From positions 15,106 to 79,105 of the forward strand of contig DUBN01000016.1 in assembly GCA_012960315.1 (NCBI GenBank): a stretch of 64,000 nucleotides of DNA. The letters are read 5' to 3'. Both the position numbers and the translations under genes were made by a program. The notes under the pieces are model-generated. The model saw only the letters and a program-made list of their open reading frames with translations, did no database searches and had not been told where the DNA came from. Of this stretch, positions 1-64,000 are shown piece by piece. Within the stretch, counting starts at the first letter, position 1, and every line of letters starts with the position of its first letter. Source of the DNA: Acidimicrobiia bacterium (GTDB lineage Bacteria; Actinomycetota; Acidimicrobiia; Acidimicrobiales; Poriferisodalaceae).

Positions 1-57
1 ATAGAACCGGAAGACGTTGAGGGTCAAGATTTGATGTCTTTAAGGAGGCAGCATTGA
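1..57 (+). CDS. 3' end of an unidentified upstream gene (partial)
   Basis: Frame 1 is the only plus-strand frame open from the window edge. It encodes 18 residues ending in LMSLRRQH and stops with TGA at 55-57, overlapping the TTG start of the next gene. The tight overlap suggests it is the last part of a coding gene in the same operon. A Nif3-like gene often precedes the zinc-ribbon family, but nothing in these 18 residues identifies it. Confidence 0.4.
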   Translation: MEPEDVEGQDLMSLRRQH

Positions 58-770
58 GCGAGCTTGAGGTGTTAGTACAACTTCAGGAGCTAGATACCCG
101 GCTCTCTCAGCTTTCTCATCGCTATGCGACGCTCCCAGAGCACCAGCAAATCACGGAGGTTCAAGGCGAAGAAGTGCGGCTAGGAGAACAACTCGACACG
201 GTAATGATTGAGTTGAAAGTTCTCAGGCGAAGTCAGATAGATCGGGAAGCGGAAGTTCAGGGTTTAGAAGACAAAATTGCAAAATCAACTAGTGCGCTGT
301 ACGGCGGCGAGATCACCTCACCAAAAGATGCAGTTGCCATGCAGAGCGAAATTGAGTCCATCTCGCGTCGCCAAGCAGTCCTGGAAGACCAAATCATTGA
401 GGTAATGGAACAAATTGAACCATTCGCTCTTGAAGAAGCTGGAATTGAAGCGCAACGTAGCGTTGGCGGCGAAACGCTGCGTGATCTCGAAGAGCAGTTG
501 GCCGTGGCTCAAGCCGAAATCGAAGTCGAACAGCGAGCAGTAAACACAGAAAGAGCCCAACTTGAAGAACACGCTGGAGAAGATTTGGTAGCGCTTTACG
601 ACCGCAACCGCAACAGGATGGGGGACCACACCGCCGTAGGTCGGCTCGTTGGCTCATCCTGCGGGGCCTGTTTTTTGGGGATCTCAGCCGTTGAAATTGA
701 TCGAATCCGAAGGTTGCCAAGTAATGAGCCTTCGGAATGTCCAGAGTGCGGCGCACTTCTTATTCGGTAA
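54..770 (+). CDS. Coiled-coil zinc-ribbon protein (C4-type, CdsZ-like)
   Basis: This is a 238-residue protein with a long Glu/Gln/Ala-rich helical region (about residues 1-180) predicted to form a coiled-coil hairpin, followed by a C-terminal zinc ribbon with C203-x2-C206 and C229-x2-C232. This is the architecture of the C4-type zinc ribbon family (PF02591), which includes mycobacterial CdsZ, a ribosome-associated factor. The role here is inferred from the family. The TTG start at 54 is supported by a strong Shine-Dalgarno AAGGAGG at 42-48. It overlaps the preceding stop codon and is followed by a membrane protein and a phosphatase in the same direction. Confidence 0.85.
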   Translation: MSELEVLVQLQELDTRLSQLSHRYATLPEHQQITEVQGEEVRLGEQLDTVMIELKVLRRSQIDREAEVQGLEDKIAKSTSALYGGEITSPKDAVAMQSEIESISRRQAVLEDQIIEVMEQIEPFALEEAGIEAQRSVGGETLRDLEEQLAVAQAEIEVEQRAVNTERAQLEEHAGEDLVALYDRNRNRMGDHTAVGRLVGSSCGACFLGISAVEIDRIRRLPSNEPSECPECGALLIR

Positions 771-1288
771 CGGTCTCCCTGATGTTCTTGTGGTTTGTCG
801 GCACAGCGCTCGTAGCGATGTGGTTCACCTTCCGTGACCCTGCCATAGATCATCGCCTCGTCATCTTCGGCTCCCTGTTACCTGATTTGGTCGGCGGTGT
901 GTTGGGCAATACTTGGGTGCCGCACACACTTTTAGCTCCGATTGTGTTGATGTCGATCTTTATGCTCGGCACTATTGGACGCCGGCACAAGCGTCGACTC
1001 GTCTTAGCGCTTCCAATAGGTATGTTCTGGCACCTGGTGTTCGACGGCGCATGGATGAACACTCAAATCTTCTGGTGGCCGGTTACTGGCCGGTCTTTTG
1101 CAGGTGCTTCGATACCTGCATCCGCTCGCTCATTCAATCTTGTTCTGTTGTTGGAGTGTCTCGGTTTTGTTGCTCTTTGCTGGGCTTGGCGCCGGATGGG
1201 TCTAACCAGTTCTGTTCGACGGCGACTGTTTATTCGAACTGGTCGCCTTGACAGGGAAATAACCGACCCTCAGACCAAGAATTACTAA
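737..1288 (+). CDS. Membrane protein resembling membrane-bound metal-dependent hydrolases
   Basis: This is a protein of up to 183 residues with about four hydrophobic segments, an early DHR...GSLLPD stretch and a later WHLVFDGAW motif. His and Asp residues at membrane edges resemble the YdjM/DUF457-type membrane hydrolases. That link is weak and the substrate is unknown. The ATG at 737 overlaps the preceding gene by 34 bases; an in-frame ATG at 782 would begin just before the first membrane segment and is an equally good start. Its stop overlaps the next ATG by one base (TAATG), which indicates translational coupling to the phosphatase. Confidence 0.65.
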   Translation: MSRVRRTSYSVTVSLMFLWFVGTALVAMWFTFRDPAIDHRLVIFGSLLPDLVGGVLGNTWVPHTLLAPIVLMSIFMLGTIGRRHKRRLVLALPIGMFWHLVFDGAWMNTQIFWWPVTGRSFAGASIPASARSFNLVLLLECLGFVALCWAWRRMGLTSSVRRRLFIRTGRLDREITDPQTKNY

Positions 1289-1872
1289 TGCTGTTCATCG
1301 TTCGACATGGAAGAACTGTGGCCAACGCCACCGGGCTTTTACAGGGCAGAGTCGACAATCCGCTTGATGAGCAAGGACGAAAACAAGCTGGACGGATAGC
1401 GAAAGCGTTGGGTCCTGTGGATCGCGTGATTTCGTCGCCACTTCAGAGGGCCCTCCAAACAGCTGAACCATTAGGCCAAATTCCCCGTATAGACGAGCGT
1501 TGGATTGAACTTGATTATGGCGAATGGGACTCGCGTCCAGTAGCCGATATCACACCTGACCAATGGGCAGCTTGGAGAGCGGATCCTTCATTTTCTCCTC
1601 CGGGCGGGGAATCGCTTATCGAGTTAGACCAACGGGTTGCGGCAGCGTGTGAGGAAATAATCTCCGAGGCCGAAGAACTAAGAGTGGCCGTATTCACGCA
1701 CGTTTCGCCGATCAAGTCGACAATCGCATGGGCGTTAGGTGTATCTGAACAAATTTCTTGGCGCTTGAATGTGGCGCAGGCACAAATAACGAAAATAGTG
1801 GTACGAGACGGTCGACCCGTCATAACCGCATTCAACGAGACAGCTCATTTACACGAAGGCGGCCTTGGCTGA
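1288..1872 (+). CDS. Histidine phosphatase family protein (phosphoglycerate mutase-like)
   Basis: The 194-residue protein opens with the RHG signature (R6-H7-G8; H7 is the expected phospho-histidine). It continues with the family pattern LQGRxDxPLxExGRxQA, an SSPLxRAxQTAE stretch, an acidic E-L-D-YGEWD segment and a second catalytic His in FTHVSP. The family removes phosphates from sugars, nucleotides or other small metabolites; the sequence does not give the substrate. It overlaps the upstream membrane protein stop by one base. It converges on the metallo-hydrolase gene with only two bases between the stops, and no hairpin terminator is visible. Confidence 0.85.
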   Translation: MLFIVRHGRTVANATGLLQGRVDNPLDEQGRKQAGRIAKALGPVDRVISSPLQRALQTAEPLGQIPRIDERWIELDYGEWDSRPVADITPDQWAAWRADPSFSPPGGESLIELDQRVAAACEEIISEAEELRVAVFTHVSPIKSTIAWALGVSEQISWRLNVAQAQITKIVVRDGRPVITAFNETAHLHEGGLG

Positions 1873-1874
1873 CG

Positions 1875-2828
1875 TCACCGAGATCGGAACTTCCCATCCG
1901 GCATTTGGGTCACTCGACTATCTCCTACCATTCGATCCAAGTGGAGTCGAGCAGAGCGGAGTTCGACGTGATCCACAAACTTCATTTCGACATGGGGGCG
2001 ATACACAAATCGATGAGCAGCGCACTCGTCCAATGATCGAGGTTCTCCTAAGAACTCAAGCATGGACAACTCGCGGTTAACGATCACATTCGCGAAATCC
2101 CCCAACATGGCGAGGAATTGTTCGCGGCCGGAGATCACCCATTTGTGGTGAAAAGTTACAAAATGATCAGCGTCGAGCGATCGACACCGCTCAATGGATT
2201 TTTCAAATTCATCAAGAGATGACCATTCGTCGAAGTAATAGGGGCCAAATCCTGACAACTCAATATCGCCAAGGTAAGCGGTCCGAGCTTGAGGAATCAC
2301 GAAGACGCAATGCCCTCGGGTATGTCCGGGAGTATGAACTACTTCAATTTCGACTCCGCCGAGATCGAAGACCTCGGAGTCGGAAAACGTCGAGAATTCA
2401 AGTTGCGGTGCATAATAAAAGTCATCGAGGATTTCTTGACGGAACTCCTTCTCCATGTCGGCGGGCATTCCATACATGGTCATCAAGCCATCTAGTGAGG
2501 TGAGTCCAATCGCATCTGCCTCGTGGCAGTGGACTGGTACTCCTGGCAATCGACTCAGACCAGGCAAGTGATCTTCATGGACGTGGGACAGAAGAGCGTG
2601 ATCTACCGGGAAAGATAGCCCTCGCTCCGCCACAGTTAAAGAGGGATCGATGAGAACGTTTTGGTGTGTTCCCTGCACCAATAACGAATTCCCGTGCGGG
2701 TATTTGCCTCGATCAGCGCCCGTGAGAACAGTTACGGCGCCGAGATCAAGAGCTTCGACCCAATCGACGCCCAGAAAATTTTCAGCCACACCGCTTGAGG
2801 GTACTTGTGGCCCCAGCTTCAACTGCAA
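1875..2828 (-). CDS. MBL-fold metallo-hydrolase
   Basis: The metallo-beta-lactamase fold is shown by the zinc motif HVHEDH, the downstream HTPGHTRGH motif and the GDIELS Asp ligand, with a further FHHK. The enzyme probably hydrolyses a thioester, phosphodiester or lactone; the substrate is unknown. The reading frame stays open backwards through the RNase P RNA to 2945, but that extension lies inside the ncRNA and is not protein. The first possible starts clear of the RNA are TTG at 2828 (317 residues) and TTG at 2822. GTG at 2789 is also possible. None has a good Shine-Dalgarno. The gene begins about 18 bases after the RNA end, so it may be read from the RNA promoter. Confidence 0.75.
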   Translation of the reverse strand: MQLKLGPQVPSSGVAENFLGVDWVEALDLGAVTVLTGADRGKYPHGNSLLVQGTHQNVLIDPSLTVAERGLSFPVDHALLSHVHEDHLPGLSRLPGVPVHCHEADAIGLTSLDGLMTMYGMPADMEKEFRQEILDDFYYAPQLEFSTFSDSEVFDLGGVEIEVVHTPGHTRGHCVFVIPQARTAYLGDIELSGFGPYYFDEWSSLDEFEKSIERCRSLDADHFVTFHHKWVISGREQFLAMLGDFANVIVNRELSMLEFLGEPRSLDECAAHRFVYRPHVEMKFVDHVELRSARLHLDRMVGDSRVTQMPDGKFRSR

Positions 2829-2845
2829 AGAGTCTGGTTGTTCGT

Positions 2846-3210
2846 GGCGGTGAGTCGGCCTGTAGGCGGGATTCTGTCCAGTGACGAAAGTCACGTGGGT
2901 GACCATCCATCTCAGCGGTCTACCCGGAATCTTGAGGCGGGCCACCTGATTCCTGCTTGACCTTGCTCCGGGTGGGGTTTACAAGCCGTGCAAGTCACCT
3001 TGCACGCTGGTGCGCTCTTACCGCACCGTTTCAGCCTTGCCTGTGACTAGCGGAACTAGCCCATCGGCGGTCTATTCTCTGCTGCACTTTCCGTCGTCTC
3101 GCGACGCCTGGTTATCTGCCAGCGCCCTGCCCTGCGGAGTCCCGACCTTCCTCAATTTGCCTCATCTCTGAAGGCGAGACGAACTGCGGTCACCCAGCCA
3201 ACTCACCGCC
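2846..3210 (-). ncRNA. rnpB: RNase P RNA, type A
   Basis: This is the catalytic RNA that cuts 5' leaders from tRNA precursors. Read on the minus strand it has the conserved P4 5' half GAGGAAGGTCGGGACTCC, then AGAATAGACCGCC, GAAACGGTGCGGTAAGAGC and the 3' P4 partner ACAGAATCCCGCCTACAGG. The ends are set by helix P1: GGCGGTGAGTTGG at the 5' end pairs with CCGACTCACCGCC at the 3' end, with one G-U pair. The length of about 365 nt suits the actinobacterial type A form. No terminator separates it from the hydrolase gene that follows. Confidence 0.97.
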
Positions 3211-3216
3211 AGTCTC

Positions 3217-3222
3217 ACTGTA
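3217..3222 (-). promoter_or_regulatory. -10 element of rnpB
   Basis: TACAGT on the minus strand matches the actinobacterial TANNNT -10 and ends 6 bases before the folded 5' end of RNase P RNA. No clear -35 was found. Confidence 0.5.
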
Positions 3223-3258
3223 TCGCCGCCTGTGGGACCTGACGCGGAAAGCTTGTGT

Positions 3259-3672
3259 TTACTCAAATAATGATCCGCGCTTAGGAGCCCAGCGGCCGCC
3301 AAGGACTCCGCCGAGAGTGGCGAGAGACACCGCCAGCAAACAGATGAAGATCACACTCAACCAAGTCACCGAACGTACTCCACGCGCCAATCTGATGCAT
3401 TGGGCCACTACTGCGAACATCAACGCCGGGCTAGCGGTGAGCGTGCCGTGGGCAATGTGTGCTCGCGGTGCTTGCCATGCTGCGATGAACCCGCCGAGTA
3501 TCAAGCCAACGGAAAGAGCGGCTGTTATGAAAAGAGAACTCTCGCTGTTCTCGTCTACGAAACTCCCAATTACCAGACCAACAACCAAGACCACGGAAAG
3601 TGAGAAAAATGCACCAGTTAGCCACGAATTGCGGTTTATTCGCTGACCGAAGAACAAAAAATCTCTCCGCAA
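3259..3672 (-). CDS. Four-helix membrane protein, unknown function
   Basis: This 137-residue protein has four hydrophobic segments (about residues 20-38, 47-67, 80-95 and 102-125) and an AWQAPRAHIAHG loop. The layout recalls small actinobacterial and firmicute membrane proteins of the TIGR04086 type, but I do not recognise it with certainty. The start is TTG at 3672. The gene sits upstream of rnpB on the same strand and is divergent from whiB. Confidence 0.6.
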   Translation of the reverse strand: MRRDFLFFGQRINRNSWLTGAFFSLSVVLVVGLVIGSFVDENSESSLFITAALSVGLILGGFIAAWQAPRAHIAHGTLTASPALMFAVVAQCIRLARGVRSVTWLSVIFICLLAVSLATLGGVLGGRWAPKRGSLFE

Positions 3673-3754
3673 TGCCTTTTTCCTTCTATTAGGTGAGCGA
3701 ACGCTTAATTAGCCTGGACAACCTGAGGGCGGATGGGAAAGAATCCTGATTGAG

Positions 3755-4123
3755 ATGAGCATCAGCGAACCAGCCCCTACCCCAGTCTTGCATTTGAATC
3801 GCACCGCCGCGATCAGCGACGCCCGTCAGAGCCCACTTTCGTTCGTTCCAGGATCGAAGGGATGGCAACAAGTAGCAGCATGTCGCGGAATTGATGCTTC
3901 CGTTTTTTTTCCAGAAGATGAGAACGACGACGCTGACTTAGCGAAGAAGATTTGTGGACACTGTCCCGTGGCGCAACCATGCCTGGAGTATGCGATCACA
4001 GTGCGAGAAAAAGATGGTGTCTGGGGTGGAGCTACTCAACGCGAACGGCGGAGCATTATCCGCAGGCGCCGGCGCGCTGCAGCTCGACAGCGTTCCCAAC
4101 GTGAACTCGGTTCGCGAAACTGA
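3755..4123 (+). CDS. WhiB-family iron-sulfur transcription factor
   Basis: This 122-residue protein carries the four cluster-binding cysteines of the WhiB family, C43, C67, C70 and C76 (the last three as CxxCxxxxxC), and the GVWGG turn at 88-92. An Arg-rich tail (RRSIIRRRRRAAARQR) matches the DNA-binding end of the family. WhiB proteins bind a [4Fe-4S] cluster and act with the housekeeping sigma factor. The family is found almost only in Actinobacteria, which supports the taxonomic call. The paralogue class cannot be assigned from sequence alone. The start is ATG at 3755; no obvious Shine-Dalgarno is seen. Confidence 0.95.
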   Translation: MSISEPAPTPVLHLNRTAAISDARQSPLSFVPGSKGWQQVAACRGIDASVFFPEDENDDADLAKKICGHCPVAQPCLEYAITVREKDGVWGGATQRERRSIIRRRRRAAARQRSQRELGSRN

Positions 4124-4139
4124 AGAATCCTCTGGACGA

Positions 4140-4145
4140 TAGAGT
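4140..4145 (+). promoter_or_regulatory. -10 element, probable leaderless start of trpD-like gene
   Basis: TAGAGT (TANNNT) ends 7 bases before the GTG at 4153. There is no Shine-Dalgarno, so transcription probably begins at or next to the start codon. Confidence 0.5.
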
Positions 4146-4152
4146 CCGAATA

Positions 4153-5238
4153 GTGATCAAGGACAATAACGCCGTAGAGGTCGATGACACGTTAGATGCG
4201 CACGGCGGCTGGCCCGGTGTTCTCAGTGACTTAGTCGCTGGAGTTGACTTGACACCAGCCGCCTCTCGAGCGGCTCTTGGTTCGATACTCCGAGGCGAAG
4301 CTTCTGATGCGCAGGTAGCAGGGTTCATCGTGGCATTGGGGATGAAGGGAGGCTCGGTTTTGGAACTCACTGGTCTCGTTGAAGCGATGATGGACGCTGC
4401 AGCACCCTTGGATCTTCCTGCTGGAACGATCGACATAGTGGGAAGCGGGGGAGCCCCGTCTCGTCGGAAACACGCGTTGAGTGTTTCGACGATGGCATGT
4501 TTTGTTGCATCAGCCGCAGGAGCTGTTGTGTGTAAACACGGCTCGGTAGCCGCATCATCGAGTAGCGGATCATTCGACACATTGACCGCATTGGGTCTTG
4601 CTATCGAGCTTGAGGGAGCAGGGGTCGCTCGTTGCGTTGAAGAGATCGATCTTGGTTTCGCTTTCGCTAAGACATTTCATCCAGCGATGAGATTTGTAGG
4701 TCCGGTTCGCTCTGAACTTGGAGTTCCAACGACATTCAACTTTCTCGGTCCGCTCTCACACCCGGGAGGTGTGCGTCGGCAAGTGGTGGGAGTTAGCGAC
4801 CCTACGATGGCACCTAGAGTTGCGGGAGTCCTCGCAGCGCGAGGTAGCGAACACGCATTAGTCGTACATGGAGGTGACCGCCTCGATGAAATCACCACTA
4901 CCGACTTGACACGTATTTACGAGGTTCGTGATGGCGAGGTGGTGGGCGATTCTCTATTTGATCCCGAATCTGTCGGGATTCGTCGAGTTAACAGAGCAGA
5001 AATTCAGGGAGGAAGCCCTGAAGAAAATGTGCGGATCATGCAGGAACTCTTTTCAGGCAGTGACACTGGGCCACGAGCCGATATCGTCGCCGTCAACGCA
5101 GCGGCGGGCCTTCTTGTAGCTGGAGTTGTCGACGATTTTGCATCTGGTGTAGATGCAGCCAAAGAAGCAATGACCAATGGGCGTGCCGCAACCCAAATCA
5201 CCGCTGTGGTCGACCTAAGTAACGAGATTGCTGATTAA
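4153..5238 (+). CDS. trpD: Anthranilate phosphoribosyltransferase-like protein (divergent TrpD)
   Basis: This is a 361-residue protein with the TrpD fold: a helical N-terminal domain, then the PRPP loop, a KHG...SS segment, HPAMRFVGPVRSELG, FNFLGPL and the DEITTT metal-binding motif. TrpD joins anthranilate to PRPP in tryptophan synthesis. The active-site loops are altered. The usual GTGGD loop reads GSGGAPSRRKHALSVST, with the Asp lost, about three extra residues and Asn replaced by Ser. The usual KHGN reads KHGS. The R and LGPL segments are intact. No other trp genes are nearby. It may be a true TrpD or a family member with a changed substrate. The GTG start is probably leaderless. Confidence 0.8.
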   Translation: MIKDNNAVEVDDTLDAHGGWPGVLSDLVAGVDLTPAASRAALGSILRGEASDAQVAGFIVALGMKGGSVLELTGLVEAMMDAAAPLDLPAGTIDIVGSGGAPSRRKHALSVSTMACFVASAAGAVVCKHGSVAASSSSGSFDTLTALGLAIELEGAGVARCVEEIDLGFAFAKTFHPAMRFVGPVRSELGVPTTFNFLGPLSHPGGVRRQVVGVSDPTMAPRVAGVLAARGSEHALVVHGGDRLDEITTTDLTRIYEVRDGEVVGDSLFDPESVGIRRVNRAEIQGGSPEENVRIMQELFSGSDTGPRADIVAVNAAAGLLVAGVVDDFASGVDAAKEAMTNGRAATQITAVVDLSNEIAD

Positions 5239-5240
5239 TC

Positions 5241-5501
5241 ATGGTTATAGGACAATCTCTACCTTTTGGGGTCGGGGACGTTGTCCGTTTAACTGCCACA
5301 TCGGATGAGAGTCGCCAGCATTTGGTAGGCGAGGCGGGCACGGTGGTGGCCATCCAACCGGGAAATCGGTTTGTGATGGCTGCCGTAAAATTCGAAAGTA
5401 ACGATCGACGTTGGACCATGGTTTACGAAGTTGACGAGCTAGAACTCATCGAGAGGTACGGACATGGTGTGAAGTTTTTGGACCGTCGCCCGAATGCTTG
5501 A
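5241..5501 (+). CDS. Small beta-rich protein of unknown function
   Basis: This is an 86-residue ORF starting two bases after the trpD-like stop. The pattern GVGDVVRLT...VGEAGTVVAI...VKFE...YEVDELELI suggests a small SH3- or KOW-like beta barrel. I do not recognise the family. The spacing suggests co-transcription with the trpD-like gene. It ends five bases before the convergent exonuclease/GIY-YIG gene. Confidence 0.55.
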   Translation: MVIGQSLPFGVGDVVRLTATSDESRQHLVGEAGTVVAIQPGNRFVMAAVKFESNDRRWTMVYEVDELELIERYGHGVKFLDRRPNA

Positions 5502-5505
5502 TGAC

Positions 5506-7146
5506 TCAGGAAGCTTGCCTTGCGGTTTGGTTATTGCGTACTTGAAAGTCATCAAGGTAGGGATATCGAGACGACAAAGGCTGGTCACAATGCACAAGAC
5601 GCAACTTGTCCGCCTGCGTGTTTAGCCAGTTGGCGACGCACCACAATTCGTCGACCTCGTCTTTGTGAGCGACGTCTGTTGGGCGACCATGGGGGACATC
5701 GCTTGCCTCATGCTCGCTCCACTCTTCTGCAAGGCGGCCTCTCTCAAGCATGGTCACTCCGACTCCAGGCAGTTCCACCACTAGACGCCCGGTGGAACGG
5801 ATGCTGTCAAGCTGATACTTGCGCCGAAGCGCAGTTGACAAGGCCGATGCGCGTCGGCGCATTTCTGCGGCCTCCTCGAAACGCTGCTGGCAGGAAAGGT
5901 CAATCATTCGATCTCTAAGAGGTTCAAGGAGTCGTTCGGGTTGGCTGTTCAGAGCAGCTAGAACATCTTCGACGATCGCGCTGTAGGACTCCTCGCTTAC
6001 CTCCCCAGAGCATGGACAAACGCTCGCCCCGATTTGTGCGGCAACGCATGGTCCCGCGATATTTCGGCGAGTGACGCGCTGAGTGCAGCGCCGCAAAGGC
6101 ATCACGCTCTCTATGGCGTCGACGATGTCTCTTGCTATCCGGCGAGATGAGACCGGCCCAAGGTAGAACGCTCCGTCGTCACGGCATTCGCTGACGATAG
6201 AAAGCCGAGGGAAACGCTCTCCGAGCGTCAGTTTTATATAAGCGTATTTTGGCCAATTTTTTGAGCGCCGGTTGAAGCGTGGCCGGAGCTGATGGATGAG
6301 ACGAACTTCCAGTACTTCGGCTTGTAGCGGAGCGCGACACAACGTGTAGTCAATTCGCTGAGTTTCACGAAGTAGTTGGTCGACTTTGCGTCGCCGGTCA
6401 CTAGAAAAGTAGGACCGAACTCGCGCTCGAAGATTTGTTGCTTTGCCGACGTACAGCACCTCTCCCCGTTTGTCGATAAAGCGGTATACCCCCGGGGAAC
6501 GCGGAAGGTCTTCGGTGAGACGCAGCTTTGTTGCTTGAGGATGGCGTTGAATTTTTGGCAACTCCTGGAGGTCGTCAAGCCCCATCACTCCTAAGGCAGA
6601 TGCCCGCTCCAGAAGAAGGTGAAGCAGATCGGCTGTTGCTTGCGCATCATCGAGGGCGCGATGACTTGGCTGGTGGGCTAGCCGAAAATATTTCGCCAAA
6701 GTGCCGAGTTTGTGGTTGGGAACTTCATCTCGAATCAAACGACGAGCTAACGAGAGAGTGTCTACGTGGGAGCCTCCCCAATGATCTCTGCCTGAGCGTT
6801 GCAGGGCGGCATTCAAAAAGGCAAGGTCAAATCCGACGTTGTGTCCGACAATGACTGAATTTCCAATGAATTCCAAAAGGGTTGGAAGGACATGTTCGAT
6901 TTTCGGAGCACGGTAAACCATCGCACTGGTGATCCCGGTCAGCACCGTGATTTGAGGTGGTATCGCTCTTCCCGGGTCGATGAGCGTCTGAAAGGTCCCT
7001 AGTTGTTCGCCGCACCTATATTTGACGGCCCCAACCTCAGTGATCATGTCGCTGTCGCGACGCCCGCCTGTTGTTTCGAAATCGAGCACACAAAACGTAA
7101 CCTCATAAAGGGGAGTGCCGAGGCCATCTAGCGATTGCTGGAACAC
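5506..7146 (-). CDS. DEDD exonuclease fused to UvrC-type GIY-YIG nuclease
   Basis: This is a 546-residue two-domain DNA repair protein. Residues 15-185 are a DnaQ-type 3'-5' exonuclease with Exo I DFETTG, Exo II HNVGFD and Exo III HRALDDAQAT. Residues 215-300 are a GIY-YIG nuclease: GVYRFID, YVGKAT, R-x-R-VRSYF and later NRRSKNWPKYAYIKL. The rest resembles the UvrC middle region. The same fusion is common in Actinobacteria (mycobacterial Rv2191 type). It probably cuts and trims near DNA lesions, as Cho does in E. coli. The GTG start at 7146 is set by the -10 element 7 bases upstream. A LexA-type box lies in its promoter. Confidence 0.88.
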   Translation of the reverse strand: MFQQSLDGLGTPLYEVTFCVLDFETTGGRRDSDMITEVGAVKYRCGEQLGTFQTLIDPGRAIPPQITVLTGITSAMVYRAPKIEHVLPTLLEFIGNSVIVGHNVGFDLAFLNAALQRSGRDHWGGSHVDTLSLARRLIRDEVPNHKLGTLAKYFRLAHQPSHRALDDAQATADLLHLLLERASALGVMGLDDLQELPKIQRHPQATKLRLTEDLPRSPGVYRFIDKRGEVLYVGKATNLRARVRSYFSSDRRRKVDQLLRETQRIDYTLCRAPLQAEVLEVRLIHQLRPRFNRRSKNWPKYAYIKLTLGERFPRLSIVSECRDDGAFYLGPVSSRRIARDIVDAIESVMPLRRCTQRVTRRNIAGPCVAAQIGASVCPCSGEVSEESYSAIVEDVLAALNSQPERLLEPLRDRMIDLSCQQRFEEAAEMRRRASALSTALRRKYQLDSIRSTGRLVVELPGVGVTMLERGRLAEEWSEHEASDVPHGRPTDVAHKDEVDELWCVANWLNTQADKLRLVHCDQPLSSRYPYLDDFQVRNNQTARQAS

Positions 7147-7153
7147 CTATACG

Positions 7154-7159
7154 AATATA
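7154..7159 (-). promoter_or_regulatory. -10 element of the exonuclease/GIY-YIG gene
   Basis: TATATT on the minus strand ends 7 bases before the GTG at 7146, which suggests a leaderless transcript. The LexA-type box begins one base upstream of this element. Confidence 0.6.
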
Positions 7160-7160
7160 G

Positions 7161-7174
7161 CGAACAAGTGTTCG
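7161..7174 (-). promoter_or_regulatory. LexA-type SOS box
   Basis: CGAACAAGTGTTCG (as read on the plus strand) matches the Gram-positive/mycobacterial LexA consensus CGAACRNRYGTTYG at every fixed position. It lies in the -35/-10 spacer of the exonuclease/GIY-YIG gene, where bound LexA would block RNA polymerase. The downstream product is a predicted repair nuclease, which fits SOS control. Confidence 0.75.
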
Positions 7175-7209
7175 ATAGTGGTGTTCTGTTCTCAGCACCG
7201 CTTCGAGGT

Positions 7210-8088
7210 TCAGGATCGGCCAGCTATCCGCTTCAAAAGTCCGCGCTTTCGAGTACTAGGCACCGGCATTTCTATAGTTGCCAACGCAGCCGCAAAATCT
7301 GCTCCGCTCTGAAATCGATCCTCAGGGTCTTTCGACATTGCTCGCACGACAATCTCGGCCAAATCATCTGCTACGCCGGCATCGCGAGGGTGAGGCGGAG
7401 GGAGCTTCACGTGTGCATGTAGAAGTTCGTTGCGCTCACCGTAGAAAGGAGCAGCTCCCACTACCAGTCGGTAGAGAGTCACCCCCAGGCTGTAAAGGTC
7501 GGTTCGTCCGTCAACCAAATTCCCGAGCGCCTGTTCTGGAGCGAGAAACATTGGAGATCCAAAAACCCGACCCTCGGGTGGGCCCGGCCCGTCTAGGTCG
7601 TGAGCCAGGCCAAAATCGAAAAGGACGGCACGGTTCTGTTTCTCGTCCAACATAATGTTCGATGGCTTGACATCGCGGTGCACGATGCGATGTTCGTGTA
7701 CGTGATCGAGCGCTGAACACATTTGCTGGATTATCGCGATTGCCTTGCCCAAGTCGATTGCCTTTTGGGACTGAACGTGCTCCCAAACGGTCTCACCGTC
7801 AATGGGCTCAATCTCTATGTAGTGAGTACCAGCGATCACACCAGCCTGCATCACCCTCAAAACGTTGGGATGTTCTATGCGAGCCATCAGTTCGTACTCT
7901 TGCTCGAACAAGCCGCGAATTTCTCCCCGAGCTTCTGCGAAAGGGGTTAGAACCTTGAGCGCGACTTCGCTGCCATCGCGTAATCCAGCGCGGTACACGT
8001 TGGCGACGGTTCCACGACCCAGGAGTTCGGTAATGCTGTAGGGGCCATATTGTCGACCCACCCAAATGTCTGCGTTGTCGCCGAACAT
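7210..8088 (-). CDS. Soluble serine/threonine protein kinase
   Basis: This is a 292-residue Hanks-type kinase domain covering almost the whole protein: Gly-rich loop LGRGTVANVY, ATP-binding Lys in VALKVL, catalytic HRDVKPSN, metal-binding DFGLA and APEQ at the end of the activation segment. There is no transmembrane helix or PASTA sensor, unlike PknB, and only about 20 basic residues follow the kinase fold. Targets are unknown. The ATG at 8088 has GAGG about 7 bases upstream. It is followed on the same strand by the exonuclease gene, which has its own promoter in the 63-base gap. Confidence 0.93.
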   Translation of the reverse strand: MFGDNADIWVGRQYGPYSITELLGRGTVANVYRAGLRDGSEVALKVLTPFAEARGEIRGLFEQEYELMARIEHPNVLRVMQAGVIAGTHYIEIEPIDGETVWEHVQSQKAIDLGKAIAIIQQMCSALDHVHEHRIVHRDVKPSNIMLDEKQNRAVLFDFGLAHDLDGPGPPEGRVFGSPMFLAPEQALGNLVDGRTDLYSLGVTLYRLVVGAAPFYGERNELLHAHVKLPPPHPRDAGVADDLAEIVVRAMSKDPEDRFQSGADFAAALATIEMPVPSTRKRGLLKRIAGRS

Positions 8089-8202
8089 TATTAACCTCGC
8101 AGTGAAGAGTACCTGTCGCGTAGCAGCCGTTAGGCCTTATGAGCGGTAGCTGTCCCTCCCCTGTTTTAGCTTGCCTCAGTAACGAGAGACAGGGCAGGGC
8201 TA

Positions 8203-8463
8203 ATGATTAACGATGGTATTACCGGCGACTTCCAAACGAGCGTGTCTGCTCATTCAGACTCGATACTCATCGATTGTGATATGTGCGACCTAAGCGCCAC
8301 TGATGTATGCAATGACTGTTTGGTTACCTATTTATGTAGGTCTGAAGATAGCTCGGTGGTAGTGGAATTATCTGAGGTCAGAGCGCTACGCGCGCTGGGT
8401 GAGGCCGGTCTGGTGCCGAGCTTGAAGCTGCGCAAGTCTGTCGAATGCGAATCTGGGCGGTAA
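8203..8463 (+). CDS. Small four-cysteine protein, unknown function
   Basis: This 86-residue protein has CDMC and CNDC pairs (about residues 25-40) followed by another Cys in VTYLC, which could bind zinc or an iron-sulfur cluster. The C-terminal half has a conserved-looking pattern of L-x-E-V-R-A-L-R-A-L-x-EAGLVP. Proteins of this type appear as short unannotated genes in Actinobacteria. It lies 50 bases upstream of queG in the same direction. The ATG at 8203 is the first start and lacks a strong Shine-Dalgarno. Confidence 0.6.
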   Translation: MINDGITGDFQTSVSAHSDSILIDCDMCDLSATDVCNDCLVTYLCRSEDSSVVVELSEVRALRALGEAGLVPSLKLRKSVECESGR

Positions 8464-8513
8464 CTTTTCCAAAACGTAGTTCTAAATAGCGTCAGCGATG
8501 CGGTGATGGATTT

Positions 8514-9692
8514 ATGTCTGAACATCTTGTGGCATGGGGTCCCAGTCTTGAAGAGTTAAAAAAAATCGGAATGACCGCTGGCCTAGATGACTTAGCGGTC
8601 ACCGGTGTCGAACCAATCGTTGACGCTCGCCAAGCCATTGAAGACAGAAAAGCCCGTGGGCTTCATGCCGGTATGACCTTTACGTACGGGAATGCAGAGC
8701 GAGCAACGGACCCCTCACAATTGTTCAAAGGAGCGCGGAGCGTTCTTGTGGGCATCCGTCGTTACCAACCCCCACCGGCCTCAGCCCAGCAAACGCGTCA
8801 AGTCGCTCACAACCAAACAACTCGCGCCGCTGGGTCCGTAGCTGCATATGTGTCATCCGACGAATACGGGTTGCTGCGGGAAGGTTTGGAAGCGATCGCC
8901 GCTCATCTTGAAACTTTTGGGGCACATGCTGAGGTGGTGATGGATGACAACAGGCTTGTGGACCGAGCGGTCGCCAGCAAGTCTGGCCTTGGATGGCTAG
9001 GACGCAACACCATGCTCATACATCCACAGCTTGGTTCGTGGACAGTCATAGGTTCTGTTGTCACAAACGCAGTGATTCAAGAAGATTCACTCAGGGTTGT
9101 GGACGAGTGCGGTGCCTGCAGTCGCTGCAGCGTTGAATGCCCTACGGGTGCTATCAACAATTTCGGGGTGCTGGACGCGAACCGGTGCCTAGCATGGCTT
9201 CTTCAAGCCAAAGGAATCTTTCCGCGACATCATCGAATCGCACTTGGAAACCGCCTTTATGGTTGTGATGATTGTCAGGTTGTATGTCCAAAAAATGAAG
9301 AGCCGCAACCGGTTGCTATAACAGCACTGCAAAGAGAATCAGATGTCGATCTTGTCGAACTGCTTGACAGTTCTGATGAAAAACTAATGGCAACGTATGG
9401 ACATTGGTATATCCCGAGGCGTCGTCCCGAATATCTGCGCCGCAATGCACTCGTGGTATTGGGCAACGTCGGAAACCCGGGTGACCCAGAGGTCGATCGA
9501 GTCATAGAAGCCTCTCTTGATTCGCCCTCGCCGCTGGTTCGAAGTCACGCGATATGGGCTGCGTGTCGGTTGGGTAAAACAGACCTCGTTGAAAACAGGT
9601 CGAGGGACTCTCTCCTTCGAGATGACTCCGATGGGTGGGTTGCCTCGGAATTGGGGGCTTGGAAAATTTTACCTGCACTGGATATTCGATGA
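8514..9692 (+). CDS. queG: Epoxyqueuosine reductase
   Basis: QueG carries out the last step of queuosine tRNA modification, reducing epoxyqueuosine with cobalamin and two [4Fe-4S] clusters. The 392-residue protein has both ferredoxin-type cluster motifs, CGACSRCSVECP and CDDCQVVCP with an extra Cys at NRCLAWLLQ. Other family segments are LVDRAVASKSGLGWLGRNTML and YLRRNALVVLGN. A C-terminal HEAT-like part covers about 300-390. Its presence implies that the organism makes or salvages queuosine. The stop overlaps the start of the next gene as ATGA. Confidence 0.93.
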   Translation: MSEHLVAWGPSLEELKKIGMTAGLDDLAVTGVEPIVDARQAIEDRKARGLHAGMTFTYGNAERATDPSQLFKGARSVLVGIRRYQPPPASAQQTRQVAHNQTTRAAGSVAAYVSSDEYGLLREGLEAIAAHLETFGAHAEVVMDDNRLVDRAVASKSGLGWLGRNTMLIHPQLGSWTVIGSVVTNAVIQEDSLRVVDECGACSRCSVECPTGAINNFGVLDANRCLAWLLQAKGIFPRHHRIALGNRLYGCDDCQVVCPKNEEPQPVAITALQRESDVDLVELLDSSDEKLMATYGHWYIPRRRPEYLRRNALVVLGNVGNPGDPEVDRVIEASLDSPSPLVRSHAIWAACRLGKTDLVENRSRDSLLRDDSDGWVASELGAWKILPALDIR

Positions 9693-10801
9693 AGCGTCAC
9701 CTATTGGTCACTAATGATTATCCGCCCAAAGTGGGTGGGATTCAGAATTATCTCTGGGAGTTGTGGCGCCGTCTTCCCGGAGACAGGGTGACGGTTCTCA
9801 CACCCGAATACCCATCATCTATGTCTTTTGACTCGGAGCAACATCACCGTATTGTTCGTGACCGAAGCAAAGTGCTACTTCCAACTCGAGCGTTAGCTTC
9901 CCGAATCCGAAACCTTGCCCGAGACATCGACGCTGAACTGGTGATATTGGACCCAGCTTTGCCCTTAGGTCATCTAGGTCCGTCACTCGGGTTGCCCTAC
10001 GCGGTGGTCGTTCACGGAGCAGAAGTCACTGTTCCGCGACGTTTACCACTGGCTCGCAATTTGTTGGGCCGCGTTCTCCGGGGGGCAGAATTTATTATTT
10101 CTGCCGGCGGCTACCCTGCTCTCGAGGCTTCTAAGTCCGCTGGTCGGGCGATAAAAACAATTGAGGTACCCCCAGGTGTCGACGCTGTCCGATTTTCTCC
10201 TCTAGATACCAACGGGCAACGAACGCATCGCCTTCGGTTCGGCTTGGATCAAGGTCCCCTAGTTCTCAGCCTCAGTCGTCTCGTGCCTCGAAAGGGGTTC
10301 GACCGCACCATTGAAGCGGTCGCCAGTCTGCGAGACGAGTTCCCCGGCATTCAACTTGCCATCGCAGGTTCGGGACGTGACGCAAAGCGTCTAGCGCGAA
10401 TCGCGCGGAAGTTGGATTTCCCAGTCAAGTTTCTTGGCCGCGTCAGCGAGTCCGATCTTGCAGCAGTTTTTGGAATCGCGGACGTTTTCTCGATGCCGTG
10501 CCGGAATCGTTGGGGTGGTCTTGAACAAGAAGGCTTCGGCATCGTGTTTCTAGAAGCAGCCGCATGTGGAGTGCCGCAGGTAGCGGGACTCTCCGGCGGC
10601 GCCCACGAGGCGGTCACCGACGGGGTGAGCGGTCTCGTGGTTGAGGATCCAAATAACTCTGACAACGTGGCCGAGGCCCTCCGCTCGATCCTAGGGAACC
10701 CCGACGTCGCTGATCGGATGTCGAAAGCGAGTCGAAATCGCGTGACAAGCGAGCTGTCGTATGATCTTTTAGCGCAACGCCTAGAGAGGGCGTTGTCGTG
10801 A
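9689..10801 (+). CDS. GT4 glycosyltransferase, PimB-like mannosyltransferase
   Basis: This 370-residue GT-B enzyme begins KRHLLVTNDYPPKVGGIQNYLWELWRRLP. That N-terminus is very close to the actinobacterial PimB family, which adds the second mannose to phosphatidylinositol mannosides using GDP-mannose. The nucleotide-sugar domain has LSRLVPRKGFD and the GT4 EGFGIVFLEAA motif. An alternative is another GDP- or UDP-sugar glycosyltransferase. The ATG at 9689 overlaps the queG stop (ATGA), which excludes an upstream in-frame start at 9635. The neighbouring membrane and SRPBCC genes match the mycobacterial pimB neighbourhood. Confidence 0.85.
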   Translation: MKRHLLVTNDYPPKVGGIQNYLWELWRRLPGDRVTVLTPEYPSSMSFDSEQHHRIVRDRSKVLLPTRALASRIRNLARDIDAELVILDPALPLGHLGPSLGLPYAVVVHGAEVTVPRRLPLARNLLGRVLRGAEFIISAGGYPALEASKSAGRAIKTIEVPPGVDAVRFSPLDTNGQRTHRLRFGLDQGPLVLSLSRLVPRKGFDRTIEAVASLRDEFPGIQLAIAGSGRDAKRLARIARKLDFPVKFLGRVSESDLAAVFGIADVFSMPCRNRWGGLEQEGFGIVFLEAAACGVPQVAGLSGGAHEAVTDGVSGLVVEDPNNSDNVAEALRSILGNPDVADRMSKASRNRVTSELSYDLLAQRLERALS

Positions 10802-11253
10802 ATGACGACGGGCCAGCTCAGAGTGCTATCAAGGGTAAGCGCCTCATCGCTGCCGCTTGGCAATCAACGGCCGTCTTTCTTCTGGTTCTTTTGGCAGGAG
10901 TCGTCCGGCTGGACCTCTTTGGAGTAGCTGTGGTTATCGTCTCCGTCGTAATGTTCGCTCTTGGAGTACTACTTCTAGCGATCGCTTTCGCGTTAGGAAT
11001 AAGACGGAGCCGGGCCGAAGAGATAAGTGTCGCCGGACTGTTTCTTCTTCAGGGATCCTCGCCACCGGTTGTCCGGAAAGTCTTGATTGCCTCTGTCCTT
11101 ACTCAGCTAACAGCGGCACTCGTTGCGTCCGGTTTGCGGATTTATACGGAGATCGCATTTGCGATTTTGGCACCTACATTCGTTTTTGGACTGGCCAGCG
11201 TATGGGCAGGCCGATACGGGTCATTCCCACCTCGCACCTCCGACTCCGTCTGA
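10798..11253 (+). CDS. Integral membrane protein next to pimB-like gene
   Basis: This is a 151-residue protein with about four transmembrane segments (roughly 21-41, 44-66, 92-110 and 117-136) and a basic loop IRRSRAEE in the middle. The GTG start overlaps the glycosyltransferase stop as GTGA, so the two are coupled. A small membrane protein of unknown function occupies a similar position beside pimB in mycobacteria, as I recall it (Rv2186c). No catalytic motif is visible. Confidence 0.7.
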   Translation: MNDDGPAQSAIKGKRLIAAAWQSTAVFLLVLLAGVVRLDLFGVAVVIVSVVMFALGVLLLAIAFALGIRRSRAEEISVAGLFLLQGSSPPVVRKVLIASVLTQLTAALVASGLRIYTEIAFAILAPTFVFGLASVWAGRYGSFPPRTSDSV

Positions 11254-11302
11254 GAGCTTCAGCGTGGCAGAATGAAGGTAGTGCGAAGATGGGAGGCCAC
11301 TG

Positions 11303-11746
11303 ATGATCGACAAGCTGAGCGTCTCTCGTGTCATCAATGCTGAACTGAAAGACTGTCATGCACTCGTGTCTGACATCGAAGGTTACGGAACTTGGGTCAG
11401 CGACCTCAAAGAGGTAGCTATAGAAAATCGAGATGATGAGGGCCGAGTTACGGAGGCCACCTTTCGAGTGGCGGCCATGGGTAGGAGCGCTAGGTATTCG
11501 CTCGCATATGACCACTCTGATGCTCCCTTAGCAATCCGCTGGGAACTGGTGACCGGTGACATCGTTAAACGCCTTGATGGCAGCTACAGCTTTGAGAGCG
11601 TGCTTGATGAGCCCAGACAGACCGAAGTCGTCTACGAACTCGCTCTCGAACTTGCTATTCCGCTCCCAGGTTTTGTGAAACGTCGTGCCGAAGGACGAAT
11701 CGCTCACGCTGCTCTTGATGATCTCCAGGCGCAACTAGAGCATTAG
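11303..11746 (+). CDS. SRPBCC-family protein (polyketide cyclase/START-like)
   Basis: This 147-residue protein fits one SRPBCC hydrophobic-pocket domain: N-terminal strand DKLSVSRVINA, then VSDIEGYGTWVSDLKEV, RYSLAYDHSDAPLAIRWEL and a long C-terminal helix with FVKRRAEGRIAHAALDDLQ. Such proteins bind lipids or polyketides; the ligand is unknown. The ATG at 11303 has the Shine-Dalgarno GGGAGG seven bases upstream. Its position after the PimB-like gene matches mycobacterial gene order and hints at a lipid-related role. Confidence 0.85.
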   Translation: MIDKLSVSRVINAELKDCHALVSDIEGYGTWVSDLKEVAIENRDDEGRVTEATFRVAAMGRSARYSLAYDHSDAPLAIRWELVTGDIVKRLDGSYSFESVLDEPRQTEVVYELALELAIPLPGFVKRRAEGRIAHAALDDLQAQLEH

Positions 11747-11854
11747 CTGATTTCTCGTCCCGAACTCGAGTCCACGGGATTTGTCCCGCTGCCTTCCTCG
11801 TTAAATTCCCGATATTTTTGGACTAGGTGTTCGGATTGACGCCCTAGCGCTCGG

Positions 11855-11860
11855 TACTCT
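11855..11860 (+). promoter_or_regulatory. -10 element, probable leaderless start of aminotransferase
   Basis: TACTCT ends 8 bases before the GTG at 11869. No Shine-Dalgarno is present. Confidence 0.45.
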
Positions 11861-11868
11861 CAAACATC

Positions 11869-13044
11869 GTGGAGTTCAGACGCATAAGTGACTTGCCGCC
11901 ATATGTGTTTACGGTTATCGATTCCTTAAAAATCGAGAGGCGGCGGGCTGGGGTCGACGTGATCGATCTGGGATTTGGAAATCCCGACATACCTTCGCCG
12001 CGAGCTGCGGTTGAGAAACTGAGCGAAGCAGCCGAGAATGACCGCAACCATCGGTATTCGGCTAGTCGGGGCATTCCCAAGCTTCGCCAAGCAGTGGCCG
12101 ATTTGTACGCACGCAAATGGGATGTCTCGTTAGACCCTGAAACGGAAATCATTAATACGATCGGCGCAAAGGAAGGTTTTTCTCATCTGATGTGGACGTT
12201 GCTCGCTCCCGGCGACGCGTGTTTAGTCCCAGCACCTTCCTACCCCATCCACATATTCGGACCGCTGTTTACCGGAGCAAATGTCCGCGAAGTGCCGTTG
12301 GCGACAGGCGAGGACTTCTTCGAGTCACTCGTGGAACGGTTTGAGTACTCCTGGCCGCGCCCTCGAGTTATCGTCCTTTCGTTTCCCCACAACCCGACCA
12401 CAACATGTGTCGACTTGTCTTTTATGCAACGAGTTGTCGATTTTGCGCGTGAGCGCGACGTCGTCTTAGTGCATGATTTCGCATACGCGGATTTAGGTTT
12501 CGACGGGTATCAACCTCCATCGATTCTGCAAGCTGAAGGGGCCAAAGAGGTCGCGGTTGAGTTCTATAGTTTGACTAAATCGTTCTCAATGGCGGGATGG
12601 AGGGTTGCCTTCTGTCTAGGAAATAGTGAAGTTGTTGGCGCCCTAGCAAAATTGAAGAGCTACCTCGACTACGGCATTTTTCAACCGATCCAAATCGCGG
12701 CAACGGTTGTCATGAACGAGCATTCTGACTTTCCAGCGGAGGTAAATCAGATTTACCAATCGCGGCGTGACAGTCTCATTAGAGGACTCGAACGGATCGG
12801 ATGGGACATCGAACCGCCCAAAGGGACAATGTTCGTTTGGGCCCCCATCCCCGACGCGTATCGAGAGATGGGTTCAGTCGGGTTCTGTACTCATCTTGTG
12901 GAGACGACAAATGTTGCGCTTTCGCCCGGAATCGGGTTTGGTCCTGGCGGTGAAGGTTACGTCCGTTTCGCTCTTGTCGAGAATGAGCAACGTATTCGCC
13001 AGGCGATAACGCAACTCGGGACAGGTCTACAAAGGCTCAGTTGA
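11869..13044 (+). CDS. Class I/II aminotransferase (AlaC / LL-DAP aminotransferase-like)
   Basis: This is a 391-residue fold-type I PLP enzyme. The start RRISDLPPYVFTVIDSLK and DLGFGNPDIPSP match the AlaC group. PLP contacts include HNPTTT, HDFAYADLGFDG and the Schiff-base Lys in SLTKSFSMAGWRV, and a C-terminal Arg in GYVRFALVENE binds the substrate carboxylate. Likely reactions are alanine-glutamate transamination or a related amino acid step. LL-diaminopimelate aminotransferase activity is the main alternative. The GTG start follows a leaderless-type -10. Confidence 0.88.
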   Translation: MEFRRISDLPPYVFTVIDSLKIERRRAGVDVIDLGFGNPDIPSPRAAVEKLSEAAENDRNHRYSASRGIPKLRQAVADLYARKWDVSLDPETEIINTIGAKEGFSHLMWTLLAPGDACLVPAPSYPIHIFGPLFTGANVREVPLATGEDFFESLVERFEYSWPRPRVIVLSFPHNPTTTCVDLSFMQRVVDFARERDVVLVHDFAYADLGFDGYQPPSILQAEGAKEVAVEFYSLTKSFSMAGWRVAFCLGNSEVVGALAKLKSYLDYGIFQPIQIAATVVMNEHSDFPAEVNQIYQSRRDSLIRGLERIGWDIEPPKGTMFVWAPIPDAYREMGSVGFCTHLVETTNVALSPGIGFGPGGEGYVRFALVENEQRIRQAITQLGTGLQRLS

Positions 13045-13057
13045 TCGGAAAACCGAT
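13044..13057. terminator. Possible bidirectional hairpin between convergent genes
   Basis: ATCGG-AAAA-CCGAT forms a 5-bp stem with a 4-base loop at the end of the aminotransferase gene and is followed by TTTAA. It lies between two convergent stops. The stem is short, so this is a weak candidate. Confidence 0.3.
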
Positions 13058-13068
13058 TTAACCGACTA

Positions 13069-14538
13069 CTAAATCGCCCAATTTCGCGACCGGGCAACTG
13101 CTCGTAACCAATTCTGGTGCATGGCATCAGAATCACTTTGGTTGTCACGAGGTTCGAACGCCTGATCAAGTCGCCAGGTGGCACTAATTTCTTGCGTATC
13201 CGTCCAAATCCCCTCGGCGAGACCCGCGAGCATCGCTGCTCCCCGAGCAGTTGTTTCGGTAATCATCGGTCTGGCAACGCGTACACCAAGCTGATCCGCC
13301 TGAATTTGTAGAAGCAAGTCCATAACTGCCGCTCCTCCGTCGACGCGCATCTCAGTTATTGGCATTCCACCTGCTTGTGTCATGGCCTCAACCACATCGC
13401 GTGTTTGGAATGCCATTGCCTCCACGACCGCCAGGGCCAATTCCGCTCGCCCGGTGCCTCCCGTTATTCCAATAATTGTTCCTCGAGCGCGCGGATCCCA
13501 CCAAGGACTTCCTAGACCAGCAAAAGCTGGGACGAAAAAAACACCACCAGTGGTGACCGCTGACTGCGCCAAATGACTTATTTCAGAGGCGTCGCCGATA
13601 ACTCCTAGGCCGTCTCGGAGCCATTGGATAGCAGCGCCGGTCACAAACACTGATCCTTCGAGAGCGAAAACGGGCCCGGCGCCGAGATCCCATGCAACCG
13701 TTGTAAGCAAACCTTCGACTGGGTCAGGGCACGTCGTGCCTACGTTCATCAACACAAAGGACCCGGTCCCGTAGGTATTTTTTGTCATGCCCGGCTCCAA
13801 GCAAGCCTGACCAAAGAGCGCGGACTGCTGGTCTCCGGCGACGCCACTGATCGGAACCCCAGCACCCAACGCCGTGGTATCTGCAGTCATGGCGAAGCGC
13901 CCTGAGGAAGGTCGAATTTCAGGCAAGCTCGACGCAGGCACTCCGAATAATTCGCAGAGTTCTTGAGACCAACATGCCTGATTGATGTCATAGAGAAGTG
14001 TTCTCGATGCATTCGTCACATCTGTTGCGTGCGTTGAGCCTCCACTCAGCTTCCATATAAGCCAACTGTCTATTGTGCCGAAGGCCAGATCCGGGCTCAC
14101 CTCTACAGAGTGGTTCTTTATTAACCATTCGATCTTTGTCCCACTGAAGTATGGGTTAATGACAAGCCCGGTGGTTTTGCGGATTTGATCTGATTTGCCA
14201 GCGTCTAAAAGTTGGTCACATCGATCCGATGTCCGAAGGTCCTGCCAGACAATCGCGTTACATAAGGGCTCATTCGAAATACGACTCCAAGCCACTATGG
14301 TCTCTCGCTGATTAGCTATGCCCACCGCCGCCACTGGTTCGTCGAGGACGCTCATAAGCTCTGAGAGAGTGCTTTGAACGGAACCCCAAATTTCCGCTGC
14401 GTCGTGTTCTACCCAACCGGGCCTGGGGTAATGCTGACGGAATTCCTTATACGAGAGAGCGACCTGTTCGCCGTTCTCGTTGAGAGCAAACGACCTAACA
14501 CCTGTTGTGCCTGCATCGATTGAGACCACTACTGCCAT
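13069..14538 (-). CDS. glpK: Glycerol kinase
   Basis: This 489-residue FGGY-family kinase phosphorylates glycerol to sn-glycerol-3-phosphate with ATP. Visible motifs are DAGTTGVRS at the phosphate loop (DQGTTSSR in most GlpK), NQRETIVAW, NPYFSGTKIEWLI, GTIDSWLIWKLSGG, GVAGDQQSALFGQ and the second-domain signature FVPAFAGLGSPWWDPRARG. Length matches bacterial GlpK (about 495-505). No glpF or glpD lies nearby. The ATG at 14538 follows a leaderless-type -10. It is divergent from the potassium uptake operon. Confidence 0.93.
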   Translation of the reverse strand: MAVVVSIDAGTTGVRSFALNENGEQVALSYKEFRQHYPRPGWVEHDAAEIWGSVQSTLSELMSVLDEPVAAVGIANQRETIVAWSRISNEPLCNAIVWQDLRTSDRCDQLLDAGKSDQIRKTTGLVINPYFSGTKIEWLIKNHSVEVSPDLAFGTIDSWLIWKLSGGSTHATDVTNASRTLLYDINQACWSQELCELFGVPASSLPEIRPSSGRFAMTADTTALGAGVPISGVAGDQQSALFGQACLEPGMTKNTYGTGSFVLMNVGTTCPDPVEGLLTTVAWDLGAGPVFALEGSVFVTGAAIQWLRDGLGVIGDASEISHLAQSAVTTGGVFFVPAFAGLGSPWWDPRARGTIIGITGGTGRAELALAVVEAMAFQTRDVVEAMTQAGGMPITEMRVDGGAAVMDLLLQIQADQLGVRVARPMITETTARGAAMLAGLAEGIWTDTQEISATWRLDQAFEPRDNQSDSDAMHQNWLRAVARSRNWAI

Positions 14539-14544
14539 TCAAAT

Positions 14545-14550
14545 AAGTTA
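14545..14550 (-). promoter_or_regulatory. -10 element, probable leaderless start of glpK
   Basis: TAACTT on the minus strand ends 6 bases before the glpK ATG at 14538. No Shine-Dalgarno is present. Confidence 0.5.
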
Positions 14551-14613
14551 CCGTCTCGACCCAGTGAGTTAATTAGCTAGCCCCGGTATGTTCTCAGCGC
14601 CGAACTAGGGCGG

Positions 14614-14619
14614 TACCGT
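14614..14619 (+). promoter_or_regulatory. -10 element, probable leaderless start of trkA
   Basis: TACCGT ends 7 bases before the trkA GTG at 14627. No Shine-Dalgarno is present. Confidence 0.5.
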
Positions 14620-14626
14620 TGACACC

Positions 14627-15979
14627 GTGAGAATCCTCGTGGTCGGTGCCGGAGAGGTGGGTAGCTACGTGGCGGCGCGGCTATCACGTGAGGGGAACGA
14701 TGTAGTCGTCATTGATGAGCTGCGGGATCCTTTGATGCGACTCGAGCGAGATAACGACATTCTCACTGTCACTGGAGATGCGACTAACCCCAGCACTTTG
14801 AACGAAGCAGAGGTAGAAAAGACTGAGGTCCTGGTCGCAGTAACGCAGAGCTACAAGACAAATTTGCTCGTCTGTCTTCAGGCGAGACAAGCACGTGGGG
14901 AAGAAGCACTTTCGACTGTCGCGCGCATCGATGACCCTGAATTACGAGGACCTGCCGGTCGCAAGATTCGTGATGCAATGGGCGTCGACCTCGTCTTGGA
15001 CCCCGACGAGCAGACCGCCGGAGCGATACAGGAACTGTTGCTCTACCGAGGCGCAAGCGATCTGCATGAAATGGCTGGAGGGGAAGTTCTATTAGTCGGT
15101 GCGCGATTGGCCGACGATGCCCCTGTTGTGGGTCGCTCTATAGGTGAAATTGGTTCCTCTTACGATCCGGAATGGGACTTCATCTTCGGTGAAATCGTTC
15201 GGGACGCAGAAAGTCACGTTATTCGTGAGGAGACCGTTCTGCAATCACACGATTTGCTCCGGGTGGTGTGCCTTCGCAGAGGTCGTCGTGAGCTAATGGG
15301 TTTACTTGGCCTACACCGAACAGAAGTCAAACGAGTGGTGCTCTTAGGCGGCGGCCGAACAGCTGAGCTCTTAGCGAAGCGACTGATTGACAGGGGAGTC
15401 GAGGTCGCCATTATCGAAGTGCGAAAGGAACGCTGTGAGAGGCTGGCAGAGAAGTTGCCAGGTTGCTTGATTTTCGAGGGGGATATAACAGACACCGACC
15501 TTCTCTCTTCGGAACGAGTTGGCGATTTCGATGCTGTGGTTGCGTCGACAGGGCAAGATGACGCGAATGTCCTCGCCTGCTTGTATGCGAAATCGATGGG
15601 AGCCCCGGAGACAATTGCCGTGGTGCACAGACTCAGTTTGCTGCCTCTGCTAGAGCAAGTTGGGATTGACGCGGCACTGTCACCTCGGACTGCAAGCGCT
15701 AACAGCGTTTTGCGTTACGTCCGCGGGGATGTAGCAGATGTGGCGACCTTTCTAGAAGGCGACGTTGAGGTCGTAGAGTTTGAGGTGGCACCCGAAGCTC
15801 CGGCTGACGGAGCAGCCGTTCGAGATCTCGGTCTCTCCAGCAACGTGCTCCTTGCGGCCATCGTGCGCGACGGCAATGCGCAGATAGCTCGCGGCCGCAG
15901 CATTCTGCGTGCCCGTGATCATGTGATCGTATTTGCGAAACCGCACCTTGTGGATGAGGTGAAGCAGGCCTTCGGGTGA
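14627..15979 (+). CDS. trkA: Potassium uptake regulator TrkA
   Basis: This is a 450-residue cytosolic regulator of Trk potassium channels with two tandem RCK units. The first begins MRILVVGAGEVGSYVAARL (GxGxxG dinucleotide fold). The second begins VVLLGGGRTAELLAKRL at about residue 228. Each is followed by a TrkA-C-like domain. NAD(H) or ATP/ADP binding to the Rossmann folds gates the TrkH pore. The stop overlaps the next GTG as GTGA. Two trkH genes follow, so one TrkA may serve two pores. Confidence 0.93.
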   Translation: MRILVVGAGEVGSYVAARLSREGNDVVVIDELRDPLMRLERDNDILTVTGDATNPSTLNEAEVEKTEVLVAVTQSYKTNLLVCLQARQARGEEALSTVARIDDPELRGPAGRKIRDAMGVDLVLDPDEQTAGAIQELLLYRGASDLHEMAGGEVLLVGARLADDAPVVGRSIGEIGSSYDPEWDFIFGEIVRDAESHVIREETVLQSHDLLRVVCLRRGRRELMGLLGLHRTEVKRVVLLGGGRTAELLAKRLIDRGVEVAIIEVRKERCERLAEKLPGCLIFEGDITDTDLLSSERVGDFDAVVASTGQDDANVLACLYAKSMGAPETIAVVHRLSLLPLLEQVGIDAALSPRTASANSVLRYVRGDVADVATFLEGDVEVVEFEVAPEAPADGAAVRDLGLSSNVLLAAIVRDGNAQIARGRSILRARDHVIVFAKPHLVDEVKQAFG

Positions 15980-17565
15980 CACCAAGGCCTCCCCTGCGAG
16001 CACCGGTTCCAGGTGTAGCGCATCGGTTCACAGCAAAACTTTTGTCCTGGTCGGGAACATTTATTCAGGCACTTTCTAGAGGAAAGATAGAATCGGCTGT
16101 TGGAGTGACCATCGGTGCCGTGTGGGTTCTCAGCGCACCGTTGTTTCTGATCTGCTCTCTAGCTGACTTCTTAGACGGAGGCTCCGACTATTTAGCGCTG
16201 TTTATCACCGGAGCCGCGGTCGAAGTTGCCGGACTTTTGGTGGTCCGCATTTCAAGGTTCCCTTCAAGTTTGCCGATTTCTCGGTTGTTCACCGCTGTTG
16301 TGTGCGGCGCTGCTGCAGCGCTAGTGGCGGTGACCGCGGCGCACCTGGCCACCGGTGTGACGAACCAATTAGATGTGGCTCTAGTCGAAGCTGCAGCGAC
16401 CATCACAGGTACTAATGCATCGACTATCAATCCTGAAATGCTTTCTTTAGGCATGTTGCTATTTCGAGCGTTTGGTCAGTGGCTCTCGGCGGCGGCAATC
16501 ATCATTGTGCTGGTGCGAGTGCTGCCGCACTTGGGAGTCGGGGGACTCGACGCTGATGGGGGAGTCGCAACTCGCTCAGCTAGGCGTTTAGCGCCCCGGA
16601 GTGGCTCAACCATGGCACGGCTTGTCACCCTTTATGTCGCATTGACGGGACTACTCGCCATCGCATTTTTGTTAGCGGGAATGCCCTTCGTCGACAGTGT
16701 CGTGCATTCTTTGACAACTATCTCTTCCGGGGGCTTCTCCACTCGGTTGGGCTCGATAGGTTCATTCAATTCGGGACCTATTGAATGGGTCGCCATTTTT
16801 GGCATGTTCGTCGCTGGTATCAGCCTCCCCCTGATCTTTAGGGCAATGCGTCGAGGTGATCTCCACCGTTTCGTTCGAAGTGTGGAGTTTCGGGTCTATT
16901 TAGGATTAATTGCGATCGTCACACTTGCTGTGCTTGCTTGGTCCGACGGTCTACCCACGGCAACCACCATTCGATACGCCACCTTCTTCGCTGTGTCATC
17001 GATTTCTACAACTGGTCACCTTGCCGGAGATTTAGCCAGCGTTTCTTTCGGCGGGGAGGCGTTGCTGCTCGTCTTGATGGTTGTGGGCGGGATGTCTGCG
17101 TCAGTAGCGGGTGGCTTCAAAGTGATGCGGTTCATGGTCCTCGGGCAATACATTGGCCGCGAGTTACGACGCAGCGTTCATCCAACGGCGGTCGAAAAAA
17201 TTCACCTCGGCCGGTCCTCAATAGGTGAGACGGCGCTTGCCCGCATTATTGGCGAATTGTTCCTCGCGACGATGCTTTTAGTCCCCACAGTCCTGGTGTT
17301 CAGCGCAGATGGCCTAGACATCGAAGGAGCATTCACCTTTGCAGTTTCAGTGATGTCGAACGTGGGCGTGGCATTTGGAGACTTTGGCCCCCAAGGACAC
17401 CTTCAGGCGGTGGGCCCCATCGGACATCTGTCCGCAGCGCTTCTGATGGTGATTGGACGAATTTCGGTTACTCCGGTTCTCGTGGCACTCGGAGCCGTAG
17501 GCGAACCCGCACAAAGTGCATTGCGGCGCTGGCGCATGACTAAGCGCGAAGTGGTGGTTCGATGA
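15976..17565 (+). CDS. trkH: TrkH-family potassium transporter subunit (first copy)
   Basis: This 529-residue membrane protein has about ten hydrophobic helices. The pore-loop repeats are partly recognisable: SLTTISSGGFSTRLGSIGSF, AVSSISTTGHLAGDL and VSVMSNVGVAFGDFG. The first repeat is poorly conserved, with an Asn/Thr-rich loop near TGTNASTINPEM. It differs strongly from the second copy downstream, so this is not a recent duplication. Coupling to trkA (GTGA) and to the next trkH (ATGA) indicates one operon. It is probably a K+ (or Na+/K+) uptake pore. Confidence 0.85.
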   Translation: MTPRPPLRAPVPGVAHRFTAKLLSWSGTFIQALSRGKIESAVGVTIGAVWVLSAPLFLICSLADFLDGGSDYLALFITGAAVEVAGLLVVRISRFPSSLPISRLFTAVVCGAAAALVAVTAAHLATGVTNQLDVALVEAAATITGTNASTINPEMLSLGMLLFRAFGQWLSAAAIIIVLVRVLPHLGVGGLDADGGVATRSARRLAPRSGSTMARLVTLYVALTGLLAIAFLLAGMPFVDSVVHSLTTISSGGFSTRLGSIGSFNSGPIEWVAIFGMFVAGISLPLIFRAMRRGDLHRFVRSVEFRVYLGLIAIVTLAVLAWSDGLPTATTIRYATFFAVSSISTTGHLAGDLASVSFGGEALLLVLMVVGGMSASVAGGFKVMRFMVLGQYIGRELRRSVHPTAVEKIHLGRSSIGETALARIIGELFLATMLLVPTVLVFSADGLDIEGAFTFAVSVMSNVGVAFGDFGPQGHLQAVGPIGHLSAALLMVIGRISVTPVLVALGAVGEPAQSALRRWRMTKREVVVR

Positions 17566-19058
17566 GACGGGTAGCTGTGACCCCGGTTCGCGTGGCAGGT
17601 GCCGCATTGATCGCTATCGCCTCGGCAATGGCTATTTCGGCTGCCGTGGCTCTCGCGGATGGGGGTGGCGGCTTCGGAGGTCTTTTTTGGTCAGCGATCA
17701 TTACCGCCTTTGTGGGCGCTGGATTGTTTTTTGGCTCTGGTGTTTCGCCTTCATCTGATTCCGCTCTCGCTTTTGCTTCAGTGGCATGGAGCTGGCTAGC
17801 TGTTTCCGTAGCTGGAGCGATGCCCTTTCTACTAACTGGCGTAATCCCTTGGGCCCGGTTTGACGATGCGTTGTTTGAGTCTGTCTCGGGATTTACGTGC
17901 ACTGGGTCGACGATCCTGTCCGATTTTGGTTCGATTCCACAGGGGGTCCTCTTCTTCCGCAGCATGATTCAGTGGTTCGGAGGTATGGGGCTCATCGTGT
18001 TGGCCGTGGCGGTCCTCCCAGCGCTAGGGATAGGCGGGCTTGAGCTGATAGCGAGCGAGGCGCCCGGCCCGACAGTCGATCGACTTTCGCTTCGCGTGCG
18101 AGATACCGCAAGACGTTTATGGCTGTTATATGGCGGAGTAACCTTGCTGATTGCTGTAGCGCTTTCCGCAGTTGGAATGTCAATTTATGACGCCGTAAGC
18201 CACGCGTTTACCACTGTTGCAACAGGTGGCTACTCGCCCTACGGAGATTCCATTTCCCACTTCGATTCTTTCGCTGTGGAAGTGGTACTGATTCTCGGAA
18301 TGCTCTATTGCGGAGCGAACTTTTCCACTCATTGGCACGCGGTGACCGGGGGAATCGGTGCTTATCGGCGAGTATCTGAAATTCGTTGGTATTTGTGGTT
18401 GATCTTTTCGGCGTTTGGATTGTTGATATGGGTTAATGCGGGAGAATTGGGGTGGCTGCAAAACATCAGAGAGTCGCTCTTCTATGCGGTTTCTTTAGGG
18501 ACGAGCACAGGCTTTGGCACGTCTGACTACATCGCATGGATGCCTGCTGCTCAAGTCATTCTTCTTGTTCTCATGGTCGTTGGCGGCATGAGTGGCTCAA
18601 CTGCCGGCGGAATGAAGGTACTCCGACTACAGGTCGTGTTTCGATATGCGTTCAGAGAGCTGGTGCGAGCACGACACCCCAGGGCGGTGGTTCCGATTCG
18701 CCTGGGTCAGACAACTATTGAAGAGCAAGTGGCGGCGAAGGTAGTGGGGTTCGTTCTGCTTTATTTGGGTTTGATTGTTGCCGGTGGGGTAGTCCTAACA
18801 GGGCTCGGCGTGGACCCTGTCACAGGATTCAGCGGAGCCATATCAGCTCTCGGCAACGCCGGCCCAGCTCTTGGGGATGCAGGCCCTACAAACAATTTTC
18901 TTGTCTTTCCACGAGCGGGCAGAACGGTTCTCATGGCTTTGATGGTTTTTGGACGCCTAGAGGTTTTCCCAGCGATGCTGATGTTGGTGGCTGCTACGAG
19001 AGGCGTGGCTCAAGCTCGTCGACGTCGGCGACTAGGACACGCCGCGCTCAAGGAATGA
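17562..19058 (+). CDS. trkH: TrkH-family potassium transporter subunit (second copy)
   Basis: This 498-residue protein has the four classical Trk/Ktr pore loops: ESVSGFTCTGSTIL, AFTTVATGGYSPYGDSISHFDS, LGTSTGFGTSDY and SALGNAGPALGDAGP, each with the filter Gly. GGMSGSTAGGMKVLR in the sixth or seventh segment is also typical. It is the more canonical of the two TrkH subunits. The ATGA overlap with the first copy shows coupled translation. Its stop directly abuts the convergent lipoprotein stop, with no room for a terminator. Confidence 0.92.
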   Translation: MRRVAVTPVRVAGAALIAIASAMAISAAVALADGGGGFGGLFWSAIITAFVGAGLFFGSGVSPSSDSALAFASVAWSWLAVSVAGAMPFLLTGVIPWARFDDALFESVSGFTCTGSTILSDFGSIPQGVLFFRSMIQWFGGMGLIVLAVAVLPALGIGGLELIASEAPGPTVDRLSLRVRDTARRLWLLYGGVTLLIAVALSAVGMSIYDAVSHAFTTVATGGYSPYGDSISHFDSFAVEVVLILGMLYCGANFSTHWHAVTGGIGAYRRVSEIRWYLWLIFSAFGLLIWVNAGELGWLQNIRESLFYAVSLGTSTGFGTSDYIAWMPAAQVILLVLMVVGGMSGSTAGGMKVLRLQVVFRYAFRELVRARHPRAVVPIRLGQTTIEEQVAAKVVGFVLLYLGLIVAGGVVLTGLGVDPVTGFSGAISALGNAGPALGDAGPTNNFLVFPRAGRTVLMALMVFGRLEVFPAMLMLVAATRGVAQARRRRRLGHAALKE

Positions 19059-19679
19059 CTATTCCTTAAACGTAACTGGGGCGAGAGCGGAGTAATCGTT
19101 GATAGTGAGGGGTGCTGGGAGGCGTCCTTCTAGAACTTCTTCTATCGACCCCTCTCCATTGGGAAGCTGAACGGGTTCTCCTTCCAAAAAGAAGACCACT
19201 CCCTGAGTGTCATTGGTCAGTGCCGACGCAGTGAATACCAATTGGGCAGAGGCGCGAATTCTTTGCGCACCTTCAATTTCGAAAAACGTTTGGTTGAGAT
19301 GAATGGAAATGGTGTTGTTGCGCATCAGCGCAACATCCACCACTTCGGTGCCGGCAGGTATCGCTGATACGAACCCGCTCTCGGCCTCCGTTTCCGTCGG
19401 GCCCTCAAGGAGGTTGTTTAATGGCGCGTCAAGGAAGACAGGAGGCGGTAGCGGCCGTTGGATTTCAACCAATACGTCGTCGCGCAGAAAATAAACTGGA
19501 TGCAGTGTTGCGTTGGGAAGCAAGGGAGTTTCGTTTGTCTCGGCTACCTCTGATGGAAACACATCCCTGGGGACGGAAAGAGCGGTCGGCTCGCCATCAG
19601 ATCTAAGGCCACAACCAACGAGAGTTACCAAGACCATTGTTAAGCCAGTGAAGGTGGAGCGCTTCGAATTCGCTGTCAT
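19059..19679 (-). CDS. GerMN-domain lipoprotein (LpqB-like, short)
   Basis: This 206-residue secreted lipoprotein has a basic N-terminus, a hydrophobic stretch and a lipobox ending TLVGC (Cys about residue 23). The rest is a GerMN domain: VYFLRDDVLVEIQRPL, an LLEGPTETEAESGFVSAIPAGTEV core and IRASAQLVFTASAL. In most Actinobacteria the gene after mtrAB is lpqB, which has GerMN plus a large beta-propeller. Here the propeller is absent. It overlaps the kinase stop by 4 bases, so it belongs to the same operon. Confidence 0.85.
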   Translation of the reverse strand: MTANSKRSTFTGLTMVLVTLVGCGLRSDGEPTALSVPRDVFPSEVAETNETPLLPNATLHPVYFLRDDVLVEIQRPLPPPVFLDAPLNNLLEGPTETEAESGFVSAIPAGTEVVDVALMRNNTISIHLNQTFFEIEGAQRIRASAQLVFTASALTNDTQGVVFFLEGEPVQLPNGEGSIEEVLEGRLPAPLTINDYSALAPVTFKE

Positions 19680-21085
19680 CGCCTGCCTGCTCTGGGAAGA
19701 GTGATAACGAAACGTGCCCCGGGCTGGCCGTCTGATTTGCCCTCGACGCGTGCGCTTCCACCGTGTCGACGAGCATGCTCGTCAACGAGAGCTAAGCCAA
19801 GTCCGGCACCGTCCCCTGCGCCTCGTTTCCGAGCAGCAGCGCCTCGAGTGAATCTTTCAAACACTAAAGATCGTTCAGATGGCGCCACCCCTGGCCCTGA
19901 GTCCTCAACTGCGATCTCAATTTTTCCGCCATTTGATGCAACAGTTATCCGGGTGACACCGCCACCGTATTTTTGAGCGTTACGCAGAAGGTTGTCCAGC
20001 ACTTGGGCTAACCGTCTTTTGTCACCCATCACTAATGCGCCTCGCGCTGTCCCGATTATCTCGAGCGAAGCATCATCTTCGGTACGTTTCAAAGTCGCTT
20101 TCACCAACTCTTCAATGTTGACGAGATCGTTTTCCATTGGTCCTGAATCTGATCTTGAAAGATCAAGCAGGTCTTGAACCAGATGCTCGAATCGAGCAAC
20201 TTCATCATTTAGGAGGTCAAGTGCTTGTTTTGTTCGATCGGAAAGTTCTTCTCGGCGGTGTTGCATCACATCAATGGAGGCGCGAAGCGTCATCAACGGA
20301 GAACGAAGTTCGTGACTGACGTCAGAGGCGAAACGTGCATCGCGAGTAATGCGATCCTCCATGGCAGCGGCCATTTCGTTGAAGGAATTCACTAGGGCAG
20401 CAAGATCTGGATCGCGCACCTCCTCAAGTCGAGTGTCGAAACGCCCTTGAGCGATCGAGGTAGCGGCATGAGAAATTTCAGTGAGAGGCCTCAGGAGCCC
20501 ACCGCTCGCCCAAAGGCCTATCCCCACTCCCACAAGCACTGTAAGAGCACCGCCGACCAACAAGATCAGTGCCAGACTCTCTAAGGTGTTTTCCACCTCC
20601 ACGAATGGAACCAACTCAAAATAAGCGACTTCGTCCAGAGCCGATGCCCCTCCTGGGCGAAGTTGGAGACCGAACGCTAATACTGGCTCATCATTGAGTC
20701 GGTACCTCAATGACCGCGCATCGCGGGCCTCAACGACGGCTACAACAAACTCGGATGGTAGGTCGTTCGGCGTGAGAGACAGGGATGTCCAGGTCTCATC
20801 ACCGGTGCGAATAATCGACCGACTTCCGCTAAGGCTTGGCAATGACTCCAGTAGCTGAGCGAAATCGGGGTCCTCAGCTCGTAGCGAACTCTGTACCTGT
20901 CGAGCATTGGCGAAGAACTGACGCTCCGATGACTCCTCGCGTTGGCGGAGCATCGATTGTCGAGATAAGCCGTAAGTGATGATGATGAGCACTAAGGCAG
21001 CCACCGCAGCGCCGAGAGTGAAGGCCCCGATTACACGGGCGCGGAGCGGTAAACGGCGCCATAACAGGCCGCGGTATTTCGTCAC
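19676..21085 (-). CDS. mtrB: Sensor histidine kinase, MtrB-like
   Basis: This 469-residue membrane kinase has one transmembrane helix at about 17-40, an extracellular sensor region to about 160, a second helix at about 170-190, a HAMP linker, the H-box SHELRSPL with the phospho-His, and an HATPase domain with NAQKYGGGVTR, DSGPGV and GAGLGLALV. Order (response regulator, kinase, GerMN lipoprotein) matches mtrA-mtrB-lpqB, which links cell wall state to division in Actinobacteria. The name rests on that context. GTG at 21085 overlaps the response-regulator stop by one base. Confidence 0.85.
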   Translation of the reverse strand: MTKYRGLLWRRLPLRARVIGAFTLGAAVAALVLIIITYGLSRQSMLRQREESSERQFFANARQVQSSLRAEDPDFAQLLESLPSLSGSRSIIRTGDETWTSLSLTPNDLPSEFVVAVVEARDARSLRYRLNDEPVLAFGLQLRPGGASALDEVAYFELVPFVEVENTLESLALILLVGGALTVLVGVGIGLWASGGLLRPLTEISHAATSIAQGRFDTRLEEVRDPDLAALVNSFNEMAAAMEDRITRDARFASDVSHELRSPLMTLRASIDVMQHRREELSDRTKQALDLLNDEVARFEHLVQDLLDLSRSDSGPMENDLVNIEELVKATLKRTEDDASLEIIGTARGALVMGDKRRLAQVLDNLLRNAQKYGGGVTRITVASNGGKIEIAVEDSGPGVAPSERSLVFERFTRGAAARKRGAGDGAGLGLALVDEHARRHGGSARVEGKSDGQPGARFVITLPRAGRR

Positions 21086-21765
21086 TACGGTTGCAGCTTG
21101 TAGCCCATGCCTCGCACGGTCACTACATGGCGAGGGCGAGCGGGGTCGGTTTCGATTTTGGTTCGCAGACGACGAACGTGGACGTCGACTAACCGACCGT
21201 CACCGAAGTAGTCGTAACCCCAAACTTGTTCCAGTAAGTGTTCGCGGCTGAGAACTTTCCCTAAGTGGTCGGAAAGTTCGCACAAGAGATGGAACTCGGT
21301 CTTGGTGAGATGAATTTCATCGCCGCTCTTACGGACAACGCCCTCATCAGGAATTATGTCCAGATCGCCGATGCTTCTCGGCGCGGCAGCCTTGTCCTCA
21401 GATCGGACTCGTCGCAAAAGTGCGCGAATGCGAGCTGACAATTCCTTAGGTGCGATTGGCTTGGTTACGTAATCATCTGCTCCGGCTTCTAGGCCTGCGA
21501 CCACGTCGCTAGTGCCATCCCTGGCCGTGACCATAATTATCGGGACATCGCTGCTTCGTCTGAGAGCACGACAGACTTCAAAGCCGTCTATGCCTGGCAG
21601 GCCGATATCGACGAGAACCAGATCAGGAATAGTGGAGTTGAAATATTCCAGTGCTTGCTCGCCAGTTTCTGCTTCTAGGACGCTCCAGCCTTCATCTTCA
21701 AGTGCAAATCGAACGGCGGTACGGATTCGCTGGTCGTCTTCGATCGTTAAGATTCGGATGCTCAC
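21085..21765 (-). CDS. mtrA: OmpR-family response regulator, MtrA-like
   Basis: The 226-residue protein has a receiver domain (acidic pair EDD at 8-10, phospho-acceptor Asp in LVLVDIGLPG near residue 52, Lys in VTKPI near 102) and a winged-helix DNA-binding domain with LTKTEFHLLCEL and SREHLLEQVWGYDYFGDGRLVDVHVRRLRTKIE. It is the first gene of the two-component operon on the minus strand. The GTG start lies three bases after the stop of the inositol-phosphatase gene, so it may be read from that promoter. Confidence 0.9.
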   Translation of the reverse strand: MSIRILTIEDDQRIRTAVRFALEDEGWSVLEAETGEQALEYFNSTIPDLVLVDIGLPGIDGFEVCRALRRSSDVPIIMVTARDGTSDVVAGLEAGADDYVTKPIAPKELSARIRALLRRVRSEDKAAAPRSIGDLDIIPDEGVVRKSGDEIHLTKTEFHLLCELSDHLGKVLSREHLLEQVWGYDYFGDGRLVDVHVRRLRTKIETDPARPRHVVTVRGMGYKLQP

Positions 21766-21768
21766 ACC

Positions 21769-22593
21769 CTAGATATTGGCCGATGGGGGAGCCTTTTGGG
21801 GACCAACTGCGATTTCTGCTTCATTTACGGTGCCGCAGAGTTGTTCCCAGAGGAGAGGTCCAGACGCTATAACCCGCTTGTGGAGTGGCTCGTAGACAGC
21901 GATACCGCCCGCTGATCGCACGATCGCAACACCCGCCGCGACATCCCACCACTGCACCCCAGTTTCATAAAACCCGTCGAGGCGTCCACTAGCAACGGAG
22001 CAAAGATCGATAGCGCACGAACCTGCCCGGCGAATATCGCGTACTAGCGGGAGGAACTCGGCAAGAATCAACGCTTGTTGCTTACGGAGATCTGAGTCAT
22101 AGCCAAACCCGGTTCCGATTAACGCGATGGATAAGTCTTGACATGAAGTCACTTGGACGTTGTCACCATTTTTCGTCGTAGCGCCTTCAATTTGCGCCAC
22201 AAACATTTCATCGTGAGCTGTGTCATAAACAACTCCAATGATCGGCACACCATCGAGTTCCACTGCGATCGACACTGAATGGCTGGGAAAGCCGTACAGG
22301 TAATTCACAGTGCCATCAAGTGGGTCGATCACCCATCGAAACCCTGAATTGCCTTGCGTGTCGGTTCCCTCTTCCCCAAGTATTCCGTCGTCGGGTCGGG
22401 CGCGGCCTATGCCGGCAGTGATTATCCGCTCGGCGTCGCGATCGACTTGGGTAACGGGGTCGGTGGCGGTTGATTTGGAATCGACGCCGCCCGTGTGTCT
22501 CCGAAAATGCACTTTGCCTGCTTGACCTGAAAGATCTACGGCAAGATCGAGAAGTTCTTTTAGTTCCTCAGACGACGGAAGTGAGTTACTCAA
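21769..22593 (-). CDS. Inositol monophosphatase family protein
   Basis: This is a 274-residue Mg2+-dependent phosphatase. Metal ligands are present in GEEG, WVIDPLDGTVNYLYGFP and QWWDVAAGVAIVRSAGG, the three signatures of the family. It may act on inositol-1-phosphate, histidinol phosphate or a related sugar phosphate. A phosphatidylinositol-linked role would fit the PimB-like gene in the window, but this is inference. The TTG start overlaps the preceding stop as TTGA, so it is coupled to the small membrane protein. Confidence 0.9.
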   Translation of the reverse strand: MSNSLPSSEELKELLDLAVDLSGQAGKVHFRRHTGGVDSKSTATDPVTQVDRDAERIITAGIGRARPDDGILGEEGTDTQGNSGFRWVIDPLDGTVNYLYGFPSHSVSIAVELDGVPIIGVVYDTAHDEMFVAQIEGATTKNGDNVQVTSCQDLSIALIGTGFGYDSDLRKQQALILAEFLPLVRDIRRAGSCAIDLCSVASGRLDGFYETGVQWWDVAAGVAIVRSAGGIAVYEPLHKRVIASGPLLWEQLCGTVNEAEIAVGPQKAPPSANI

Positions 22594-22904
22594 CGTCGCC
22601 GCGCTTTTACCGAAGCGACATCAGTCCATTCCGACATGGCCCGAAGTACTAGTACGCACACGACAGCGACACCCGCTGCGGCTAGCGCTGAGCCTGCGGC
22701 CCCGGCGACGATTACCCATACGTTTAAGTCGTCGCCCCACTGCAGCCGGCCTAGAGCGAACCCCATCAGGCCACCACAAAGACTCGCGAGTATCACCGCT
22801 GAAAAGGCAAGAACCCTTGCCAACACCGATGGTAAAGCCGTCGGGGACTGTGAGTTGTCATGCCCAGATGTTGTTCGTAGGAAAGGTTCTCGTCCGTGGG
22901 CCAC
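22590..22904 (-). CDS. Small two-helix membrane protein
   Basis: This is a protein of about 104 residues with two hydrophobic helices (about 28-50 and 58-85) and a basic C-terminus. No family is recognised. A TTG at 22907 is possible, but the next codon, GTG at 22904, stands exactly 6 bases after a TANNNT -10, so that start is preferred. Its stop overlaps the TTG start of the inositol phosphatase. Confidence 0.6.
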   Translation of the reverse strand: MAHGREPFLRTTSGHDNSQSPTALPSVLARVLAFSAVILASLCGGLMGFALGRLQWGDDLNVWVIVAGAAGSALAAAGVAVVCVLVLRAMSEWTDVASVKARRR

Positions 22905-22910
22905 CAAAGC

Positions 22911-22916
22911 ATCGTA
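22911..22916 (-). promoter_or_regulatory. -10 element, probable leaderless start at 22904
   Basis: TACGAT on the minus strand ends 6 bases before GTG at 22904 and 3 bases before TTG at 22907. This favours GTG 22904 as the start codon. Confidence 0.45.
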
Positions 22917-22960
22917 TTCGTATGTCGCCGTGACGCAGGTATGAATGGCAAACTGCGGAG

Positions 22961-23446
22961 GTGCGAAACTGGGCTGTCGGTGGTGGGATAGTTTGCGACG
23001 CGGACCGGATCCTGATGGTGCACAATCAGCGGCGCGGTGGCCGTAGCGATTGGAGCACCCCAGGAGGCGTCATCGATGAAGGCGAAACAGTGCTGGAAGG
23101 CCTTACTCGAGAAGTCACAGAAGAAACTGGGCTAGTCGTTGATGAGTGGACTGGGCCGGTTTACACCGTTTCAGCGGAAGCCCATGACATGAACTGGTTG
23201 TTGCGGGTTGAAGTTCATTTAGCAGCCGGGTACGCCGGCGTGATCACGATTGAGGACCCAGACGAGATTGTTATAGCTGCTGAATGGATCCCTAGAACTC
23301 AATTGACGCAGCTATTGACGGGCCAACAGCTGTGGCTCAGGGAACCGTTGCTTGACTACCTGCACGGTGAAGTCGAAGAGGGTCATGAATTTAGGTACCG
23401 GATTGATGGGGTTGACTTAGATGATCTTCGAGTTCAGCGTCTCTAA
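22961..23446 (+). CDS. Nudix hydrolase
   Basis: This 161-residue protein has a full Nudix box at about residues 35-58 (GGVIDEGE...REVTEETGL), fitting GX5EX7REUXEEXGU, preceded by RGGRSDWSTP. The family hydrolyses nucleoside diphosphates linked to another group, for example oxidised nucleotides or ADP-ribose. The substrate cannot be read from sequence. The GTG at 22961 follows GCGGAG very closely, and no other in-frame start fits better. It lies just upstream of dinB, so nucleotide-pool cleaning is a plausible role. Confidence 0.9.
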   Translation: MRNWAVGGGIVCDADRILMVHNQRRGGRSDWSTPGGVIDEGETVLEGLTREVTEETGLVVDEWTGPVYTVSAEAHDMNWLLRVEVHLAAGYAGVITIEDPDEIVIAAEWIPRTQLTQLLTGQQLWLREPLLDYLHGEVEEGHEFRYRIDGVDLDDLRVQRL

Positions 23447-23502
23447 ATGACAGAGTTTGTTTCCTCCCAAATGTTCCTCTTCTACCTTGGTTAGTTGGGT
23501 TT

Positions 23503-24714
23503 ATGGGTGACTTACCGATTCTTCACGTGGACATGGATGCCTTCTACGTTGAGGTGGAACGCCAAACTGACCCCTCTCTAATAGGTAAAGCCGTCATTGT
23601 CGGAGGAGAATCCGAGCGAGGAGTTGTTGCCTCGGCGAGCTACGAAGCGCGCTCCATGGGGGTCAGGTCAGCTATGTCCAGCGTGTTAGCAAGGAAACTA
23701 TGCCCAGACGCTGTGTTCGTCCGTTCCAACTTCTCGCGATATCGAGAAGTTTCGAAACAGGTGCACGAAATCTTTGACTCCGTTACCCCGCACATAGAGC
23801 CAATTGCTCTAGACGAAGCCTTTCTCGATATCAGTGGAGCTCACAAACTGTTCGGCAGTTCCGAAACGATCGCCTGGCAGCTTCGAAACGATGTCTATGT
23901 GGGAGTAGGACTGGATTGTTCGGTCGGTGTCGCTAGGTCCAAATTGTTGGCAAAACTCGCTTCGGAAGCAGCAAAGCCCAAGGCCACCCGCCGTGGAGTT
24001 CAACCTGGTCTGGGTGTTTACCTCGTGCCTCCTCAAGAAGAGACCTCATTTTTGCAGGCGCACCCGGTGGAAGCCCTCTGGGGTGTTGGGTCTGTGACGT
24101 TCGCCAAGTTAAAGGCGCTAGGGATCTCGACCGTTGGGGAACTGGCATTGGTGCCAGAAGACGTCTTAGTCGAAACTCTTGGAACATCTCACGGAATGCA
24201 TTTGTCAGAACTCAGTCGAGGCATCGACCATCGACGGGTTCATTCCAAAAGAAAAAGTAAGTCAATTAGTCATGAGGAGACATTCGCGCAGGACGTTTTC
24301 GATCGAAGTCACTTGGTGAGCGAAATTATTCGACTTTCAGATGCGGTTTCCACTCGCGCTAGGAGAAAAGGATTAGCCGGGCGAACTGTCCACTTAAAAA
24401 TCAGACGCCCTGACATGCGGTACCTGACGAGATCGGTGACTCTTAGCGAAGCTGTTGACATCCTCCCGGTGATTTCAGAAACGGCTATTGAGATGTTGGA
24501 CCAACTCGACCTCGCAGAAGGCGTCCGATTGCTGGGAGTGGGTTTGAGCAGACTTGGCGCACCGGGCCCGCAGCAACTAACTCTTGTTGGCGAAGAATTA
24601 AGTGACCCGGCTTGGGGACAGCTTTCTGCGGCCATGGACCGCATACGAGAACGGTACGGTGAGGCTGCAATCGGCCCTGGTCTTCCGCGAAAAAACGAGG
24701 GGATGAATGATTGA
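23503..24714 (+). CDS. dinB: DNA polymerase IV (Y-family translesion polymerase)
   Basis: This 403-residue enzyme has the catalytic motifs ILHVDMDAFYVEVE (first Asp) and IALDEAFLDISG (Asp-Glu pair), the helix-hairpin-helix WGVGSVTFAKLKALGISTVGEL and the little-finger domain with RKSKSISHEETF. It copies damaged templates with low fidelity. The C-terminus lacks a clear beta-clamp motif of the QLxLF type, although QQLTLVGEE near the end may serve. I found no LexA box upstream, unlike the exonuclease/GIY-YIG gene. Confidence 0.95.
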   Translation: MGDLPILHVDMDAFYVEVERQTDPSLIGKAVIVGGESERGVVASASYEARSMGVRSAMSSVLARKLCPDAVFVRSNFSRYREVSKQVHEIFDSVTPHIEPIALDEAFLDISGAHKLFGSSETIAWQLRNDVYVGVGLDCSVGVARSKLLAKLASEAAKPKATRRGVQPGLGVYLVPPQEETSFLQAHPVEALWGVGSVTFAKLKALGISTVGELALVPEDVLVETLGTSHGMHLSELSRGIDHRRVHSKRKSKSISHEETFAQDVFDRSHLVSEIIRLSDAVSTRARRKGLAGRTVHLKIRRPDMRYLTRSVTLSEAVDILPVISETAIEMLDQLDLAEGVRLLGVGLSRLGAPGPQQLTLVGEELSDPAWGQLSAAMDRIRERYGEAAIGPGLPRKNEGMND

Positions 24715-24783
24715 TGACAGTGATGATGTCAATCTGGAGTGAGGCTCGTCCTAGACTGGAAGAACCGACGAACGGAAGACCTC

Positions 24784-25161
24784 GTGCCGCTCTCTGACGA
24801 CGAACAGCGCATCCTTCATCAGATAGAGAAGGAGTTTTACGACTCGGACCCCGAGTTTGCTCGAGAAGTCAGCGAAACGACCCTTTATCGTCACGCACTT
24901 CGCAACATTAAATGGGCGGTGATAGTTGGTGTTATGGGTTTGGTTGGGGTTGTAGCTGCCCTGCAAGTCCATTTTGGTCTAGCTTTCGTGGCCTTTTTAG
25001 CGATCTTTGCTTGCGCCGTCGTTATCGAACGCAACCTGCGAAAAATGGGCAAGGCGGGCTTTCAAAAAGTCACTGGTCAAGTTCGTAGCGGCCAGATCCG
25101 AGCCAACATCGGTGGATTGTCTGAACGAATGCGAAATCGAATGCGACGGGATGACCTCTGA
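24784..25161 (+). CDS. DUF3040 membrane protein
   Basis: The 125-residue form begins VPLSDDEQRILHQIEKEFYDSDPEFA, the typical N-terminus of DUF3040 proteins, followed by two adjacent hydrophobic segments (about 43-82) and a basic tail. An in-frame GTG at 24739 would add 15 residues, but GTG 24784 fits the family start and has GGAAG about 5 bases upstream. DUF3040 genes are typical of Actinobacteria and often lie near dinB or mraZ, as here. Function is unknown. Confidence 0.8.
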   Translation: MPLSDDEQRILHQIEKEFYDSDPEFAREVSETTLYRHALRNIKWAVIVGVMGLVGVVAALQVHFGLAFVAFLAIFACAVVIERNLRKMGKAGFQKVTGQVRSGQIRANIGGLSERMRNRMRRDDL

Positions 25162-26057
25162 TTGAGGCCATCCCCTCCAATGTCGCTCTCGCACTTGATG
25201 TTGGGGGCACGAAGTTTGCCGCGGGCCTAGTCACTGATGATGGCGATGTCGTCGCCAAGAAGCAGGTTCCCACCGCTCAGACTTCCCGAAGCGACGATTT
25301 GTTCGCGACCTTATTGGAGTTGGCTAATGATGTTCTCGGTAGCAATACCGAAGTAGTCGTGTGTGGGGTCGGGTGCGGCGGTCCCATGGTCGGAAGTGGT
25401 GAGGCTGTATCTCCGCTAAATATCCCGGCATGGCGAGAATTTCCGCTTCGCGAGCGGCTTCGTGAAGGTTTAGGCATGGATGTGCATATCGACAATGATG
25501 CAAAGGCCTTGGCTTTAGGGGAAGCCTGGTTCGGGGCAGGGAGAAACTTTTCCAATTTTTTAGCGATGGTGGTCTCGACAGGAATTGGCGGGGGGGTATT
25601 TGTCGATGGACGCTTGTTGGATGGTGGCGACGGGAACGCAGGTCATATTGGCCATGTAATCGTGGAGCCAGAGGGAGCTGATTGCGCTTGTGGCTCGCGG
25701 GGGTGTCTGGAAGCCGAAGCTTCTGGACCGGCTATCAGTCGCAGGCTCGGCGCCGATCCCAGCACGGCAGGCGTACAGGAAAGAAGACGGGCCGGCATGT
25801 TGGTGGGACGGGCAGTCGCCTCCGCCGTGACTTTGCTTGATTTGGAACATGTACTTATCGGTGGTTCGGTTGCTCTTGGCTTTGGAGACGAATTTTTTGA
25901 TGCCGCAAATATGGAACTTTTTGAGCGTTGTCATCTGGATTTTTCTCGCGGAGTCAAGATTTCACCGGTCGGCTTAGGAGCGGAGGCCCCACTAGTGGGC
26001 GCTGCCGTTGTTGGTTTTCGAAGTCTTGGTATTGATGCCCGAACGAGATCGATCTGA
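25158..26057 (+). CDS. ROK-family sugar kinase (glucokinase-like) with non-standard start
   Basis: This is a protein of about 299 residues of the ROK family. It has the ATP phosphate motif LALDVGGTKFAAG, DNDAKALALGEAWFGAG (catalytic Asp), STGIGGGVFVDGRLLDGGDGNAGHIGHV, and the zinc motif GADCACGSRGCLEAEASG. It most likely phosphorylates glucose or N-acetyl sugars. The first ATG (25299) would delete the phosphate motif. The frame is open only from 25155, and the only starts before the motif are CTG at 25158, overlapping the DUF3040 stop as CTGA, ATT at 25161 or ATC at 25170. A non-canonical start is therefore likely, unless there is a sequence error. Confidence 0.85.
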   Translation: MIEAIPSNVALALDVGGTKFAAGLVTDDGDVVAKKQVPTAQTSRSDDLFATLLELANDVLGSNTEVVVCGVGCGGPMVGSGEAVSPLNIPAWREFPLRERLREGLGMDVHIDNDAKALALGEAWFGAGRNFSNFLAMVVSTGIGGGVFVDGRLLDGGDGNAGHIGHVIVEPEGADCACGSRGCLEAEASGPAISRRLGADPSTAGVQERRRAGMLVGRAVASAVTLLDLEHVLIGGSVALGFGDEFFDAANMELFERCHLDFSRGVKISPVGLGAEAPLVGAAVVGFRSLGIDARTRSI

Positions 26058-26071
26058 TTAGGATTGCCGTT

Positions 26072-26353
26072 GTGGCCGGGAAGTCGGGTGGTCTTCGATT
26101 GTTTTTCGCTGCAACGAGCGCCGTTGCAGCGCGGCCCAAGTTGTGGGTGGTTGCTCTTTCAACCTTCTGCCGTATGGCTCCCTCACGTTGGTGGCGACGA
26201 GCGCCGTTCCTACCGCTTCCCGCCGAAGATTTCCTCCACTTCCGTATGGTCACTATGTACGGCGCCGATGGTTCCATGGAGAAAGACCGGCAGCCGAAAG
26301 ACATAGTCGCTTGGTTGGAATGGTGTCGAACCTGGAGGTCCGTGAAGCCATGA
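26072..26353 (+). CDS. Small conserved actinobacterial protein (WWRRAPFLPLP type)
   Basis: This 93-residue protein has the pattern RPKLWVVALSTF...SRWWRRAPFLPLPAEDFLHFRMVTMYG...DIVAWLEWCRTWR. I recognise it as a recurring small actinobacterial protein of unknown function. Its TGA at 26351-26353 overlaps the ATG of the HNH gene (ATGA), which supports that it is translated. The GTG at 26072 lies 14 bases after the ROK kinase stop. It lacks a signal peptide or clear membrane helix and is rich in Trp and Arg. Confidence 0.75.
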   Translation: MAGKSGGLRLFFAATSAVAARPKLWVVALSTFCRMAPSRWWRRAPFLPLPAEDFLHFRMVTMYGADGSMEKDRQPKDIVAWLEWCRTWRSVKP

Positions 26354-26886
26354 GCGCAGACCGAGGCTCGGTCCTTGCTGAACGAACTTTGGTTTTAGAT
26401 GTTGGATATCGGCCTCTGTCAATTCTTTCCGTGCGAAGAGCCCTTCTTCTGGTGTTGGCCGACAAGGCAGAAGTTCTTCACGCAAGTCAACGTGTGTTGC
26501 GCTCCGAAAAACTTGAGATCTTTGCCCCGTCGATAGCTCGTCTTCGGTACAAGGTCGGTGCTCCCTATCGGCGACGTGCGCCACTGCACCGCAAGGCAGT
26601 ATTCGCGCGCGACCTCTATCTTTGCCAATACTGCGGGCGACGGGCGGAGTGCATTGATCATGTTCACCCGCGAAGCAAAGGTGGGGAACATACCTGGGAG
26701 AACGTTGTGGCCTGTTGTCGAACCTGCAATGCGGCAAAGGGCGACACCTTGCCGGAGCATTCACAATTTCGGTTGCGACGTGTTCCACACGCTCCCGAAC
26801 ACATAGCCGTAGCCGCAGGGTTGCGAAGAGGTGTCCCGCCGGAGTGGGATATTTACCTCCCGAACCGTTTGTCGCTCTCGGCATGA
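26350..26886 (+). CDS. HNH endonuclease family protein
   Basis: This 178-residue protein has the HNH fold: YLCQYCGRRAECIDHVHPRSKGGEHTWENVVACCRTCNAAKG, with CxxC zinc pairs on both sides of the catalytic DHVHPRSKGG and the Asn. The N-terminal part VLDVGYRPLSILSVRRALLLVLADKAEVL is typical of the chromosomal actinobacterial HNH family, a housekeeping protein of unclear role rather than a restriction enzyme. The ATG at 26350 overlaps the preceding stop. A GGAGG lies 12 bases upstream. A longer frame to 26143 is rejected because it covers the small gene. Confidence 0.9.
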   Translation: MSADRGSVLAERTLVLDVGYRPLSILSVRRALLLVLADKAEVLHASQRVLRSEKLEIFAPSIARLRYKVGAPYRRRAPLHRKAVFARDLYLCQYCGRRAECIDHVHPRSKGGEHTWENVVACCRTCNAAKGDTLPEHSQFRLRRVPHAPEHIAVAAGLRRGVPPEWDIYLPNRLSLSA

Positions 26887-27500
26887 ACTCAACCCGAGAA
26901 TGGGTTGTAGAAACATGGCACGCTGGGGCACCGGCACTTCACCATCGCCCCGTCCCCGTTGATGGTCGACGGAGGATCTCCATTCTTGAGTTCAACGAAC
27001 CCGCCCTCGTGTTGGGATCAAGAGGGCGCGACCCACAGATGTGCGAAACCACCACCCGACGCCAGAGCGGAGGAGGCATCGTCTGGCTCGATCCACGGGA
27101 GTCGACCTGGATCGATGTTACGTTGCCCCGTAACGACCCCTTGTGGTCAGACGATTTGAGTCGATCCTTTCATTGGCTAGGTGAGACCATCGCGGCGGCT
27201 TTCGTTGATCTAGGTCTAAACGCGGGCACCCATAAGGCCAATCTTGTGGGCACCGGAAGCTGGTGCTTCGACGGAATTGGACCAGGAGAAGTCATTTTGT
27301 CTGACCGTAAATTAGTTGGTATTGCCCAACGGCGGACTAGACACTCAGCCCGATTCCAATGCGTTTGGTATCGACATTTCCAGCGACCCCAAGGGCTGAC
27401 CGAGGTGAACTCCAAAGGAATTGGATGGGCCGACGCCGGTCTTAATTGTTCGATGACGGAAGTACGAAACTTGGTCGTTTCGAAGCTTCTCGCCACCTGA
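26883..27500 (+). CDS. Lipoate-protein ligase A / octanoyltransferase family protein
   Basis: This is a 205-residue protein of the BPL/LplA/LipB fold. The substrate-loop motif appears as RRQSGGGIVWLDP and the catalytic Lys region as SDRKLVGIAQRRTR. It would attach lipoate or octanoate to acyl-carrier domains of 2-oxoacid dehydrogenases or GcvH. It lacks the C-terminal accessory domain of E. coli LplA, so octanoyltransferase (LipM-like) activity is possible. The ATG at 26883 overlaps the HNH stop as ATGA. It is the last gene before the dcw control region. Confidence 0.85.
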   Translation: MNSTREWVVETWHAGAPALHHRPVPVDGRRRISILEFNEPALVLGSRGRDPQMCETTTRRQSGGGIVWLDPRESTWIDVTLPRNDPLWSDDLSRSFHWLGETIAAAFVDLGLNAGTHKANLVGTGSWCFDGIGPGEVILSDRKLVGIAQRRTRHSARFQCVWYRHFQRPQGLTEVNSKGIGWADAGLNCSMTEVRNLVVSKLLAT

Positions 27501-27552
27501 GCCATGGCCGCATCAAGTCAAAGAACTACTTTAGGTGAAGCAAAAACGCCCT

Positions 27553-27564
27553 AAGTGATCACTT
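27553..27564. promoter_or_regulatory. Perfect 12-bp palindrome upstream of mraZ
   Basis: AAGTGATCACTT is a perfect inverted repeat in the 276-base gap between the lipoate-ligase-like gene and mraZ. It could be an operator; no regulator can be named. Confidence 0.35.
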
Positions 27565-27642
27565 TTACAACTTTGCGTGATTAATTACACCTATGTGATT
27601 CGAAACTTCTTACGGAAAGTGGTGAAAGTCTGTCCAAATGGC

Positions 27643-27671
27643 TGGACTCGAGCACATAAGAGTCATAAAGT
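27643..27671 (+). promoter_or_regulatory. Putative mraZ promoter
   Basis: TGGACT at 27643-27648 and TAAAGT at 27666-27671, separated by 17 bases, form a plausible -35/-10 pair. The -10 overlaps the first MraZ box. The 5' leader would be about 100 bases. Confidence 0.4.
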
Positions 27672-27703
27672 GTCACAAAGTGGAGTAATAGGGAATGAAG
27701 TGG
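27667..27703 (+). promoter_or_regulatory. Tandem MraZ boxes
   Basis: Four heptamers repeat with an exact 10-base period: AAAGTGT (27667), AAAGTGG (27677), AATAGGG (27687) and GAAGTGG (27697), each separated by 3 bases. A degenerate fifth copy may lie at 27657, and another AAAGTGG lies at 27616. AAAGTG[T/G] with 3-base spacers is the MraZ operator known from Mollicutes. MraZ represses its own operon, which starts at 27777. Confidence 0.75.
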
Positions 27704-27776
27704 GTTAACTTCCACAGAATTTCCCAACCACAAAGATCATTCCCACACAAGATGGCACTAACTCGCGAGGGCAACA

Positions 27777-28223
27777 GTGGAAGAGCTATTCGTCGGTCAG
27801 TTTGAGCATGCGCTCGACGCCAAAGGACGAATTGTGCTGCCCGCTTCCTTTCGACCCTCTTTTGATCAAAGCGGTTTCTTGATTAAGGGAAGTGAAGGTT
27901 GCTTGGCGCTACTTACCCCCGAACGCTTCCGGGACATAGCGCAAACAATGGCATCTCGTTCCGAAGAAGGTGACGTTCGTCACCGATCAGCGAAGCGGTC
28001 ATTTGGTGCAGGTGCCGCGCACATCCTGCCCGACAAACAGGGACGAATTGCGGTTCCAGAAGATCTCCGTTCCTTCGCTCATCTGGAACGAGAATGCGTC
28101 ATTGTTGGCGCGATAGACGAGGTCGAGATTTGGGACAGGTCTCGCTGGCAAGAAATCACCGAGGTGGGCGATTCCCTGTTGGAGTCACCTGACGAATTCA
28201 CTGAACCTACCGGTGGCGACTAA
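27777..28223 (+). CDS. mraZ: Transcriptional regulator MraZ
   Basis: This 148-residue protein has two SpoVT-AbrB domains: residues 1-50 with FVGQFEHALDAKGRIVLPASFR and residues 80-130 with AHILPDKQGRIAVPEDLRSFA. MraZ forms ring-shaped multimers and binds repeats upstream of the dcw cluster, which are visible here. The GTG start has GAGGG about 6 bases upstream. It is the first gene of the division and wall operon and is followed after two bases by rsmH. Confidence 0.95.
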   Translation: MEELFVGQFEHALDAKGRIVLPASFRPSFDQSGFLIKGSEGCLALLTPERFRDIAQTMASRSEEGDVRHRSAKRSFGAGAAHILPDKQGRIAVPEDLRSFAHLERECVIVGAIDEVEIWDRSRWQEITEVGDSLLESPDEFTEPTGGD

Positions 28224-28225
28224 CA

Positions 28226-29218
28226 GTGACTTCTTTGCCCGGTGACTCATCACCGAATTCGACAGAACACATCCTGGGTGATGTGAAATTCGACCACCTG
28301 CCCGTCATGCTGGCCGAAGTTCTTGAGGTTTTCGAAGAAATAGAGGACGGACTAATCGTCGACGCGACTATTGGGGGAGCGGGCCATGCTCAAGCGCTGC
28401 TCCAACAAGCACCAGGCCGTCAACTATTAGGGATTGATAGAGATCCCTCAGCAGTGAAAGTTTCTCGAGACCGCCTCGCCGAATTTGGGCAGAAGGCTCA
28501 AGTGGTGCAGGGCCGATTTGACGAAATCGGCCAGATTCTTGATCTTGATGGCAGGCAACTGAACGGCGCACTTTTCGACCTTGGCGTAAGTAGCCACCAG
28601 TTGGACACGCCTAGCCGCGGGTTCTCGCACCGTTACGCAGCGCCCCTCGACATGAGGATGAATCCCGATGACGCTCTTGAGGCAGCCACTATCGTCAACA
28701 GCTACGGCGAACAAGAACTAACGGATTTGTTACGCACAAATTCCGACGAACGATTTGCCTACCGAATAGCCAAATCGATCGTGTCGGCCCGCCCCATTGA
28801 ATCAACGCAAGAACTCGCTGACATCGTCCGTAGCGCAGTGCCTGCTGCTGCGCGCAGAAAAGGGCGACACCCGGCTATGCGAACGTTCCAAGCACTTCGC
28901 ATAGCCGTCAACAACGAACTCGCTCTCATCGAACCCGCTTTAGCTCAGACAATCGAACGACTCAGACCTGGGGGTCGACTGGTCGTTCTTTCTTATCACT
29001 CTGGAGAGGACAGAATAGTGAAACACGTTCTACGCGACGCCGCCGATGGCGTTTGTGTTTGCCCATCGAGCCTGCCCTGTATATGTGGCTCCGAACCTAA
29101 TGTCAGACTCCTTCGACGCAAGGTAGTCCGCCCAACAGAAGCCGAAATCGAACGAAACCCGAGAGCGGCAAGCGCTCGGTTCCGAGCCGCAGAACGACTC
29201 TTCGTAGGAGAGGCTTAG
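28226..29218 (+). CDS. rsmH: 16S rRNA m4C1402 methyltransferase
   Basis: This 330-residue SAM-dependent methyltransferase modifies N4 of C1402 in 16S rRNA. Motifs include HLPVMLAEVLE at the start, IVDATIGGAGHAQALL (SAM loop), LGIDRDPSAV, GALFDLGVSSHQLD, RGFSHRYAAPLDMRM and VVLSYHSGEDRIVK, with the Cys-rich CVCPSSLPCICG near the end. The GTG start at 28226 lies two bases after the mraZ stop, the usual mraZ-rsmH order. Confidence 0.95.
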   Translation: MTSLPGDSSPNSTEHILGDVKFDHLPVMLAEVLEVFEEIEDGLIVDATIGGAGHAQALLQQAPGRQLLGIDRDPSAVKVSRDRLAEFGQKAQVVQGRFDEIGQILDLDGRQLNGALFDLGVSSHQLDTPSRGFSHRYAAPLDMRMNPDDALEAATIVNSYGEQELTDLLRTNSDERFAYRIAKSIVSARPIESTQELADIVRSAVPAAARRKGRHPAMRTFQALRIAVNNELALIEPALAQTIERLRPGGRLVVLSYHSGEDRIVKHVLRDAADGVCVCPSSLPCICGSEPNVRLLRRKVVRPTEAEIERNPRAASARFRAAERLFVGEA

Positions 29219-29223
29219 ATCTG

Positions 29224-29715
29224 GTGACCGCTGCGATCGGTATCGACCTACCCGTAAGCCCCGATGTGATCCAAATAGCTGACGGGTCGCGGTTCGTGGC
29301 GAGAAAAGGTCGTTCGTCGCTGGCGAATCGATTTGTCGGCGCAACAACTCTCTTTGGAGTCGCGACGTTGCTGGTGCTCTTAGGGCTCGCCATCTCAAAT
29401 TTGATGATCAATCATCGTCACGTCGATTTGGTGCGTTTACACAACGACATAACGCAAGAAAGCGAGTCAGTTCGCGAACTTCGCATCGAGCTTGAAACCA
29501 AACGGGCAACAATAGAGATCAAAAAACAGGCGATCGACCTGGGGATGGTTCCAGCAGAGTCGGCGACACAAATTCAGGTTCGGCGCGAACATCTGAACTC
29601 GGGCCGCCAAGGTGAACTCATCCGTACCCGTTTAAGCGATACCGGCGACTGGCTGTCAGTCGATCGGCTACTGACTGAAGCATTAGCTATCGCCGCTTCC
29701 AACAACGGCCGATAA
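29224..29715 (+). CDS. ftsL: FtsL-like division protein
   Basis: This 163-residue protein is a bitopic membrane protein: about 37 cytoplasmic residues, one helix at about 38-62 (TTLFGVATLLVLLGLAISNLM), then a coiled coil (VRLHNDITQESESVRELRIELETKR) and a DLGMVPAES segment common in FtsL/DivIC proteins. It bridges FtsQ and the FtsW-FtsI synthase. Sequence similarity in this family is low, so the name rests on topology and on its place between rsmH and ftsI. Confidence 0.75.
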   Translation: MTAAIGIDLPVSPDVIQIADGSRFVARKGRSSLANRFVGATTLFGVATLLVLLGLAISNLMINHRHVDLVRLHNDITQESESVRELRIELETKRATIEIKKQAIDLGMVPAESATQIQVRREHLNSGRQGELIRTRLSDTGDWLSVDRLLTEALAIAASNNGR

Positions 29716-29734
29716 GGAAGAGACCGGAACTCCA

Positions 29735-31534
29735 GTGGCGCCGTCTGTTGGAACCCAGGAAAGGTCTCATTCGAAATCGGCGACCCATTCCGAGGTTCCT
29801 CATCCCTCAATTTCAACGACACGGCTATCTAGCCCTCAAGGCCAAGTGGGTTATCGAGGACGACGAATTGGCCTTCTGATTCTGTGCACCTCGTTGATTT
29901 TCACGGTGCTCACAGCCCGGTTAGTAGATATCCAAATATTGAATCGCAACCAGTACATAGACGGAATTAATGGTCACAGCGTGTGGTCTTCGATCAGCGG
30001 TTCACGCGGTGCGATCCTTGACCGAGACGGGTCCGTTCTTGCTTTTAGTGACACGTTGCCCACGATCGGCGCCAACCCGCAATCTGTAGAACATCCGTAC
30101 GCCGTCGCCTCGCAGATAGCTCCGCTAATTGGCGTATCACAAGGAACCCTCATTGACCGACTAACTAGCGACAAGGCGTACGTTCATCTGAAACGACAAG
30201 TAACACCGAACATCGCGGACCAAATCCGACAGCTCGGCTTGGTCGGTATCGAAATTCGGGACGAAGCAGCGCGGCGTTACCCAAATGGTGCTGCTTTTGC
30301 TCGCAACGTCATCGGCAATGTCGATGTGGATCAAAAACCGTTAAGCGGCCTTGAATTGCAGTTTGCGAGCCTTCTCTCTGGACAAGCAGGATCCCGAACG
30401 AACTTCGTGTCTGGAACTGGCTCCGGCTCCGTAAGACTGCCAGGCGATGACATCGCCTTTGAACCAGCTCAACCCGGACAAAGTCTCATTACGACCCTTC
30501 ACGCCCCAACTCAATTGTTGGTTGAAAGCGTTCTTCAAGAAGCAGTGGCGATTAGTGGTGCAAATTGGGGAACTGCAATAGTTCTGGACGTCGCAACAGG
30601 CGAAGTACTCGCATTAGCGGACATCGGGAGTTCAAGTAGGGCGAAACAAGCGCGTGTCACAGGCAGCAGTGGCGCCTACATAAACTCGTTCGAACCCGGA
30701 TCGGCAACCAAGCCCTTCACAATCGCGGCAGCCTTGGAAGAAGGCAGGATCGCGCCCGACCAAATTATTCACGTTCCGGCTAAATACAAGTACTCGGACA
30801 AAGTCTTCGAAGAGCCATATGTGAACGAAGACCGGGAATTATCGATATCGGAGATACTTGCTAAATCATCCAACATCGGGACCATTCGCATCGCAGAAAA
30901 ACTGGGTAAAGACCACCTGTATTCCTACCTGCGGGCTTTCGGATTCGGTGAATTCACCAGCGGCCAAGCCGGCGTACCAGCATGGCCCGGCGAGACCAGA
31001 GGAAAGCTTCACCCGCCTACCCAGTGGGAGGGAACTGGCTTAGCGAACATAGCGTTCGGACAGGGCGTTTCTGTGACAGGGATTCAACTGGCAGCGGCAT
31101 TCAACACCATCGCGAATGACGGCGAATACATTGCTCCCTCTTTAATCCTTGGAATAGCTGGTACCGATGGGGTGATGCATCCAATTTCCTCTGGAGTGCG
31201 ACGCCAAGTAGTGAGCGCGACCACTGCGAAGACAATGCGCGACATGCTTGCTGGTGTGGTTACGCAAGGAACTGGAACGCGAGCACAAGTCGATGGGTAC
31301 TCCGTCGCTGGAAAAACAGGAACCGCGGAAAAAGCTATGAAGGACCGCGCCGGATACAGCGATGAGTACACGGCGACCTTCGCGGGTTTCGTTCCTGCGG
31401 AAAACCCGAGGCTTACCATCGTGGTGGTCCTCGATGAACCAGATGAACATTTGGCGGGCAAAACGGCGGCCCCGGTGTTCTCCGATATAGCGACTGGCGC
31501 TCTGCGGGCGCTTGGCGTGCCGCAAACGAGGTAG
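29735..31534 (+). CDS. ftsI: Division transpeptidase FtsI (class B PBP)
   Basis: This is a 599-residue class B penicillin-binding protein. An N-terminal helix at about 47-68 is followed by the dimerisation domain (GSRGAILDRDGSVLA), then the transpeptidase with catalytic SxxK in EPGSATKPF, SxN as SSN in AKSSNIGTIRI and KTGT in AGKTGTAEK. It crosslinks septal peptidoglycan with FtsW. No PASTA domain is present. The GTG start has AAGGAAGAG upstream. It lies 19 bases after the ftsL-like gene. Confidence 0.93.
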   Translation: MAPSVGTQERSHSKSATHSEVPHPSISTTRLSSPQGQVGYRGRRIGLLILCTSLIFTVLTARLVDIQILNRNQYIDGINGHSVWSSISGSRGAILDRDGSVLAFSDTLPTIGANPQSVEHPYAVASQIAPLIGVSQGTLIDRLTSDKAYVHLKRQVTPNIADQIRQLGLVGIEIRDEAARRYPNGAAFARNVIGNVDVDQKPLSGLELQFASLLSGQAGSRTNFVSGTGSGSVRLPGDDIAFEPAQPGQSLITTLHAPTQLLVESVLQEAVAISGANWGTAIVLDVATGEVLALADIGSSSRAKQARVTGSSGAYINSFEPGSATKPFTIAAALEEGRIAPDQIIHVPAKYKYSDKVFEEPYVNEDRELSISEILAKSSNIGTIRIAEKLGKDHLYSYLRAFGFGEFTSGQAGVPAWPGETRGKLHPPTQWEGTGLANIAFGQGVSVTGIQLAAAFNTIANDGEYIAPSLILGIAGTDGVMHPISSGVRRQVVSATTAKTMRDMLAGVVTQGTGTRAQVDGYSVAGKTGTAEKAMKDRAGYSDEYTATFAGFVPAENPRLTIVVVLDEPDEHLAGKTAAPVFSDIATGALRALGVPQTR

Positions 31535-31537
31535 CGA

Positions 31538-32974
31538 GTGATGGTTGGAGCTTCTCTCGCAGAAATCGTCGCGCTAAGCGGTGGCCAGTTGTTGGCACAG
31601 TCGTCTTCAGAGATGGCCGAGGTGTGGCTGTCGGGCGTTAGTCATGACAGCCGCGTCGCGAGAAACGGTGATCTGTTCGCCTGTATTTCCGGAGATCACC
31701 GCGATGGGCATCTCTTTGCCACGGAGGCACTAAGGGCGGGCGCCTCAGCACTTCTAGTTGAGCGTGAACTAGACGACGGCGTACCTCAAGTAGTGGTGCC
31801 TAACGTCCGAAAAGCTTTAGGCCCAGTTGCTGCTTCAATCTACGGAGAACCCTCCAAACACCTCAAGGTGGTGGGAGTGACAGGGACAGCAGGAAAGACG
31901 ACGACGACACAGGCCCTAGCCGAGATACTCAAGAGCTGCGGTGAGAGTAGTAGCTCGATGGGGACTCTCGATGGGCAGCGCACCACTCCCGAAGCACCCG
32001 ACTTACAGAGATCGTTTGCGCGGCTACTCGAGAGTGGTACGGATTGGGCGTGTATGGAGGTGTCCTCTCATGGTCTCGAATTGGGTCGCGTTGACGGTAC
32101 TCACTTCGCCGCTGCGCTTTTCACCAACTTGAGTCCCGAACACCTCGATTTTCACGGAGACATGGACGCATACTTTCGAGCTAAACGCAGACTTTTTGAC
32201 GAGAGAACCGAAACTGCAATCGTGTCAGTCGGCGACGAGTGGGGCAGACGTTTAGCACGCGAACTCAGTGCATCACGTGAGGTGGTTGAGGTCGACCCCA
32301 CTCTGATCCAAGACCCGAGAGTTACAGCGAATGGCGCTACCTTCAAGTGGCGCGACCAAGAGATAAACACCACACTCGTCGGATACTTCAACCTGATCAA
32401 TTTGTTGATGGCCGCAGAAACGCTGAACGCTTTAAGGTTCGATCGAGCTGACATTGCACGTGGACTACGACTAGTTCAACCAGTTCGAGGAAGGATGGAA
32501 CCAATTTCTGCCGCTAGATCCGACGTCTGTGTTTTAGTGGACTACGCCCATAAACCGGCAGCGCTTTCTGAAGCTCTGAAAGCTGCTCGAAGTATTACAG
32601 CGGGGCGCGTATGGGTGGTGTTCGGCGCCGGAGGTGATCGCGATCAGAAAAAACGATCCCTGATGGGGGAAATAGCCGCCGGTTTGGCCGACGAAGTGGT
32701 CGTGACTTCAGACAATCCTCGGTCGGAGGACCCGGCAGATATCGCTAACCAAATAATCGTGGGAACTCAACGCGGAAGGGCGCGCGTTCAAATCATTCTC
32801 GATCGGGCCAACGCAATCCATTTGGCGATTGGCGAAGCTGTCGCAGGAGATCTAATTCTTGTAGCTGGAAAGGGTCACGAGACACATCAGACTATAGGTG
32901 AGGAACGACGACCTTTCGACGATGTTGCTGTTTGTGAGCAAGCTCTAGCGACCCGATTGGACGGTAGGGGCTGA
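31538..32974 (+). CDS. murE: UDP-MurNAc-tripeptide synthetase
   Basis: This 478-residue Mur ligase adds the third residue of the stem peptide. ATP binding is at VTGTAGKTTTTQALAE, and the UDP-sugar region has SHDSRVARNGDLFACI and SSHGLELGRVDG. The DNPRSEDP motif at about 385 is the marker for meso-diaminopimelate specificity. The TGA overlaps the mraY ATG by one base. In most dcw clusters murF lies between murE and mraY; here it does not. Confidence 0.94.
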   Translation: MMVGASLAEIVALSGGQLLAQSSSEMAEVWLSGVSHDSRVARNGDLFACISGDHRDGHLFATEALRAGASALLVERELDDGVPQVVVPNVRKALGPVAASIYGEPSKHLKVVGVTGTAGKTTTTQALAEILKSCGESSSSMGTLDGQRTTPEAPDLQRSFARLLESGTDWACMEVSSHGLELGRVDGTHFAAALFTNLSPEHLDFHGDMDAYFRAKRRLFDERTETAIVSVGDEWGRRLARELSASREVVEVDPTLIQDPRVTANGATFKWRDQEINTTLVGYFNLINLLMAAETLNALRFDRADIARGLRLVQPVRGRMEPISAARSDVCVLVDYAHKPAALSEALKAARSITAGRVWVVFGAGGDRDQKKRSLMGEIAAGLADEVVVTSDNPRSEDPADIANQIIVGTQRGRARVQIILDRANAIHLAIGEAVAGDLILVAGKGHETHQTIGEERRPFDDVAVCEQALATRLDGRG

Positions 32975-34041
32975 TGATCGCGCTCCTGATCGCAGCAGGC
33001 GTCGCCATGGGTGTAAGCCTCGTCGGCACGCGCGTTCTAGTGCCTTGGTTGCGAGCCCATGGGGTTGGCCAACCAATCCGCCTGGACGGTCCGGAGGGTC
33101 ACCTCACCAAGGCAGGTACTCCCACCATGGGAGGGGTTGCAATAGTTGTCGGAGCGGTAGCCGGCTACCTCGTGAGTCACCTTCGATCGGAAACGATTGT
33201 CACTCGATCGGGCATTGTTCTCGTTATGGCAATCGTTGCTGCGAGTGCCGTTGGGCTAATGGATGACTGGATCAAAGTCAGTAGGGAACGCAACCTAGGC
33301 CTTAACAAATCGGCCAAAATTATTGGTTTGCTCGGAGTGGCGATCGGGTTTTCAATTCTCGCGATGTATTGGGCTCAAACCAGTCCAGTAATTGCACTGA
33401 CTAGGGCCGAATTTCCCGGTATCAGCCTCGGGAAGATTTTATGGGTGGTTTGGGCTTCGATTTTAGTGATTGCTACCGCCAACGCTGTCAATCTCACCGA
33501 TGGGCTTGACGGGTTAGCCAGCGGATCAGCAGCGATCGGGTTTTCAGCATTTGTGGTGATCGGTTACTGGATCTTTAGACATCCCGAGGACTACGACGTT
33601 AGCCATGCATTGGATCTGGCGATCGTTGCCGCGGCGATGACTGGAGCTTGCATCGGCTTTCTTTGGTGGAACGCTCCTCCGGCGCGAATTTTCATGGGGG
33701 ACACTGGATCGTTAGCGATCGGTACTGCTTTCGCAGGACTGGCCTTACTCCTCGAAACTCATCTGCTCTTGCCAGTAATCGGTGCCCTTTATGTCCTTGA
33801 GACACTCTCAGTGATTCTCCAGGTTGGCAGCTATCGGATCTTTGGCCGCCGCGTTTTTCGAATGGCGCCTATCCACCACCATTTTGAACTAGTTGGTTGG
33901 CCCGAAACAACGGTCCTTATTCGCATGTGGATCATTAATGGAATCTGTGTCGCGTTCGCGTTGGGTGTGTTCTATGCCGACTTCATCGGGCTTGATTCGG
34001 TTGCCCTAATACAGCCAGCAGCTTTGCGGTGTCTGCTGTGA
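32974..34041 (+). CDS. mraY: Phospho-MurNAc-pentapeptide transferase
   Basis: This 355-residue integral membrane enzyme makes lipid I from UDP-MurNAc-pentapeptide and undecaprenyl phosphate. It has about ten helices and the catalytic segments KAGTPTMGG, GLMDDWIKV (Asp-Asp), NAVNLTDGLDGLASG, FMGDTGSLAIG and MAPIHHHFELVGW. The coupled overlap with murE and the GTGA overlap with murD fix both ends. Confidence 0.96.
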   Translation: MIALLIAAGVAMGVSLVGTRVLVPWLRAHGVGQPIRLDGPEGHLTKAGTPTMGGVAIVVGAVAGYLVSHLRSETIVTRSGIVLVMAIVAASAVGLMDDWIKVSRERNLGLNKSAKIIGLLGVAIGFSILAMYWAQTSPVIALTRAEFPGISLGKILWVVWASILVIATANAVNLTDGLDGLASGSAAIGFSAFVVIGYWIFRHPEDYDVSHALDLAIVAAAMTGACIGFLWWNAPPARIFMGDTGSLAIGTAFAGLALLLETHLLLPVIGALYVLETLSVILQVGSYRIFGRRVFRMAPIHHHFELVGWPETTVLIRMWIINGICVAFALGVFYADFIGLDSVALIQPAALRCLL

Positions 34042-35384
34042 ACGCCCCCGACCTTTCGCGTGTGCTGGTAGCCGGATTAGGAGTAACTGGTAGGGCGGTA
34101 GTCGAAGCCTTAAAGGCGCGCAACTGCGAAGTACTTGCGGTCGACGATCAACCAACGCCTGTCGCTGCAGTGGCTGAGGAATTAAGAGTTGAACTCCTTG
34201 ATTCGAGTTCGGCGACAGAATTAGAACGAGCATTTTCTGGGATCACGGCGGTGGTGCCAAGCCCGGGAATTCCATGCCATCATCTTCTCTACCGGCTAGC
34301 AGATGCTTCGGGTGTCGAGATTTTAAGTGAGCTTGATCTGGCGGCCCTTTGGAATGACCGTCCATGTGCTGCGGTTACTGGCACCAACGGGAAAACCACG
34401 GTGACTGAATTAACAACCCAAATGTTGTTGGCTTCAGGCATGCAGGCCGCCGCTGTCGGTAACACGGACACGCCTTTCGTCTCCGCGATCGATGACAAAG
34501 AAATCGGATACGAAGTATTCGTTGTCGAAGCTTCGTCTTTTCGTCTGGACAGGGTCCGTCGGTTTCGCGCCAAAGCGGCGGCGTGGCTCAATCTTGCCCC
34601 AGATCATTTGGATTGGCATGAAAACTTTCAGGCCTATGCGAGGGCGAAATCCAAGATATGGGAAACGCAACAGGAAGGGGATGTTGCAGTGGCGCCACAT
34701 GATGATGTAGCAGTTGGCCCCTGGACGAAGAACATCTCCTCCCAGTTACTGACCTTCGGACTTGGAAAAGGCGATGTGCACTGCACTGACCGTGAACTCA
34801 TTGCTCACGGCGAACGGATAATGAAGATTTCTGAGCTTCGTAGGTCGCGCCCACACGATCAACTCAATGCATGCGCAGCTACCGCTCTTGCGCTATCCAT
34901 GGATGCTTCGGCGAAGTCGGTTGCTGAGGTACTGGGAAATTTTGATGGATTAGCTCATCGTCTCGAGTTTGTCGCGACAGCAGACGGAGTCCGATTTTTC
35001 GATGACAGTAAGGCCACGACCCCTCACGCCACAGTGGCGGGCATGACCGGATTTGATCAAGCGGTGCTGATTGCTGGGGGACGTAACAAGGGTCTCGACC
35101 TTTTAGAACTGCGAGAGCTCGCTCCGAGGCTTGCAGGAGTAGTAGTGATCGGCGAATCAGCGGAAACACTGACTCACGTTTTCGATGGGATTGTCACGAC
35201 GACCCTGGCGAACTCAATGGAAGAGGCTGTCAAGGCCGCCATGTCCATAGCGCAAAGCTCAGGGGGCGATGTGGTGCTCTCGCCAGCGTGCGCATCGTTC
35301 GATTGGTATCGCAACTACAACGAACGCGGCGATGACTTCCAGCGGTTTGTCAGACTGCTTAAACAGGGACAGATTCAACCATGA
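34038..35384 (+). CDS. murD: UDP-MurNAc-L-alanine-D-glutamate ligase
   Basis: This 448-residue Mur ligase adds D-Glu. It has an N-terminal Rossmann segment VLVAGLGVTGRAVVEAL, ATP loop AVTGTNGKTTVTELT, the LNLAPDHLDWHENFQAYARAK motif, HRLEFVATADGVRFFDDSKATTPHATVAGM and LSPACASFDWYRNYNERGDDF, both typical of MurD. GTG at 34038 overlaps the mraY stop as GTGA and is preferred over GTG at 34029, which would overlap mraY by 13 bases. The stop overlaps ftsW as ATGA. Confidence 0.95.
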   Translation: MNAPDLSRVLVAGLGVTGRAVVEALKARNCEVLAVDDQPTPVAAVAEELRVELLDSSSATELERAFSGITAVVPSPGIPCHHLLYRLADASGVEILSELDLAALWNDRPCAAVTGTNGKTTVTELTTQMLLASGMQAAAVGNTDTPFVSAIDDKEIGYEVFVVEASSFRLDRVRRFRAKAAAWLNLAPDHLDWHENFQAYARAKSKIWETQQEGDVAVAPHDDVAVGPWTKNISSQLLTFGLGKGDVHCTDRELIAHGERIMKISELRRSRPHDQLNACAATALALSMDASAKSVAEVLGNFDGLAHRLEFVATADGVRFFDDSKATTPHATVAGMTGFDQAVLIAGGRNKGLDLLELRELAPRLAGVVVIGESAETLTHVFDGIVTTTLANSMEEAVKAAMSIAQSSGGDVVLSPACASFDWYRNYNERGDDFQRFVRLLKQGQIQP

Positions 35385-36520
35385 CCGCGTTGCAGAACTA
35401 TCGACTAGCCCAGGCCTATCCACACAATGATTCCCCAGGGCCTTCGATGCGGTACTTGGCCATGCTTGGGTCGATCCTGTTGCTGATGTTGACGGGCGTT
35501 GTCATGGCGCTCGCAGCATCAAACCCAGCTTCGATTGGGCAAGACGGCGGCGCTTTATCGGAGTTTGGTAGACACGCCACGCATGTCACGTTTGGGATAT
35601 TTGCTTTGCTCTTCACGGTAGGTCGTGATTATCGATCGTGGAGACGTGCCGCCCCATTACTGTTAGTCGCTGCGTGTCTCGGATTAGTTCTCGTGCTCCT
35701 CTTTGGTCACTCGAGCGGAGGTAGTCGCCGCTGGCTCGATTTGGGTCTCTTTGGCCTGCAACCATCGGAAATAACGAAACTGGCTTTAGTCGTGTCGCTA
35801 GCGTCGTTCCTTGATCAGCGTCGCTATTTCCTGGATCGCATAGATCGCGTCACGATCCCGGTCGCTGTAGGCATTGCAGTTCTATGCGGCTTAATCCTCA
35901 AGCAGCCAGATCTCGGTACTGCGGCCATACTCGGCTCTATCGCTTTTGGAATGATGTGGGCGGCGGGGGTTCCTTTTAGGCATTTAGGGCTGTTGCTGGT
36001 CTTGGGTTTAGTTTCGGGTTTATTTCTCGCCTTAGCCGAGCCGTACAGAAGAGGCAGGATCATTGGCTTTTTCTCTGCTGCGGAAAACAGTGACGGTGCT
36101 GGCTATCAGGTCACACAGGGCTTGGCGAGTCTCTCGAACGGCGGTTTCAGGGGAACAGGACTTTCGGCGGGCCACGCTCAATGGGGGTGGGTACCCGAGG
36201 CTCCTAACGATTTTGTGTTTGCCGTTGTAGGAGAACAGTTGGGTCTGGTTGGTGCTTTAGCTGTGCTGGTATTGCTTGCCACCATCATCGTTACGGGGTT
36301 TTGTACAGCGCAGATTGCTCCAGACGTTTTCGGGTCACTGCTTGCCGCTGGGATATCTGTGTGGTTTCTTTTGCAAGTCCTTGTGAATTTGGGGGGCGTG
36401 CTCCGACTGCTTCCCATCAGCGGTGTAACGCTGCCTTTCATTTCGTCTGGCGGCACCTCACTAATCGTGAACGCGGCTGCGGCTGGGTTGCTGCTCAATA
36501 TCGCCCGGCAGTCGAAATGA
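35381..36520 (+). CDS. ftsW: Septal peptidoglycan polymerase FtsW (SEDS family)
   Basis: This is a 379-residue SEDS glycosyltransferase with about ten transmembrane helices. Family motifs are GHSSGGSRRWLDLGLFGLQPSEITKLALV, KQPDLGTA with the catalytic Asp region, ENSDGAGYQVTQGLASLSNGGFRGTGLSAG, EAPNDFVFAVVGEQLG and GVTLPFISSGGTSL. It polymerises glycan strands at the septum with FtsI. The ATGA overlaps on both sides show coupling with murD and murG. Confidence 0.95.
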   Translation: MTALQNYRLAQAYPHNDSPGPSMRYLAMLGSILLLMLTGVVMALAASNPASIGQDGGALSEFGRHATHVTFGIFALLFTVGRDYRSWRRAAPLLLVAACLGLVLVLLFGHSSGGSRRWLDLGLFGLQPSEITKLALVVSLASFLDQRRYFLDRIDRVTIPVAVGIAVLCGLILKQPDLGTAAILGSIAFGMMWAAGVPFRHLGLLLVLGLVSGLFLALAEPYRRGRIIGFFSAAENSDGAGYQVTQGLASLSNGGFRGTGLSAGHAQWGWVPEAPNDFVFAVVGEQLGLVGALAVLVLLATIIVTGFCTAQIAPDVFGSLLAAGISVWFLLQVLVNLGGVLRLLPISGVTLPFISSGGTSLIVNAAAAGLLLNIARQSK

Positions 36521-37671
36521 AATCGAAAAAAGTTGGTGCCGTTGATGCTTCTCAGGGCGGGATCATCGTCGCTGGTGGCGGCACAGCGGGTCATCTTCTT
36601 CCCGGAATAGCGGTCGCTGACGCACTTGTTAAACGGGGGTGGCCACGCGAAGCGGTGCTTTTTGTAGGGAGTTCGCGAGGAGTTGAACTGGAGATGGTGC
36701 CTGCAGCGGGCTACGGGCTTGTTGCTCTCAGCGGCAGAGGACTTAATGGACGTCGGGTCTCGCCTCAAAACCTTTTGAATCTGGGGGCGATCATCTGGGC
36801 GATATTTCGAGGAAGTTGGATAGTTCGCCGCCGCCGCCCCAGTGTGGTGTTGTCTCTCGGAGGGTACGCGGCGTTACCAGCCGGTATCGGAGCTGTGATT
36901 TTTAGGGTGCCATTAGTATTGGCGGAACAAAACGCAGCAGCCTCCGCCGCCAACCGACTCATGACAAAGTTTGCAAAAGCGGCAGCAGTGCCGTGTGCGG
37001 GTACTGGTTTAAGAAACGAAGTCGTTACTGGGAACCCGGTTCGGCAAGCCGTGCTTCGAGCAGATCGCGACGGCCGATCACTTCGAAATGGACTTGGCTG
37101 GCCGATAAATAAACCGGTCATTGTCGTGTTTGGTGGCTCGCTCGGATCGCGACGCATCAATCAAGCAGTTTGGGAAGCTGCGAAGGTGGGTGATTTGCCG
37201 TTTATTCATCATGTCGTGGGTCGACGTGACTGGCAGGCTCTACCAAAGAACCTGCCAGCCAACGTGATGTCCTACGAATACGACGACGATCTGCCAAACG
37301 CGATGGCGGCGTCAGATTTAGTCGTTTGTCGGCCTGGCGGTTCTAGCGTCGCGGAGATTGCGCTCTTGGGGCTACCAGCTGTGCTAGTCCCCCTGCCTAA
37401 CGCTCCAAATGACCACCAGAGTCGTAATGCCAAATTTTTGGTCGATTCAGGATTAGCTGTTTCGGTGCCGGATGAAGAGTTCGATGGGGAACGTTTTCGT
37501 GATGAAATCGAACGGATGTTGCGGAAATTTCGAAGTGAATTCGATCCGGACTTAGCCCGTCGGGAACGTAGCGTCGGATATCGCGACGCAGCGGAGAGGG
37601 TTGCGGATCTGGTGATGCAGCATTGTTTGGCGCGGTGTGTACCGTCAGATCAGAAAGATGAGGCGCTTTGA
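36517..37671 (+). CDS. murG: Lipid II synthase (UDP-GlcNAc transferase)
   Basis: This is a 384-residue GT28 enzyme that adds GlcNAc to lipid I. Motifs are IIVAGGGTAGHLLPGIAVA, GVELEMVPAAGYGL, LSLGGYAALPA, AEQNAAASAANRL, VFGGSLGSRRINQAV and VCRPGGSSVAEIALLGLPAVLVPLPNAPNDHQ. The ATG at 36517 overlaps the ftsW stop as ATGA. A longer in-frame reading back to 36301 lies inside ftsW and is rejected. The end overlaps murC as TTGA. Confidence 0.95.
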   Translation: MKSKKVGAVDASQGGIIVAGGGTAGHLLPGIAVADALVKRGWPREAVLFVGSSRGVELEMVPAAGYGLVALSGRGLNGRRVSPQNLLNLGAIIWAIFRGSWIVRRRRPSVVLSLGGYAALPAGIGAVIFRVPLVLAEQNAAASAANRLMTKFAKAAAVPCAGTGLRNEVVTGNPVRQAVLRADRDGRSLRNGLGWPINKPVIVVFGGSLGSRRINQAVWEAAKVGDLPFIHHVVGRRDWQALPKNLPANVMSYEYDDDLPNAMAASDLVVCRPGGSSVAEIALLGLPAVLVPLPNAPNDHQSRNAKFLVDSGLAVSVPDEEFDGERFRDEIERMLRKFRSEFDPDLARRERSVGYRDAAERVADLVMQHCLARCVPSDQKDEAL

Positions 37672-39071
37672 AATTGATCAAGTCGTCACAGTCGCCGATT
37701 AGAGGTGACGCATCTATCCACGTGGTGGGTGCTGGCGGGGCTGGTATGAACGCTATTGGCGCCGTGCTGATGTCTATGGGGCACCCTGTGAGCGGCAGCG
37801 ACCTCCGCGACTCAGCCGGCGTGAATCGGCTGCGTTCCTTAGGAGCACGAATCGAGATTGGACATAACGCCGACAATTTGGGTGACTGCGAAGTCATCTG
37901 TAGGTCCACAGCCGTGCCAGACGACAACGTCGAGATTGTTGCAGCGCTTCAGAGCGGTCGTCCCGTGTTGAGTCGGGCCCAAATACTTGCTCAAATCTGC
38001 AAAAAAAAGCGGACCGTGGGGGTGGCTGGTACACACGGGAAAACCACTACGTCATCAATGCTGGCGCTGGCATTGATGGGCTGCGACTTCCACCCGTCGT
38101 TCATCGTGGGTGGAGATCTAAATGAGATTGGGTCTGGTGCGGTGTGGGATCGAGAAGGTGAACTTTTCGTCGTAGAGGCTGATGAATCTGACGGTACGTT
38201 CTTGGAGATCGCGGCTGAAGCAGTCGTAGTGACCAACATCGAAGCCGACCATCTTGACTATTTCGGTTCCTTTGAGACGTTGGTAGGAGCTTTTGAAACG
38301 TTTCTTTCCTCGGCAAAAGGTCCCCGCGTTGTATGTGTCGACGATGAGTGCGCGGCGAGCGTCGCTAAAACGGTCGAAGGATGCGTCACTTACGGCACTT
38401 CGGAGAATGCGGACTATCGAATCGTCAATGTTGAGAGTCATCGTTACTCATCGAAATTTACCTTGCGGAGAGACAGCATTGACCTGGGTGAATGTGACCT
38501 CCCCATCCCCGGCGTTCACAACGTTCGCAACGCGGCGGCTGCTTTAACCATCGCCATCGAACTCGGAGGGGAGGCCCAAGCCGCGATTGCAGCATTGGGA
38601 CGATTTGCTGGCGTAGCGCGAAGGTTTGAGTTCCGCGGCGAACAAAGCGGAGTTGTGTACGTAGACGATTATGCGCATCTTCCTACCGAGGTTTCCTCTA
38701 TGTTGAGCGCGACAAAGGCGGGCGAGTGGGAAAGAGTGGTGGCGGTATTTCAGCCACACCGGTACAGCCGCACGGCTGGACTTTGGAGAGATTTCGAGCA
38801 TTCCTTCGTCGATGCGGACCATTTGGTACTTACTGGCGTTTATGGGGCGGGTGAACCGGCCCGTCCCGGTATCACCGGGGAACTGTTATTGCGCGCCGTC
38901 CTTGATGCCCATCCTCATGCTTCGGTCACGTATCTACCAGGTCGGGAGCAAGTACCCGAATACCTAAGTTCGATTCTACGCCCGGGAGATTTGTGTCTGA
39001 CCATGGGCGCTGGTGATCTGACATCAGTCGCTGATGAAGTTCAACAACTGCGCGGATCATTGCTGGCGTGA
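37668..39071 (+). CDS. murC: UDP-MurNAc-L-alanine ligase
   Basis: This 467-residue Mur ligase adds L-Ala to UDP-MurNAc. It has the N-terminal HVVGAGGAGMNAIGAVL nucleotide fold, SGSDLRDS, ATP loop VGVAGTHGKTTTSSML, VVTNIEADHLDYFG, RRFEFRGEQSGVVYVDDYAHLPTEV and AVFQPHRYSRT. The TTG at 37668 overlaps the murG stop. Its stop overlaps the murB GTG as GTGA. Confidence 0.95.
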   Translation: MKLIKSSQSPIRGDASIHVVGAGGAGMNAIGAVLMSMGHPVSGSDLRDSAGVNRLRSLGARIEIGHNADNLGDCEVICRSTAVPDDNVEIVAALQSGRPVLSRAQILAQICKKKRTVGVAGTHGKTTTSSMLALALMGCDFHPSFIVGGDLNEIGSGAVWDREGELFVVEADESDGTFLEIAAEAVVVTNIEADHLDYFGSFETLVGAFETFLSSAKGPRVVCVDDECAASVAKTVEGCVTYGTSENADYRIVNVESHRYSSKFTLRRDSIDLGECDLPIPGVHNVRNAAAALTIAIELGGEAQAAIAALGRFAGVARRFEFRGEQSGVVYVDDYAHLPTEVSSMLSATKAGEWERVVAVFQPHRYSRTAGLWRDFEHSFVDADHLVLTGVYGAGEPARPGITGELLLRAVLDAHPHASVTYLPGREQVPEYLSSILRPGDLCLTMGAGDLTSVADEVQQLRGSLLA

Positions 39072-39997
39072 ACCCCAACAAAGCACACCAAACTTCGGTG
39101 GAGGAGGCTAAACGTCTCTTAGGTTCGCTGGCGCAAACAGACAAAAACCTGGGCACGATGACCACTTATCGCGTGGGTGGAAACGCTGCGTTGTACGTTG
39201 AAGCGCACAGCGAGGAAGAGTTGTCTCAGGTAGCCGTGGCGTATCAGTCCACTGGTCTCCCAGTTTTGGTTATCGGAAAAGGATCGAATCTACTCGTTGC
39301 TCAAGCGGGCTTTCCCGGAATTGCCGTAAGCCTGGGAGGGCATTTCGAAGCTAGCGAAATTGATACTGAACATGCTGTTGTTCGCGCTGGCGGACCTGTT
39401 GCTTTGCCTGCCCTTGCGCGAAGGTGTGCTCGCGCAGGGCTAACTGGATTTGAATGGGCAGTAGGCGTACCGGGTTCCATCGGAGGGGCGGTACGAATGA
39501 ACGCCGGTGGGCATGGAAGTGACATGGAGGCATCCATAGTTGAGGCGAGCATCTTCGACTTCGCAAATTCTTCAACTCAACTCTGGGACAAGCAACAGAT
39601 GCGTTTTGGGTACAGACGAAGCGCTATCGGAGCGACTCAAATTGTTTTAGAGGCAACTCTTGAACTAGCGCACGACCTCGATGGTGATGCGCTAGGCATG
39701 CTTGGAGACATCGTTCAATGGCGTCGCGACAACCAACCGGGTGGTCAAAACGCAGGTTCAGTGTTCGTGAATCCCGAAACCGAAACCGCTGGTGAGCTTC
39801 TTGACCGCCTGGGGTTCAAGGGTTTCCGCATCGGTTCTGCCCAGATTTCCGAAAAGCACGCGAATTTCGTCCAAGCTGACCCGGGAGGTTCATCGGACGA
39901 TGTAGATGAGCTCATCCGAACTGTTGCTGCGAGGGTGTTCGAGGAAGCCGATATTGAGCTCCGCACTGAAATCCGGCGGGTGGGGTTTGAGACGTAG
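39068..39997 (+). CDS. murB: UDP-N-acetylenolpyruvoylglucosamine reductase
   Basis: This 309-residue FAD enzyme reduces enolpyruvyl-UDP-GlcNAc to UDP-MurNAc with NADPH. The FAD domain shows TTYRVGGNAALYVE and VIGKGSNLLVAQAGFPGIAVSLG. The substrate domain has GVPGSIGGAVRMNAGGHGSDM, FGYRRSAI and NAGSVFVNP with the catalytic Ser, and the C-terminal KHANFVQADPGGSSDDV. It is coupled to murC and followed after two bases by ftsQ. Confidence 0.95.
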   Translation: MNPNKAHQTSVEEAKRLLGSLAQTDKNLGTMTTYRVGGNAALYVEAHSEEELSQVAVAYQSTGLPVLVIGKGSNLLVAQAGFPGIAVSLGGHFEASEIDTEHAVVRAGGPVALPALARRCARAGLTGFEWAVGVPGSIGGAVRMNAGGHGSDMEASIVEASIFDFANSSTQLWDKQQMRFGYRRSAIGATQIVLEATLELAHDLDGDALGMLGDIVQWRRDNQPGGQNAGSVFVNPETETAGELLDRLGFKGFRIGSAQISEKHANFVQADPGGSSDDVDELIRTVAARVFEEADIELRTEIRRVGFET

Positions 39998-39999
39998 CC

Positions 40000-40743
40000 A
40001 TGAGCGTAGGCACAGATCAAGGCCGTCGCTTATCTGGGTCGCGCCGGATTTTCACGGGGCTGGCATTAGCTGGCGCAGTCGTGGCAGCTAGCTATGTTTT
40101 GTTAGGTAAATCAGCGCTGTTTGACGTCGAACGAGTGGAGATTTACGGGCTTCATCGAGTGACTCTGGCGGAGGTAGAAGAGCGACTTGGCTTCCATAGC
40201 GGAGACCCTTTGCTTTCCGTGAACTCAAAAAAGGAAGAGCGGAACCTCGAAATTCTTCCATGGGTGCAAGCTGCTGATATCGAACGCAAGTGGGATGGTC
40301 TTATAACGGTAGACATCACGGAGCGTCGGGCAGTAGCACTGGCCATGGTCGCTCAGGACCAGTGGGCTCTCATTGACTCCTACGGACGTGTCCTGACTGA
40401 GGGGCTGTCTTATCCCCCTGATCTTCCTCGGCTTAGCGGTGTGCATGCAGCAGGGGCGCCGGGCAGCTACATGATGGAGGACAGCAAAGCGTTACTTTCG
40501 GTGCTCGGCGCCCTCCCAAGCGACTTAGCTCAAGGTATTCGTCTTCGTCGAGACGCGGACGGTGAAATTTTAGGAAGTCTTGCGAGCGGCCGAGAAGTTG
40601 TATTCGGAGATGAAGACCGACTTGCTGCCAAGGTCGTGGTCCTGGTATCCGTGCTGAGTCACCTAGGAGACCAAAACCGAGACGACAAATATATTGATGT
40701 ATCGGATCCCTCCCGCGTTAACGTCCCTGCGAAGCGACGATAA
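40000..40743 (+). CDS. ftsQ: Cell division protein FtsQ
   Basis: This 247-residue bitopic protein has a short basic cytoplasmic tail, one helix at about 20-38 (FTGLALAGAVVAASYVLLG), then a POTRA domain (FDVERVEIYGLHRVTLAEVEERLGFHSGDPLLSVN) and the FtsQ beta domain with DITERRAVALAMV and WALIDSYGRVL. It recruits the FtsL/FtsI/FtsW complex. It begins two bases after murB. A 99-base gap with a possible promoter separates it from ftsZ. Confidence 0.92.
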   Translation: MSVGTDQGRRLSGSRRIFTGLALAGAVVAASYVLLGKSALFDVERVEIYGLHRVTLAEVEERLGFHSGDPLLSVNSKKEERNLEILPWVQAADIERKWDGLITVDITERRAVALAMVAQDQWALIDSYGRVLTEGLSYPPDLPRLSGVHAAGAPGSYMMEDSKALLSVLGALPSDLAQGIRLRRDADGEILGSLASGREVVFGDEDRLAAKVVVLVSVLSHLGDQNRDDKYIDVSDPSRVNVPAKRR

Positions 40744-40789
40744 GAGAACTGCCTCCCTCTAGTCTGCAAGAACTCCGGGCAGGGCGGAC

Positions 40790-40817
40790 TTGTATCAGAT
40801 CAAACTTGCGCTACCGT
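40790..40817 (+). promoter_or_regulatory. Possible ftsZ promoter
   Basis: TTGTAT at 40790-40795 and TACCGT at 40812-40817, separated by 16 bases, fit a -35/-10 pair in the ftsQ-ftsZ gap. It would give a leader of about 50 bases to the GTG at 40876. Confidence 0.35.
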
Positions 40818-40875
40818 CAGGGTTGCCTGTTCTGCGCTTGACGTGGCAGATGTTTACGAGACACCAGGAGACCCA

Positions 40876-41967
40876 GTGGCCAGCCCCAAGAACTATCAGG
40901 CCGTGATCAAAGTTGTCGGCGTAGGCGGTGGTGGCTGCAACGCACTGAACAGAATGATCGAATCGGGTCTGACAGGCGTCGAATTCGTCGCGGTGAATAC
41001 AGATGCCCAGGCACTCTTGATGAGTGATGCTGATATCAAGCTTGATATAGGCCGCGAATTGACTCAAGGGTTCGGCGCGGGTAGCGACCCAGACATCGGG
41101 CGTCAGGCCGCCGTAGAGCACGCGGAAGAAATTGCCCAAACCCTTGAAGGCGCCGACATGGTTTTTATTACAGCTGGTGAAGGTGGAGGTACAGGGACCG
41201 GCGCCGCTCCAATCGTCGCGGACATTGCTAAAGAATGCGGAGCGTTGACCATAGCTGTCGTCACTCGACCATTTCTGTTCGAAGGCCGACGTCGCGCTGT
41301 TCAGGCGGACACCGGAATCCAGGCGCTCCAAGAAAGAGTTGATACTCAAATCGTTATTCCCAATGACCGTCTGCTGAGTGTGGCGAATGAACACACCACC
41401 ATGGTTGACGCATTCGAGATGGCGGATGATGTTCTTCGTGAAGGCGTGCAGGGAATCACGACTTTGATAACTACCCCTGGTCTCATAAATACCGATTTTG
41501 CTGACGTAAAAATGATCATGTCGAATGCAGGATCGGCTCTTTTAGGGATCGGGCGAGCACATGGAGATAATCGCGCTGAAAACGCTGCACGGCAGGCCGT
41601 ATCTGGCCCCTTGTTGGAAGCGTCGATCGAAGGTGCGCGCGGAATTCTGCTCAATGTGACAGCGTCGAGTGACCTTGGACTTCACGAAGTTCGCGACGCC
41701 GCCGATGTCATTCACGACGTCGCTCACCCTGATGCCAACATCATCTTTGGAACCGTTATTGATGAGGCTATGGGCGATGAGATTCGTATCACCGTGATCG
41801 CTGCGGGCTTTGACCGGTGGGATGATGGGGCAGCTGGCTCAACGAGATCTTCCACACTGCCACCAGCGGGCGAAATCGCAGATATTTTCGATGGAGGAGA
41901 TAGTGAAGGGACCCATTTCGATGGTGACGATGACGACGAATTCGACGTGCCATCTTTTTTGAAGTGA
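40876..41967 (+). CDS. ftsZ: Cell division GTPase FtsZ
   Basis: This is a 363-residue tubulin-like GTPase that forms the Z ring. Motifs are [25 protein letters not shown], the signature [18 protein letters not shown], the T7 synergy loop [11 protein letters not shown] and a short acidic linker to the C-terminal peptide [10 protein letters not shown] that binds SepF. The GTG at 40876 has AGGAG five bases upstream. An in-frame GTG at 40843 would add 11 residues but lacks a Shine-Dalgarno. The linker is short, and ftsA is absent, so SepF is the likely membrane anchor. Confidence 0.97.
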
Positions 41968-42006
41968 TCCGAAACAGGGTTGCTTCTTACTCGGGAAGAT
42001 CATCAC

Positions 42007-42681
42007 ATGTTGACCTTTTCTCGCCGAGTCAGTGACGAATATTCGGTGCGGGTCCGGTTCTCTGACCGCAGTGATGGAGATGCTTCTTTACCAACATTTC
42101 TTCTCGGCGAGCAGGCAGAGATGACGGTTCCATCTCAGGTGCATGGGGCCGAAGTGTTCACAGTGAGTCAACCCGGCGAGGGAAACGGCACAGAGTGTGA
42201 CGCGTTGCTGACGACGTGTCCAGGTGCGTTAGTCGGGGTTCGCACAGCGGATTGTGTGCCAATTGCCATCTATGGGATATCCGTCGGGAACGCTCCGATT
42301 GTGGGAGCCATTCACGCCGGATGGCGTGGGATTCGCGCCGGTGTGATTGACAACGCCATGCAGCAGGTTCGAGATTATGGAGCGCAGCACGTGCGTGCAA
42401 TCATTGGTCCTCACATAAGCACAGACCAGTACGAATTCGGAGCGGTTGAACTCGGGGAAGTTGTTGCCGTAGTCGGGGACAAGGCTGTGGGTTACACCAA
42501 AAGTGGGAAACTGGCCTTAGATCTGGCGGCGGCCGTTGGAGAACAGCTGGTAAGAAACTCCGTCACAGTTGACCACCACATGTGTCGTTGCACGGCAGGT
42601 GACGAGCGGTACTGGTCTCACAGGGCGGATCGAGATACTCAACGCAGTGCTCTCATGGTAGATATCAGAAGGTCGCTATGA
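42007..42681 (+). CDS. pgeF: Peptidoglycan editing factor / laccase-domain purine phosphorylase
   Basis: This 224-residue protein of the YfiH/PgeF family has the zinc and active-site motifs SQVHGAEV, GVRTADCVPIA, GAIHAGWRGIRAGV and DHHMCRC. Family members remove misincorporated L-Ser from peptidoglycan precursors or act on purine nucleosides. An in-frame TTG at 41980 is possible, but ATG at 42007 with GGGAAG upstream is more likely. It is coupled to yggS by ATGA. Confidence 0.92.
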   Translation: MLTFSRRVSDEYSVRVRFSDRSDGDASLPTFLLGEQAEMTVPSQVHGAEVFTVSQPGEGNGTECDALLTTCPGALVGVRTADCVPIAIYGISVGNAPIVGAIHAGWRGIRAGVIDNAMQQVRDYGAQHVRAIIGPHISTDQYEFGAVELGEVVAVVGDKAVGYTKSGKLALDLAAAVGEQLVRNSVTVDHHMCRCTAGDERYWSHRADRDTQRSALMVDIRRSL

Positions 42682-43349
42682 ACTCCGAGCGTCGGTTGAG
42701 CGCCGAACAAATGGTCGACCGTGCTGGCGTTCTCCGGGAGCGCGTTCGGTCGTTGGGTGGCGATGACATTGAGATCGTCGCGGTTACCAAAGGGTTTGGT
42801 TCATGGGCGCTACGTGCTGCGTCTAAGAGTGGTTTCGAAATGGTCGGGGAAAGCTACGCCCAAGAGTTGGAGTCAAAATGGTCGCAGTTAAAGGACGAGG
42901 AGCGTGACTGTCTTGAGGTGCATTTCATCGGTGGAATGCAAACCAACAAAGTTCGCAGAATCGCTCCGGTCGTCGCTGTCTGGCAGACGTTGGATCGCCA
43001 GTCTTTGGTGAACGAGATAACCAAACGAGCTCCCACATCGTCGGTGATGATTCAAATCAATTTGACTAATAGTGAAACCCAGGGTGGATGCCGGATTTCC
43101 GAGGCTGGCGACATTGTTGCTATGGCCCGATCGAAGGGCCTCAAGGTGATTGGTGCCATGGGAATCGGACCCCAAGGAGACGACCAAATAATTAGAGCGG
43201 CGTATCGAAGTCTGATCTTGTTTGCTGACGATAACGCGTTGCCGCATCGGTCTATAGGGATGACCAACGATCTTGAGATTGCGATCGAATGCGGAAGCAC
43301 AATGGTTCGAATTGGAAGTGCTTTGTTTGGTGAACGTCCAGCACGCTGA
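42678..43349 (+). CDS. PLP homeostasis protein (YggS/PLPBP family)
   Basis: This 223-residue protein is a single alanine-racemase-like barrel that binds PLP without known catalysis. The PLP Lys is in EIVAVTKGFG, followed by GESYAQEL, HFIGGMQTNKVRRIAP, NLTNSETQGGC, GAMGIGPQGDD and STMVRIGSALFGERP. Family members balance vitamin B6 and amino acid pools. Its position between pgeF and sepF is conserved in Gram-positive bacteria. Confidence 0.94.
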   Translation: MNSERRLSAEQMVDRAGVLRERVRSLGGDDIEIVAVTKGFGSWALRAASKSGFEMVGESYAQELESKWSQLKDEERDCLEVHFIGGMQTNKVRRIAPVVAVWQTLDRQSLVNEITKRAPTSSVMIQINLTNSETQGGCRISEAGDIVAMARSKGLKVIGAMGIGPQGDDQIIRAAYRSLILFADDNALPHRSIGMTNDLEIAIECGSTMVRIGSALFGERPAR

Positions 43350-43383
43350 CATCGCGGTACCCTCAGCCACGAGGAGGAGGCGT

Positions 43384-43899
43384 ATGGCTTCGATGTGGCG
43401 GCAGGCGATGCTGTACCTCGGGTTAGGACCCGATGAAGGGTATGACGAACTGGATGAGAGTCAGCATCTCGGTAGTTCGACGCAATCTTCCTCTCGGATC
43501 GGTGATCCCGTAACCGTTGTGACTAGCCCGACTTCACCGGCGACTATGCCTGACAGTGCGGTGGGTGCACCTGCTGGGGGAGCGGAAGTAGTACCCACGG
43601 GTTCGGTGAGAACGATTCCCATTACCAGTGCCAAACCTCACGTGGTTGCTCCGCGAACCTTCAACGAGGCTCAACAGCTCGCAGATCGTTTCAAGGCAGA
43701 CCAACCGGTGATCGTCAACCTCCAGACTGCTAATCGAGATCTCGCGAGAAGGATCATCGATTTTGTGAGCGGGCTCTGTTACGCCCTTGGAGGCAAGATG
43801 GAGAAGGTCGCTGATCATGTATATTTGCTCGCCCCATCTCATGTGAACCTTGCCGAGGAGGAGCGACAACGCCTCCAAGAGCGCGGTTTGCACTATTAG
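43384..43899 (+). CDS. sepF: Cell division protein SepF
   Basis: This is a 171-residue Z-ring anchor. It starts with the amphipathic MASMWRQAMLYLGLGPDEGYDEL membrane-binding helix, followed by a variable Ser/Pro-rich linker (about 25-80) and a SepF core, FNEAQQLADRFKADQPVIVNLQTANRDLARRIIDFVSGLCYALGGKMEKVADHVYLL. The ATG at 43384 has AGGAGGAGG five bases upstream. This excludes a frame extension to 43273, which lies in yggS. Confidence 0.95.
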   Translation: MASMWRQAMLYLGLGPDEGYDELDESQHLGSSTQSSSRIGDPVTVVTSPTSPATMPDSAVGAPAGGAEVVPTGSVRTIPITSAKPHVVAPRTFNEAQQLADRFKADQPVIVNLQTANRDLARRIIDFVSGLCYALGGKMEKVADHVYLLAPSHVNLAEEERQRLQERGLHY

Positions 43900-43913
43900 T
43901 TCGAGGCCTGTCC

Positions 43914-44180
43914 GTGACTCAAATTCTATGCACTCTTTGCGACATCTATGTATTGGCGATTTTTGGACGGATTATTTTTAGTTGGATTCCCATTGCGCAG
44001 GACAGTCCGGTAGCGATTGTCCGCACGTTCCTCGTTAAGGTTACTGAGCCGCTTATGGGTCCTTTGAGGAGGGCGCTGCCTCCTCTTCGCCTAGGTGGTT
44101 TTGGGTTAGACCTCTCTCCTATATTGGTGTTGATTCTGATCCAATGGGTGCTGGCCGGTGTGATCCTTAATTGCGGCTGA
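43914..44180 (+). CDS. YggT family membrane protein
   Basis: This 88-residue protein has two hydrophobic helices (about 3-25 and 63-86) linked by a loop with FSWIP and VTEPLMGPLRRALPPLRLGGFGLDLSPIL, the YggT signature. It is found between sepF and divIVA in many Gram-positive bacteria and Actinobacteria. It probably supports division or osmotic tolerance, but its molecular role is unknown. The GTG at 43914 has GAGG seven bases upstream. Confidence 0.9.
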   Translation: MTQILCTLCDIYVLAIFGRIIFSWIPIAQDSPVAIVRTFLVKVTEPLMGPLRRALPPLRLGGFGLDLSPILVLILIQWVLAGVILNCG

Positions 44181-44225
44181 GTTCTATTCAACTGCTTTCC
44201 AGTTTCAGCTTGGCTGCCTTGTTGT

Positions 44226-44231
44226 TAGTGT
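44226..44231 (+). promoter_or_regulatory. -10 element, probable leaderless start of divIVA
   Basis: TAGTGT ends 6 bases before the divIVA ATG at 44238. No Shine-Dalgarno is present. Confidence 0.5.
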
Positions 44232-44237
44232 CACCAC

Positions 44238-45113
44238 ATGAAGTTGACCCCCGTTTTGCTTGAAACGCAGCAATTTCCTGAGCGGTTTAGGGGATATGAC
44301 CCTGACTCGGTTGATGACTTCCTTGAACGTGTCGCCGCGGGGTTGAGTGAACTCCAGGGGCGTCTAGACGAGTTGGCGGACCGCCTCATTGAGGCGGAAG
44401 AACGGGTCTCGGAAACTGGTGTTGAAGGCGGGGTTGAAATCATTGACGGTCGAATGGATGCAATTGAGAGCATTAAAGAGGCATTGGCAACTGCTCCGCG
44501 TTTCGAGTCCGGCGAGCCGAGTGCAACGAACCTGGAAATTGCGATAGATGCAGTAGATGCGGTCGATACGGTAGAGCTCTCTAAACAGCAATCAGTCGCA
44601 GTCGGCGCCAACAAGATTCAAATTGAACGGATAGCCGAGCTGATCACCTTGGCGCGAGACACTGCCGATGACGTGATTGACGAGGCTGTTGCCTCTGCAC
44701 GCGAGCAGGTTGGTGACCTGCTCGCAGATGTCCTCGTGGCATCGTCAACCGATCTGGCGGCGAGTGGTGCTCTAGAACGCAAAGCGGAGTTAGAAGTAGA
44801 GTTACTGGATCTTGATGCTCGAGTGAACGCTCGCCGTAATGATGCAAATCAACTAGCAGACTTGATCGAAACTCGGAGAAGAGCTTTAGGAGAAATAGCA
44901 CGAGATCTCGGTGGCCGTGCCGATGGCCCGGCGGTAGACCACCCAGCTTCCTCCGGTGAAGTGGGTGGATGGGCCACAATCGACGGTTCTGTTGTTGAGC
45001 AAAGCCTCGGGGAAGCCTCCGGCGTTCCGGTGACAGAGACTCGATCAGGTACAGAAATCGATGATCCGTTTTTTTCGGCGCTACAGAAGCGGGAGTCGCT
45101 CGAGGGGGAGTAA
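44238..45113 (+). CDS. divIVA: DivIVA-domain protein
   Basis: This is a 291-residue protein with the DivIVA N-terminus TQQFPERFRGYDPDSVDDFLERV (about residues 10-33), followed by coiled-coil regions (about 35-55 and 120-235) and a disordered acidic tail. DivIVA/Wag31 marks curved membrane at poles or septa and guides wall growth in Actinobacteria. The divergent middle part is typical. It has its own leaderless-type promoter. The stop is eight bases from the convergent ileS stop. Confidence 0.9.
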   Translation: MKLTPVLLETQQFPERFRGYDPDSVDDFLERVAAGLSELQGRLDELADRLIEAEERVSETGVEGGVEIIDGRMDAIESIKEALATAPRFESGEPSATNLEIAIDAVDAVDTVELSKQQSVAVGANKIQIERIAELITLARDTADDVIDEAVASAREQVGDLLADVLVASSTDLAASGALERKAELEVELLDLDARVNARRNDANQLADLIETRRRALGEIARDLGGRADGPAVDHPASSGEVGGWATIDGSVVEQSLGEASGVPVTETRSGTEIDDPFFSALQKRESLEGE

Positions 45114-45121
45114 GACTCGAT

Positions 45122-48100
45122 TTAAACCTCGGTGAACTTCACTTGAGGTTCGTCCCCACCTGCTAGCCATACAATTCTCGAAGCCAAGACTGCTGCTGTG
45201 ACAGTGGTTTCATGCCCTTTGATCGCGTCTAAGTTTGGCGGTGACCACGCCACTTCGACGTCGATTCGCTGCGTGACTTCAAGATCTGCATCTTTTCTTG
45301 CCTGTTGGATAGTTCTGATTAGGTCTCGCGCTCGGCCTTCAGCTTCGAGTTCAGGAGTGACATCGGTGTCAAGGACAACTACAGCGTCGTTCGATCGCAA
45401 TGCGGCGGTGCTTTGTGGGTCAGCGGGATCAAGGGCCAGGTCGTATTCTTCGACTTCCAGAGTGTGCCCTGCGACACTGATTTGGTGTTCGTTAGTTAGA
45501 GACCATTCACCGCGTTTGGCAGCGGCGAAAACCTTCTGAACGTCGGCGCCTAGTCGGGGACCAAGAAGGTTGCCATTTGGCCGCAGGCTAAGAGTAGCGA
45601 AGTCACCGATTTCGGCTGTCAAGATGACTTGGTGTACGTTGATTTCCTCGGCTAAAAGATCTACCACCTCGCGAAGGTCCTCTGCGTTTGTTCCCGCCAG
45701 GGTGACCTTCGATAGCGGCAACCTCACTCGGAGTCCAGCATCTTCTCGCAGGCGAAGAGCCGTTGATGCCGCCTCTCTGATTTGATCCATTCTTGATACC
45801 AACTCGGGATCGGCCGGGAGTTCCTCAAGATGCGGCCAAGTGGCAAGATGAACGCTTTCTCCTCCGGTGAGGCCGCCATGGATTTCCTCCATAATCATTG
45901 GAAGAAATGGCGCAGCAATTCGGGTGAGAGTGGTGAGAACTGTGTACAGCGTGTCGTACGCATCTGGATCGCCTTGCCCGCCTCCTTCGGGTCCCCAAAA
46001 ACGATCTCGTGAGCGACGGATGTACCAGTTATTGAGAGCGTCGATGAAACTTTGGATTTCTGAAGCCGCTCCGGGGAGGTCGTAAGCGTCTAGGGCGAGG
46101 GTTGTCGATTCGACCAATGATCTTGTCTTGGCGAGGAGGTAACGGTCGAGTAAGTGGGGGGAGTCTGTTCGCCTGACTGCCTTGTGACCATCAACGTTGG
46201 CGTAAAGGGTAAAGAAGGAATAGGCATTCCATAACGGGATAAGGACTTGGCGTGTTACATCGTTGATTCCCGTGTCAGATATGCGGGTATCGCCTCCTCG
46301 TACAATGTTGGTGGACATCAGATACCAACGAAGGGCATCTGAGCCCTGGGAATCAAAAATTTCGGCTGGTTCGGTGTAATTGCGCAGCCGCTTTGAAAGT
46401 TTGTTGCCGTCTTCAGCTAGCAGAATGCCGTGGCAAATAACGTTCTGGAATGCGGGACGATCGAACAAAGCTCCTGCCAGCACATGCAGCGTGTAAAACC
46501 AGCCGCGAGTTTGATTTATGTATTCCACGATGAAGTCAGCGGGGAAATGTTCTTCAAACCAATCTTTGTTTTCGAACGGGTAATGAACTTGGGCGAAGGG
46601 CATTGACCCGGATTCGAACCAACAATCGAGCACCTCGGGTACTCGCCTCATAGTGCTTTTACCGGTGGGATCGTCTGGGTTGGCTCGAGTCAACTCGTCG
46701 ATGAAGGGGCGATGTAGATCCGTGGGACGAACTCCGAAATCAGCCTCAAGTTCGTCGAGGCTTCCGTACACATCGGTTCGTGGATAATTCGGATCGTCGC
46801 TGATCCAAATGGGTATTGGTGAGCCCCAGAATCGGTTTCTACTTATTGACCAATCGCGAGCGCCGGCTAGCCATTGCCCAAATCGGCCATCTTGAACATG
46901 ATCAGGAACCCAGTTGATTTCTTGGTTGATCTCTTGGAGGCGCGAGCGAATTTTTGTTACTTCGACATACCAAGATGAAATAGCCCGATAGATAATCGGA
47001 GTGTCAGTTCTCCAGCAGTGCGGATAGTTGTGTTCATAAGTCTCGTGTCGGAGAACCCTGCCCTCACCTTTGAGGTGTTGAATGATCCCTGGATTCGCCT
47101 CGAAGACGTTCTCACCAGCCCAGCCAGATACGTCTGCCGTGAATCGTCCTTGTTCGTCAACTGGTACTGCATCCCGAATCTCGATCCCATTTGATTCGCA
47201 AACGATCTGATCGTCTTCGCCGAAACCGGGCGCCATATGAACGATTCCGGTTCCTTCGCTCGTGTCCACGAAATCGGCTTCTAAAACGCGGAATGCATCT
47301 GAACGATGCTCGAAGTAGTCGAATAGTGGTTTGTAGACGCGGCCGACGAGGTCTGAGCCCCGGACCGATCCAAGTAATACGTGACCCTCGAGTTCTTCTG
47401 AGTACTTGTCTACACATTCAGCGCCGAGAATCCATTTGGCGCCCTGTGCCTCGATGACCGAATACTCGATGTTTGGCCCTACTGCCACGGCGAGATTAGA
47501 AGGTAACGTCCAAGGAGTCGTCGTCCATGTCGGTAACCGAACTGATTCGTCATCGCTGAGTCCTGGGATTCCGGTGCCTTCCAACTCAAACCAAACAGTG
47601 ATGGCTGGATCTTGACGAGGCCGAGTAGCGTCGTCCAACCGAATCTCAAAATTAGAAAGTGGAGTCTCTGCCCCCCACGAATAAGGCATCACCCGGAAGG
47701 CTTGGTAGATGAGACCACGCTCCCACAACTGCTTGAAAGCCCACATCACCGATTCCATATAGGACAGATCCATGGTCTTGTAGTCGTTGTCGAAATCGAC
47801 CCAGCGAGCTTGCCTAGTTACCGTCTCTTGCCACTCAGAGGTGTACCTAAGCACGGACTCTTTACAACTGGCGTTGAAATTCTCAATTCCGTACTCAGTT
47901 ATTGCGGCGCGTCCCTTTAGTCCCAACTCCTGTTCGGTTTCCATCTCGGCAGGTAAGCCGTGGCAGTCCCAGCCAAAACGGCGGTCCACGCGCTTACCGC
48001 GCATGGTTTGATACCGAGGAACCACGTCCTTGACGTATCCAGTGAGTAGGTGCCCGTGATGAGGTAGGCCATTGGCGAAAGGTGGCCCGTCGTAGACCAC

Positions 48101-48244
48101 AAACTCGTCGTTTTTGGGGCGCGATTCGATTGAATCTTTAAATGTTTTTTGCTCTGCCCAACGGTCCAGGACGCTGCGCTCAATGGCTGGAAAATCCGGC
48201 CGGTTTGGCACTTTAGGATACTGACTGTTGTTTGAAGCGCTCAT
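45122..48244 (-). CDS. ileS: Isoleucyl-tRNA synthetase (type 2-like)
   Basis: This 1040-residue class I synthetase has the HIGH motif as PFANGLPHHGH near residue 58, the KMSKS loop as GNKLSKR near 610, a large editing domain (about 190-400, with TWTTTPWTLPSNLAVAVG and FVDTSEGTGIVHMAPGFGEDD) and an anticodon-binding domain. Length and the K-x-SKR loop point to the eukaryote-like IleS2 type, which is usually less sensitive to mupirocin. The ATG at 48244 has AGGA upstream. No T-box leader is visible in the short gap. It lies on the opposite strand to all dcw genes. Confidence 0.96.
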   Translation of the reverse strand: MSASNNSQYPKVPNRPDFPAIERSVLDRWAEQKTFKDSIESRPKNDEFVVYDGPPFANGLPHHGHLLTGYVKDVVPRYQTMRGKRVDRRFGWDCHGLPAEMETEQELGLKGRAAITEYGIENFNASCKESVLRYTSEWQETVTRQARWVDFDNDYKTMDLSYMESVMWAFKQLWERGLIYQAFRVMPYSWGAETPLSNFEIRLDDATRPRQDPAITVWFELEGTGIPGLSDDESVRLPTWTTTPWTLPSNLAVAVGPNIEYSVIEAQGAKWILGAECVDKYSEELEGHVLLGSVRGSDLVGRVYKPLFDYFEHRSDAFRVLEADFVDTSEGTGIVHMAPGFGEDDQIVCESNGIEIRDAVPVDEQGRFTADVSGWAGENVFEANPGIIQHLKGEGRVLRHETYEHNYPHCWRTDTPIIYRAISSWYVEVTKIRSRLQEINQEINWVPDHVQDGRFGQWLAGARDWSISRNRFWGSPIPIWISDDPNYPRTDVYGSLDELEADFGVRPTDLHRPFIDELTRANPDDPTGKSTMRRVPEVLDCWFESGSMPFAQVHYPFENKDWFEEHFPADFIVEYINQTRGWFYTLHVLAGALFDRPAFQNVICHGILLAEDGNKLSKRLRNYTEPAEIFDSQGSDALRWYLMSTNIVRGGDTRISDTGINDVTRQVLIPLWNAYSFFTLYANVDGHKAVRRTDSPHLLDRYLLAKTRSLVESTTLALDAYDLPGAASEIQSFIDALNNWYIRRSRDRFWGPEGGGQGDPDAYDTLYTVLTTLTRIAAPFLPMIMEEIHGGLTGGESVHLATWPHLEELPADPELVSRMDQIREAASTALRLREDAGLRVRLPLSKVTLAGTNAEDLREVVDLLAEEINVHQVILTAEIGDFATLSLRPNGNLLGPRLGADVQKVFAAAKRGEWSLTNEHQISVAGHTLEVEEYDLALDPADPQSTAALRSNDAVVVLDTDVTPELEAEGRARDLIRTIQQARKDADLEVTQRIDVEVAWSPPNLDAIKGHETTVTAAVLASRIVWLAGGDEPQVKFTEV

Positions 48245-48396
48245 TGTTCGTCCTGAGAGGGCATGCGACCATGCACGCTATCGCCTTGAGTTGAGAAGGC
48301 CTTTCTTTAAAGTCTGTTGCTTTAGTGCGTGGAGACAAGGAACGACGGAGCTATGATGCGGCACCTTTTCGAACCCGAGTCCTCGGGAGGGGAGTT

Positions 48397-49047
48397 ATGG
48401 CCACAAAAAAGTCCGTTGGTAAGAAAAGCCCTGTGAAGAAGAAAACAGCCGTAAAGAAAAGCCCTGTGAAGAAGAAAACAGCCGTAAAGAAAAGCCCTGT
48501 GAAGAAGAAAACAGCCGTAAAGAAAAGCCCTGTGAAGAAGAAAGCAGTGGCAAAGAAAAGCCCTGTGAAGAAGAAAACAGCCGCAAAGAAAAGCCCTGTG
48601 AAGAAGAAAGCAGTGGCAAAGAAAAGCCCTGTGAAGAAGAAAACAGCGGCAAAAAAGGTGTCGGCGAAAGCTCGTTTCAATGCTCCCTGGTTGAAAAAAC
48701 AACGTGAGGCACTCTTGGCCGAACGGGGCCGGTATACCCAACATGCGGAATTTCTCGAAGAAGAGGCTGATCAGCTCGCACGAGACCGTGAGCCAGGTGA
48801 TGTCCAGTTCGATGAAGAGTCCGGTGAAGGTGATTCGATCGCGGTGGAACGCGACCGGGATCTCCAGTTGTCGGCACAGGCGAGGGCGGCTATCCAAGAT
48901 ATTGACCGTGCGCTTGAGCGAATCAAGAAAGATACATACGGCATCTGCATAGCTTCGGGGCTTCCGATTCCTAAGGAGCGCCTAGAAGCGCTTCCACATG
49001 CCGACATGCGTGTTGAGGAGAAAGCCACCGGCATGTCGTGGCGCTGA
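48397..49047 (+). CDS. Lysine-repeat protein with degenerate DksA/TraR domain
   Basis: This 216-residue protein has two parts. Residues 9-85 are seven copies of the 11-residue repeat KKSPVKKK(T/A)(A/V)(V/A), strongly basic like histone H1 tails and likely to bind nucleic acid. Residues 92-216 form a DksA/TraR-like unit: a coiled-coil hairpin with acidic residues, then IQDIDRALERIKKDTYGICIASGLPIPKERLEALPHA. Only one of the four expected zinc cysteines remains (in YGIC), so the finger cannot bind zinc in the usual way. The ATG at 48397 has GGGAGGGGAG upstream. It precedes lspA in the normal actinobacterial order. Confidence 0.88.
   Translation: MATKKSVGKKSPVKKKTAVKKSPVKKKTAVKKSPVKKKTAVKKSPVKKKAVAKKSPVKKKTAAKKSPVKKKAVAKKSPVKKKTAAKKVSAKARFNAPWLKKQREALLAERGRYTQHAEFLEEEADQLARDREPGDVQFDEESGEGDSIAVERDRDLQLSAQARAAIQDIDRALERIKKDTYGICIASGLPIPKERLEALPHADMRVEEKATGMSWR
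48421..48651 (+). repeat. Seven in-frame 33-bp tandem repeats
   Basis: A 33-base unit beginning AAGAAAAGCCCTGTGAAGAA repeats seven times without interruption inside the lysine-repeat gene. The first three copies are nearly identical. Later copies alternate between the KKSPVKKKAVA and KKSPVKKKTAA versions. The near identity at the DNA level suggests recent expansion and possible copy-number variation. Confidence 0.95.
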
Positions 49048-49051
49048 GCTT

Positions 49052-49540
49052 GTGCCGATGTTTACCAAAGTGCCTAGCGCTCGTTTAATAACACTTACCG
49101 GTTTTACGATATTTGCTTTAGATCAAATGACTAAAGCTTGGGCTGCTTCCGCGCTTGATAGCGACTCCATCGAAATCATGTGGAAGTTGCGCTTGCATCT
49201 GACGACGAATACGGGATTCGCGTTCAGTACAGGTAAGGGTCTCGGCCCAATGCTTGGACTTTTGGCAGCATGTGTAGTTTTTTTGCTTTGGAGGATGCGA
49301 ACGAAATTCTCTTCGCGTCTAGGTACTTTTGCACTGGGGTTGGTGCTGGGCGGCGCATGCGGCAATTTAGCTGATCGGCTTTTTCGGGTTCCGCGGTGGG
49401 GACGTGGCGCTGTCGTAGATTTTATTGACTTCCGATTTTGGCCGGTCTTCAATCTGGCGGATGCGGCAATCGTTTCCGGGGTAGTCATGTTGGGTGCAAG
49501 CATGTGGTTCGAACAGCGGGGGGAGCAGCACAATGCGTGA
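49052..49540 (+). CDS. lspA: Lipoprotein signal peptidase
   Basis: This 162-residue aspartic protease removes signal peptides from lipoproteins. It has four helices and the catalytic motifs GGACGNLADRL and VVDFIDFRFWPVFNLADAAI, with the two active-site Asp residues. TNTGFAFS is the usual N-terminal motif. GTG at 49052 (four bases after the previous stop) or ATG at 49058 are the likely starts. A longer frame reaches back into the lysine-repeat gene and is rejected. It overlaps rluD by eight bases. Confidence 0.93.
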   Translation: MPMFTKVPSARLITLTGFTIFALDQMTKAWAASALDSDSIEIMWKLRLHLTTNTGFAFSTGKGLGPMLGLLAACVVFLLWRMRTKFSSRLGTFALGLVLGGACGNLADRLFRVPRWGRGAVVDFIDFRFWPVFNLADAAIVSGVVMLGASMWFEQRGEQHNA

Positions 49541-50462
49541 GCAGATTCCCGCTGCCTTGGATGCGGAACGCGTGGATCGCGTCGCTTCACTAATGACCGG
49601 GCTGAGCCGAAGCATGGTGACGTCGATGATCGTGGCAGGGAAATTGACCCGTAACGATGAAGTGGTTGTCGCCGGGTCTCAACGTGTCGTCGAGGGGGAT
49701 TGGATCGAAGTTGAAGTTCCCGCGCAGGAACATGTCGACAAACACCTGGTCCCGGACCCTGAAGTGGTTTTTGAAGTGGTTTACGTTGATGATTCGGTGG
49801 CCGTAATCGATAAGCCGGTTGGTTTGGTTGTCCATCCCGGGGCGGGAACTACATCATCGACTTTGGCTCACGGGTTGTTAGCCCGATTTCCTGAAATGGT
49901 GGATGTAGGTCCGCTTGAACGTCCCGGGATAGTTCACCGTCTGGATCGCGACACGAGTGGCTTACTGGTCTGCGCGCGTACGAACGAAGCTCTTTCTTAC
50001 TTGAGCGAAGAATTAGCTGACAGATCTATGCACCGCAGCTATTTGACCATTGTTGCCGGCCGCCCCGAAGCAGCCACAGGCACCGTTGACGCACCAATTG
50101 GTAGAAGCCGCCGGTCAAGAACAAAAATGACGGTCACCGAGGATGGTCGCGAGGCCCGCACCCACTATGAAGTTCTGGAAACCTGGCACCAACCGATCCT
50201 TGCGTCTCTTTTGCGATGCACACTGGATACAGGGCGAACTCACCAGATCAGGGTCCATTTGAAGGCAATCGATTTGCCAGTGCTAGGTGACCGTACTTAT
50301 GGAAAGCCCGATCCGTTCAACATCGGACGACCGTTACTTCACGCTGCAGAATTGTCTTTTCTTCATCCAGCGACGGGTGAGCTTGTGGAGTTTTCCGCAG
50401 AGCCCCCAAGTGATTTTGCAGGTGCAGTAGAGACATTTCGGCGGTCCAATTCGGCCGTCTAA
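49533..50462 (+). CDS. rluD: RluA-family 23S rRNA pseudouridine synthase
   Basis: This 309-residue protein has an N-terminal S4 RNA-binding domain (about 8-65: RVDRVASLMTGLSRSMVTSMIVAGKLTRNDEVV) and a pseudouridine synthase domain with the catalytic Asp in GIVHRLDRDTSGLLVCART, plus RTHQIRVHLKAIDLPVLGDRTYG. It is the usual partner of lspA and is called RluD by that order. RluA-type substrates other than helix 69 are possible. The ATG lies inside the lspA 3' end. Confidence 0.92.
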   Translation: MREQIPAALDAERVDRVASLMTGLSRSMVTSMIVAGKLTRNDEVVVAGSQRVVEGDWIEVEVPAQEHVDKHLVPDPEVVFEVVYVDDSVAVIDKPVGLVVHPGAGTTSSTLAHGLLARFPEMVDVGPLERPGIVHRLDRDTSGLLVCARTNEALSYLSEELADRSMHRSYLTIVAGRPEAATGTVDAPIGRSRRSRTKMTVTEDGREARTHYEVLETWHQPILASLLRCTLDTGRTHQIRVHLKAIDLPVLGDRTYGKPDPFNIGRPLLHAAELSFLHPATGELVEFSAEPPSDFAGAVETFRRSNSAV

Positions 50463-50557
50463 CGGTATTCGGTGCCCAGGTGGCGTTGAGAACCTTGAAG
50501 TTTGTTTGATTTTTTGGCAATTTTCGGTGGCGGTAAGTGGATGCAGATACCGCGACC

Positions 50558-50563
50558 TAAGGT
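50558..50563 (+). promoter_or_regulatory. -10 element, probable leaderless start at 50570
   Basis: TAAGGT ends 6 bases before the GTG at 50570. No Shine-Dalgarno is present. Confidence 0.5.
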
Positions 50564-50569
50564 GCCACT

Positions 50570-51667
50570 GTGGGCACAAATTCCGAGATGATCATTCCCT
50601 CCCATTCAGGATTAGCCATTTCGTCAATTGTGCCGGCGATCGTTATGGGACATGCCAACGAAATGATCCCGGAAGAAGTGTTGGATTCAAGCCGTGTCGT
50701 GTTGCTTGTTATCGATGGCTTGGGATGGAATCAATTCGAACGCAACAAAGACACGGTTCCGTGCCTTAATTCTGCGGTCTCCACTGCCATCACGACAGTG
50801 GCGCCGAGTACAACAGCTACAGCTTTGACTTCGCTTGCGACCGGAGTCGCCCCGGGCGAGCACGGAGTTGTCGGGTACAAGGTTCGAACACCACCTGGCT
50901 TACTCAACTGCCTACGTTGGACCATTGGTTCAAAGACAGCCACATTCGACATTTCGCCGATTGATTTCCAGCCAGTCGAACCTTTTCTTGGCGCTCGGCC
51001 TCCTGTGGTGACGAGAGCAGAGTTCCAGGTCACCGGGTTTACTCAAGCTCATTTACGAAATGGTAAATTTTGCGGTTGGTGGTCACCAGCAACCATGGTG
51101 ACTGAAATTGTTGAGCAGGTAGAGCAGGGCGCTCCGTTCGTCTACGCCTACTACGACGGTCTTGACAAAATTGCTCACGTCCATGGACTCCAACGACATT
51201 ATTTGGATGAGTTACGTTTCATCGACGCCCTGGTGGCTCGCATAATTGATGAGCTTCCAGACGAAGTGACATTGCTGGTTACCGCTGACCACGGAATGGT
51301 TGAAGTTGGAGACAACCTCATCGACCTCGATGCTGGCTTGGTAAATAGAACCGCTAGCACCTCGGGTGAAGCCAGGTTCCTGTGGCTTCACGCAAAAGAC
51401 GGATCGACTCAAGGACTTATCGAAGCCGCCCAAGTTCATTCAGACGTTGCGTGGGTTGCCGGCATCGAACAGGTGCTTGATGAGCAATGGTTTGGTCCAT
51501 TTGTTACCCCGGAAGCCAGAGCCAGATTGGGTGACGTTGCTTTGGTGGCGAGAGAGCCGGTAGCTCTCCTCGACCCTCGGCTTCCCGATTCACCGAAGCT
51601 GATCGGACGGCATGGTTCGTTGACCGAAGAAGAAATGTTTGTTCCGTTTTTGAGGTTCTCTCGCTGA
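50570..51667 (+). CDS. Alkaline phosphatase-superfamily phosphodiesterase/pyrophosphatase
   Basis: This is a 365-residue protein with the nucleotide pyrophosphatase/phosphodiesterase layout: first metal Asp in LLVIDGLGWNQF, nucleophile Thr in VAPSTTATALTSLATGVAPGEHGVVGY, then YYDGLDKIAHVHG and the metal cluster TADHGMVEVGDN. No signal peptide is seen, so it is probably cytoplasmic. The substrate is unknown. It has a leaderless-type promoter and lies between rluD and bpa. Confidence 0.88.
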   Translation: MGTNSEMIIPSHSGLAISSIVPAIVMGHANEMIPEEVLDSSRVVLLVIDGLGWNQFERNKDTVPCLNSAVSTAITTVAPSTTATALTSLATGVAPGEHGVVGYKVRTPPGLLNCLRWTIGSKTATFDISPIDFQPVEPFLGARPPVVTRAEFQVTGFTQAHLRNGKFCGWWSPATMVTEIVEQVEQGAPFVYAYYDGLDKIAHVHGLQRHYLDELRFIDALVARIIDELPDEVTLLVTADHGMVEVGDNLIDLDAGLVNRTASTSGEARFLWLHAKDGSTQGLIEAAQVHSDVAWVAGIEQVLDEQWFGPFVTPEARARLGDVALVAREPVALLDPRLPDSPKLIGRHGSLTEEEMFVPFLRFSR

Positions 51668-51696
51668 TTTCAGGATGCGACGCGAGGCCCCGCCGG

Positions 51697-51702
51697 TAGA
51701 AT
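51697..51702 (+). promoter_or_regulatory. -10 element, probable leaderless start of bpa
   Basis: TAGAAT ends 6 bases before the bpa ATG at 51709. No Shine-Dalgarno is present. Confidence 0.55.
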
Positions 51703-51708
51703 CGTTTC

Positions 51709-52242
51709 ATGGTTGAGCAGCACCCAGTCTCTCCCCTCGAATCTCCACCCGAGGCGCTTGAAGACGATGTTGAGTTAATTGAACCAAGTTCCGCCTCCCC
51801 GGGTGAAGAAGAAGAGCCCGCCATTTCGGAACCTGCCAAAGTCATGCGTATTGGTTCGATGATCAGAACAATGCTTGATGAGGTGCGCGAAGTTGAGCTT
51901 GATGAGGCAAGTCGCGACCGTATGAGAGAGATTTACGAACAGTCAGTGGCTGAGCTGTCAGAAACTCTTGCACCTGAACTTCGAGAGGAACTAGCCCGCT
52001 TAGCGCTGCCGTTCAGTTCAGAGGCACCCTCAGAAGCTGAGCTACGAGTAGCTCAAGCGCAACTAGTCGGTTGGCTAGAAGGATTATTTCACGGTATTCA
52101 AGCCGCCGTAGCGGCTCAACAAATGATGGCCCAGCGTCAACTTATGGAGATGCGGCAAGGTGCCTTGCCTCCGGGAGTGGGAACCGGGGATAGCTCAGAT
52201 ACAGGTCAGAAAGACTCACGACCCGGTGGCGTTTACCTATGA
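51709..52242 (+). CDS. bpa: Bacterial proteasome activator
   Basis: This 177-residue protein matches the DUF2587/Bpa family: PAKVMRIGSMIRTMLDEVREVELDEASRDRMREIYEQS, LAPELREELARLALPF, AELRVAQAQLVGWLEGLFHGIQAAVAAQQM and LPPG. Bpa forms an ATP-independent 12-mer ring that feeds unfolded proteins to the 20S proteasome. The last residues, V175-Y176-L177, are the HbYX tail that docks in the proteasome alpha ring. This implies that proteasome genes lie elsewhere in the genome. The N-terminal 40 residues are acidic and probably disordered. Confidence 0.95.
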   Translation: MVEQHPVSPLESPPEALEDDVELIEPSSASPGEEEEPAISEPAKVMRIGSMIRTMLDEVREVELDEASRDRMREIYEQSVAELSETLAPELREELARLALPFSSEAPSEAELRVAQAQLVGWLEGLFHGIQAAVAAQQMMAQRQLMEMRQGALPPGVGTGDSSDTGQKDSRPGGVYL

Positions 52243-52324
52243 AGAACGCCTTCATTTTGCGCAATCACCGTTCATCGGCTGGACTAATGCGTCGACGACG
52301 CGCACTGATGGAGGGAACTCCCTG

Positions 52325-52990
52325 ATGGCTCTGACGGTCGAGACCAAAGACTGCACGGCATTGAGCGATGCCGAAATTGAAGAGATGGCGGATCTCATTG
52401 ATGATGAACCAGTCATCTTTGACGTAGGTGAGTTGTCTAAGCAGCGTGATGCTTGGGTGCTAGTGACTCAGGTGCGAGATGGAAGCAGACTCGCCGCTTA
52501 CGGGTTCTGCACCCTTGAGCGCGTCGGTGGCGATCCAACAGTGTTGATTGGTCTCGCCGCGGTACGACGTACAAGTCGTCGCGAGAGTGCATTAAAAGGA
52601 ATGATTGCAGACCAGATGCGACGTGCTGTGCTTGCGTTCCCAGACGAGGATGTGCTGGTAGCGGCACAAATTGCCGACCCCGCAGCTTTCGACGCGTACA
52701 AACCACTCAGTAGCGTCGTGCCCCGTCCGGGTTATGAAGCCAACGGTGAAGATAGAGCGTGGGGACGCCGACTGGCGAAACGTTTCGATGTGCGGGGCGA
52801 ATACAAAGCAAAAGAGTTCCGTGTCTACGGTGAGGGCGCTCCGTCGTTGGTTCTGAATCACAGTTCGTCGAAACCTGAAACCATTAATCCGGCGGTAGCA
52901 GCCCTTTTCGACGGGCATGATCAGTCGAAGGGCGATGCCCTAGTCGCTTTTGGGTGGGCGACTCGCGAGAAGCTCGCTAAGTTGCTCTGA
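52325..52990 (+). CDS. Putative GNAT-like protein
   Basis: This is a protein of about 221 residues with the pattern AWVLVTQVRDGSRLAAYGFCTLERVGGDPTVLIGLAAVRRTSRRESALKGMIADQMRRAVLAFPDEDVLVAAQIADPAAFDAYKPL. This resembles a GNAT acetyltransferase fold, with a possible acyl-CoA loop RRTSRRESALKGM. The substrate is unknown. The frame extends back to 52160 inside bpa, but ATG at 52325 with GGAGGG about 9 bases upstream is the more likely start. The 82 bases between bpa and this start hold no clear promoter. Confidence 0.65.
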   Translation: MALTVETKDCTALSDAEIEEMADLIDDEPVIFDVGELSKQRDAWVLVTQVRDGSRLAAYGFCTLERVGGDPTVLIGLAAVRRTSRRESALKGMIADQMRRAVLAFPDEDVLVAAQIADPAAFDAYKPLSSVVPRPGYEANGEDRAWGRRLAKRFDVRGEYKAKEFRVYGEGAPSLVLNHSSSKPETINPAVAALFDGHDQSKGDALVAFGWATREKLAKLL

Positions 52991-53006
52991 CTCTGCGGGG
53001 GAACGT

Positions 53007-53621
53007 GTGGACTTCGCAGACCTAATTCGTAAGCGCCAGATGACGAGGTCTTTTCGTGCGGAGCCTGTGCCGCGCGCCGTTGTAGATCGTGTCTTAGACC
53101 GGGCGCGTCGTGTTCCATCAGCAGGAAACACTCAGGGTTGCGACTTCGTTGTCCTTGAAGGACCACAAACTGCTCGCTATTGGGAAGTGACGCTCTCAGG
53201 GAAACGTCGAGAAAACTTCCGATGGCAAGGTCTTCTATCAGCACCAGTCATTATCACCGTATGGGCTGACCCGCAGGCATACCTGCGCCGCTATAGCCGC
53301 CCAGACAAAATCAATACAGGTTTGGGTGAAAGCCTCGACGTATGGACTACGCCCTATTGGTTAGTGGACGGCGCGTTCGCAGCGATGGCCTTACAGTTTG
53401 CAGCAATCAATGAGGGGCTTGGGGTGCTCTTTTTTGGAATCTTTGAACACACTGAAGCTGTTGCGAACGCTCTCGGAGTTCCAAACAATCGCGTGCCTGT
53501 CGGGGCCATTGCCCTGGGATGGCCCGATCCAGATACTGAGGAAACAGGACGTTCAGCAACAAATGATCGACGAACACTTGACGGGGCGGCCGATAGCGTT
53601 ATTCATCGTGGTGGCTGGTGA
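53007..53621 (+). CDS. Nitroreductase family protein
   Basis: This 204-residue protein has the FMN-binding pattern of the family: DFADLIRKRQMTRSFRAEPVPRAVVDRVLDRARRVPSAGNTQGCDFVVL at the N-terminus, AFAAMALQFAAINEGLGVLFFGIF in the core and IALGWPDPDTEETGR at the end. The oxidoreductase substrate is unknown; dechlorinase-like or F420-linked activities are possible. The GTG at 53007 lies 16 bases after the previous stop with GGGGGAA just upstream. The frame open to 52950 overlaps the neighbour and is rejected. Confidence 0.87.
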   Translation: MDFADLIRKRQMTRSFRAEPVPRAVVDRVLDRARRVPSAGNTQGCDFVVLEGPQTARYWEVTLSGKRRENFRWQGLLSAPVIITVWADPQAYLRRYSRPDKINTGLGESLDVWTTPYWLVDGAFAAMALQFAAINEGLGVLFFGIFEHTEAVANALGVPNNRVPVGAIALGWPDPDTEETGRSATNDRRTLDGAADSVIHRGGW

Positions 53622-53642
53622 AGAATTCGAAAGCAAGAAGAC

Positions 53643-54692
53643 GTGCAGTTGAACCAATCCTCCGAAAGTGAAGAGCTCGGTATTGATGCTCTCAGCGAGT
53701 TATTCCACCGGTACCTGACCGGTCTAATACTCGCGATGGTGGTTGAACTTGGTGAAAGTAAAACTGCTGATGTGATGAAGGGACTGTTCCGCCGTCAGCA
53801 AGGAGAACGGTTCTTGCCTGGTTTGAAAAAGTTGGGCCTTTCTGACGAACCAGATGCCGTTGCATGCGCGAAATATCACTTCCTCTCTAATCACGTCGGA
53901 GGGGTTTCAGTGGCATATATCGCGGAGTCCGACACCAAAGCCTGGATTCGGTACCTCCCCCCACGCTGGATTTTCGACGGGACAGCGATCGCCGCTATCC
54001 CAACACAAGTGGCTAGGGCAATGCTGTGGGGCTGGCACGCGAACAATGGGGTGTTGCTAGGTAATCCGCGCCTCGGGTTTGTCTGTACCGGACAAACGAT
54101 GGATGGCGCACCCGGGCTTGAGGGCTACTACATAGAGGAAGACAGGATCCTTGAACCCGATGAAAGGCTTAGATTTCGATTCGGTGAAAGCTGCCCAGCA
54201 ATTGATTATGAGGCTCTACCAACACTTGATAACCAGCAATGGCCGAACGAGCGACTCAACAAAGCAGCTCGCAATTACGCGATGGATTACATCAGAAACA
54301 TTGTTCCGGTGATGTGTGAGCAGCTAGGTCCTCTGGTTGCCCAAGGCGTCCTTTACCGCACCGGCCGGCAGATCGGGATGCAGTATTCAGAATCAATACG
54401 GACAACCCTCGGACTAGAAAATCCTGTCGAAGTTCTTGCAGCCTTGTTTCGGGCCCAAGGTGACCAAGTCTCCGTCCGCGAAAATGAGATCACGCAAACC
54501 ACCTGGAAACTGATGAACGGTTTAGAGGCGGAGAGTCTGCCCGATTGGATGGACGGATTACGGGGTTTATGGGAAGGCGTCGTGAACGTCACTGGCCCAG
54601 ATTTGCGATTGGAGTTATTGGATCGCCTAGACACCGGAGGAAATTGCTTCCGTTGGCGGTGTTCGGCGATCTCCGAGCCTTCCAAATACTAG
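53643..54692 (+). CDS. Conserved-looking protein of unknown function
   Basis: This is a 349-residue soluble protein with no signal peptide and no membrane helix. It has an alpha-helical C-terminal half and a repeated-looking helix-turn pattern around ALSELFHRYLTGLILAMVVELGE and YAMDYIRNIVPVMCEQLGPLVAQGVLYRTGRQIGMQY. The middle is rich in Trp (TKAWIRYLPPRWIFDG, AMLWGWHANNG). I do not recognise the family. It begins 21 bases after the nitroreductase and overlaps the end of the convergent F420-type gene by four bases. The GTG at 53643 is the assigned start. Confidence 0.65.
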   Translation: MQLNQSSESEELGIDALSELFHRYLTGLILAMVVELGESKTADVMKGLFRRQQGERFLPGLKKLGLSDEPDAVACAKYHFLSNHVGGVSVAYIAESDTKAWIRYLPPRWIFDGTAIAAIPTQVARAMLWGWHANNGVLLGNPRLGFVCTGQTMDGAPGLEGYYIEEDRILEPDERLRFRFGESCPAIDYEALPTLDNQQWPNERLNKAARNYAMDYIRNIVPVMCEQLGPLVAQGVLYRTGRQIGMQYSESIRTTLGLENPVEVLAALFRAQGDQVSVRENEITQTTWKLMNGLEAESLPDWMDGLRGLWEGVVNVTGPDLRLELLDRLDTGGNCFRWRCSAISEPSKY

Positions 54693-55570
54693 GAATCAAA
54701 CGCTTCTAAGGTCGGGGCCAGTTCGTCGAGGTAGCGGAGCGTGTCATCCGCCGGTGGCAAGTTGAAGTTCACGGGTGTGAAAACGAATTGAGTTACACCA
54801 GCCTCGGCATACTCCTCAAGTCGCTCCTGGCGGGGACGTCCCCATATGTAGAGGCTGATGGGAATTGAGGAGCCGTCGCGTCCAGCTTCGTCGGCTAAGC
54901 CGCGGAATCGTTTAATTCCCCCCAATACATCTGGTTTTCCACCAACATTCATTATCCCTACATCTATGGGTGCCCACTCGTCCGCGTACTCAGCTGCGTG
55001 TTGGATACCGAGTGGACCTGCATTCCCGAGAGCGATTGGCACCGTTCCCGCTGCTGGCTTTGGGAATACCCAGGAAGGGGAATAGTGATCCCAAGTGCCT
55101 TGGAAACTTGCTTCATCATCTCGCCAGGCAACGCGGAGAGCCTCGACGCGTTCGCGCATCGCCGAATACCGTTTCCGAAACGGTAAATCCGGTCGGTGGT
55201 TCTCAAGTTCCTCTTCATTCCATCCAACGCCGATCCCCATGACAACTCTTCCTTCTGAGAGGACATCGGCCGTGGCGACAGTGCATGCAAGATCCAGAAG
55301 ATCGTGTTCGAGAATGAGACAAATACCCGTTCCTAAAGTCAGCGTCGTAGTCTCAGACGCTGCCGCTGAAATGGAAACCCATGGGTCCATCATGTGGAAA
55401 TAGGTCTCCGGCAGTTGACCCCCATTGGGGTAGGTGCTCCGCCGTTCCACTGGGATATGGCTGTGCTCTGGAAACCACACGGAATTAAAACCGCGTGACT
55501 CGAGTTCTCTTGCTAGATCGCCGGGAAGGATCCCACCGGCGTGATTGCCTGTTAAGTATCCGAACTTCAT
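54689..55570 (-). CDS. LLM-class F420-dependent oxidoreductase
   Basis: This is a 293-residue luciferase-like barrel. Family motifs are MKFGYLTGNHAGG, GFNSVWFPEHSHIPVE, TLTLGTGICLILEHDLLDLACTVATADVLSEGRVVMGIGVGWNEEELENH and PIALGNAGPLGIQHAAEYADEW. These proteins use F420 (or FMN) in Actinobacteria. The actual substrate cannot be read. The ATG at 55570 is preceded by a leaderless-type -10. Confidence 0.9.
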   Translation of the reverse strand: MKFGYLTGNHAGGILPGDLARELESRGFNSVWFPEHSHIPVERRSTYPNGGQLPETYFHMMDPWVSISAAASETTTLTLGTGICLILEHDLLDLACTVATADVLSEGRVVMGIGVGWNEEELENHRPDLPFRKRYSAMRERVEALRVAWRDDEASFQGTWDHYSPSWVFPKPAAGTVPIALGNAGPLGIQHAAEYADEWAPIDVGIMNVGGKPDVLGGIKRFRGLADEAGRDGSSIPISLYIWGRPRQERLEEYAEAGVTQFVFTPVNFNLPPADDTLRYLDELAPTLEAFDS

Positions 55571-55576
55571 AAATGA

Positions 55577-55582
55577 ATCCTA
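55577..55582 (-). promoter_or_regulatory. -10 element, probable leaderless start of the F420-type gene
   Basis: TAGGAT on the minus strand ends 6 bases before the ATG at 55570. It faces the divergent promoter at 55614. Confidence 0.5.
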
Positions 55583-55613
55583 GGACGAACAAGGCAAGCT
55601 AGGCAGCGTCTTC

Positions 55614-55619
55614 TATCGT
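55614..55619 (+). promoter_or_regulatory. -10 element upstream of the dehydrogenase remnant and menA
   Basis: TATCGT ends 7 bases before the ATG at 55627. The remnant overlaps menA, so this promoter probably drives menA. Confidence 0.45.
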
Positions 55620-55626
55620 TCGCTTC

Positions 55627-55893
55627 ATGGATTTGAGACTTGAGGGAAAGGTTGCACTTGCCACTGACGCGTCGAGAAGCATTGGTCGGGGTATCGCTGC
55701 CGCCTTTGCCGGCGCGGGCGCAAAGGTGATGATTGCTTCACGGAGCACAGAAACCTACGAAAAGGCCAGCGGAGCGATTGGAACACACTGCCAATGGGTA
55801 GCTTCCGACGCCCTGGGTAGCTGGGTTGCGGGCCAAACAATTGCAGTGGATGAAAGAGAACTCGTCGCCTTTAAGTCCGAGCCAACCGTATGA
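55627..55893 (+). pseudogene. Short-chain dehydrogenase remnant with internal deletion
   Basis: The 88-residue frame joins the two ends of an SDR protein. Residues 1-50 match the N-terminal dinucleotide fold (LEGKVALATDASRSIGRGIAAAFAGAGAKVMIASRS). Residues 63-75 match the C-terminal end (SWVAGQTIAVDERE, normally GQTIAVDGG). The middle, about 150 residues including the catalytic Ser-Tyr-Lys, is absent, and the glycine motif TGASRGIG is altered to TDASRSIG. The frame remains open and ends with an ATGA overlap into menA. It may persist as a translated leader for menA. It is not expected to be an active enzyme. Confidence 0.8.
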
Positions 55894-56756
55894 CGTCATC
55901 ACGGGATTGGCTCGCTGGGGCGCGACCAAGGACATGGCCAGCGGCGATTGTGCCGGTCGCCGTAGGGACAGCTGCCGCGGAAAATGATGTAGATATCTTG
56001 CGTGCAGTCTTGGCGCTACTAGTCGCCTTATCGCTTCAGATCGGCGTGAACTACGCCAATGACTACAGCGACGGAATCCGGGGTACAGACGACCGTCGGA
56101 TAGGTCCCATGCGGTTGGTTGCATCCGGAGTAGCGCCTCCTGGGGCTGTTAAGCGAGCGGCGCTAGCGGCTTTTGCGCTTGCAGCTGTCCCCGGAATTTA
56201 TCTCTCGTTGGTTACCACCGGGTGGTTGCTCTTGGTGGGCGCATTATCTATTGGTGCGGCGTGGTGCTACACCGGCGGCCCAAAGCCGTACGGCTACAGA
56301 GGTTGGGGCGAAATTTTCGTGTTTGTTTTCTTCGGCCTAGTTGCTTCTGCTGGAAGCACGTACTTACAAGACGAACGGCTTACGGCGTTGGCAATAGGGG
56401 CTTCGGTCCCGGTTGGCCTGTTGACAGTCGCCTTACTAATCACGAACAACCTTCGAGACCTTCCAGGCGACAAAATTGTTGGCAAATACACGCTTGCAGT
56501 CCGAATTGGAGATCGACCCACAAGAGTGCTCTACATAGCGATCGTCACCATGGCGTTTTTGTGTCTGCCGTACCTGAGTTTGGTAAGACCATGGGCGCTG
56601 CTGGCATTTCTGGCGCTCCCGATGGCATTCAAACCAATTAGATCAGTTGTCAATGGAGCCGAGGGACAGTCCTTAATACCGGTGCTGGGCGCTACTGGAC
56701 GGCTAGAAATGGTTTATGGGTTGCTGCTGGTGGTTGGCTTAACAGTTGGTAGCTAA
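55890..56756 (+). CDS. menA: 1,4-dihydroxy-2-naphthoate polyprenyltransferase
   Basis: This 288-residue UbiA-family membrane enzyme attaches the polyprenyl tail in menaquinone synthesis. The first aspartate motif is NYANDYSDGIRGTDDRR and the second is NNLRDLPGDKIVGKYTLAVRIG. About nine helices follow. ARPRTWPAAIVPVAVG is the usual MenA start. The ATG at 55890 overlaps the dehydrogenase remnant stop. Its 3' end overlaps the convergent methyltransferase gene by 18 bases. Confidence 0.94.
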   Translation: MTSSRDWLAGARPRTWPAAIVPVAVGTAAAENDVDILRAVLALLVALSLQIGVNYANDYSDGIRGTDDRRIGPMRLVASGVAPPGAVKRAALAAFALAAVPGIYLSLVTTGWLLLVGALSIGAAWCYTGGPKPYGYRGWGEIFVFVFFGLVASAGSTYLQDERLTALAIGASVPVGLLTVALLITNNLRDLPGDKIVGKYTLAVRIGDRPTRVLYIAIVTMAFLCLPYLSLVRPWALLAFLALPMAFKPIRSVVNGAEGQSLIPVLGATGRLEMVYGLLLVVGLTVGS

Positions 56757-57455
56757 ATTTTGCGTTGTTTGGGTCCCCAAGAAAAGTTGTGTGATGCCGC
56801 CACTGAGTGGAACCCTCACGGCATCCACGAAACCGACGTTCCGAAGTTCAGCCAACATTTCCTCGCTAGGCGGCAAATAATCGACCGATTTTGGGAGATA
56901 GCGGTAGGCGCTTGGGTCTGATAGCAGTGCACCAATTTTCGGAACTATCGTCCCAAAATAGACGCTGTGACCCCATCGCAAAAAAGGATTAGATGGTTGC
57001 CCCACATCGAGTAAACCAATGCGTCCGCCCGGTCGGACCACTCTGGAGATTTCATGAAAGAAACCACTCAAGTCTCTGAAGTTTCTTAACGCGAACCCGC
57101 AAGTGACTCCGTCGACATGAGCGTTTGGAACAGGTAATTGAAGGGCGTCAGCCCTCACCAACGGGGCATCCGTTCCCGCTGCAGCCAACATGCCGGCGCT
57201 GAAATCTATCCCAATCGGGTTTAAGTCAAACCGCAGAAGATCGTTGCAAAAGTCGCCAGTCCCACATGCGAGGTCGAGCACCGTCGACCCGGGCTCTAGC
57301 GCAAGATCTCGCACTGTTCTACGTCTCCACCCAACATCCATGCGAAACGTCATCAACCTATTAACTAAGTCGTATCTGGGAGCGATCTGATCAAACATTC
57401 GCTCAACGATGATGGCCTTATCTTCGCCTTGAGGAAGATCTTCGTTTGGAAGCAC
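56739..57455 (-). CDS. menG: Demethylmenaquinone methyltransferase
   Basis: This 238-residue SAM methyltransferase (UbiE/MenG family) makes the last methylation of menaquinone. Motifs are FDQIAPRYDLVNRLMTFRMDVGWRRRTVRDL, VLDLACGTGDFCNDL, GIDFSAGML, DGVTCGFALRNFRDLSGFFHEISRVVRPGGRIGLLDVGQP and YRYLPKSV. It faces menA tail to tail, giving two menaquinone genes on opposite strands with overlapping ends. A MaoC-like gene lies 26 bases upstream on the same strand. Confidence 0.94.
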   Translation of the reverse strand: MLPNEDLPQGEDKAIIVERMFDQIAPRYDLVNRLMTFRMDVGWRRRTVRDLALEPGSTVLDLACGTGDFCNDLLRFDLNPIGIDFSAGMLAAAGTDAPLVRADALQLPVPNAHVDGVTCGFALRNFRDLSGFFHEISRVVRPGGRIGLLDVGQPSNPFLRWGHSVYFGTIVPKIGALLSDPSAYRYLPKSVDYLPPSEEMLAELRNVGFVDAVRVPLSGGITQLFLGTQTTQNLATNC

Positions 57456-57481
57456 AGTTCAGAGAGTGAGGTAGACGGCGC

Positions 57482-57940
57482 TCAGGTGTATGCCCGATAT
57501 ATGCATTCGGCTACGCATGCGGGCCGCTCAGAGCCTTCGATTTCGAAAACCAACTCTGCGGTATATTGCGCCCCGCCATCAAAGCGTGACACCTCTTTCA
57601 GTTCGGCACCCATTCGCACTTTCGAACCCACTGGAACGGGAGCAGTGAAGCGGAGTTTGTTTGCTCCGTAATTAACGCCCATTTTGACGTCGCCTGCAAT
57701 GGTGAACGCTTCTGCCATGCACATTGGGGCAAGAGAAAGTGTCAAATACCCGTGAGCAATAGTGGTCCCGAACGGCCCCGATTTTGCGCGTTCTTCATCA
57801 AGGTGAATCCATTGGAAATCGCCAGTGGCTTCAGCGAATTTCTGAACTTGTTCGGGGGTGATCGTGTGCCAATCGCTGTAGCCGAGGTGCTGCCCGACGC
57901 GACTTTCAAGATCATCAATTCCATCTATGTGGGTAGTCAT
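57482..57940 (-). CDS. MaoC-family enoyl-acyl hydratase (single hot-dog domain)
   Basis: This 152-residue protein has the R-specific hydratase motif: TGDFQWIHLDEERAKSGPFGTTIAHGYLTLSL, with the catalytic Asp and His of hydratase 2. The end NKLRFTAPVPVGSKVRMGAELKEV is typical of the Rv0130-like MaoC group. It would hydrate (R)-enoyl-CoA in fatty acid turnover. The ATG at 57940 follows a leaderless-type -10. A longer frame to 58144 covers the next gene and is rejected. Confidence 0.88.
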   Translation of the reverse strand: MTTHIDGIDDLESRVGQHLGYSDWHTITPEQVQKFAEATGDFQWIHLDEERAKSGPFGTTIAHGYLTLSLAPMCMAEAFTIAGDVKMGVNYGANKLRFTAPVPVGSKVRMGAELKEVSRFDGGAQYTAELVFEIEGSERPACVAECIYRAYT

Positions 57941-57947
57941 GTCTGGA

Positions 57948-57953
57948 AGTTTA
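57948..57953 (-). promoter_or_regulatory. -10 element, probable leaderless start of the MaoC-like gene
   Basis: TAAACT on the minus strand ends 7 bases before the ATG at 57940. Confidence 0.5.
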
Positions 57954-57963
57954 GAGCTATTGC

Positions 57964-58362
57964 TTAGCTGAACCAGATTCGCCGGTATTCCTTGCTTTGA
58001 GGGTGCAGAAGTAACACGACTAGGACCAAGTCGAACATGAGCCGCAATAGAAAACCAAGTAACTCGAAGTCGTAACGAATACCGATCCATAAGGTTGCGA
58101 CTACACAATAAAACGCCGCTGAAACCGCCAATCTGAAACCCCATTTTTTTTCGTTAGCGATGCCGAGCCCTCCTCCAACCAAAACAACCAACAACACGAG
58201 GGGGGAGATTCGCATTGCGAAGCGCCCGAGAATGTCATAGGCAAGTTGACGGTAATAAACGCTGCCGAGGAAGACAATGCTGAACCCCCGAAAATAGGCG
58301 AGGATCACCGCACTGTGGAGGGTCTGAGGTTGCGTCGGGTTTAACCAGCGAAAATTATTCAC
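57964..58362 (-). CDS. Small membrane protein of unknown function
   Basis: This is a protein of about 132 residues with about four hydrophobic stretches (LAYDILGRFAMRISPLVLLVVLVGGGLGIA, FRLAVSAAFYCVVATLWIGI, FELLGFLLRLMFDLVLVVLLL). No family is recognised. The frame runs back to 58461 inside rlmN, and GTG at 58362 is the first start clear of it, though without a Shine-Dalgarno. It lies 32 bases behind rlmN on the same strand. Confidence 0.55.
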   Translation of the reverse strand: MNNFRWLNPTQPQTLHSAVILAYFRGFSIVFLGSVYYRQLAYDILGRFAMRISPLVLLVVLVGGGLGIANEKKWGFRLAVSAAFYCVVATLWIGIRYDFELLGFLLRLMFDLVLVVLLLHPQSKEYRRIWFS

Positions 58363-58394
58363 TTTGCCAGTGTGGCAGAGGCTGAGCCAGATCC

Positions 58395-59441
58395 CTACGT
58401 CTTTCGACGGATGGGCTTTCCGCGGAGCGCTACCTGCTGTTCTGCGCGCAATTGCCCGCACGCGGCGTCGATGTCTGCTCCGCGGTTAGCGCGAATAGTG
58501 GCATTGACACCAAGAGAGTCGAGTACATCTTGAAACCAAATGATCGATTCGGGATCTGTCCCTGGCGTGGAATAGCCAGGGGTTGGATTGAGGGGAATCA
58601 AATTGACATGGGCGTTAAACGGACGAGCGAACGTCGCTAACTCCCGGGCTGCATGTTCGCTGTCATTGACCCCAGCCATCATCGCCCATTCGAAACTAAG
58701 CCGTCGGTTTTTCGCCCTTCTGTAAGAGTGAAGAGCTTCCGCAAGCTTTCGTAAAGGGTAGGTGCGGTTGATAGGTGCAATACGGTTACGGATTCTGTCA
58801 TTCGCGGAATGAAGAGAAACAGCGAGACTGACGGGTAAGTCTTGCTGGGTGAGCCGTTCGATTCCAGGCACCACCCCGACTGTCGAGAGGGTGATTTTTC
58901 GAGCGCCAATGCCGAGATCATCGTGTATGCGCTCGACAGCGGGCCAGACCTGATCGAAGTTGGCGAGGGGTTCTCCCATGCCCATGAACACGACATTGCT
59001 GACGCGTCGCTCACCTGAACGTTGAGCAGCTCGCACAACCTGCTCCACGATTTCACCAGTTGTCAGATGACGGTCAAAGCCCACTTGCCCCGTTGCGCAG
59101 AAGGTACAAGCCATTGCGCAGCCGGCCTGCGAAGAAACACAGACAGTTGAGCGGTCTCGATAGTGCATAAGAACTGACTCGACTAAATGGCCGTCAGTCA
59201 GTTGCCAAAGCTGCTTGATGGTCTTGTCGTTGTCGGCCTTGACTTCCCTAACAGGTGTAAGTGCCGGCGGGAGCAGTTCCTCAATGGTGTTACGAAGGGC
59301 TTTGGGAACGTTAGTTAACTCAGCGGGCTCGCGATGTTGCGCGTGTAACCCGTCCCACACCTGATCGACTCGATAGTGCGGCTCGCCTTCCAGTAATTCA
59401 GAGAGCTCTGAACGGGACAAGTCATAGCGCGTGGTCACCAC
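58395..59441 (-). CDS. rlmN: Dual-specificity rRNA/tRNA adenine-C2 methyltransferase
   Basis: This 348-residue radical-SAM enzyme methylates A2503 of 23S rRNA and A37 of some tRNAs. The cluster motif is CAMACTFCATG. Other motifs are VCVSSQAGC, NVVFMGMGEPLANFDQV, ITLSTVGVVPGIERL and the catalytic Cys near the end, DIDAACGQLRAE. The first of two adjacent GTG codons (59441) lies 6 bases after a TACCCT -10, so the mRNA is probably leaderless. Confidence 0.95.
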   Translation of the reverse strand: MVTTRYDLSRSELSELLEGEPHYRVDQVWDGLHAQHREPAELTNVPKALRNTIEELLPPALTPVREVKADNDKTIKQLWQLTDGHLVESVLMHYRDRSTVCVSSQAGCAMACTFCATGQVGFDRHLTTGEIVEQVVRAAQRSGERRVSNVVFMGMGEPLANFDQVWPAVERIHDDLGIGARKITLSTVGVVPGIERLTQQDLPVSLAVSLHSANDRIRNRIAPINRTYPLRKLAEALHSYRRAKNRRLSFEWAMMAGVNDSEHAARELATFARPFNAHVNLIPLNPTPGYSTPGTDPESIIWFQDVLDSLGVNATIRANRGADIDAACGQLRAEQQVALRGKPIRRKT

Positions 59442-59447
59442 CCTTCA

Positions 59448-59453
59448 AGGGTA
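59448..59453 (-). promoter_or_regulatory. -10 element of rlmN
   Basis: TACCCT on the minus strand ends 6 bases before the rlmN GTG at 59441. Its expected -35 region falls on the start codon of the divergent VIT-family gene. Confidence 0.55.
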
Positions 59454-59460
59454 CGGCGAG

Positions 59461-59466
59461 TACCTT
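59461..59466 (+). promoter_or_regulatory. -10 element of the VIT-family gene
   Basis: TACCTT ends 7 bases before the GTG at 59474. Its expected -35 region falls on the rlmN start codon. Confidence 0.55.
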
Positions 59467-59473
59467 CAAATGC

Positions 59474-60184
59474 GTGGCTACTCACCGCTATGACGATCAC
59501 CACCGAGATGTACACGGAAGCGGAGTTCGGGCAGCAGTCTTTGGGTCCTCGGATGGTTTGGTATCCAATGTGCTGCTGATAGTGGGTCTTGCTGGCGCGG
59601 ACGCATCCGCGGGAATGGTACGCACAGCCGGGGTAGCAGGGCTCCTGGCCGGCGCGATTTCGATGGCCGCCGGCGAATACGTATCGGTTCGCGCCCAAAA
59701 CGATCTGGTAACCGGTGAATTAGAAAAAGAACGACAAGCGTTGGCTGACGATCCAGAAGAAGAAACTGAAGAGCTGGCAGAGGTATATGTCGAAAGGGGA
59801 ATGTCACCCGAACAGGCCAGAGAAATGGCGGAGTTGGTAATGCAAAATCCCGACGTGGCCCTAGAAGTTCATGCACGAGAAGAACTCGGAGTCAGCCCTA
59901 ATGACTTGGCCTCTCCGGGGATCGCCGCGGTCTGGTCCTTTATTGCGTTTGCGATTGGAGCGTTGGTACCTCTAGTCCCTTGGTTCTGTTCCTCCGCTGC
60001 GGGTGTTATTTGGGTGTCTGTGGCTGCCGGAGTTACTGGTGCCGCAACGATTGGAGCAACCCTGGCCGTCGCTACAGGCCGTTCGATTTTTCGAGGTGTT
60101 TTGCGGCATGTAGGTATCGCAAGCACAGCGGTGATGACGATCCACTTTGTTGGTGTAGGGCTTGGGTCAATGGTGCAGCTTTGA
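59474..60184 (+). CDS. VIT1/CCC1-family metal transporter
   Basis: This 236-residue membrane protein has five helices. Typical motifs are VFGSSDGLVSNVLLIVGLAGA in the first helix and GAISMAAGEYVSVRAQNDL in the second, with a Glu-rich cytoplasmic loop (EKERQALADDPEEETEELAEVYVERGMSPEQAREMAELVMQNP) that binds metal in the VIT family, and VHAREELGVSPNDLASP. It probably exports Fe2+ or Mn2+. The start GTG 59474 is set by the -10 element. Confidence 0.9.
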   Translation: MATHRYDDHHRDVHGSGVRAAVFGSSDGLVSNVLLIVGLAGADASAGMVRTAGVAGLLAGAISMAAGEYVSVRAQNDLVTGELEKERQALADDPEEETEELAEVYVERGMSPEQAREMAELVMQNPDVALEVHAREELGVSPNDLASPGIAAVWSFIAFAIGALVPLVPWFCSSAAGVIWVSVAAGVTGAATIGATLAVATGRSIFRGVLRHVGIASTAVMTIHFVGVGLGSMVQL

Positions 60185-60217
60185 CCCGTTGACGCCTCCG
60201 GTCGTCGCCCATACCAG

Positions 60218-60607
60218 TCACTGATCTTCGCCCAGCAGGTCTCGCATCCAACGCGGCGGTTTTCGGGCTGGCTCGTATTGAGCTTCAGCTTGTTGAGCAA
60301 CACCAATCCATAAAGCTTTTTGTTCGTCGGAAAGTTTTGTTATCCACGAAGTCGGCCACGTCGGGTCATTTTTGCCCCAATTTGCTGGGTGTATCGTTGC
60401 TAAGAGTTCATCGGCTTCTCGTTGAGTGACCGCACCAGCGTCAACAAATGCTTGAAGGCCTTGTTTCTGCCGCTCGAGCGTTCGAGACGCCTCTGTGTCA
60501 ACGTCTTCGTTGGAGCGAGGTTGTCTTCTGTACCCACAATCGCAACAGTAACCCTGTGTGTATGTGTTTTCGGTGAGATAACGGACTCTCCGCAGGGCAT
60601 CGGTCAC
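60218..60607 (-). CDS. Hypothetical protein with an N-terminal CxxC motif
   Basis: This 129-residue protein has CCDCGYRRQ near residue 21 (a possible half zinc knuckle), a helical middle with GLQAFVDAGAVTQREADELLATIHPANWG and a basic Trp-rich tail ARKPPRWMRDLLGEDQ. No family is recognised. The GTG at 60607 lacks a Shine-Dalgarno. The 282 bases from 60608 to 60889 hold no gene and no clear promoter beyond the Shine-Dalgarno of the next gene. Confidence 0.5.
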   Translation of the reverse strand: MTDALRRVRYLTENTYTQGYCCDCGYRRQPRSNEDVDTEASRTLERQKQGLQAFVDAGAVTQREADELLATIHPANWGKNDPTWPTSWITKLSDEQKALWIGVAQQAEAQYEPARKPPRWMRDLLGEDQ

Positions 60608-60889
60608 ATTCGAGTCGGTATCGGATGCAGCGTCCGCTGGTAAATCTTTGAATGCTGATCCGCCAGGTAATAGGACCTAGGCGGTGTGTTGTGGAGAGGC
60701 TGCTTTCTCATCTGGGTGCCGGGTCGAGATGTGTGCCTAGCGAAATTGAGTCAGATGCCGTCGGTTCCCCAGGATGAGATCTGTGGGGCACATAGCTCCT
60801 TCGCATGCAGCTAGCTCTTGGTTTGAGTGAGCGGGTCTGCCAGTTGACCTTCTACTATGTCGGCAACTGAATGCTTGGGGGAGTGGATC

Positions 60890-62593
60890 ATGTACGACAT
60901 AGTGATCAAGAACGGGACCGTGGTCGACGGGAGCGGGGAAAAAAGTCGCGTCGCGAACGTTGGCATTGTTGGGGACCGGGTCGTAGAGGTAGGCGAATGT
61001 GTCAGTGAAGCATCGCATGTGATTGACGCGTCTGGTCGTCTTGTCACCCCTGGATTTGTTGACATCCACACGCATCTTGATGCGCAGCTTGCATGGGATC
61101 CGATCGGAACTGTGTCCTGCTGGCATGGTGTTACCTCAGCGGTAATGGGTAACTGTGGTGTTACTTTTGCTCCCTGCAAACCCGAAGACCGCAGCTTTTT
61201 GGCTGAGGTAATGGAGTCGGTTGAAGATATTCCGGCTCAGGCAATATTGGAAGGTCTGCCATGGGATTGGCGCACTTTTGGTGAATATCTTGATTCCTAT
61301 GAGCGCATGCCAAAGGGGCTAAACGTCGGTGGCATGGTCGGGCATTGCTCCGTTCGACTCATGGCAATGGGTGATCGTGCCATTGATGATCACCATGCAA
61401 ACGCCGAAGATATTGCACGGATGTGCGATCTAGTCGAAGAGAGCATGGAAGGTGGGGCCCTAGGATTTTCGACATCGAGAACGTATTTACATCAGACGCC
61501 TGACGGGCGAGAAGTGCCTGGGACATGGGCGCACCCTGAAGAGTTGCTTGCTATCGGTGAAGTCATGGGCCGGTTAGGTAAGGGAATCTTTGAAGCAGCG
61601 GTGGACAACGATCGAAAGTCACATGGAATGGTGGGCGTAGCCGATCGTTCGGTCATTGACCGAGAAATTAAGTGGATGAAAGAACTTTCTGTAAGGACAG
61701 GTCGACCCGTCACATTTGGGTTTGTGCAGAATAGATCTGACCCGACTGCTTGGGAATATTGGTTGGAACTAGTCGAGCGCGCGAATGACGATGGTGCATT
61801 GATTTACCCGCAAACAACTAGTCGGGGAATTGGGGTGTTGTTCGGTGTAGCGAACAGAACACCATTTGATAATTGTTCCCCTGCCTGGAGAGCATTGCGG
61901 GGCCTGTCTTGGCAGGAGAAGCTTAAAAAACTTGGCGATAATTCCTTTAAAGCTCAACTTGTATCTGAAGCAGCACAGACCCCATCGAAGCTTGACCTTT
62001 CAGGAATTTATCGATTAGACAGCAGCCGAGTCGAGTACGAGGCCGACGAGTCGGAGACATTGATAGCGCATGCGGAAGCACGAGGTGTTTCGCCTGCCGA
62101 AGCTTTCATAGATATGGCTCTGGAGACTGAAGGACGCGGCCTATGGAATTATCCATTCCTGAACTTTGATTTTGACGCGATTCAATCGAAGTTGAAACAT
62201 CCTGACGTAGTTCTTGGTATCGGGGATGCAGGCGCACACGTGGGTCAAATACAAGATGCGAGCCAATCAACTTATTTTCTGACGAGATGGACGCGTGATA
62301 GCAAAACTTGGGACGTAGAAGAGGCAGTGAAAATGTTGACTTCGGAGGGAGCAGATCTCTTCGGATTCAAAGACCGCGGAACGTTACGGGAAGGTTCATA
62401 CGCTGACGTAAACGTTATTGATTTCGAAAATCTCGCACTACACGCACCTGAATTTGTTTATGACTTTCCCAATGGTGCCGGTCGTTATGTCCAAAAAGCA
62501 TCCGGGTATGACCTAACTCTCGTTAACGGCGAAGTGTTCATGGAAAACGGTGAACACAAGGGAGCGCTAGCAGGCAGGGTTATCCGTAGCTGA
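60890..62593 (+). CDS. N-acyl-D-amino-acid deacylase family amidohydrolase
   Basis: This is a 567-residue metal-dependent amidohydrolase. Motifs are MYDIVIKNGTVVDGSG, GFVDIHTHLDAQLAWDP (HxH and Asp), HGVTSAVMGNCGVTFAP, LGFSTSRTYLHQTPDG and VLGIGDAGAHVGQIQDAS with the catalytic Asp, then GTLREGSYADVNVIDF. It hydrolyses N-acyl-D-amino acids or related lactams. The ATG at 60890 has GGGGGAG six bases upstream. An in-frame ATG at 60857 would add 11 residues and is less likely. Confidence 0.92.
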   Translation: MYDIVIKNGTVVDGSGEKSRVANVGIVGDRVVEVGECVSEASHVIDASGRLVTPGFVDIHTHLDAQLAWDPIGTVSCWHGVTSAVMGNCGVTFAPCKPEDRSFLAEVMESVEDIPAQAILEGLPWDWRTFGEYLDSYERMPKGLNVGGMVGHCSVRLMAMGDRAIDDHHANAEDIARMCDLVEESMEGGALGFSTSRTYLHQTPDGREVPGTWAHPEELLAIGEVMGRLGKGIFEAAVDNDRKSHGMVGVADRSVIDREIKWMKELSVRTGRPVTFGFVQNRSDPTAWEYWLELVERANDDGALIYPQTTSRGIGVLFGVANRTPFDNCSPAWRALRGLSWQEKLKKLGDNSFKAQLVSEAAQTPSKLDLSGIYRLDSSRVEYEADESETLIAHAEARGVSPAEAFIDMALETEGRGLWNYPFLNFDFDAIQSKLKHPDVVLGIGDAGAHVGQIQDASQSTYFLTRWTRDSKTWDVEEAVKMLTSEGADLFGFKDRGTLREGSYADVNVIDFENLALHAPEFVYDFPNGAGRYVQKASGYDLTLVNGEVFMENGEHKGALAGRVIRS

Positions 62594-62663
62594 AGTTGCT
62601 TCAGCGAAACCTCTGCTAGAAGACAGACCGGCTATTGACTGGCGCGCTTTGACCCGTTGGGGG

Positions 62664-63365
62664 CTACTTCTGATGGAGGCGACGAACTACCTGCACTTCC
62701 AGGCCGATGTCTCGGTACAGAGTGACTGCCGGAGTATTGTCGGCATCGACGTAAAGCATCGCTCGTGTGATCCCGCTATCCCCGAGATGTTGATAGCCGG
62801 CGAGGGTTAAGGCCCGGCCGAGGCCTAGGCCGTGGAAATCTGGATCGACTGCAATGACGTACACCTCGCCAATTGAAGGGGTCTCGTTCTCGTGGATCTT
62901 GGTCCAACAGAAAGCTGCTATCCGACCCTCGCGGTGGTGAATGAGAAAACCGGTTGGGTCGAACCAAGACTCGGCTTGTCGCTCTCGAACAAGCTCGGGT
63001 GTCCATCCGCTCTGTTCGCGATGCCAAGCAAAGGCCCGGTTATTTACCCGGCACCATTCCTCCTCGTCTTGATCAACCACGAAAGATCGAGTTTGGATCT
63101 CCGTTCGCTGCTCCATCGGAAGTGACCGCTCCATTCGGAAGAGATCACGTTGAATCCCGAATCCGAGACGTGCCAGTAAATCGTCGGTTTCGTTGGACGG
63201 GTGGTCAATCCAGATCGAAACCCCTTGAGGCCATTGATCCAAATTGGTGCGGAGAGCCATCGCCAGCCCATCAGAGGTCCACTCGGTGGCGTCGAGTTCA
63301 AGTACCGGGCCGTCTCGATCTTCGCCAATCTTTATCACTGGCTCTTCGTTGGTGATTCCGCTCAC
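62664..63365 (-). CDS. mshD: Mycothiol synthase-like GNAT acetyltransferase
   Basis: This is a protein of about 233 residues. The C-terminal GNAT domain is close to MshD, the last enzyme of mycothiol synthesis: NRAFAWHREQSGWTPELVRERQAESWFDPTGFL, GEVYVIAVDPDFHGLGLGRALTLAGYQHL and AMLYVDADNTPAVTLYRDIGL. The N-terminal GNAT-like half is short (about 80 residues rather than about 150), so the protein is smaller than typical MshD (about 300). GTG at 63365 lies 7 bases after a TACCTT -10 and is the preferred start. ATG at 63398 is possible. It is divergent from nth. Confidence 0.8.
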   Translation of the reverse strand: MSGITNEEPVIKIGEDRDGPVLELDATEWTSDGLAMALRTNLDQWPQGVSIWIDHPSNETDDLLARLGFGIQRDLFRMERSLPMEQRTEIQTRSFVVDQDEEEWCRVNNRAFAWHREQSGWTPELVRERQAESWFDPTGFLIHHREGRIAAFCWTKIHENETPSIGEVYVIAVDPDFHGLGLGRALTLAGYQHLGDSGITRAMLYVDADNTPAVTLYRDIGLEVQVVRRLHQK

Positions 63366-63372
63366 ATGATCG

Positions 63373-63378
63373 AAGGTA
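63373..63378 (-). promoter_or_regulatory. -10 element, probable leaderless start of mshD-like gene
   Basis: TACCTT on the minus strand ends 7 bases before GTG at 63365 and supports that start over ATG at 63398. Confidence 0.5.
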
Positions 63379-63414
63379 TCGCCCGAAGATGGTTGCATGA
63401 GGTAAACAAGCGTA

Positions 63415-64000
63415 ATGGGGAAGCCTCGATCACCGCAGGGGAGAGCGCGCTCAGTGCATGAGCGCTTAAAGGCGGAATATGAGGCCGTGTGTGAACTCAA
63501 CCACGAGAGCCCGTTCGAACTGTTAGTGGCGACCATTCTTTCCGCCCAGTGCACAGATGTTCGAGTGAACAAAACAACCCCTGCTGTCTTTGATCGGTAC
63601 CCCGACCCTCTTGCACTTGCCCACGCACACCTGGGCGAACTTGAAGAACTAGTACATGCAACTGGCTTCTACAAAAGTAAAGCCCGGAACCTAGTAAAGA
63701 TGGCCAATCAGCTACTAGAAGACCATGAAGGAGAAGTCCCGACCGACTTGGCAGACCTTGTGAAATTGGGAGGGGTCGGCCGAAAAACAGCAAACGTCAT
63801 TCGCTCCGTAGCGTTCGGACTTCCCGGATTGCCAGTCGACACTCATGTTGGGCGATTAGCGCGACGATTAGGAATCACAGAGGAAGATGATCCAGTAAAG
63901 GTGGAGATGATCTTGAACCCCATGATCCCTCAGCATGAACGAGGTGAATTCAGTCTGAGAGTCATTCTTCATGGAAGACAAGTATGTTTCGCTCGGAGTC
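63415..64000 (+). CDS. nth: Endonuclease III (partial, runs off window)
   Basis: About 195 codons of a base-excision repair glycosylase/AP lyase. The start MGKPRSPQGRARSVHERL fits actinobacterial Nth proteins. FELLVATILSAQCTDVRVN, the helix-hairpin-helix LGGVGRKTANVIRSVAFG with the catalytic Lys, and VDTHVGRLARRLG with the catalytic Asp follow. The frame continues to LHGRQVCFARS, the first Cys of the iron-sulfur loop, where the window ends. ATG at 63415 is the first start; GTG at 63454 would cut the N-terminus. Confidence 0.93.
   Translation, partial: MGKPRSPQGRARSVHERLKAEYEAVCELNHESPFELLVATILSAQCTDVRVNKTTPAVFDRYPDPLALAHAHLGELEELVHATGFYKSKARNLVKMANQLLEDHEGEVPTDLADLVKLGGVGRKTANVIRSVAFGLPGLPVDTHVGRLARRLGITEEDDPVKVEMILNPMIPQHERGEFSLRVILHGRQVCFARS

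Follow-up and report, generated by a model that had tools for sequence, protein, structure and literature searches.

The gene for a combined DEDDh exonuclease and GIY-YIG nuclease in the 64-kb window (the whole stretch of DNA analysed, 64,000 nucleotides) very probably belongs to the LexA (SOS) regulon of this bacterium, an uncultured Microthrix-like actinobacterium, with a probability that we put at about 0.92, as judged from a LexA-type box placed in its promoter. LexA control appears to be the common state of the gene in Acidimicrobiia and in the other actinobacterial families sampled, and a PafBC-type damage-activated promoter appears to take its place in the class Actinomycetes. All comparisons were made by sequence, and many of the genomes are metagenome bins.

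The nuclease gene and its promoter

The features on which the analysis turns are as follows.

5506..7146, minus strand: DEDDh exonuclease/GIY-YIG nuclease gene, 546 aa, 'Cho-like+Exo' (NF005907, PRK07883 family)
6622..7089, minus strand: DEDDh 3'-5' exonuclease domain, aa 20-175 (PF00929, RNase_T, E 8e-32)
6280..6495, minus strand: GIY-YIG nuclease domain of UvrC/Cho type, aa 218-289 (PF01541, E 3e-7)
5836..5937, minus strand: UVR (UvrB-binding-type) motif, aa 404-437 (PF02151, a weak match in the window's protein, E 0.02)
7144..7146, minus strand: GTG start codon
7154..7159, minus strand: -10 element TATATT
7161..7174, minus strand: predicted LexA-type SOS box CGAACACTTGTTCG (plus strand: CGAACAAGTGTTCG), from exact consensus match, conservation and the same 14-mer at recA
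7210..8088, minus strand: Ser/Thr protein kinase gene (PF00069), upstream neighbour of the nuclease gene
23503..24714, plus strand: dinB (DNA polymerase IV) gene without an SOS box, for comparison

The protein scored 555.5 bits against the NCBIfam model NF005907 (DEDD exonuclease), for which the cut-off is 454. All 16 aligned orthologues had the UVR motif, at best with E 1.4e-6. Exonuclease residues D22, E24, D107, H162 and D167 and GIY-YIG residues Y221, G234, R242, E280 and N292 were invariant among the 16 orthologues, and by these catalytic residues both nuclease active sites are predicted to be intact. No match to the C-terminal half of UvrC was found in the nuclease, the TIGR00194 match spanning model positions 6-227 of 574. 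The protein thus joins a DEDDh domain, a UvrC-type GIY-YIG domain and a UVR motif, without the EndoV-like nuclease and HhH domains, which is the composition of Cho-like+Exo (PRK07883); it is not an orthodox Cho of the E. coli type, as it carries the UVR motif instead of the Cho-specific C-terminal domain. An ordinary UvrC (622 aa, C16:123258) is encoded in the genome besides this nuclease. Elsewhere in the window (48325-49047, plus strand) lies a predicted 240-aa protein with repeated lysine-rich units of the KKSPVKKKTA type, resembling histone-like tail repeats.

Read along the minus strand, the region upstream of the nuclease runs CGAACACTTGTTCG, a single C, TATATT (7159-7154), CGTATAG and GTG (7146-7144), which leaves 7 nt between the -10 element and the start codon. 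The preliminary description had reported an exactly fitting SOS box at 7161-7174, a single base ahead of TATATT. The sequence bears this out; the description's reading of the site as a LexA-type promoter box of a DnaQ/GIY-YIG nuclease gene, where bound LexA would overlap the polymerase site, is likewise supported. CGAACAAGTGTTCG fits CGAACRNRYGTTYG exactly when read on the plus strand; on the minus strand the fit has one mismatch. It was the sole exact consensus match in the window, where 0.08 would be expected; of 100 shuffled windows, 6 contained at least one such match. When up to two mismatches were allowed, the window held 29 matches, at the chance level of 24 expected; the case for an SOS box therefore rests on position and conservation. 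No recognisable -35 element was found upstream of the gene in this species. The mRNA is probably leaderless, starting at or next to the GTG.

Conservation was examined among 17 readable orthologues from the same and neighbouring genera. The box stood exactly at -28 from the GTG in all 17, with the GTG itself invariant, and mean column conservation was 96% over the 14 columns of the box and 98% over the -10 element, as against 49% over the 66 nt further upstream. In distant orthologues (40-58% protein identity) the distance between box and start varied, but the box usually stood immediately ahead of a TAnnnT -10 element. A palindrome of this kind could arise by chance and have no regulatory role, since the words CGAAC and GTTCG are common in the genome (CGAAC-N4-GTTCG with one mismatch occurs 242 times) and near-consensus matches in the window are about as numerous as chance would give. 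Chance is, however, hard to reconcile with the exact promoter position, with invariance in 17 relatives amid unconserved flanks, with retention at shifting positions in the distant orthologues, or with strict genome-wide matches that lie mostly at SOS genes (see below); the conservation footprint and the regulon context rule it out, leaving it a negligible probability.

The kinase gene has the same orientation, stops 36 nt short of the box and was the upstream neighbour of the nuclease gene in 19 compared loci. The nuclease might then be expressed mainly by read-through from the kinase gene, with LexA as a minor roadblock. We consider this unlikely: the -10 element and its spacing to the GTG are as conserved as the SOS box, which argues that the nuclease gene has its own promoter, and the box and -10 element were kept in orthologues with no kinase detected upstream. 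Some read-through into the nuclease is possible.

The box was absent from the orthologues of three same-family genera (L045, L046 and L049, in G007, G015 and G012) and from some other Acidimicrobiia, and is therefore not indispensable; in the three genera it was either lost or never present. In nine genomes of one same-family genus (G008, G016, G021, G024, G027, G030, G032, G034 and G036) no nuclease orthologue was found, only UvrC-type and stray exonuclease matches, an apparent loss of the gene in that genus.

The predicted LexA regulon of the genome

A single protein in the genome matched the lexA model, full-length and with 228.7 bits, and as read from its sequence it retains the AG cleavage site and the SM...K catalytic residues. 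The strict consensus gave 10 distinct sites genome-wide, 7 of them directly upstream of lexA (three sites), recA, dnaE2, imuA and the nuclease gene. The exact recA box, which precedes the recA GTG by 152 bp, is the same 14-mer as that of the nuclease gene; the exact dnaE2 box lies 13 bp upstream of dnaE2, and one exact box precedes imuA-imuB. With lexA present and self-boxed and recA boxed, the genome has the marks of an SOS regulon. In the three congeners searched, strict matches fell at the same SOS genes, except for lexA in G001, an incomplete assembly. The preliminary description had proposed a search for the box upstream of lexA, recA and imuA and a comparison across related genomes, and had named absence of the box from close relatives, or of lexA from the genome, as grounds against its reading. 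Neither is the case: lexA is there with its three exact boxes, recA and imuA are boxed, and the nuclease box is strongly conserved in every readable close relative. The box, its position, its conservation and its regulon context can all be read directly from the DNA, and we infer LexA binding and damage induction of the nuclease gene from them.

Near-boxes were also seen beside the exact ones, a second at recA (AGAACACTTGTTCG, L014 2180-2230) and a fourth at lexA (AGAACATTTGTTCG, L013 3696-3806). The remaining 3 of the 10 strict sites lie inside genes, in C2 (phage portal), C8 (aminotransferase) and C38 (jag), and the first two were treated as chance occurrences. The third is a LexA-type palindrome, CGAACRYACGTTCG, at L015:3362-3375 (G000:C38:40361-40374), within a jagN-like ORF of a yidC-jag-rsmG-parA-parB cluster and 114-125 nt ahead of the jag ORF that follows. 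It was perfect in 12 of 12 genomes of its own and neighbouring genera and absent from 18 more distant ones. Its central amino acid varies (I/V/T/A) and its half-sites are fixed, so the constraint looks to be at the DNA level; no conserved -10 element adjoins it.

The palindrome at 7161-7174 could in principle serve another regulator with a LexA-like motif, such as a paralogue of LexA or a repressor of phage or ArsR type, as the DNA motif of ArsR is nearly the same as the mycobacterial LexA consensus (PMC8151990). With only one lexA-model match in the genome and the same 14-mer in front of recA, this is highly unlikely, and control by LexA itself remains the preferred reading.

LexA seated in a promoter spacer excludes polymerase, and RecA-stimulated self-cleavage of LexA releases the promoter. 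At the nuclease gene, a LexA dimer would occupy the palindrome at 7161-7174 in undamaged cells; as the palindrome takes up the -35 to -10 spacer, bound LexA would block a sigma-70-type RNA polymerase at the TATATT promoter. Upon DNA damage, RecA filaments on single-stranded DNA would provoke LexA self-cleavage, and mRNA would be made from at or next to the GTG, probably without a leader. From what is known of the family, the UvrC/Cho-type GIY-YIG domain would nick beside the lesion and the DEDDh domain would degrade the strand.

The preliminary description had further noted that the nearby dinB lacks a box and proposed that SOS control had shifted in this lineage from the translesion polymerase to the nuclease. 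The first part stands, as the best match upstream of the window's dinB is 7 of 10. No SOS box was found upstream of dinB in 30 relatives either, where the best matches (7-8 of 10) were at chance level, and there is therefore no sign that dinB was ever boxed in this lineage. Exact boxes are moreover kept at the SOS-type polymerase (mutagenesis) genes dnaE2 and imuA-imuB in this genome and recur there in congeners, and the nuclease box is old, being common to Acidimicrobiia and other families, which means that nothing moved recently. Box-free dinB in the relatives, together with boxed dnaE2 and imuAB, makes a transfer of SOS control from dinB very improbable.

LexA and PafBC across the phylum

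Eighty named nuclease orthologues were fetched first and further genomes of the phylum were then added, which gave 142 genes that were labelled and placed on a protein tree. A gene was labelled SOS if it had a box matching at least 9 of 10 positions, and PafBC-type if it had the core TGTC[GG/AG/AC]-N10-TAnnnT after PMC8151990, a relaxed motif that was settled on once the first loci had been inspected, though it follows the published description. In control stretches from the same loci the SOS criterion was satisfied in 1.6% and the PafBC core in 0.2-0.6%.

Among the named orthologues, those of Acidimicrobiia mostly had an SOS box, and those of Nonomuraea, Actinomadura, Kribbella, Nocardioides, Streptosporangium, Cellulomonas and Geodermatophilaceae had none. 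Most of the box-free genes carried TTGTCRGTG-N8-TAnnnT, which is the RecA-NDp promoter of PafBC, with a spacer of 8 wherever the match was good; this promoter is absent upstream of the window's nuclease gene. On the tree, the class Actinomycetes fell in a clade of 42 genes (SH-aLRT 90), of which 35 were PafBC-type, one (L121) had both motifs, six had neither and none had the SOS box alone, so that the PafBC-type core was present in 36 of 42, the weakest calls (Geodermatophilaceae) being marginal. Outside this clade, and leaving aside a distant clade of 14 nearly all unlabelled genes, 76 of 86 genes had the SOS box (at least 9 of 10), and the one PafBC-type call was a stray gene, L144. The fewest changes between the LexA and PafBC states on the 142-gene tree were two. 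The promoter motifs are thus seen in the sequences to be exchanged clade by clade. As the LexA state surrounds the PafBC clade on the midpoint-rooted tree, LexA to PafBC is the likelier direction of the exchange. Four Actinomadura orthologues (L101, L106, L109 and L111) also have a conserved near-box, e.g. CGAACGTGTGATCG, about 184-212 nt upstream of the nuclease, which perhaps belongs to another gene.

A missing PafBC was considered as the reason for LexA control and found to be unsupported. In the window's genome a pair of adjacent WYL genes overlap on the minus strand (L174:3714-4664 and 4634-5551; G000:C54:84.7-86.6 kb), and their products match the solved PafBC structure with E 1e-19 and 6e-8; WYL genes were present in 29 of the 31 genomes searched. 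With a PafB/PafC-like pair present in this genome, the difference between LexA and PafBC control is not simply a matter of lacking PafBC. The RecA-NDp motif showed no enrichment in the window's genome (16 vs 13 in the control), and its PafBC may use another motif or have few targets.

We think it likely, though with less assurance than we attach to LexA control in the window, that damage-inducibility of Cho-like+Exo is conserved in Actinomycetota and that its regulator was swapped once, from LexA repression (Acidimicrobiia and other sampled families) to PafBC activation (class Actinomycetes), with the compact, often leaderless -10 promoter kept, even though genomes on the LexA side encode PafBC-like proteins too.

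Relation to known systems

E. coli Cho (YdjQ) is an SOS-induced GIY-YIG endonuclease of excision repair. The window's protein resembles it as a UvrC-family GIY-YIG nuclease with predicted SOS induction; Cho, in contrast, lacks the exonuclease domain, differs in its C-terminal domain (PMC1564403) and has an E. coli-type LexA box. Cho itself was described by Moolenaar 2002, as cited in PMC5521853. In Bacteroidetes, a DnaQ-like GIY-YIG domain exonuclease (COG0847) has been predicted to be LexA-regulated (PMC8565304). The domain pairing and the predicted LexA control are the same as here, whereas the phylum and the LexA motifs are different. As LexA control is known for Cho and predicted for the Bacteroidetes exonuclease, this kind of regulation is already known.

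Cho-like+Exo was described in 2006 as a variety specific to Actinobacteria (PMC1564403). The window's protein has the same domain order as the members of that family (PRK07883/NF005903-NF005907, with a Mycobacterium member; PMC1564403), namely ExoIII/DEDDh, UvrC/Cho-type GIY-YIG and UVR. The same paper cites a suggestion that the exonuclease starts at the GIY-YIG incision and digests through the lesion (PMC1564403). The literature searched gave no regulation for the family and no report on regulation of the nuclease in Acidimicrobiia, and the window's gene adds a LexA box. An exchange between LexA and PafBC was not found reported in the portion of the PafBC regulon literature covered, which was incomplete. 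A repair nuclease would thereby join the core SOS regulon (lexA, recA, dnaE2, imuAB) of a little-studied actinobacterial class. A single gene whose damage control falls to LexA in the one class and to PafBC in the other would offer a clean natural comparison for testing how repair genes came to pass from the RecA/LexA to the PafBC route in Actinomycetes, and for what reason; the uncharacterised Actinomycetes orthologues of the nuclease are predicted to be PafBC targets.

The PafBC side of this comparison is known from the RecA-NDp promoters of mycobacteria (PMC6789036, PMC8151990). Their motif, TTGTCRGTG-N8-TAnnnT, is the one found on the Actinomycetes orthologues of the nuclease, whereas the window's gene has a LexA box instead; and PafBC, unlike LexA, is an activator and acts independently of LexA and RecA.

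Follow-up and report, generated by a model that had tools for sequence, protein, structure and literature searches.

A DdbA-type gene of Acidimicrobiia joining a lysine-repeat tail to a DksA-type domain without its zinc site

Introduction

What is the role of a protein in which a run of lysine-rich repeats precedes a DksA/TraR-like domain that has lost most of its zinc ligands? The question is raised by a gene in a 64,000-nucleotide stretch of DNA from an Acidimicrobiia bacterium, here called the window, in whose positions all coordinates are given. The answer favored here, at a probability of roughly 0.7, is that the gene corresponds, in Acidimicrobiia, to DdbA, a protein studied in Streptomyces, and encodes a tail that would hold DNA and a zinc-free domain that would bind RNA polymerase.

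The gene and its repeat tail

The gene and the features of its first part are as follows.

48397..49047, forward strand: DdbA-type gene, an open reading frame of 216 amino acids with an ATG start and a TGA stop
Immediately 5' of the gene: GGGAGGGG, a ribosome-binding-like stretch
48397..48663, forward strand: basic, lysine-rich tail of 89 amino acids, with 39 lysines and no aspartate or glutamate
48421..48653, forward strand: tandem array of seven 33-bp units, KKSPVKKK followed by TAV, AVA, or TAA (from TRF and the unit sequences)

The protein begins with MATKK, a start that is also present in the relatives L003 and L031. A sequence-only reading of this DNA had described seven 33-base repeats encoding a basic tail of 77 residues, and this description is borne out. 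In the 64-kb window, TRF reports the array with a period of 33, 7.1 copies, 94% matches, and a score of 396; the only other tandem-repeat row is the same array read with a shorter period. The seven units account for 77 of the 89 tail residues. KKSPVKKKTAV occurs three times, and KKSPVKKKAVA and KKSPVKKKTAA twice each, such that the three kinds differ only in their final three residues. At the DNA level, copies one to three do not differ, and the last ones alternate. Antisense reading frames across the array are its mirror images. Promoter and terminator scans gave nothing above chance.

The tail has a pI of 11.6, compared with 5.05 for the domain that follows, and is probably disordered and DNA-binding. 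It scores 24.8 bits against the histone-H1-like model HC2 (cut-off 40) and 30.2 bits against the histone-H1-like model NF038053 (cut-off 80); as far as sequence goes, the likeness to these models is one of composition only. The tail had been called histone H1-like or HU-type. The first term stands, from the sequence and from the relatives. The second does not, as the HU fold (PF00216) is unmatched in the window protein and HU is encoded by a separate gene elsewhere in the genome.

A DksA-type domain without the zinc site

The second part of the protein contains three features.

48664..49044, forward strand: DksA-type domain of 127 amino acids (AlphaFold2, Foldseek)
48787..48834, forward strand: REPGDVQFDEESGEGD, the tip segment (residues 42-57 of the domain), where conservation in the family is highest
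48946..49020, forward strand: former C4 zinc site, domain Cys95, Ser98, Arg116, and Glu119, in place of CxxC...CxxC

The domain alone matches PF01258 (DksA/TraR) with 26.0 bits against a cut-off of 24.9, and the whole protein with 24.7 bits. Judged by sequence, the match is real, though weak in Pfam. Two NCBIfam models, bacill_yteA (67.9 bits) and dksA (43.1 bits), each score under their own cut-off. In a profile search of the genome, the window gene is the sole PF01258 match; the genome encodes one RelA/SpoT.

The full set of four zinc cysteines in the family pattern CxxC-x17-CxxC is absent from the window domain, which has C-S-R-E where four-Cys relatives have C-C-C-C. The earlier observation that one of the four cysteines is kept is therefore correct. 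Since Ser98 and Arg116 are invariant across 55 zinc-less relatives, the change is fixed and does not resemble decay. Between the window and L031, the domain shows 29 synonymous and 6 non-synonymous base differences; by this comparison it is under purifying selection, with strong constraint.

The AlphaFold2 model of the domain (mean pLDDT 87.6) predicts a coiled-coil hairpin (helices 7-41 and 58-88) with an acidic tip loop (42-57) and a small globular part, so that both the hairpin and the globular domain of the DksA/TraR family are present in the predicted fold. Within the tip segment, P44-G54 and G56 are invariant among 55 sequences, and R42, E43, E55, and D57 are nearly so. The tip loop of DksA reaches the active-site region of the polymerase. 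A tip motif, DxxDxA, has been termed critical for TraR/DksA (PMC9239242), and this exact motif appears not to be retained letter for letter in the window domain. In a profile alignment, which is uncertain at this point, Asp57 falls on Asp74 of E. coli DksA and Ile/Leu59 falls on Ala76.

The modeled fold is thus of DksA type, and its best structural match is a DksA that lacks zinc. Foldseek places DksA2 of Pseudomonas aeruginosa first (4ijj, TM 0.78), followed by DksA (1tjl, TM 0.75), and also finds DksA within the RNA polymerase complexes 5vsw and 7khi. DksA2 and the window domain share the DksA fold without zinc. DksA2 is a second copy produced under zinc starvation (PMC9213440), and no lysine tail has been described for it, whereas the window protein is tailed, no other DksA-type gene was found in the genome, and its own gene lies at a conserved housekeeping locus. 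According to a published discussion, the C4 finger is not always required for DksA-like function (PMC9239242).

The locus

The gene lies between two neighbors.

45122..48244, reverse strand: ileS, a divergent neighbor (open reading frame), also adjacent in relatives with enough flanking sequence
49058..49540, forward strand: lspA (signal peptidase II, PF01252), starting 10 bp past the stop of the DdbA-type gene

It is probably co-transcribed with lspA. The order ileS, DdbA-type gene, lspA, and usually rluD is found in relatives and across the phylum; in a phylum-wide panel, lspA and ileS adjoin the gene in most members. Further neighbors in the window are a YggS-like gene (PF01168), sepF, a putative YggT-like frame, and divIVA. 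A few genes downstream, positions 51709-52242 match the bacterial proteasome activator PF10759 with 204.7 bits, and two long frames (52160-52990 and 53643-54692) have no Pfam match.

Plasmid and phage collections contain only distant DksA/TraR matches, so there is no sign of a mobile-element origin. One entry filed as a plasmid, NZ_LT559118.1 (L235) of Nonomuraea gerenzanensis, is chromosome-sized at 11.85 Mb. Near ileS it has a DksA-type gene with four Cys, to which no lysine tail is joined in frame.

Comparison with DdbA

The original study of DdbA (SCO2075) is reportedly that of Aldridge et al. (2013; doi 10.1093/nar/gkt180) in S. coelicolor. In published accounts, an N-terminal histone-H1-like DNA-binding domain is followed in DdbA by a C-terminal DksA domain acting as a modulator of RNA polymerase (PMC9043899), and deletion of ddbA alters how compact the chromosome is and how well spores resist stress (PMC11942623). 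In the S. coelicolor genome, lsp is SCO2074 (PMC4941574), DdbA is SCO2075 (PMC11942623), and ileS is SCO2076 (PMC3276577).

DdbA and the window protein therefore share a lysine-rich, H1-like N-terminal tail, a C-terminal DksA-type domain, and a position at the ileS/lspA locus, a likeness drawn from the published description and the locus tags. Because of this shared build and position, the window gene is best called DdbA-type.

A similar arrangement is seen in genomes of 7.1-9.9 Mb that, judged by size and locus, are probably Streptomyces. Immediately ahead of lspA, these encode a DksA domain preceded by a tail rich in Lys, Ala, and Thr; the zinc positions hold four cysteines in all but L198, in which the fourth is Asp. 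Their Cys set is complete or nearly so and their tail is longer and less regular, whereas the window gene has C-S-R-E and a tail that is a near-perfect 33-bp tandem array. Outside the core of the domain, the window protein and these sequences have little identity.

The architecture of tail and DksA-type domain was thus already known, and the zinc-less Acidimicrobiia lineage is a variant of it, not a new system. In the library searched, no paper on a DksA-like protein in Acidimicrobiia was found.

Close relatives and repeat copy number

The search covered 61 whole genomes, 60 of them from relatives and one the window's own, and located the domain in 59. From public genomes, 403 encoded relatives were obtained by a scan and 80 retained. 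Where relatives have a named host, it belongs to the Acidimicrobiia. All 86 distinct close relatives retain at most one of the four zinc cysteines, and 17 retain none. Ser-Ser-Arg-Glu, without any cysteine, occurs at the zinc site of L006, L008-L019, and L021-L024.

Nearly all close relatives with a complete gene have a basic tail, so the combination first noticed in the window, a basic tail on a DksA-type domain without a zinc site, is a build conserved across the family. Where the tail is complete, the median is about 70 residues with 30% lysine, start codons having been picked by rule. Automatic tail starts run too far upstream in the high-GC genomes L195-L197 and L143, whose tail lengths are excluded. 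A full finger with a single repeat, the case that would have pointed to a local artefact, is absent among close relatives; more distant tailed relatives are four-Cys.

The repeat units of relatives differ from those of the window and range from 15 to 69 bp. The nearest complete relative, L031 (domain 97% identical), has about three units in its draft assembly, compared with seven in the window. The suggestion that the copy number can change is thus upheld between species. Of the 80 relatives, 24 have a contig end in the 300 bp that precede the domain, and none in the 300 bp that follow it. Since draft contigs often break in the tail, unit counts, including the seven of the window, are unreliable.

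Evolution of zinc loss

The domain tree was built from 110 rows and 122 columns, with the four zinc columns removed. Acidimicrobiia and close kin fall on one branch (SH-aLRT 100), within which support is modest. Tailed four-Cys members (L156, L180, L181, L184-L186, and L188-L192) surround the zinc-less set; L121 is four-Cys and has no tail. Over the whole tree at least three changes of zinc state are needed, and two of these each affect one row elsewhere (L128 and L214). L120 and L194, with Cys-Ser-Cys-Cys, keep three ligands yet are placed inside the zinc-less set.

The simplest reading of the tree is that the tail was present before zinc ligands were lost, with one such loss on the Acidimicrobiia branch. 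Because many inner forks are weakly supported and 122 columns serve 110 rows, a single loss is not proven. Independent losses are too few for an association between tail and Cys loss to be judged by independent pairs.

Outside the window's class, many ileS/lspA-linked DksA-type proteins have Cys-Cys-Cys-Asp, a possible Cys3Asp zinc site. Examples are L122-L124, L126, L127, L130-L134, and L136-L138, among others.

Proposed function

Since its build is conserved in relatives and has been published for DdbA, a nucleoid- or RNA polymerase-associated role is the best reading of the window protein. The disordered lysine tail would bind DNA without sequence preference, and the DksA-type domain would bind RNA polymerase via the secondary channel. 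Together they may link the state of the nucleoid with transcription, perhaps also with ppGpp. The zinc finger that holds the globular part of DksA together would be replaced by a zinc-free core with a fixed Ser and Arg, for which DksA2 of Pseudomonas would be an independent parallel; this loss of zinc may be of benefit. Expansion and contraction of the 33-bp repeats would set the length of the tail. It is conceivable, though doubtful, that in this whole Actinomycetota lineage the sole DdbA/DksA has come to work without zinc or thiol chemistry, and that its hold on DNA is tuned by repeat number.

Alternatively, the tail may do the work, with the DksA domain only a scaffold that no longer acts on RNA polymerase, which would leave a plain histone-like nucleoid protein. 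The loss of the zinc ligands and the apparent loss of the exact DxxDxA motif are in keeping with this, as is the retention of a long tail. However, no segment of the protein is more conserved than the tip loop, the domain is constrained more strongly than a mere scaffold would need, and other zinc-less DksA proteins keep their function (PMC9239242), which together make the scaffold model improbable.

Less probable still is a tail that mainly binds another polyanion, such as polyphosphate granules or RNA, a role put forward for the KPAA tail of AlgP in Pseudomonas. The tails of AlgP/PhaF and Hc1/Hc2 resemble that of the window protein in their Lys/Ala/Pro repeat composition, although their folded domain differs from that of the window protein. 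AlgP, whose Lys/Pro/Ala repeat (KPAA) tail also changes in repeat number, is located on polyphosphate granules, but AlgP-type repeat peptides bind DNA too (PMC9239181). Moreover, a search for the polyphosphate kinase PPK1 (PF02503) alone gave no match in the genome, which is about 97% complete.

That the gene is a local artefact, decayed or misassembled, is barely credible: the contig ends near the tail mean that the precise number of copies may be in error, but for the gene itself this explanation is refuted by the intact frame, the conserved start and locus, and purifying selection, and almost all relatives whose gene is complete have a basic tail.

Significance

With a nucleoid- and RNA polymerase-associated role as the preferred reading, DdbA, which has been studied in spore-forming Streptomyces, is extended to the small-genome Acidimicrobiia. 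There it is apparently the sole DksA-type protein, which suggests that the zinc finger is dispensable while the tip is almost frozen. Tailed four-Cys proteins, followed by those with Cys-Ser-Cys-Cys, Cys-Ser-Arg-x, and Ser-Ser-x-Glu, form a natural series in which one may ask about the function of the zinc site of DksA proteins and about whether the length of the tail is of importance.
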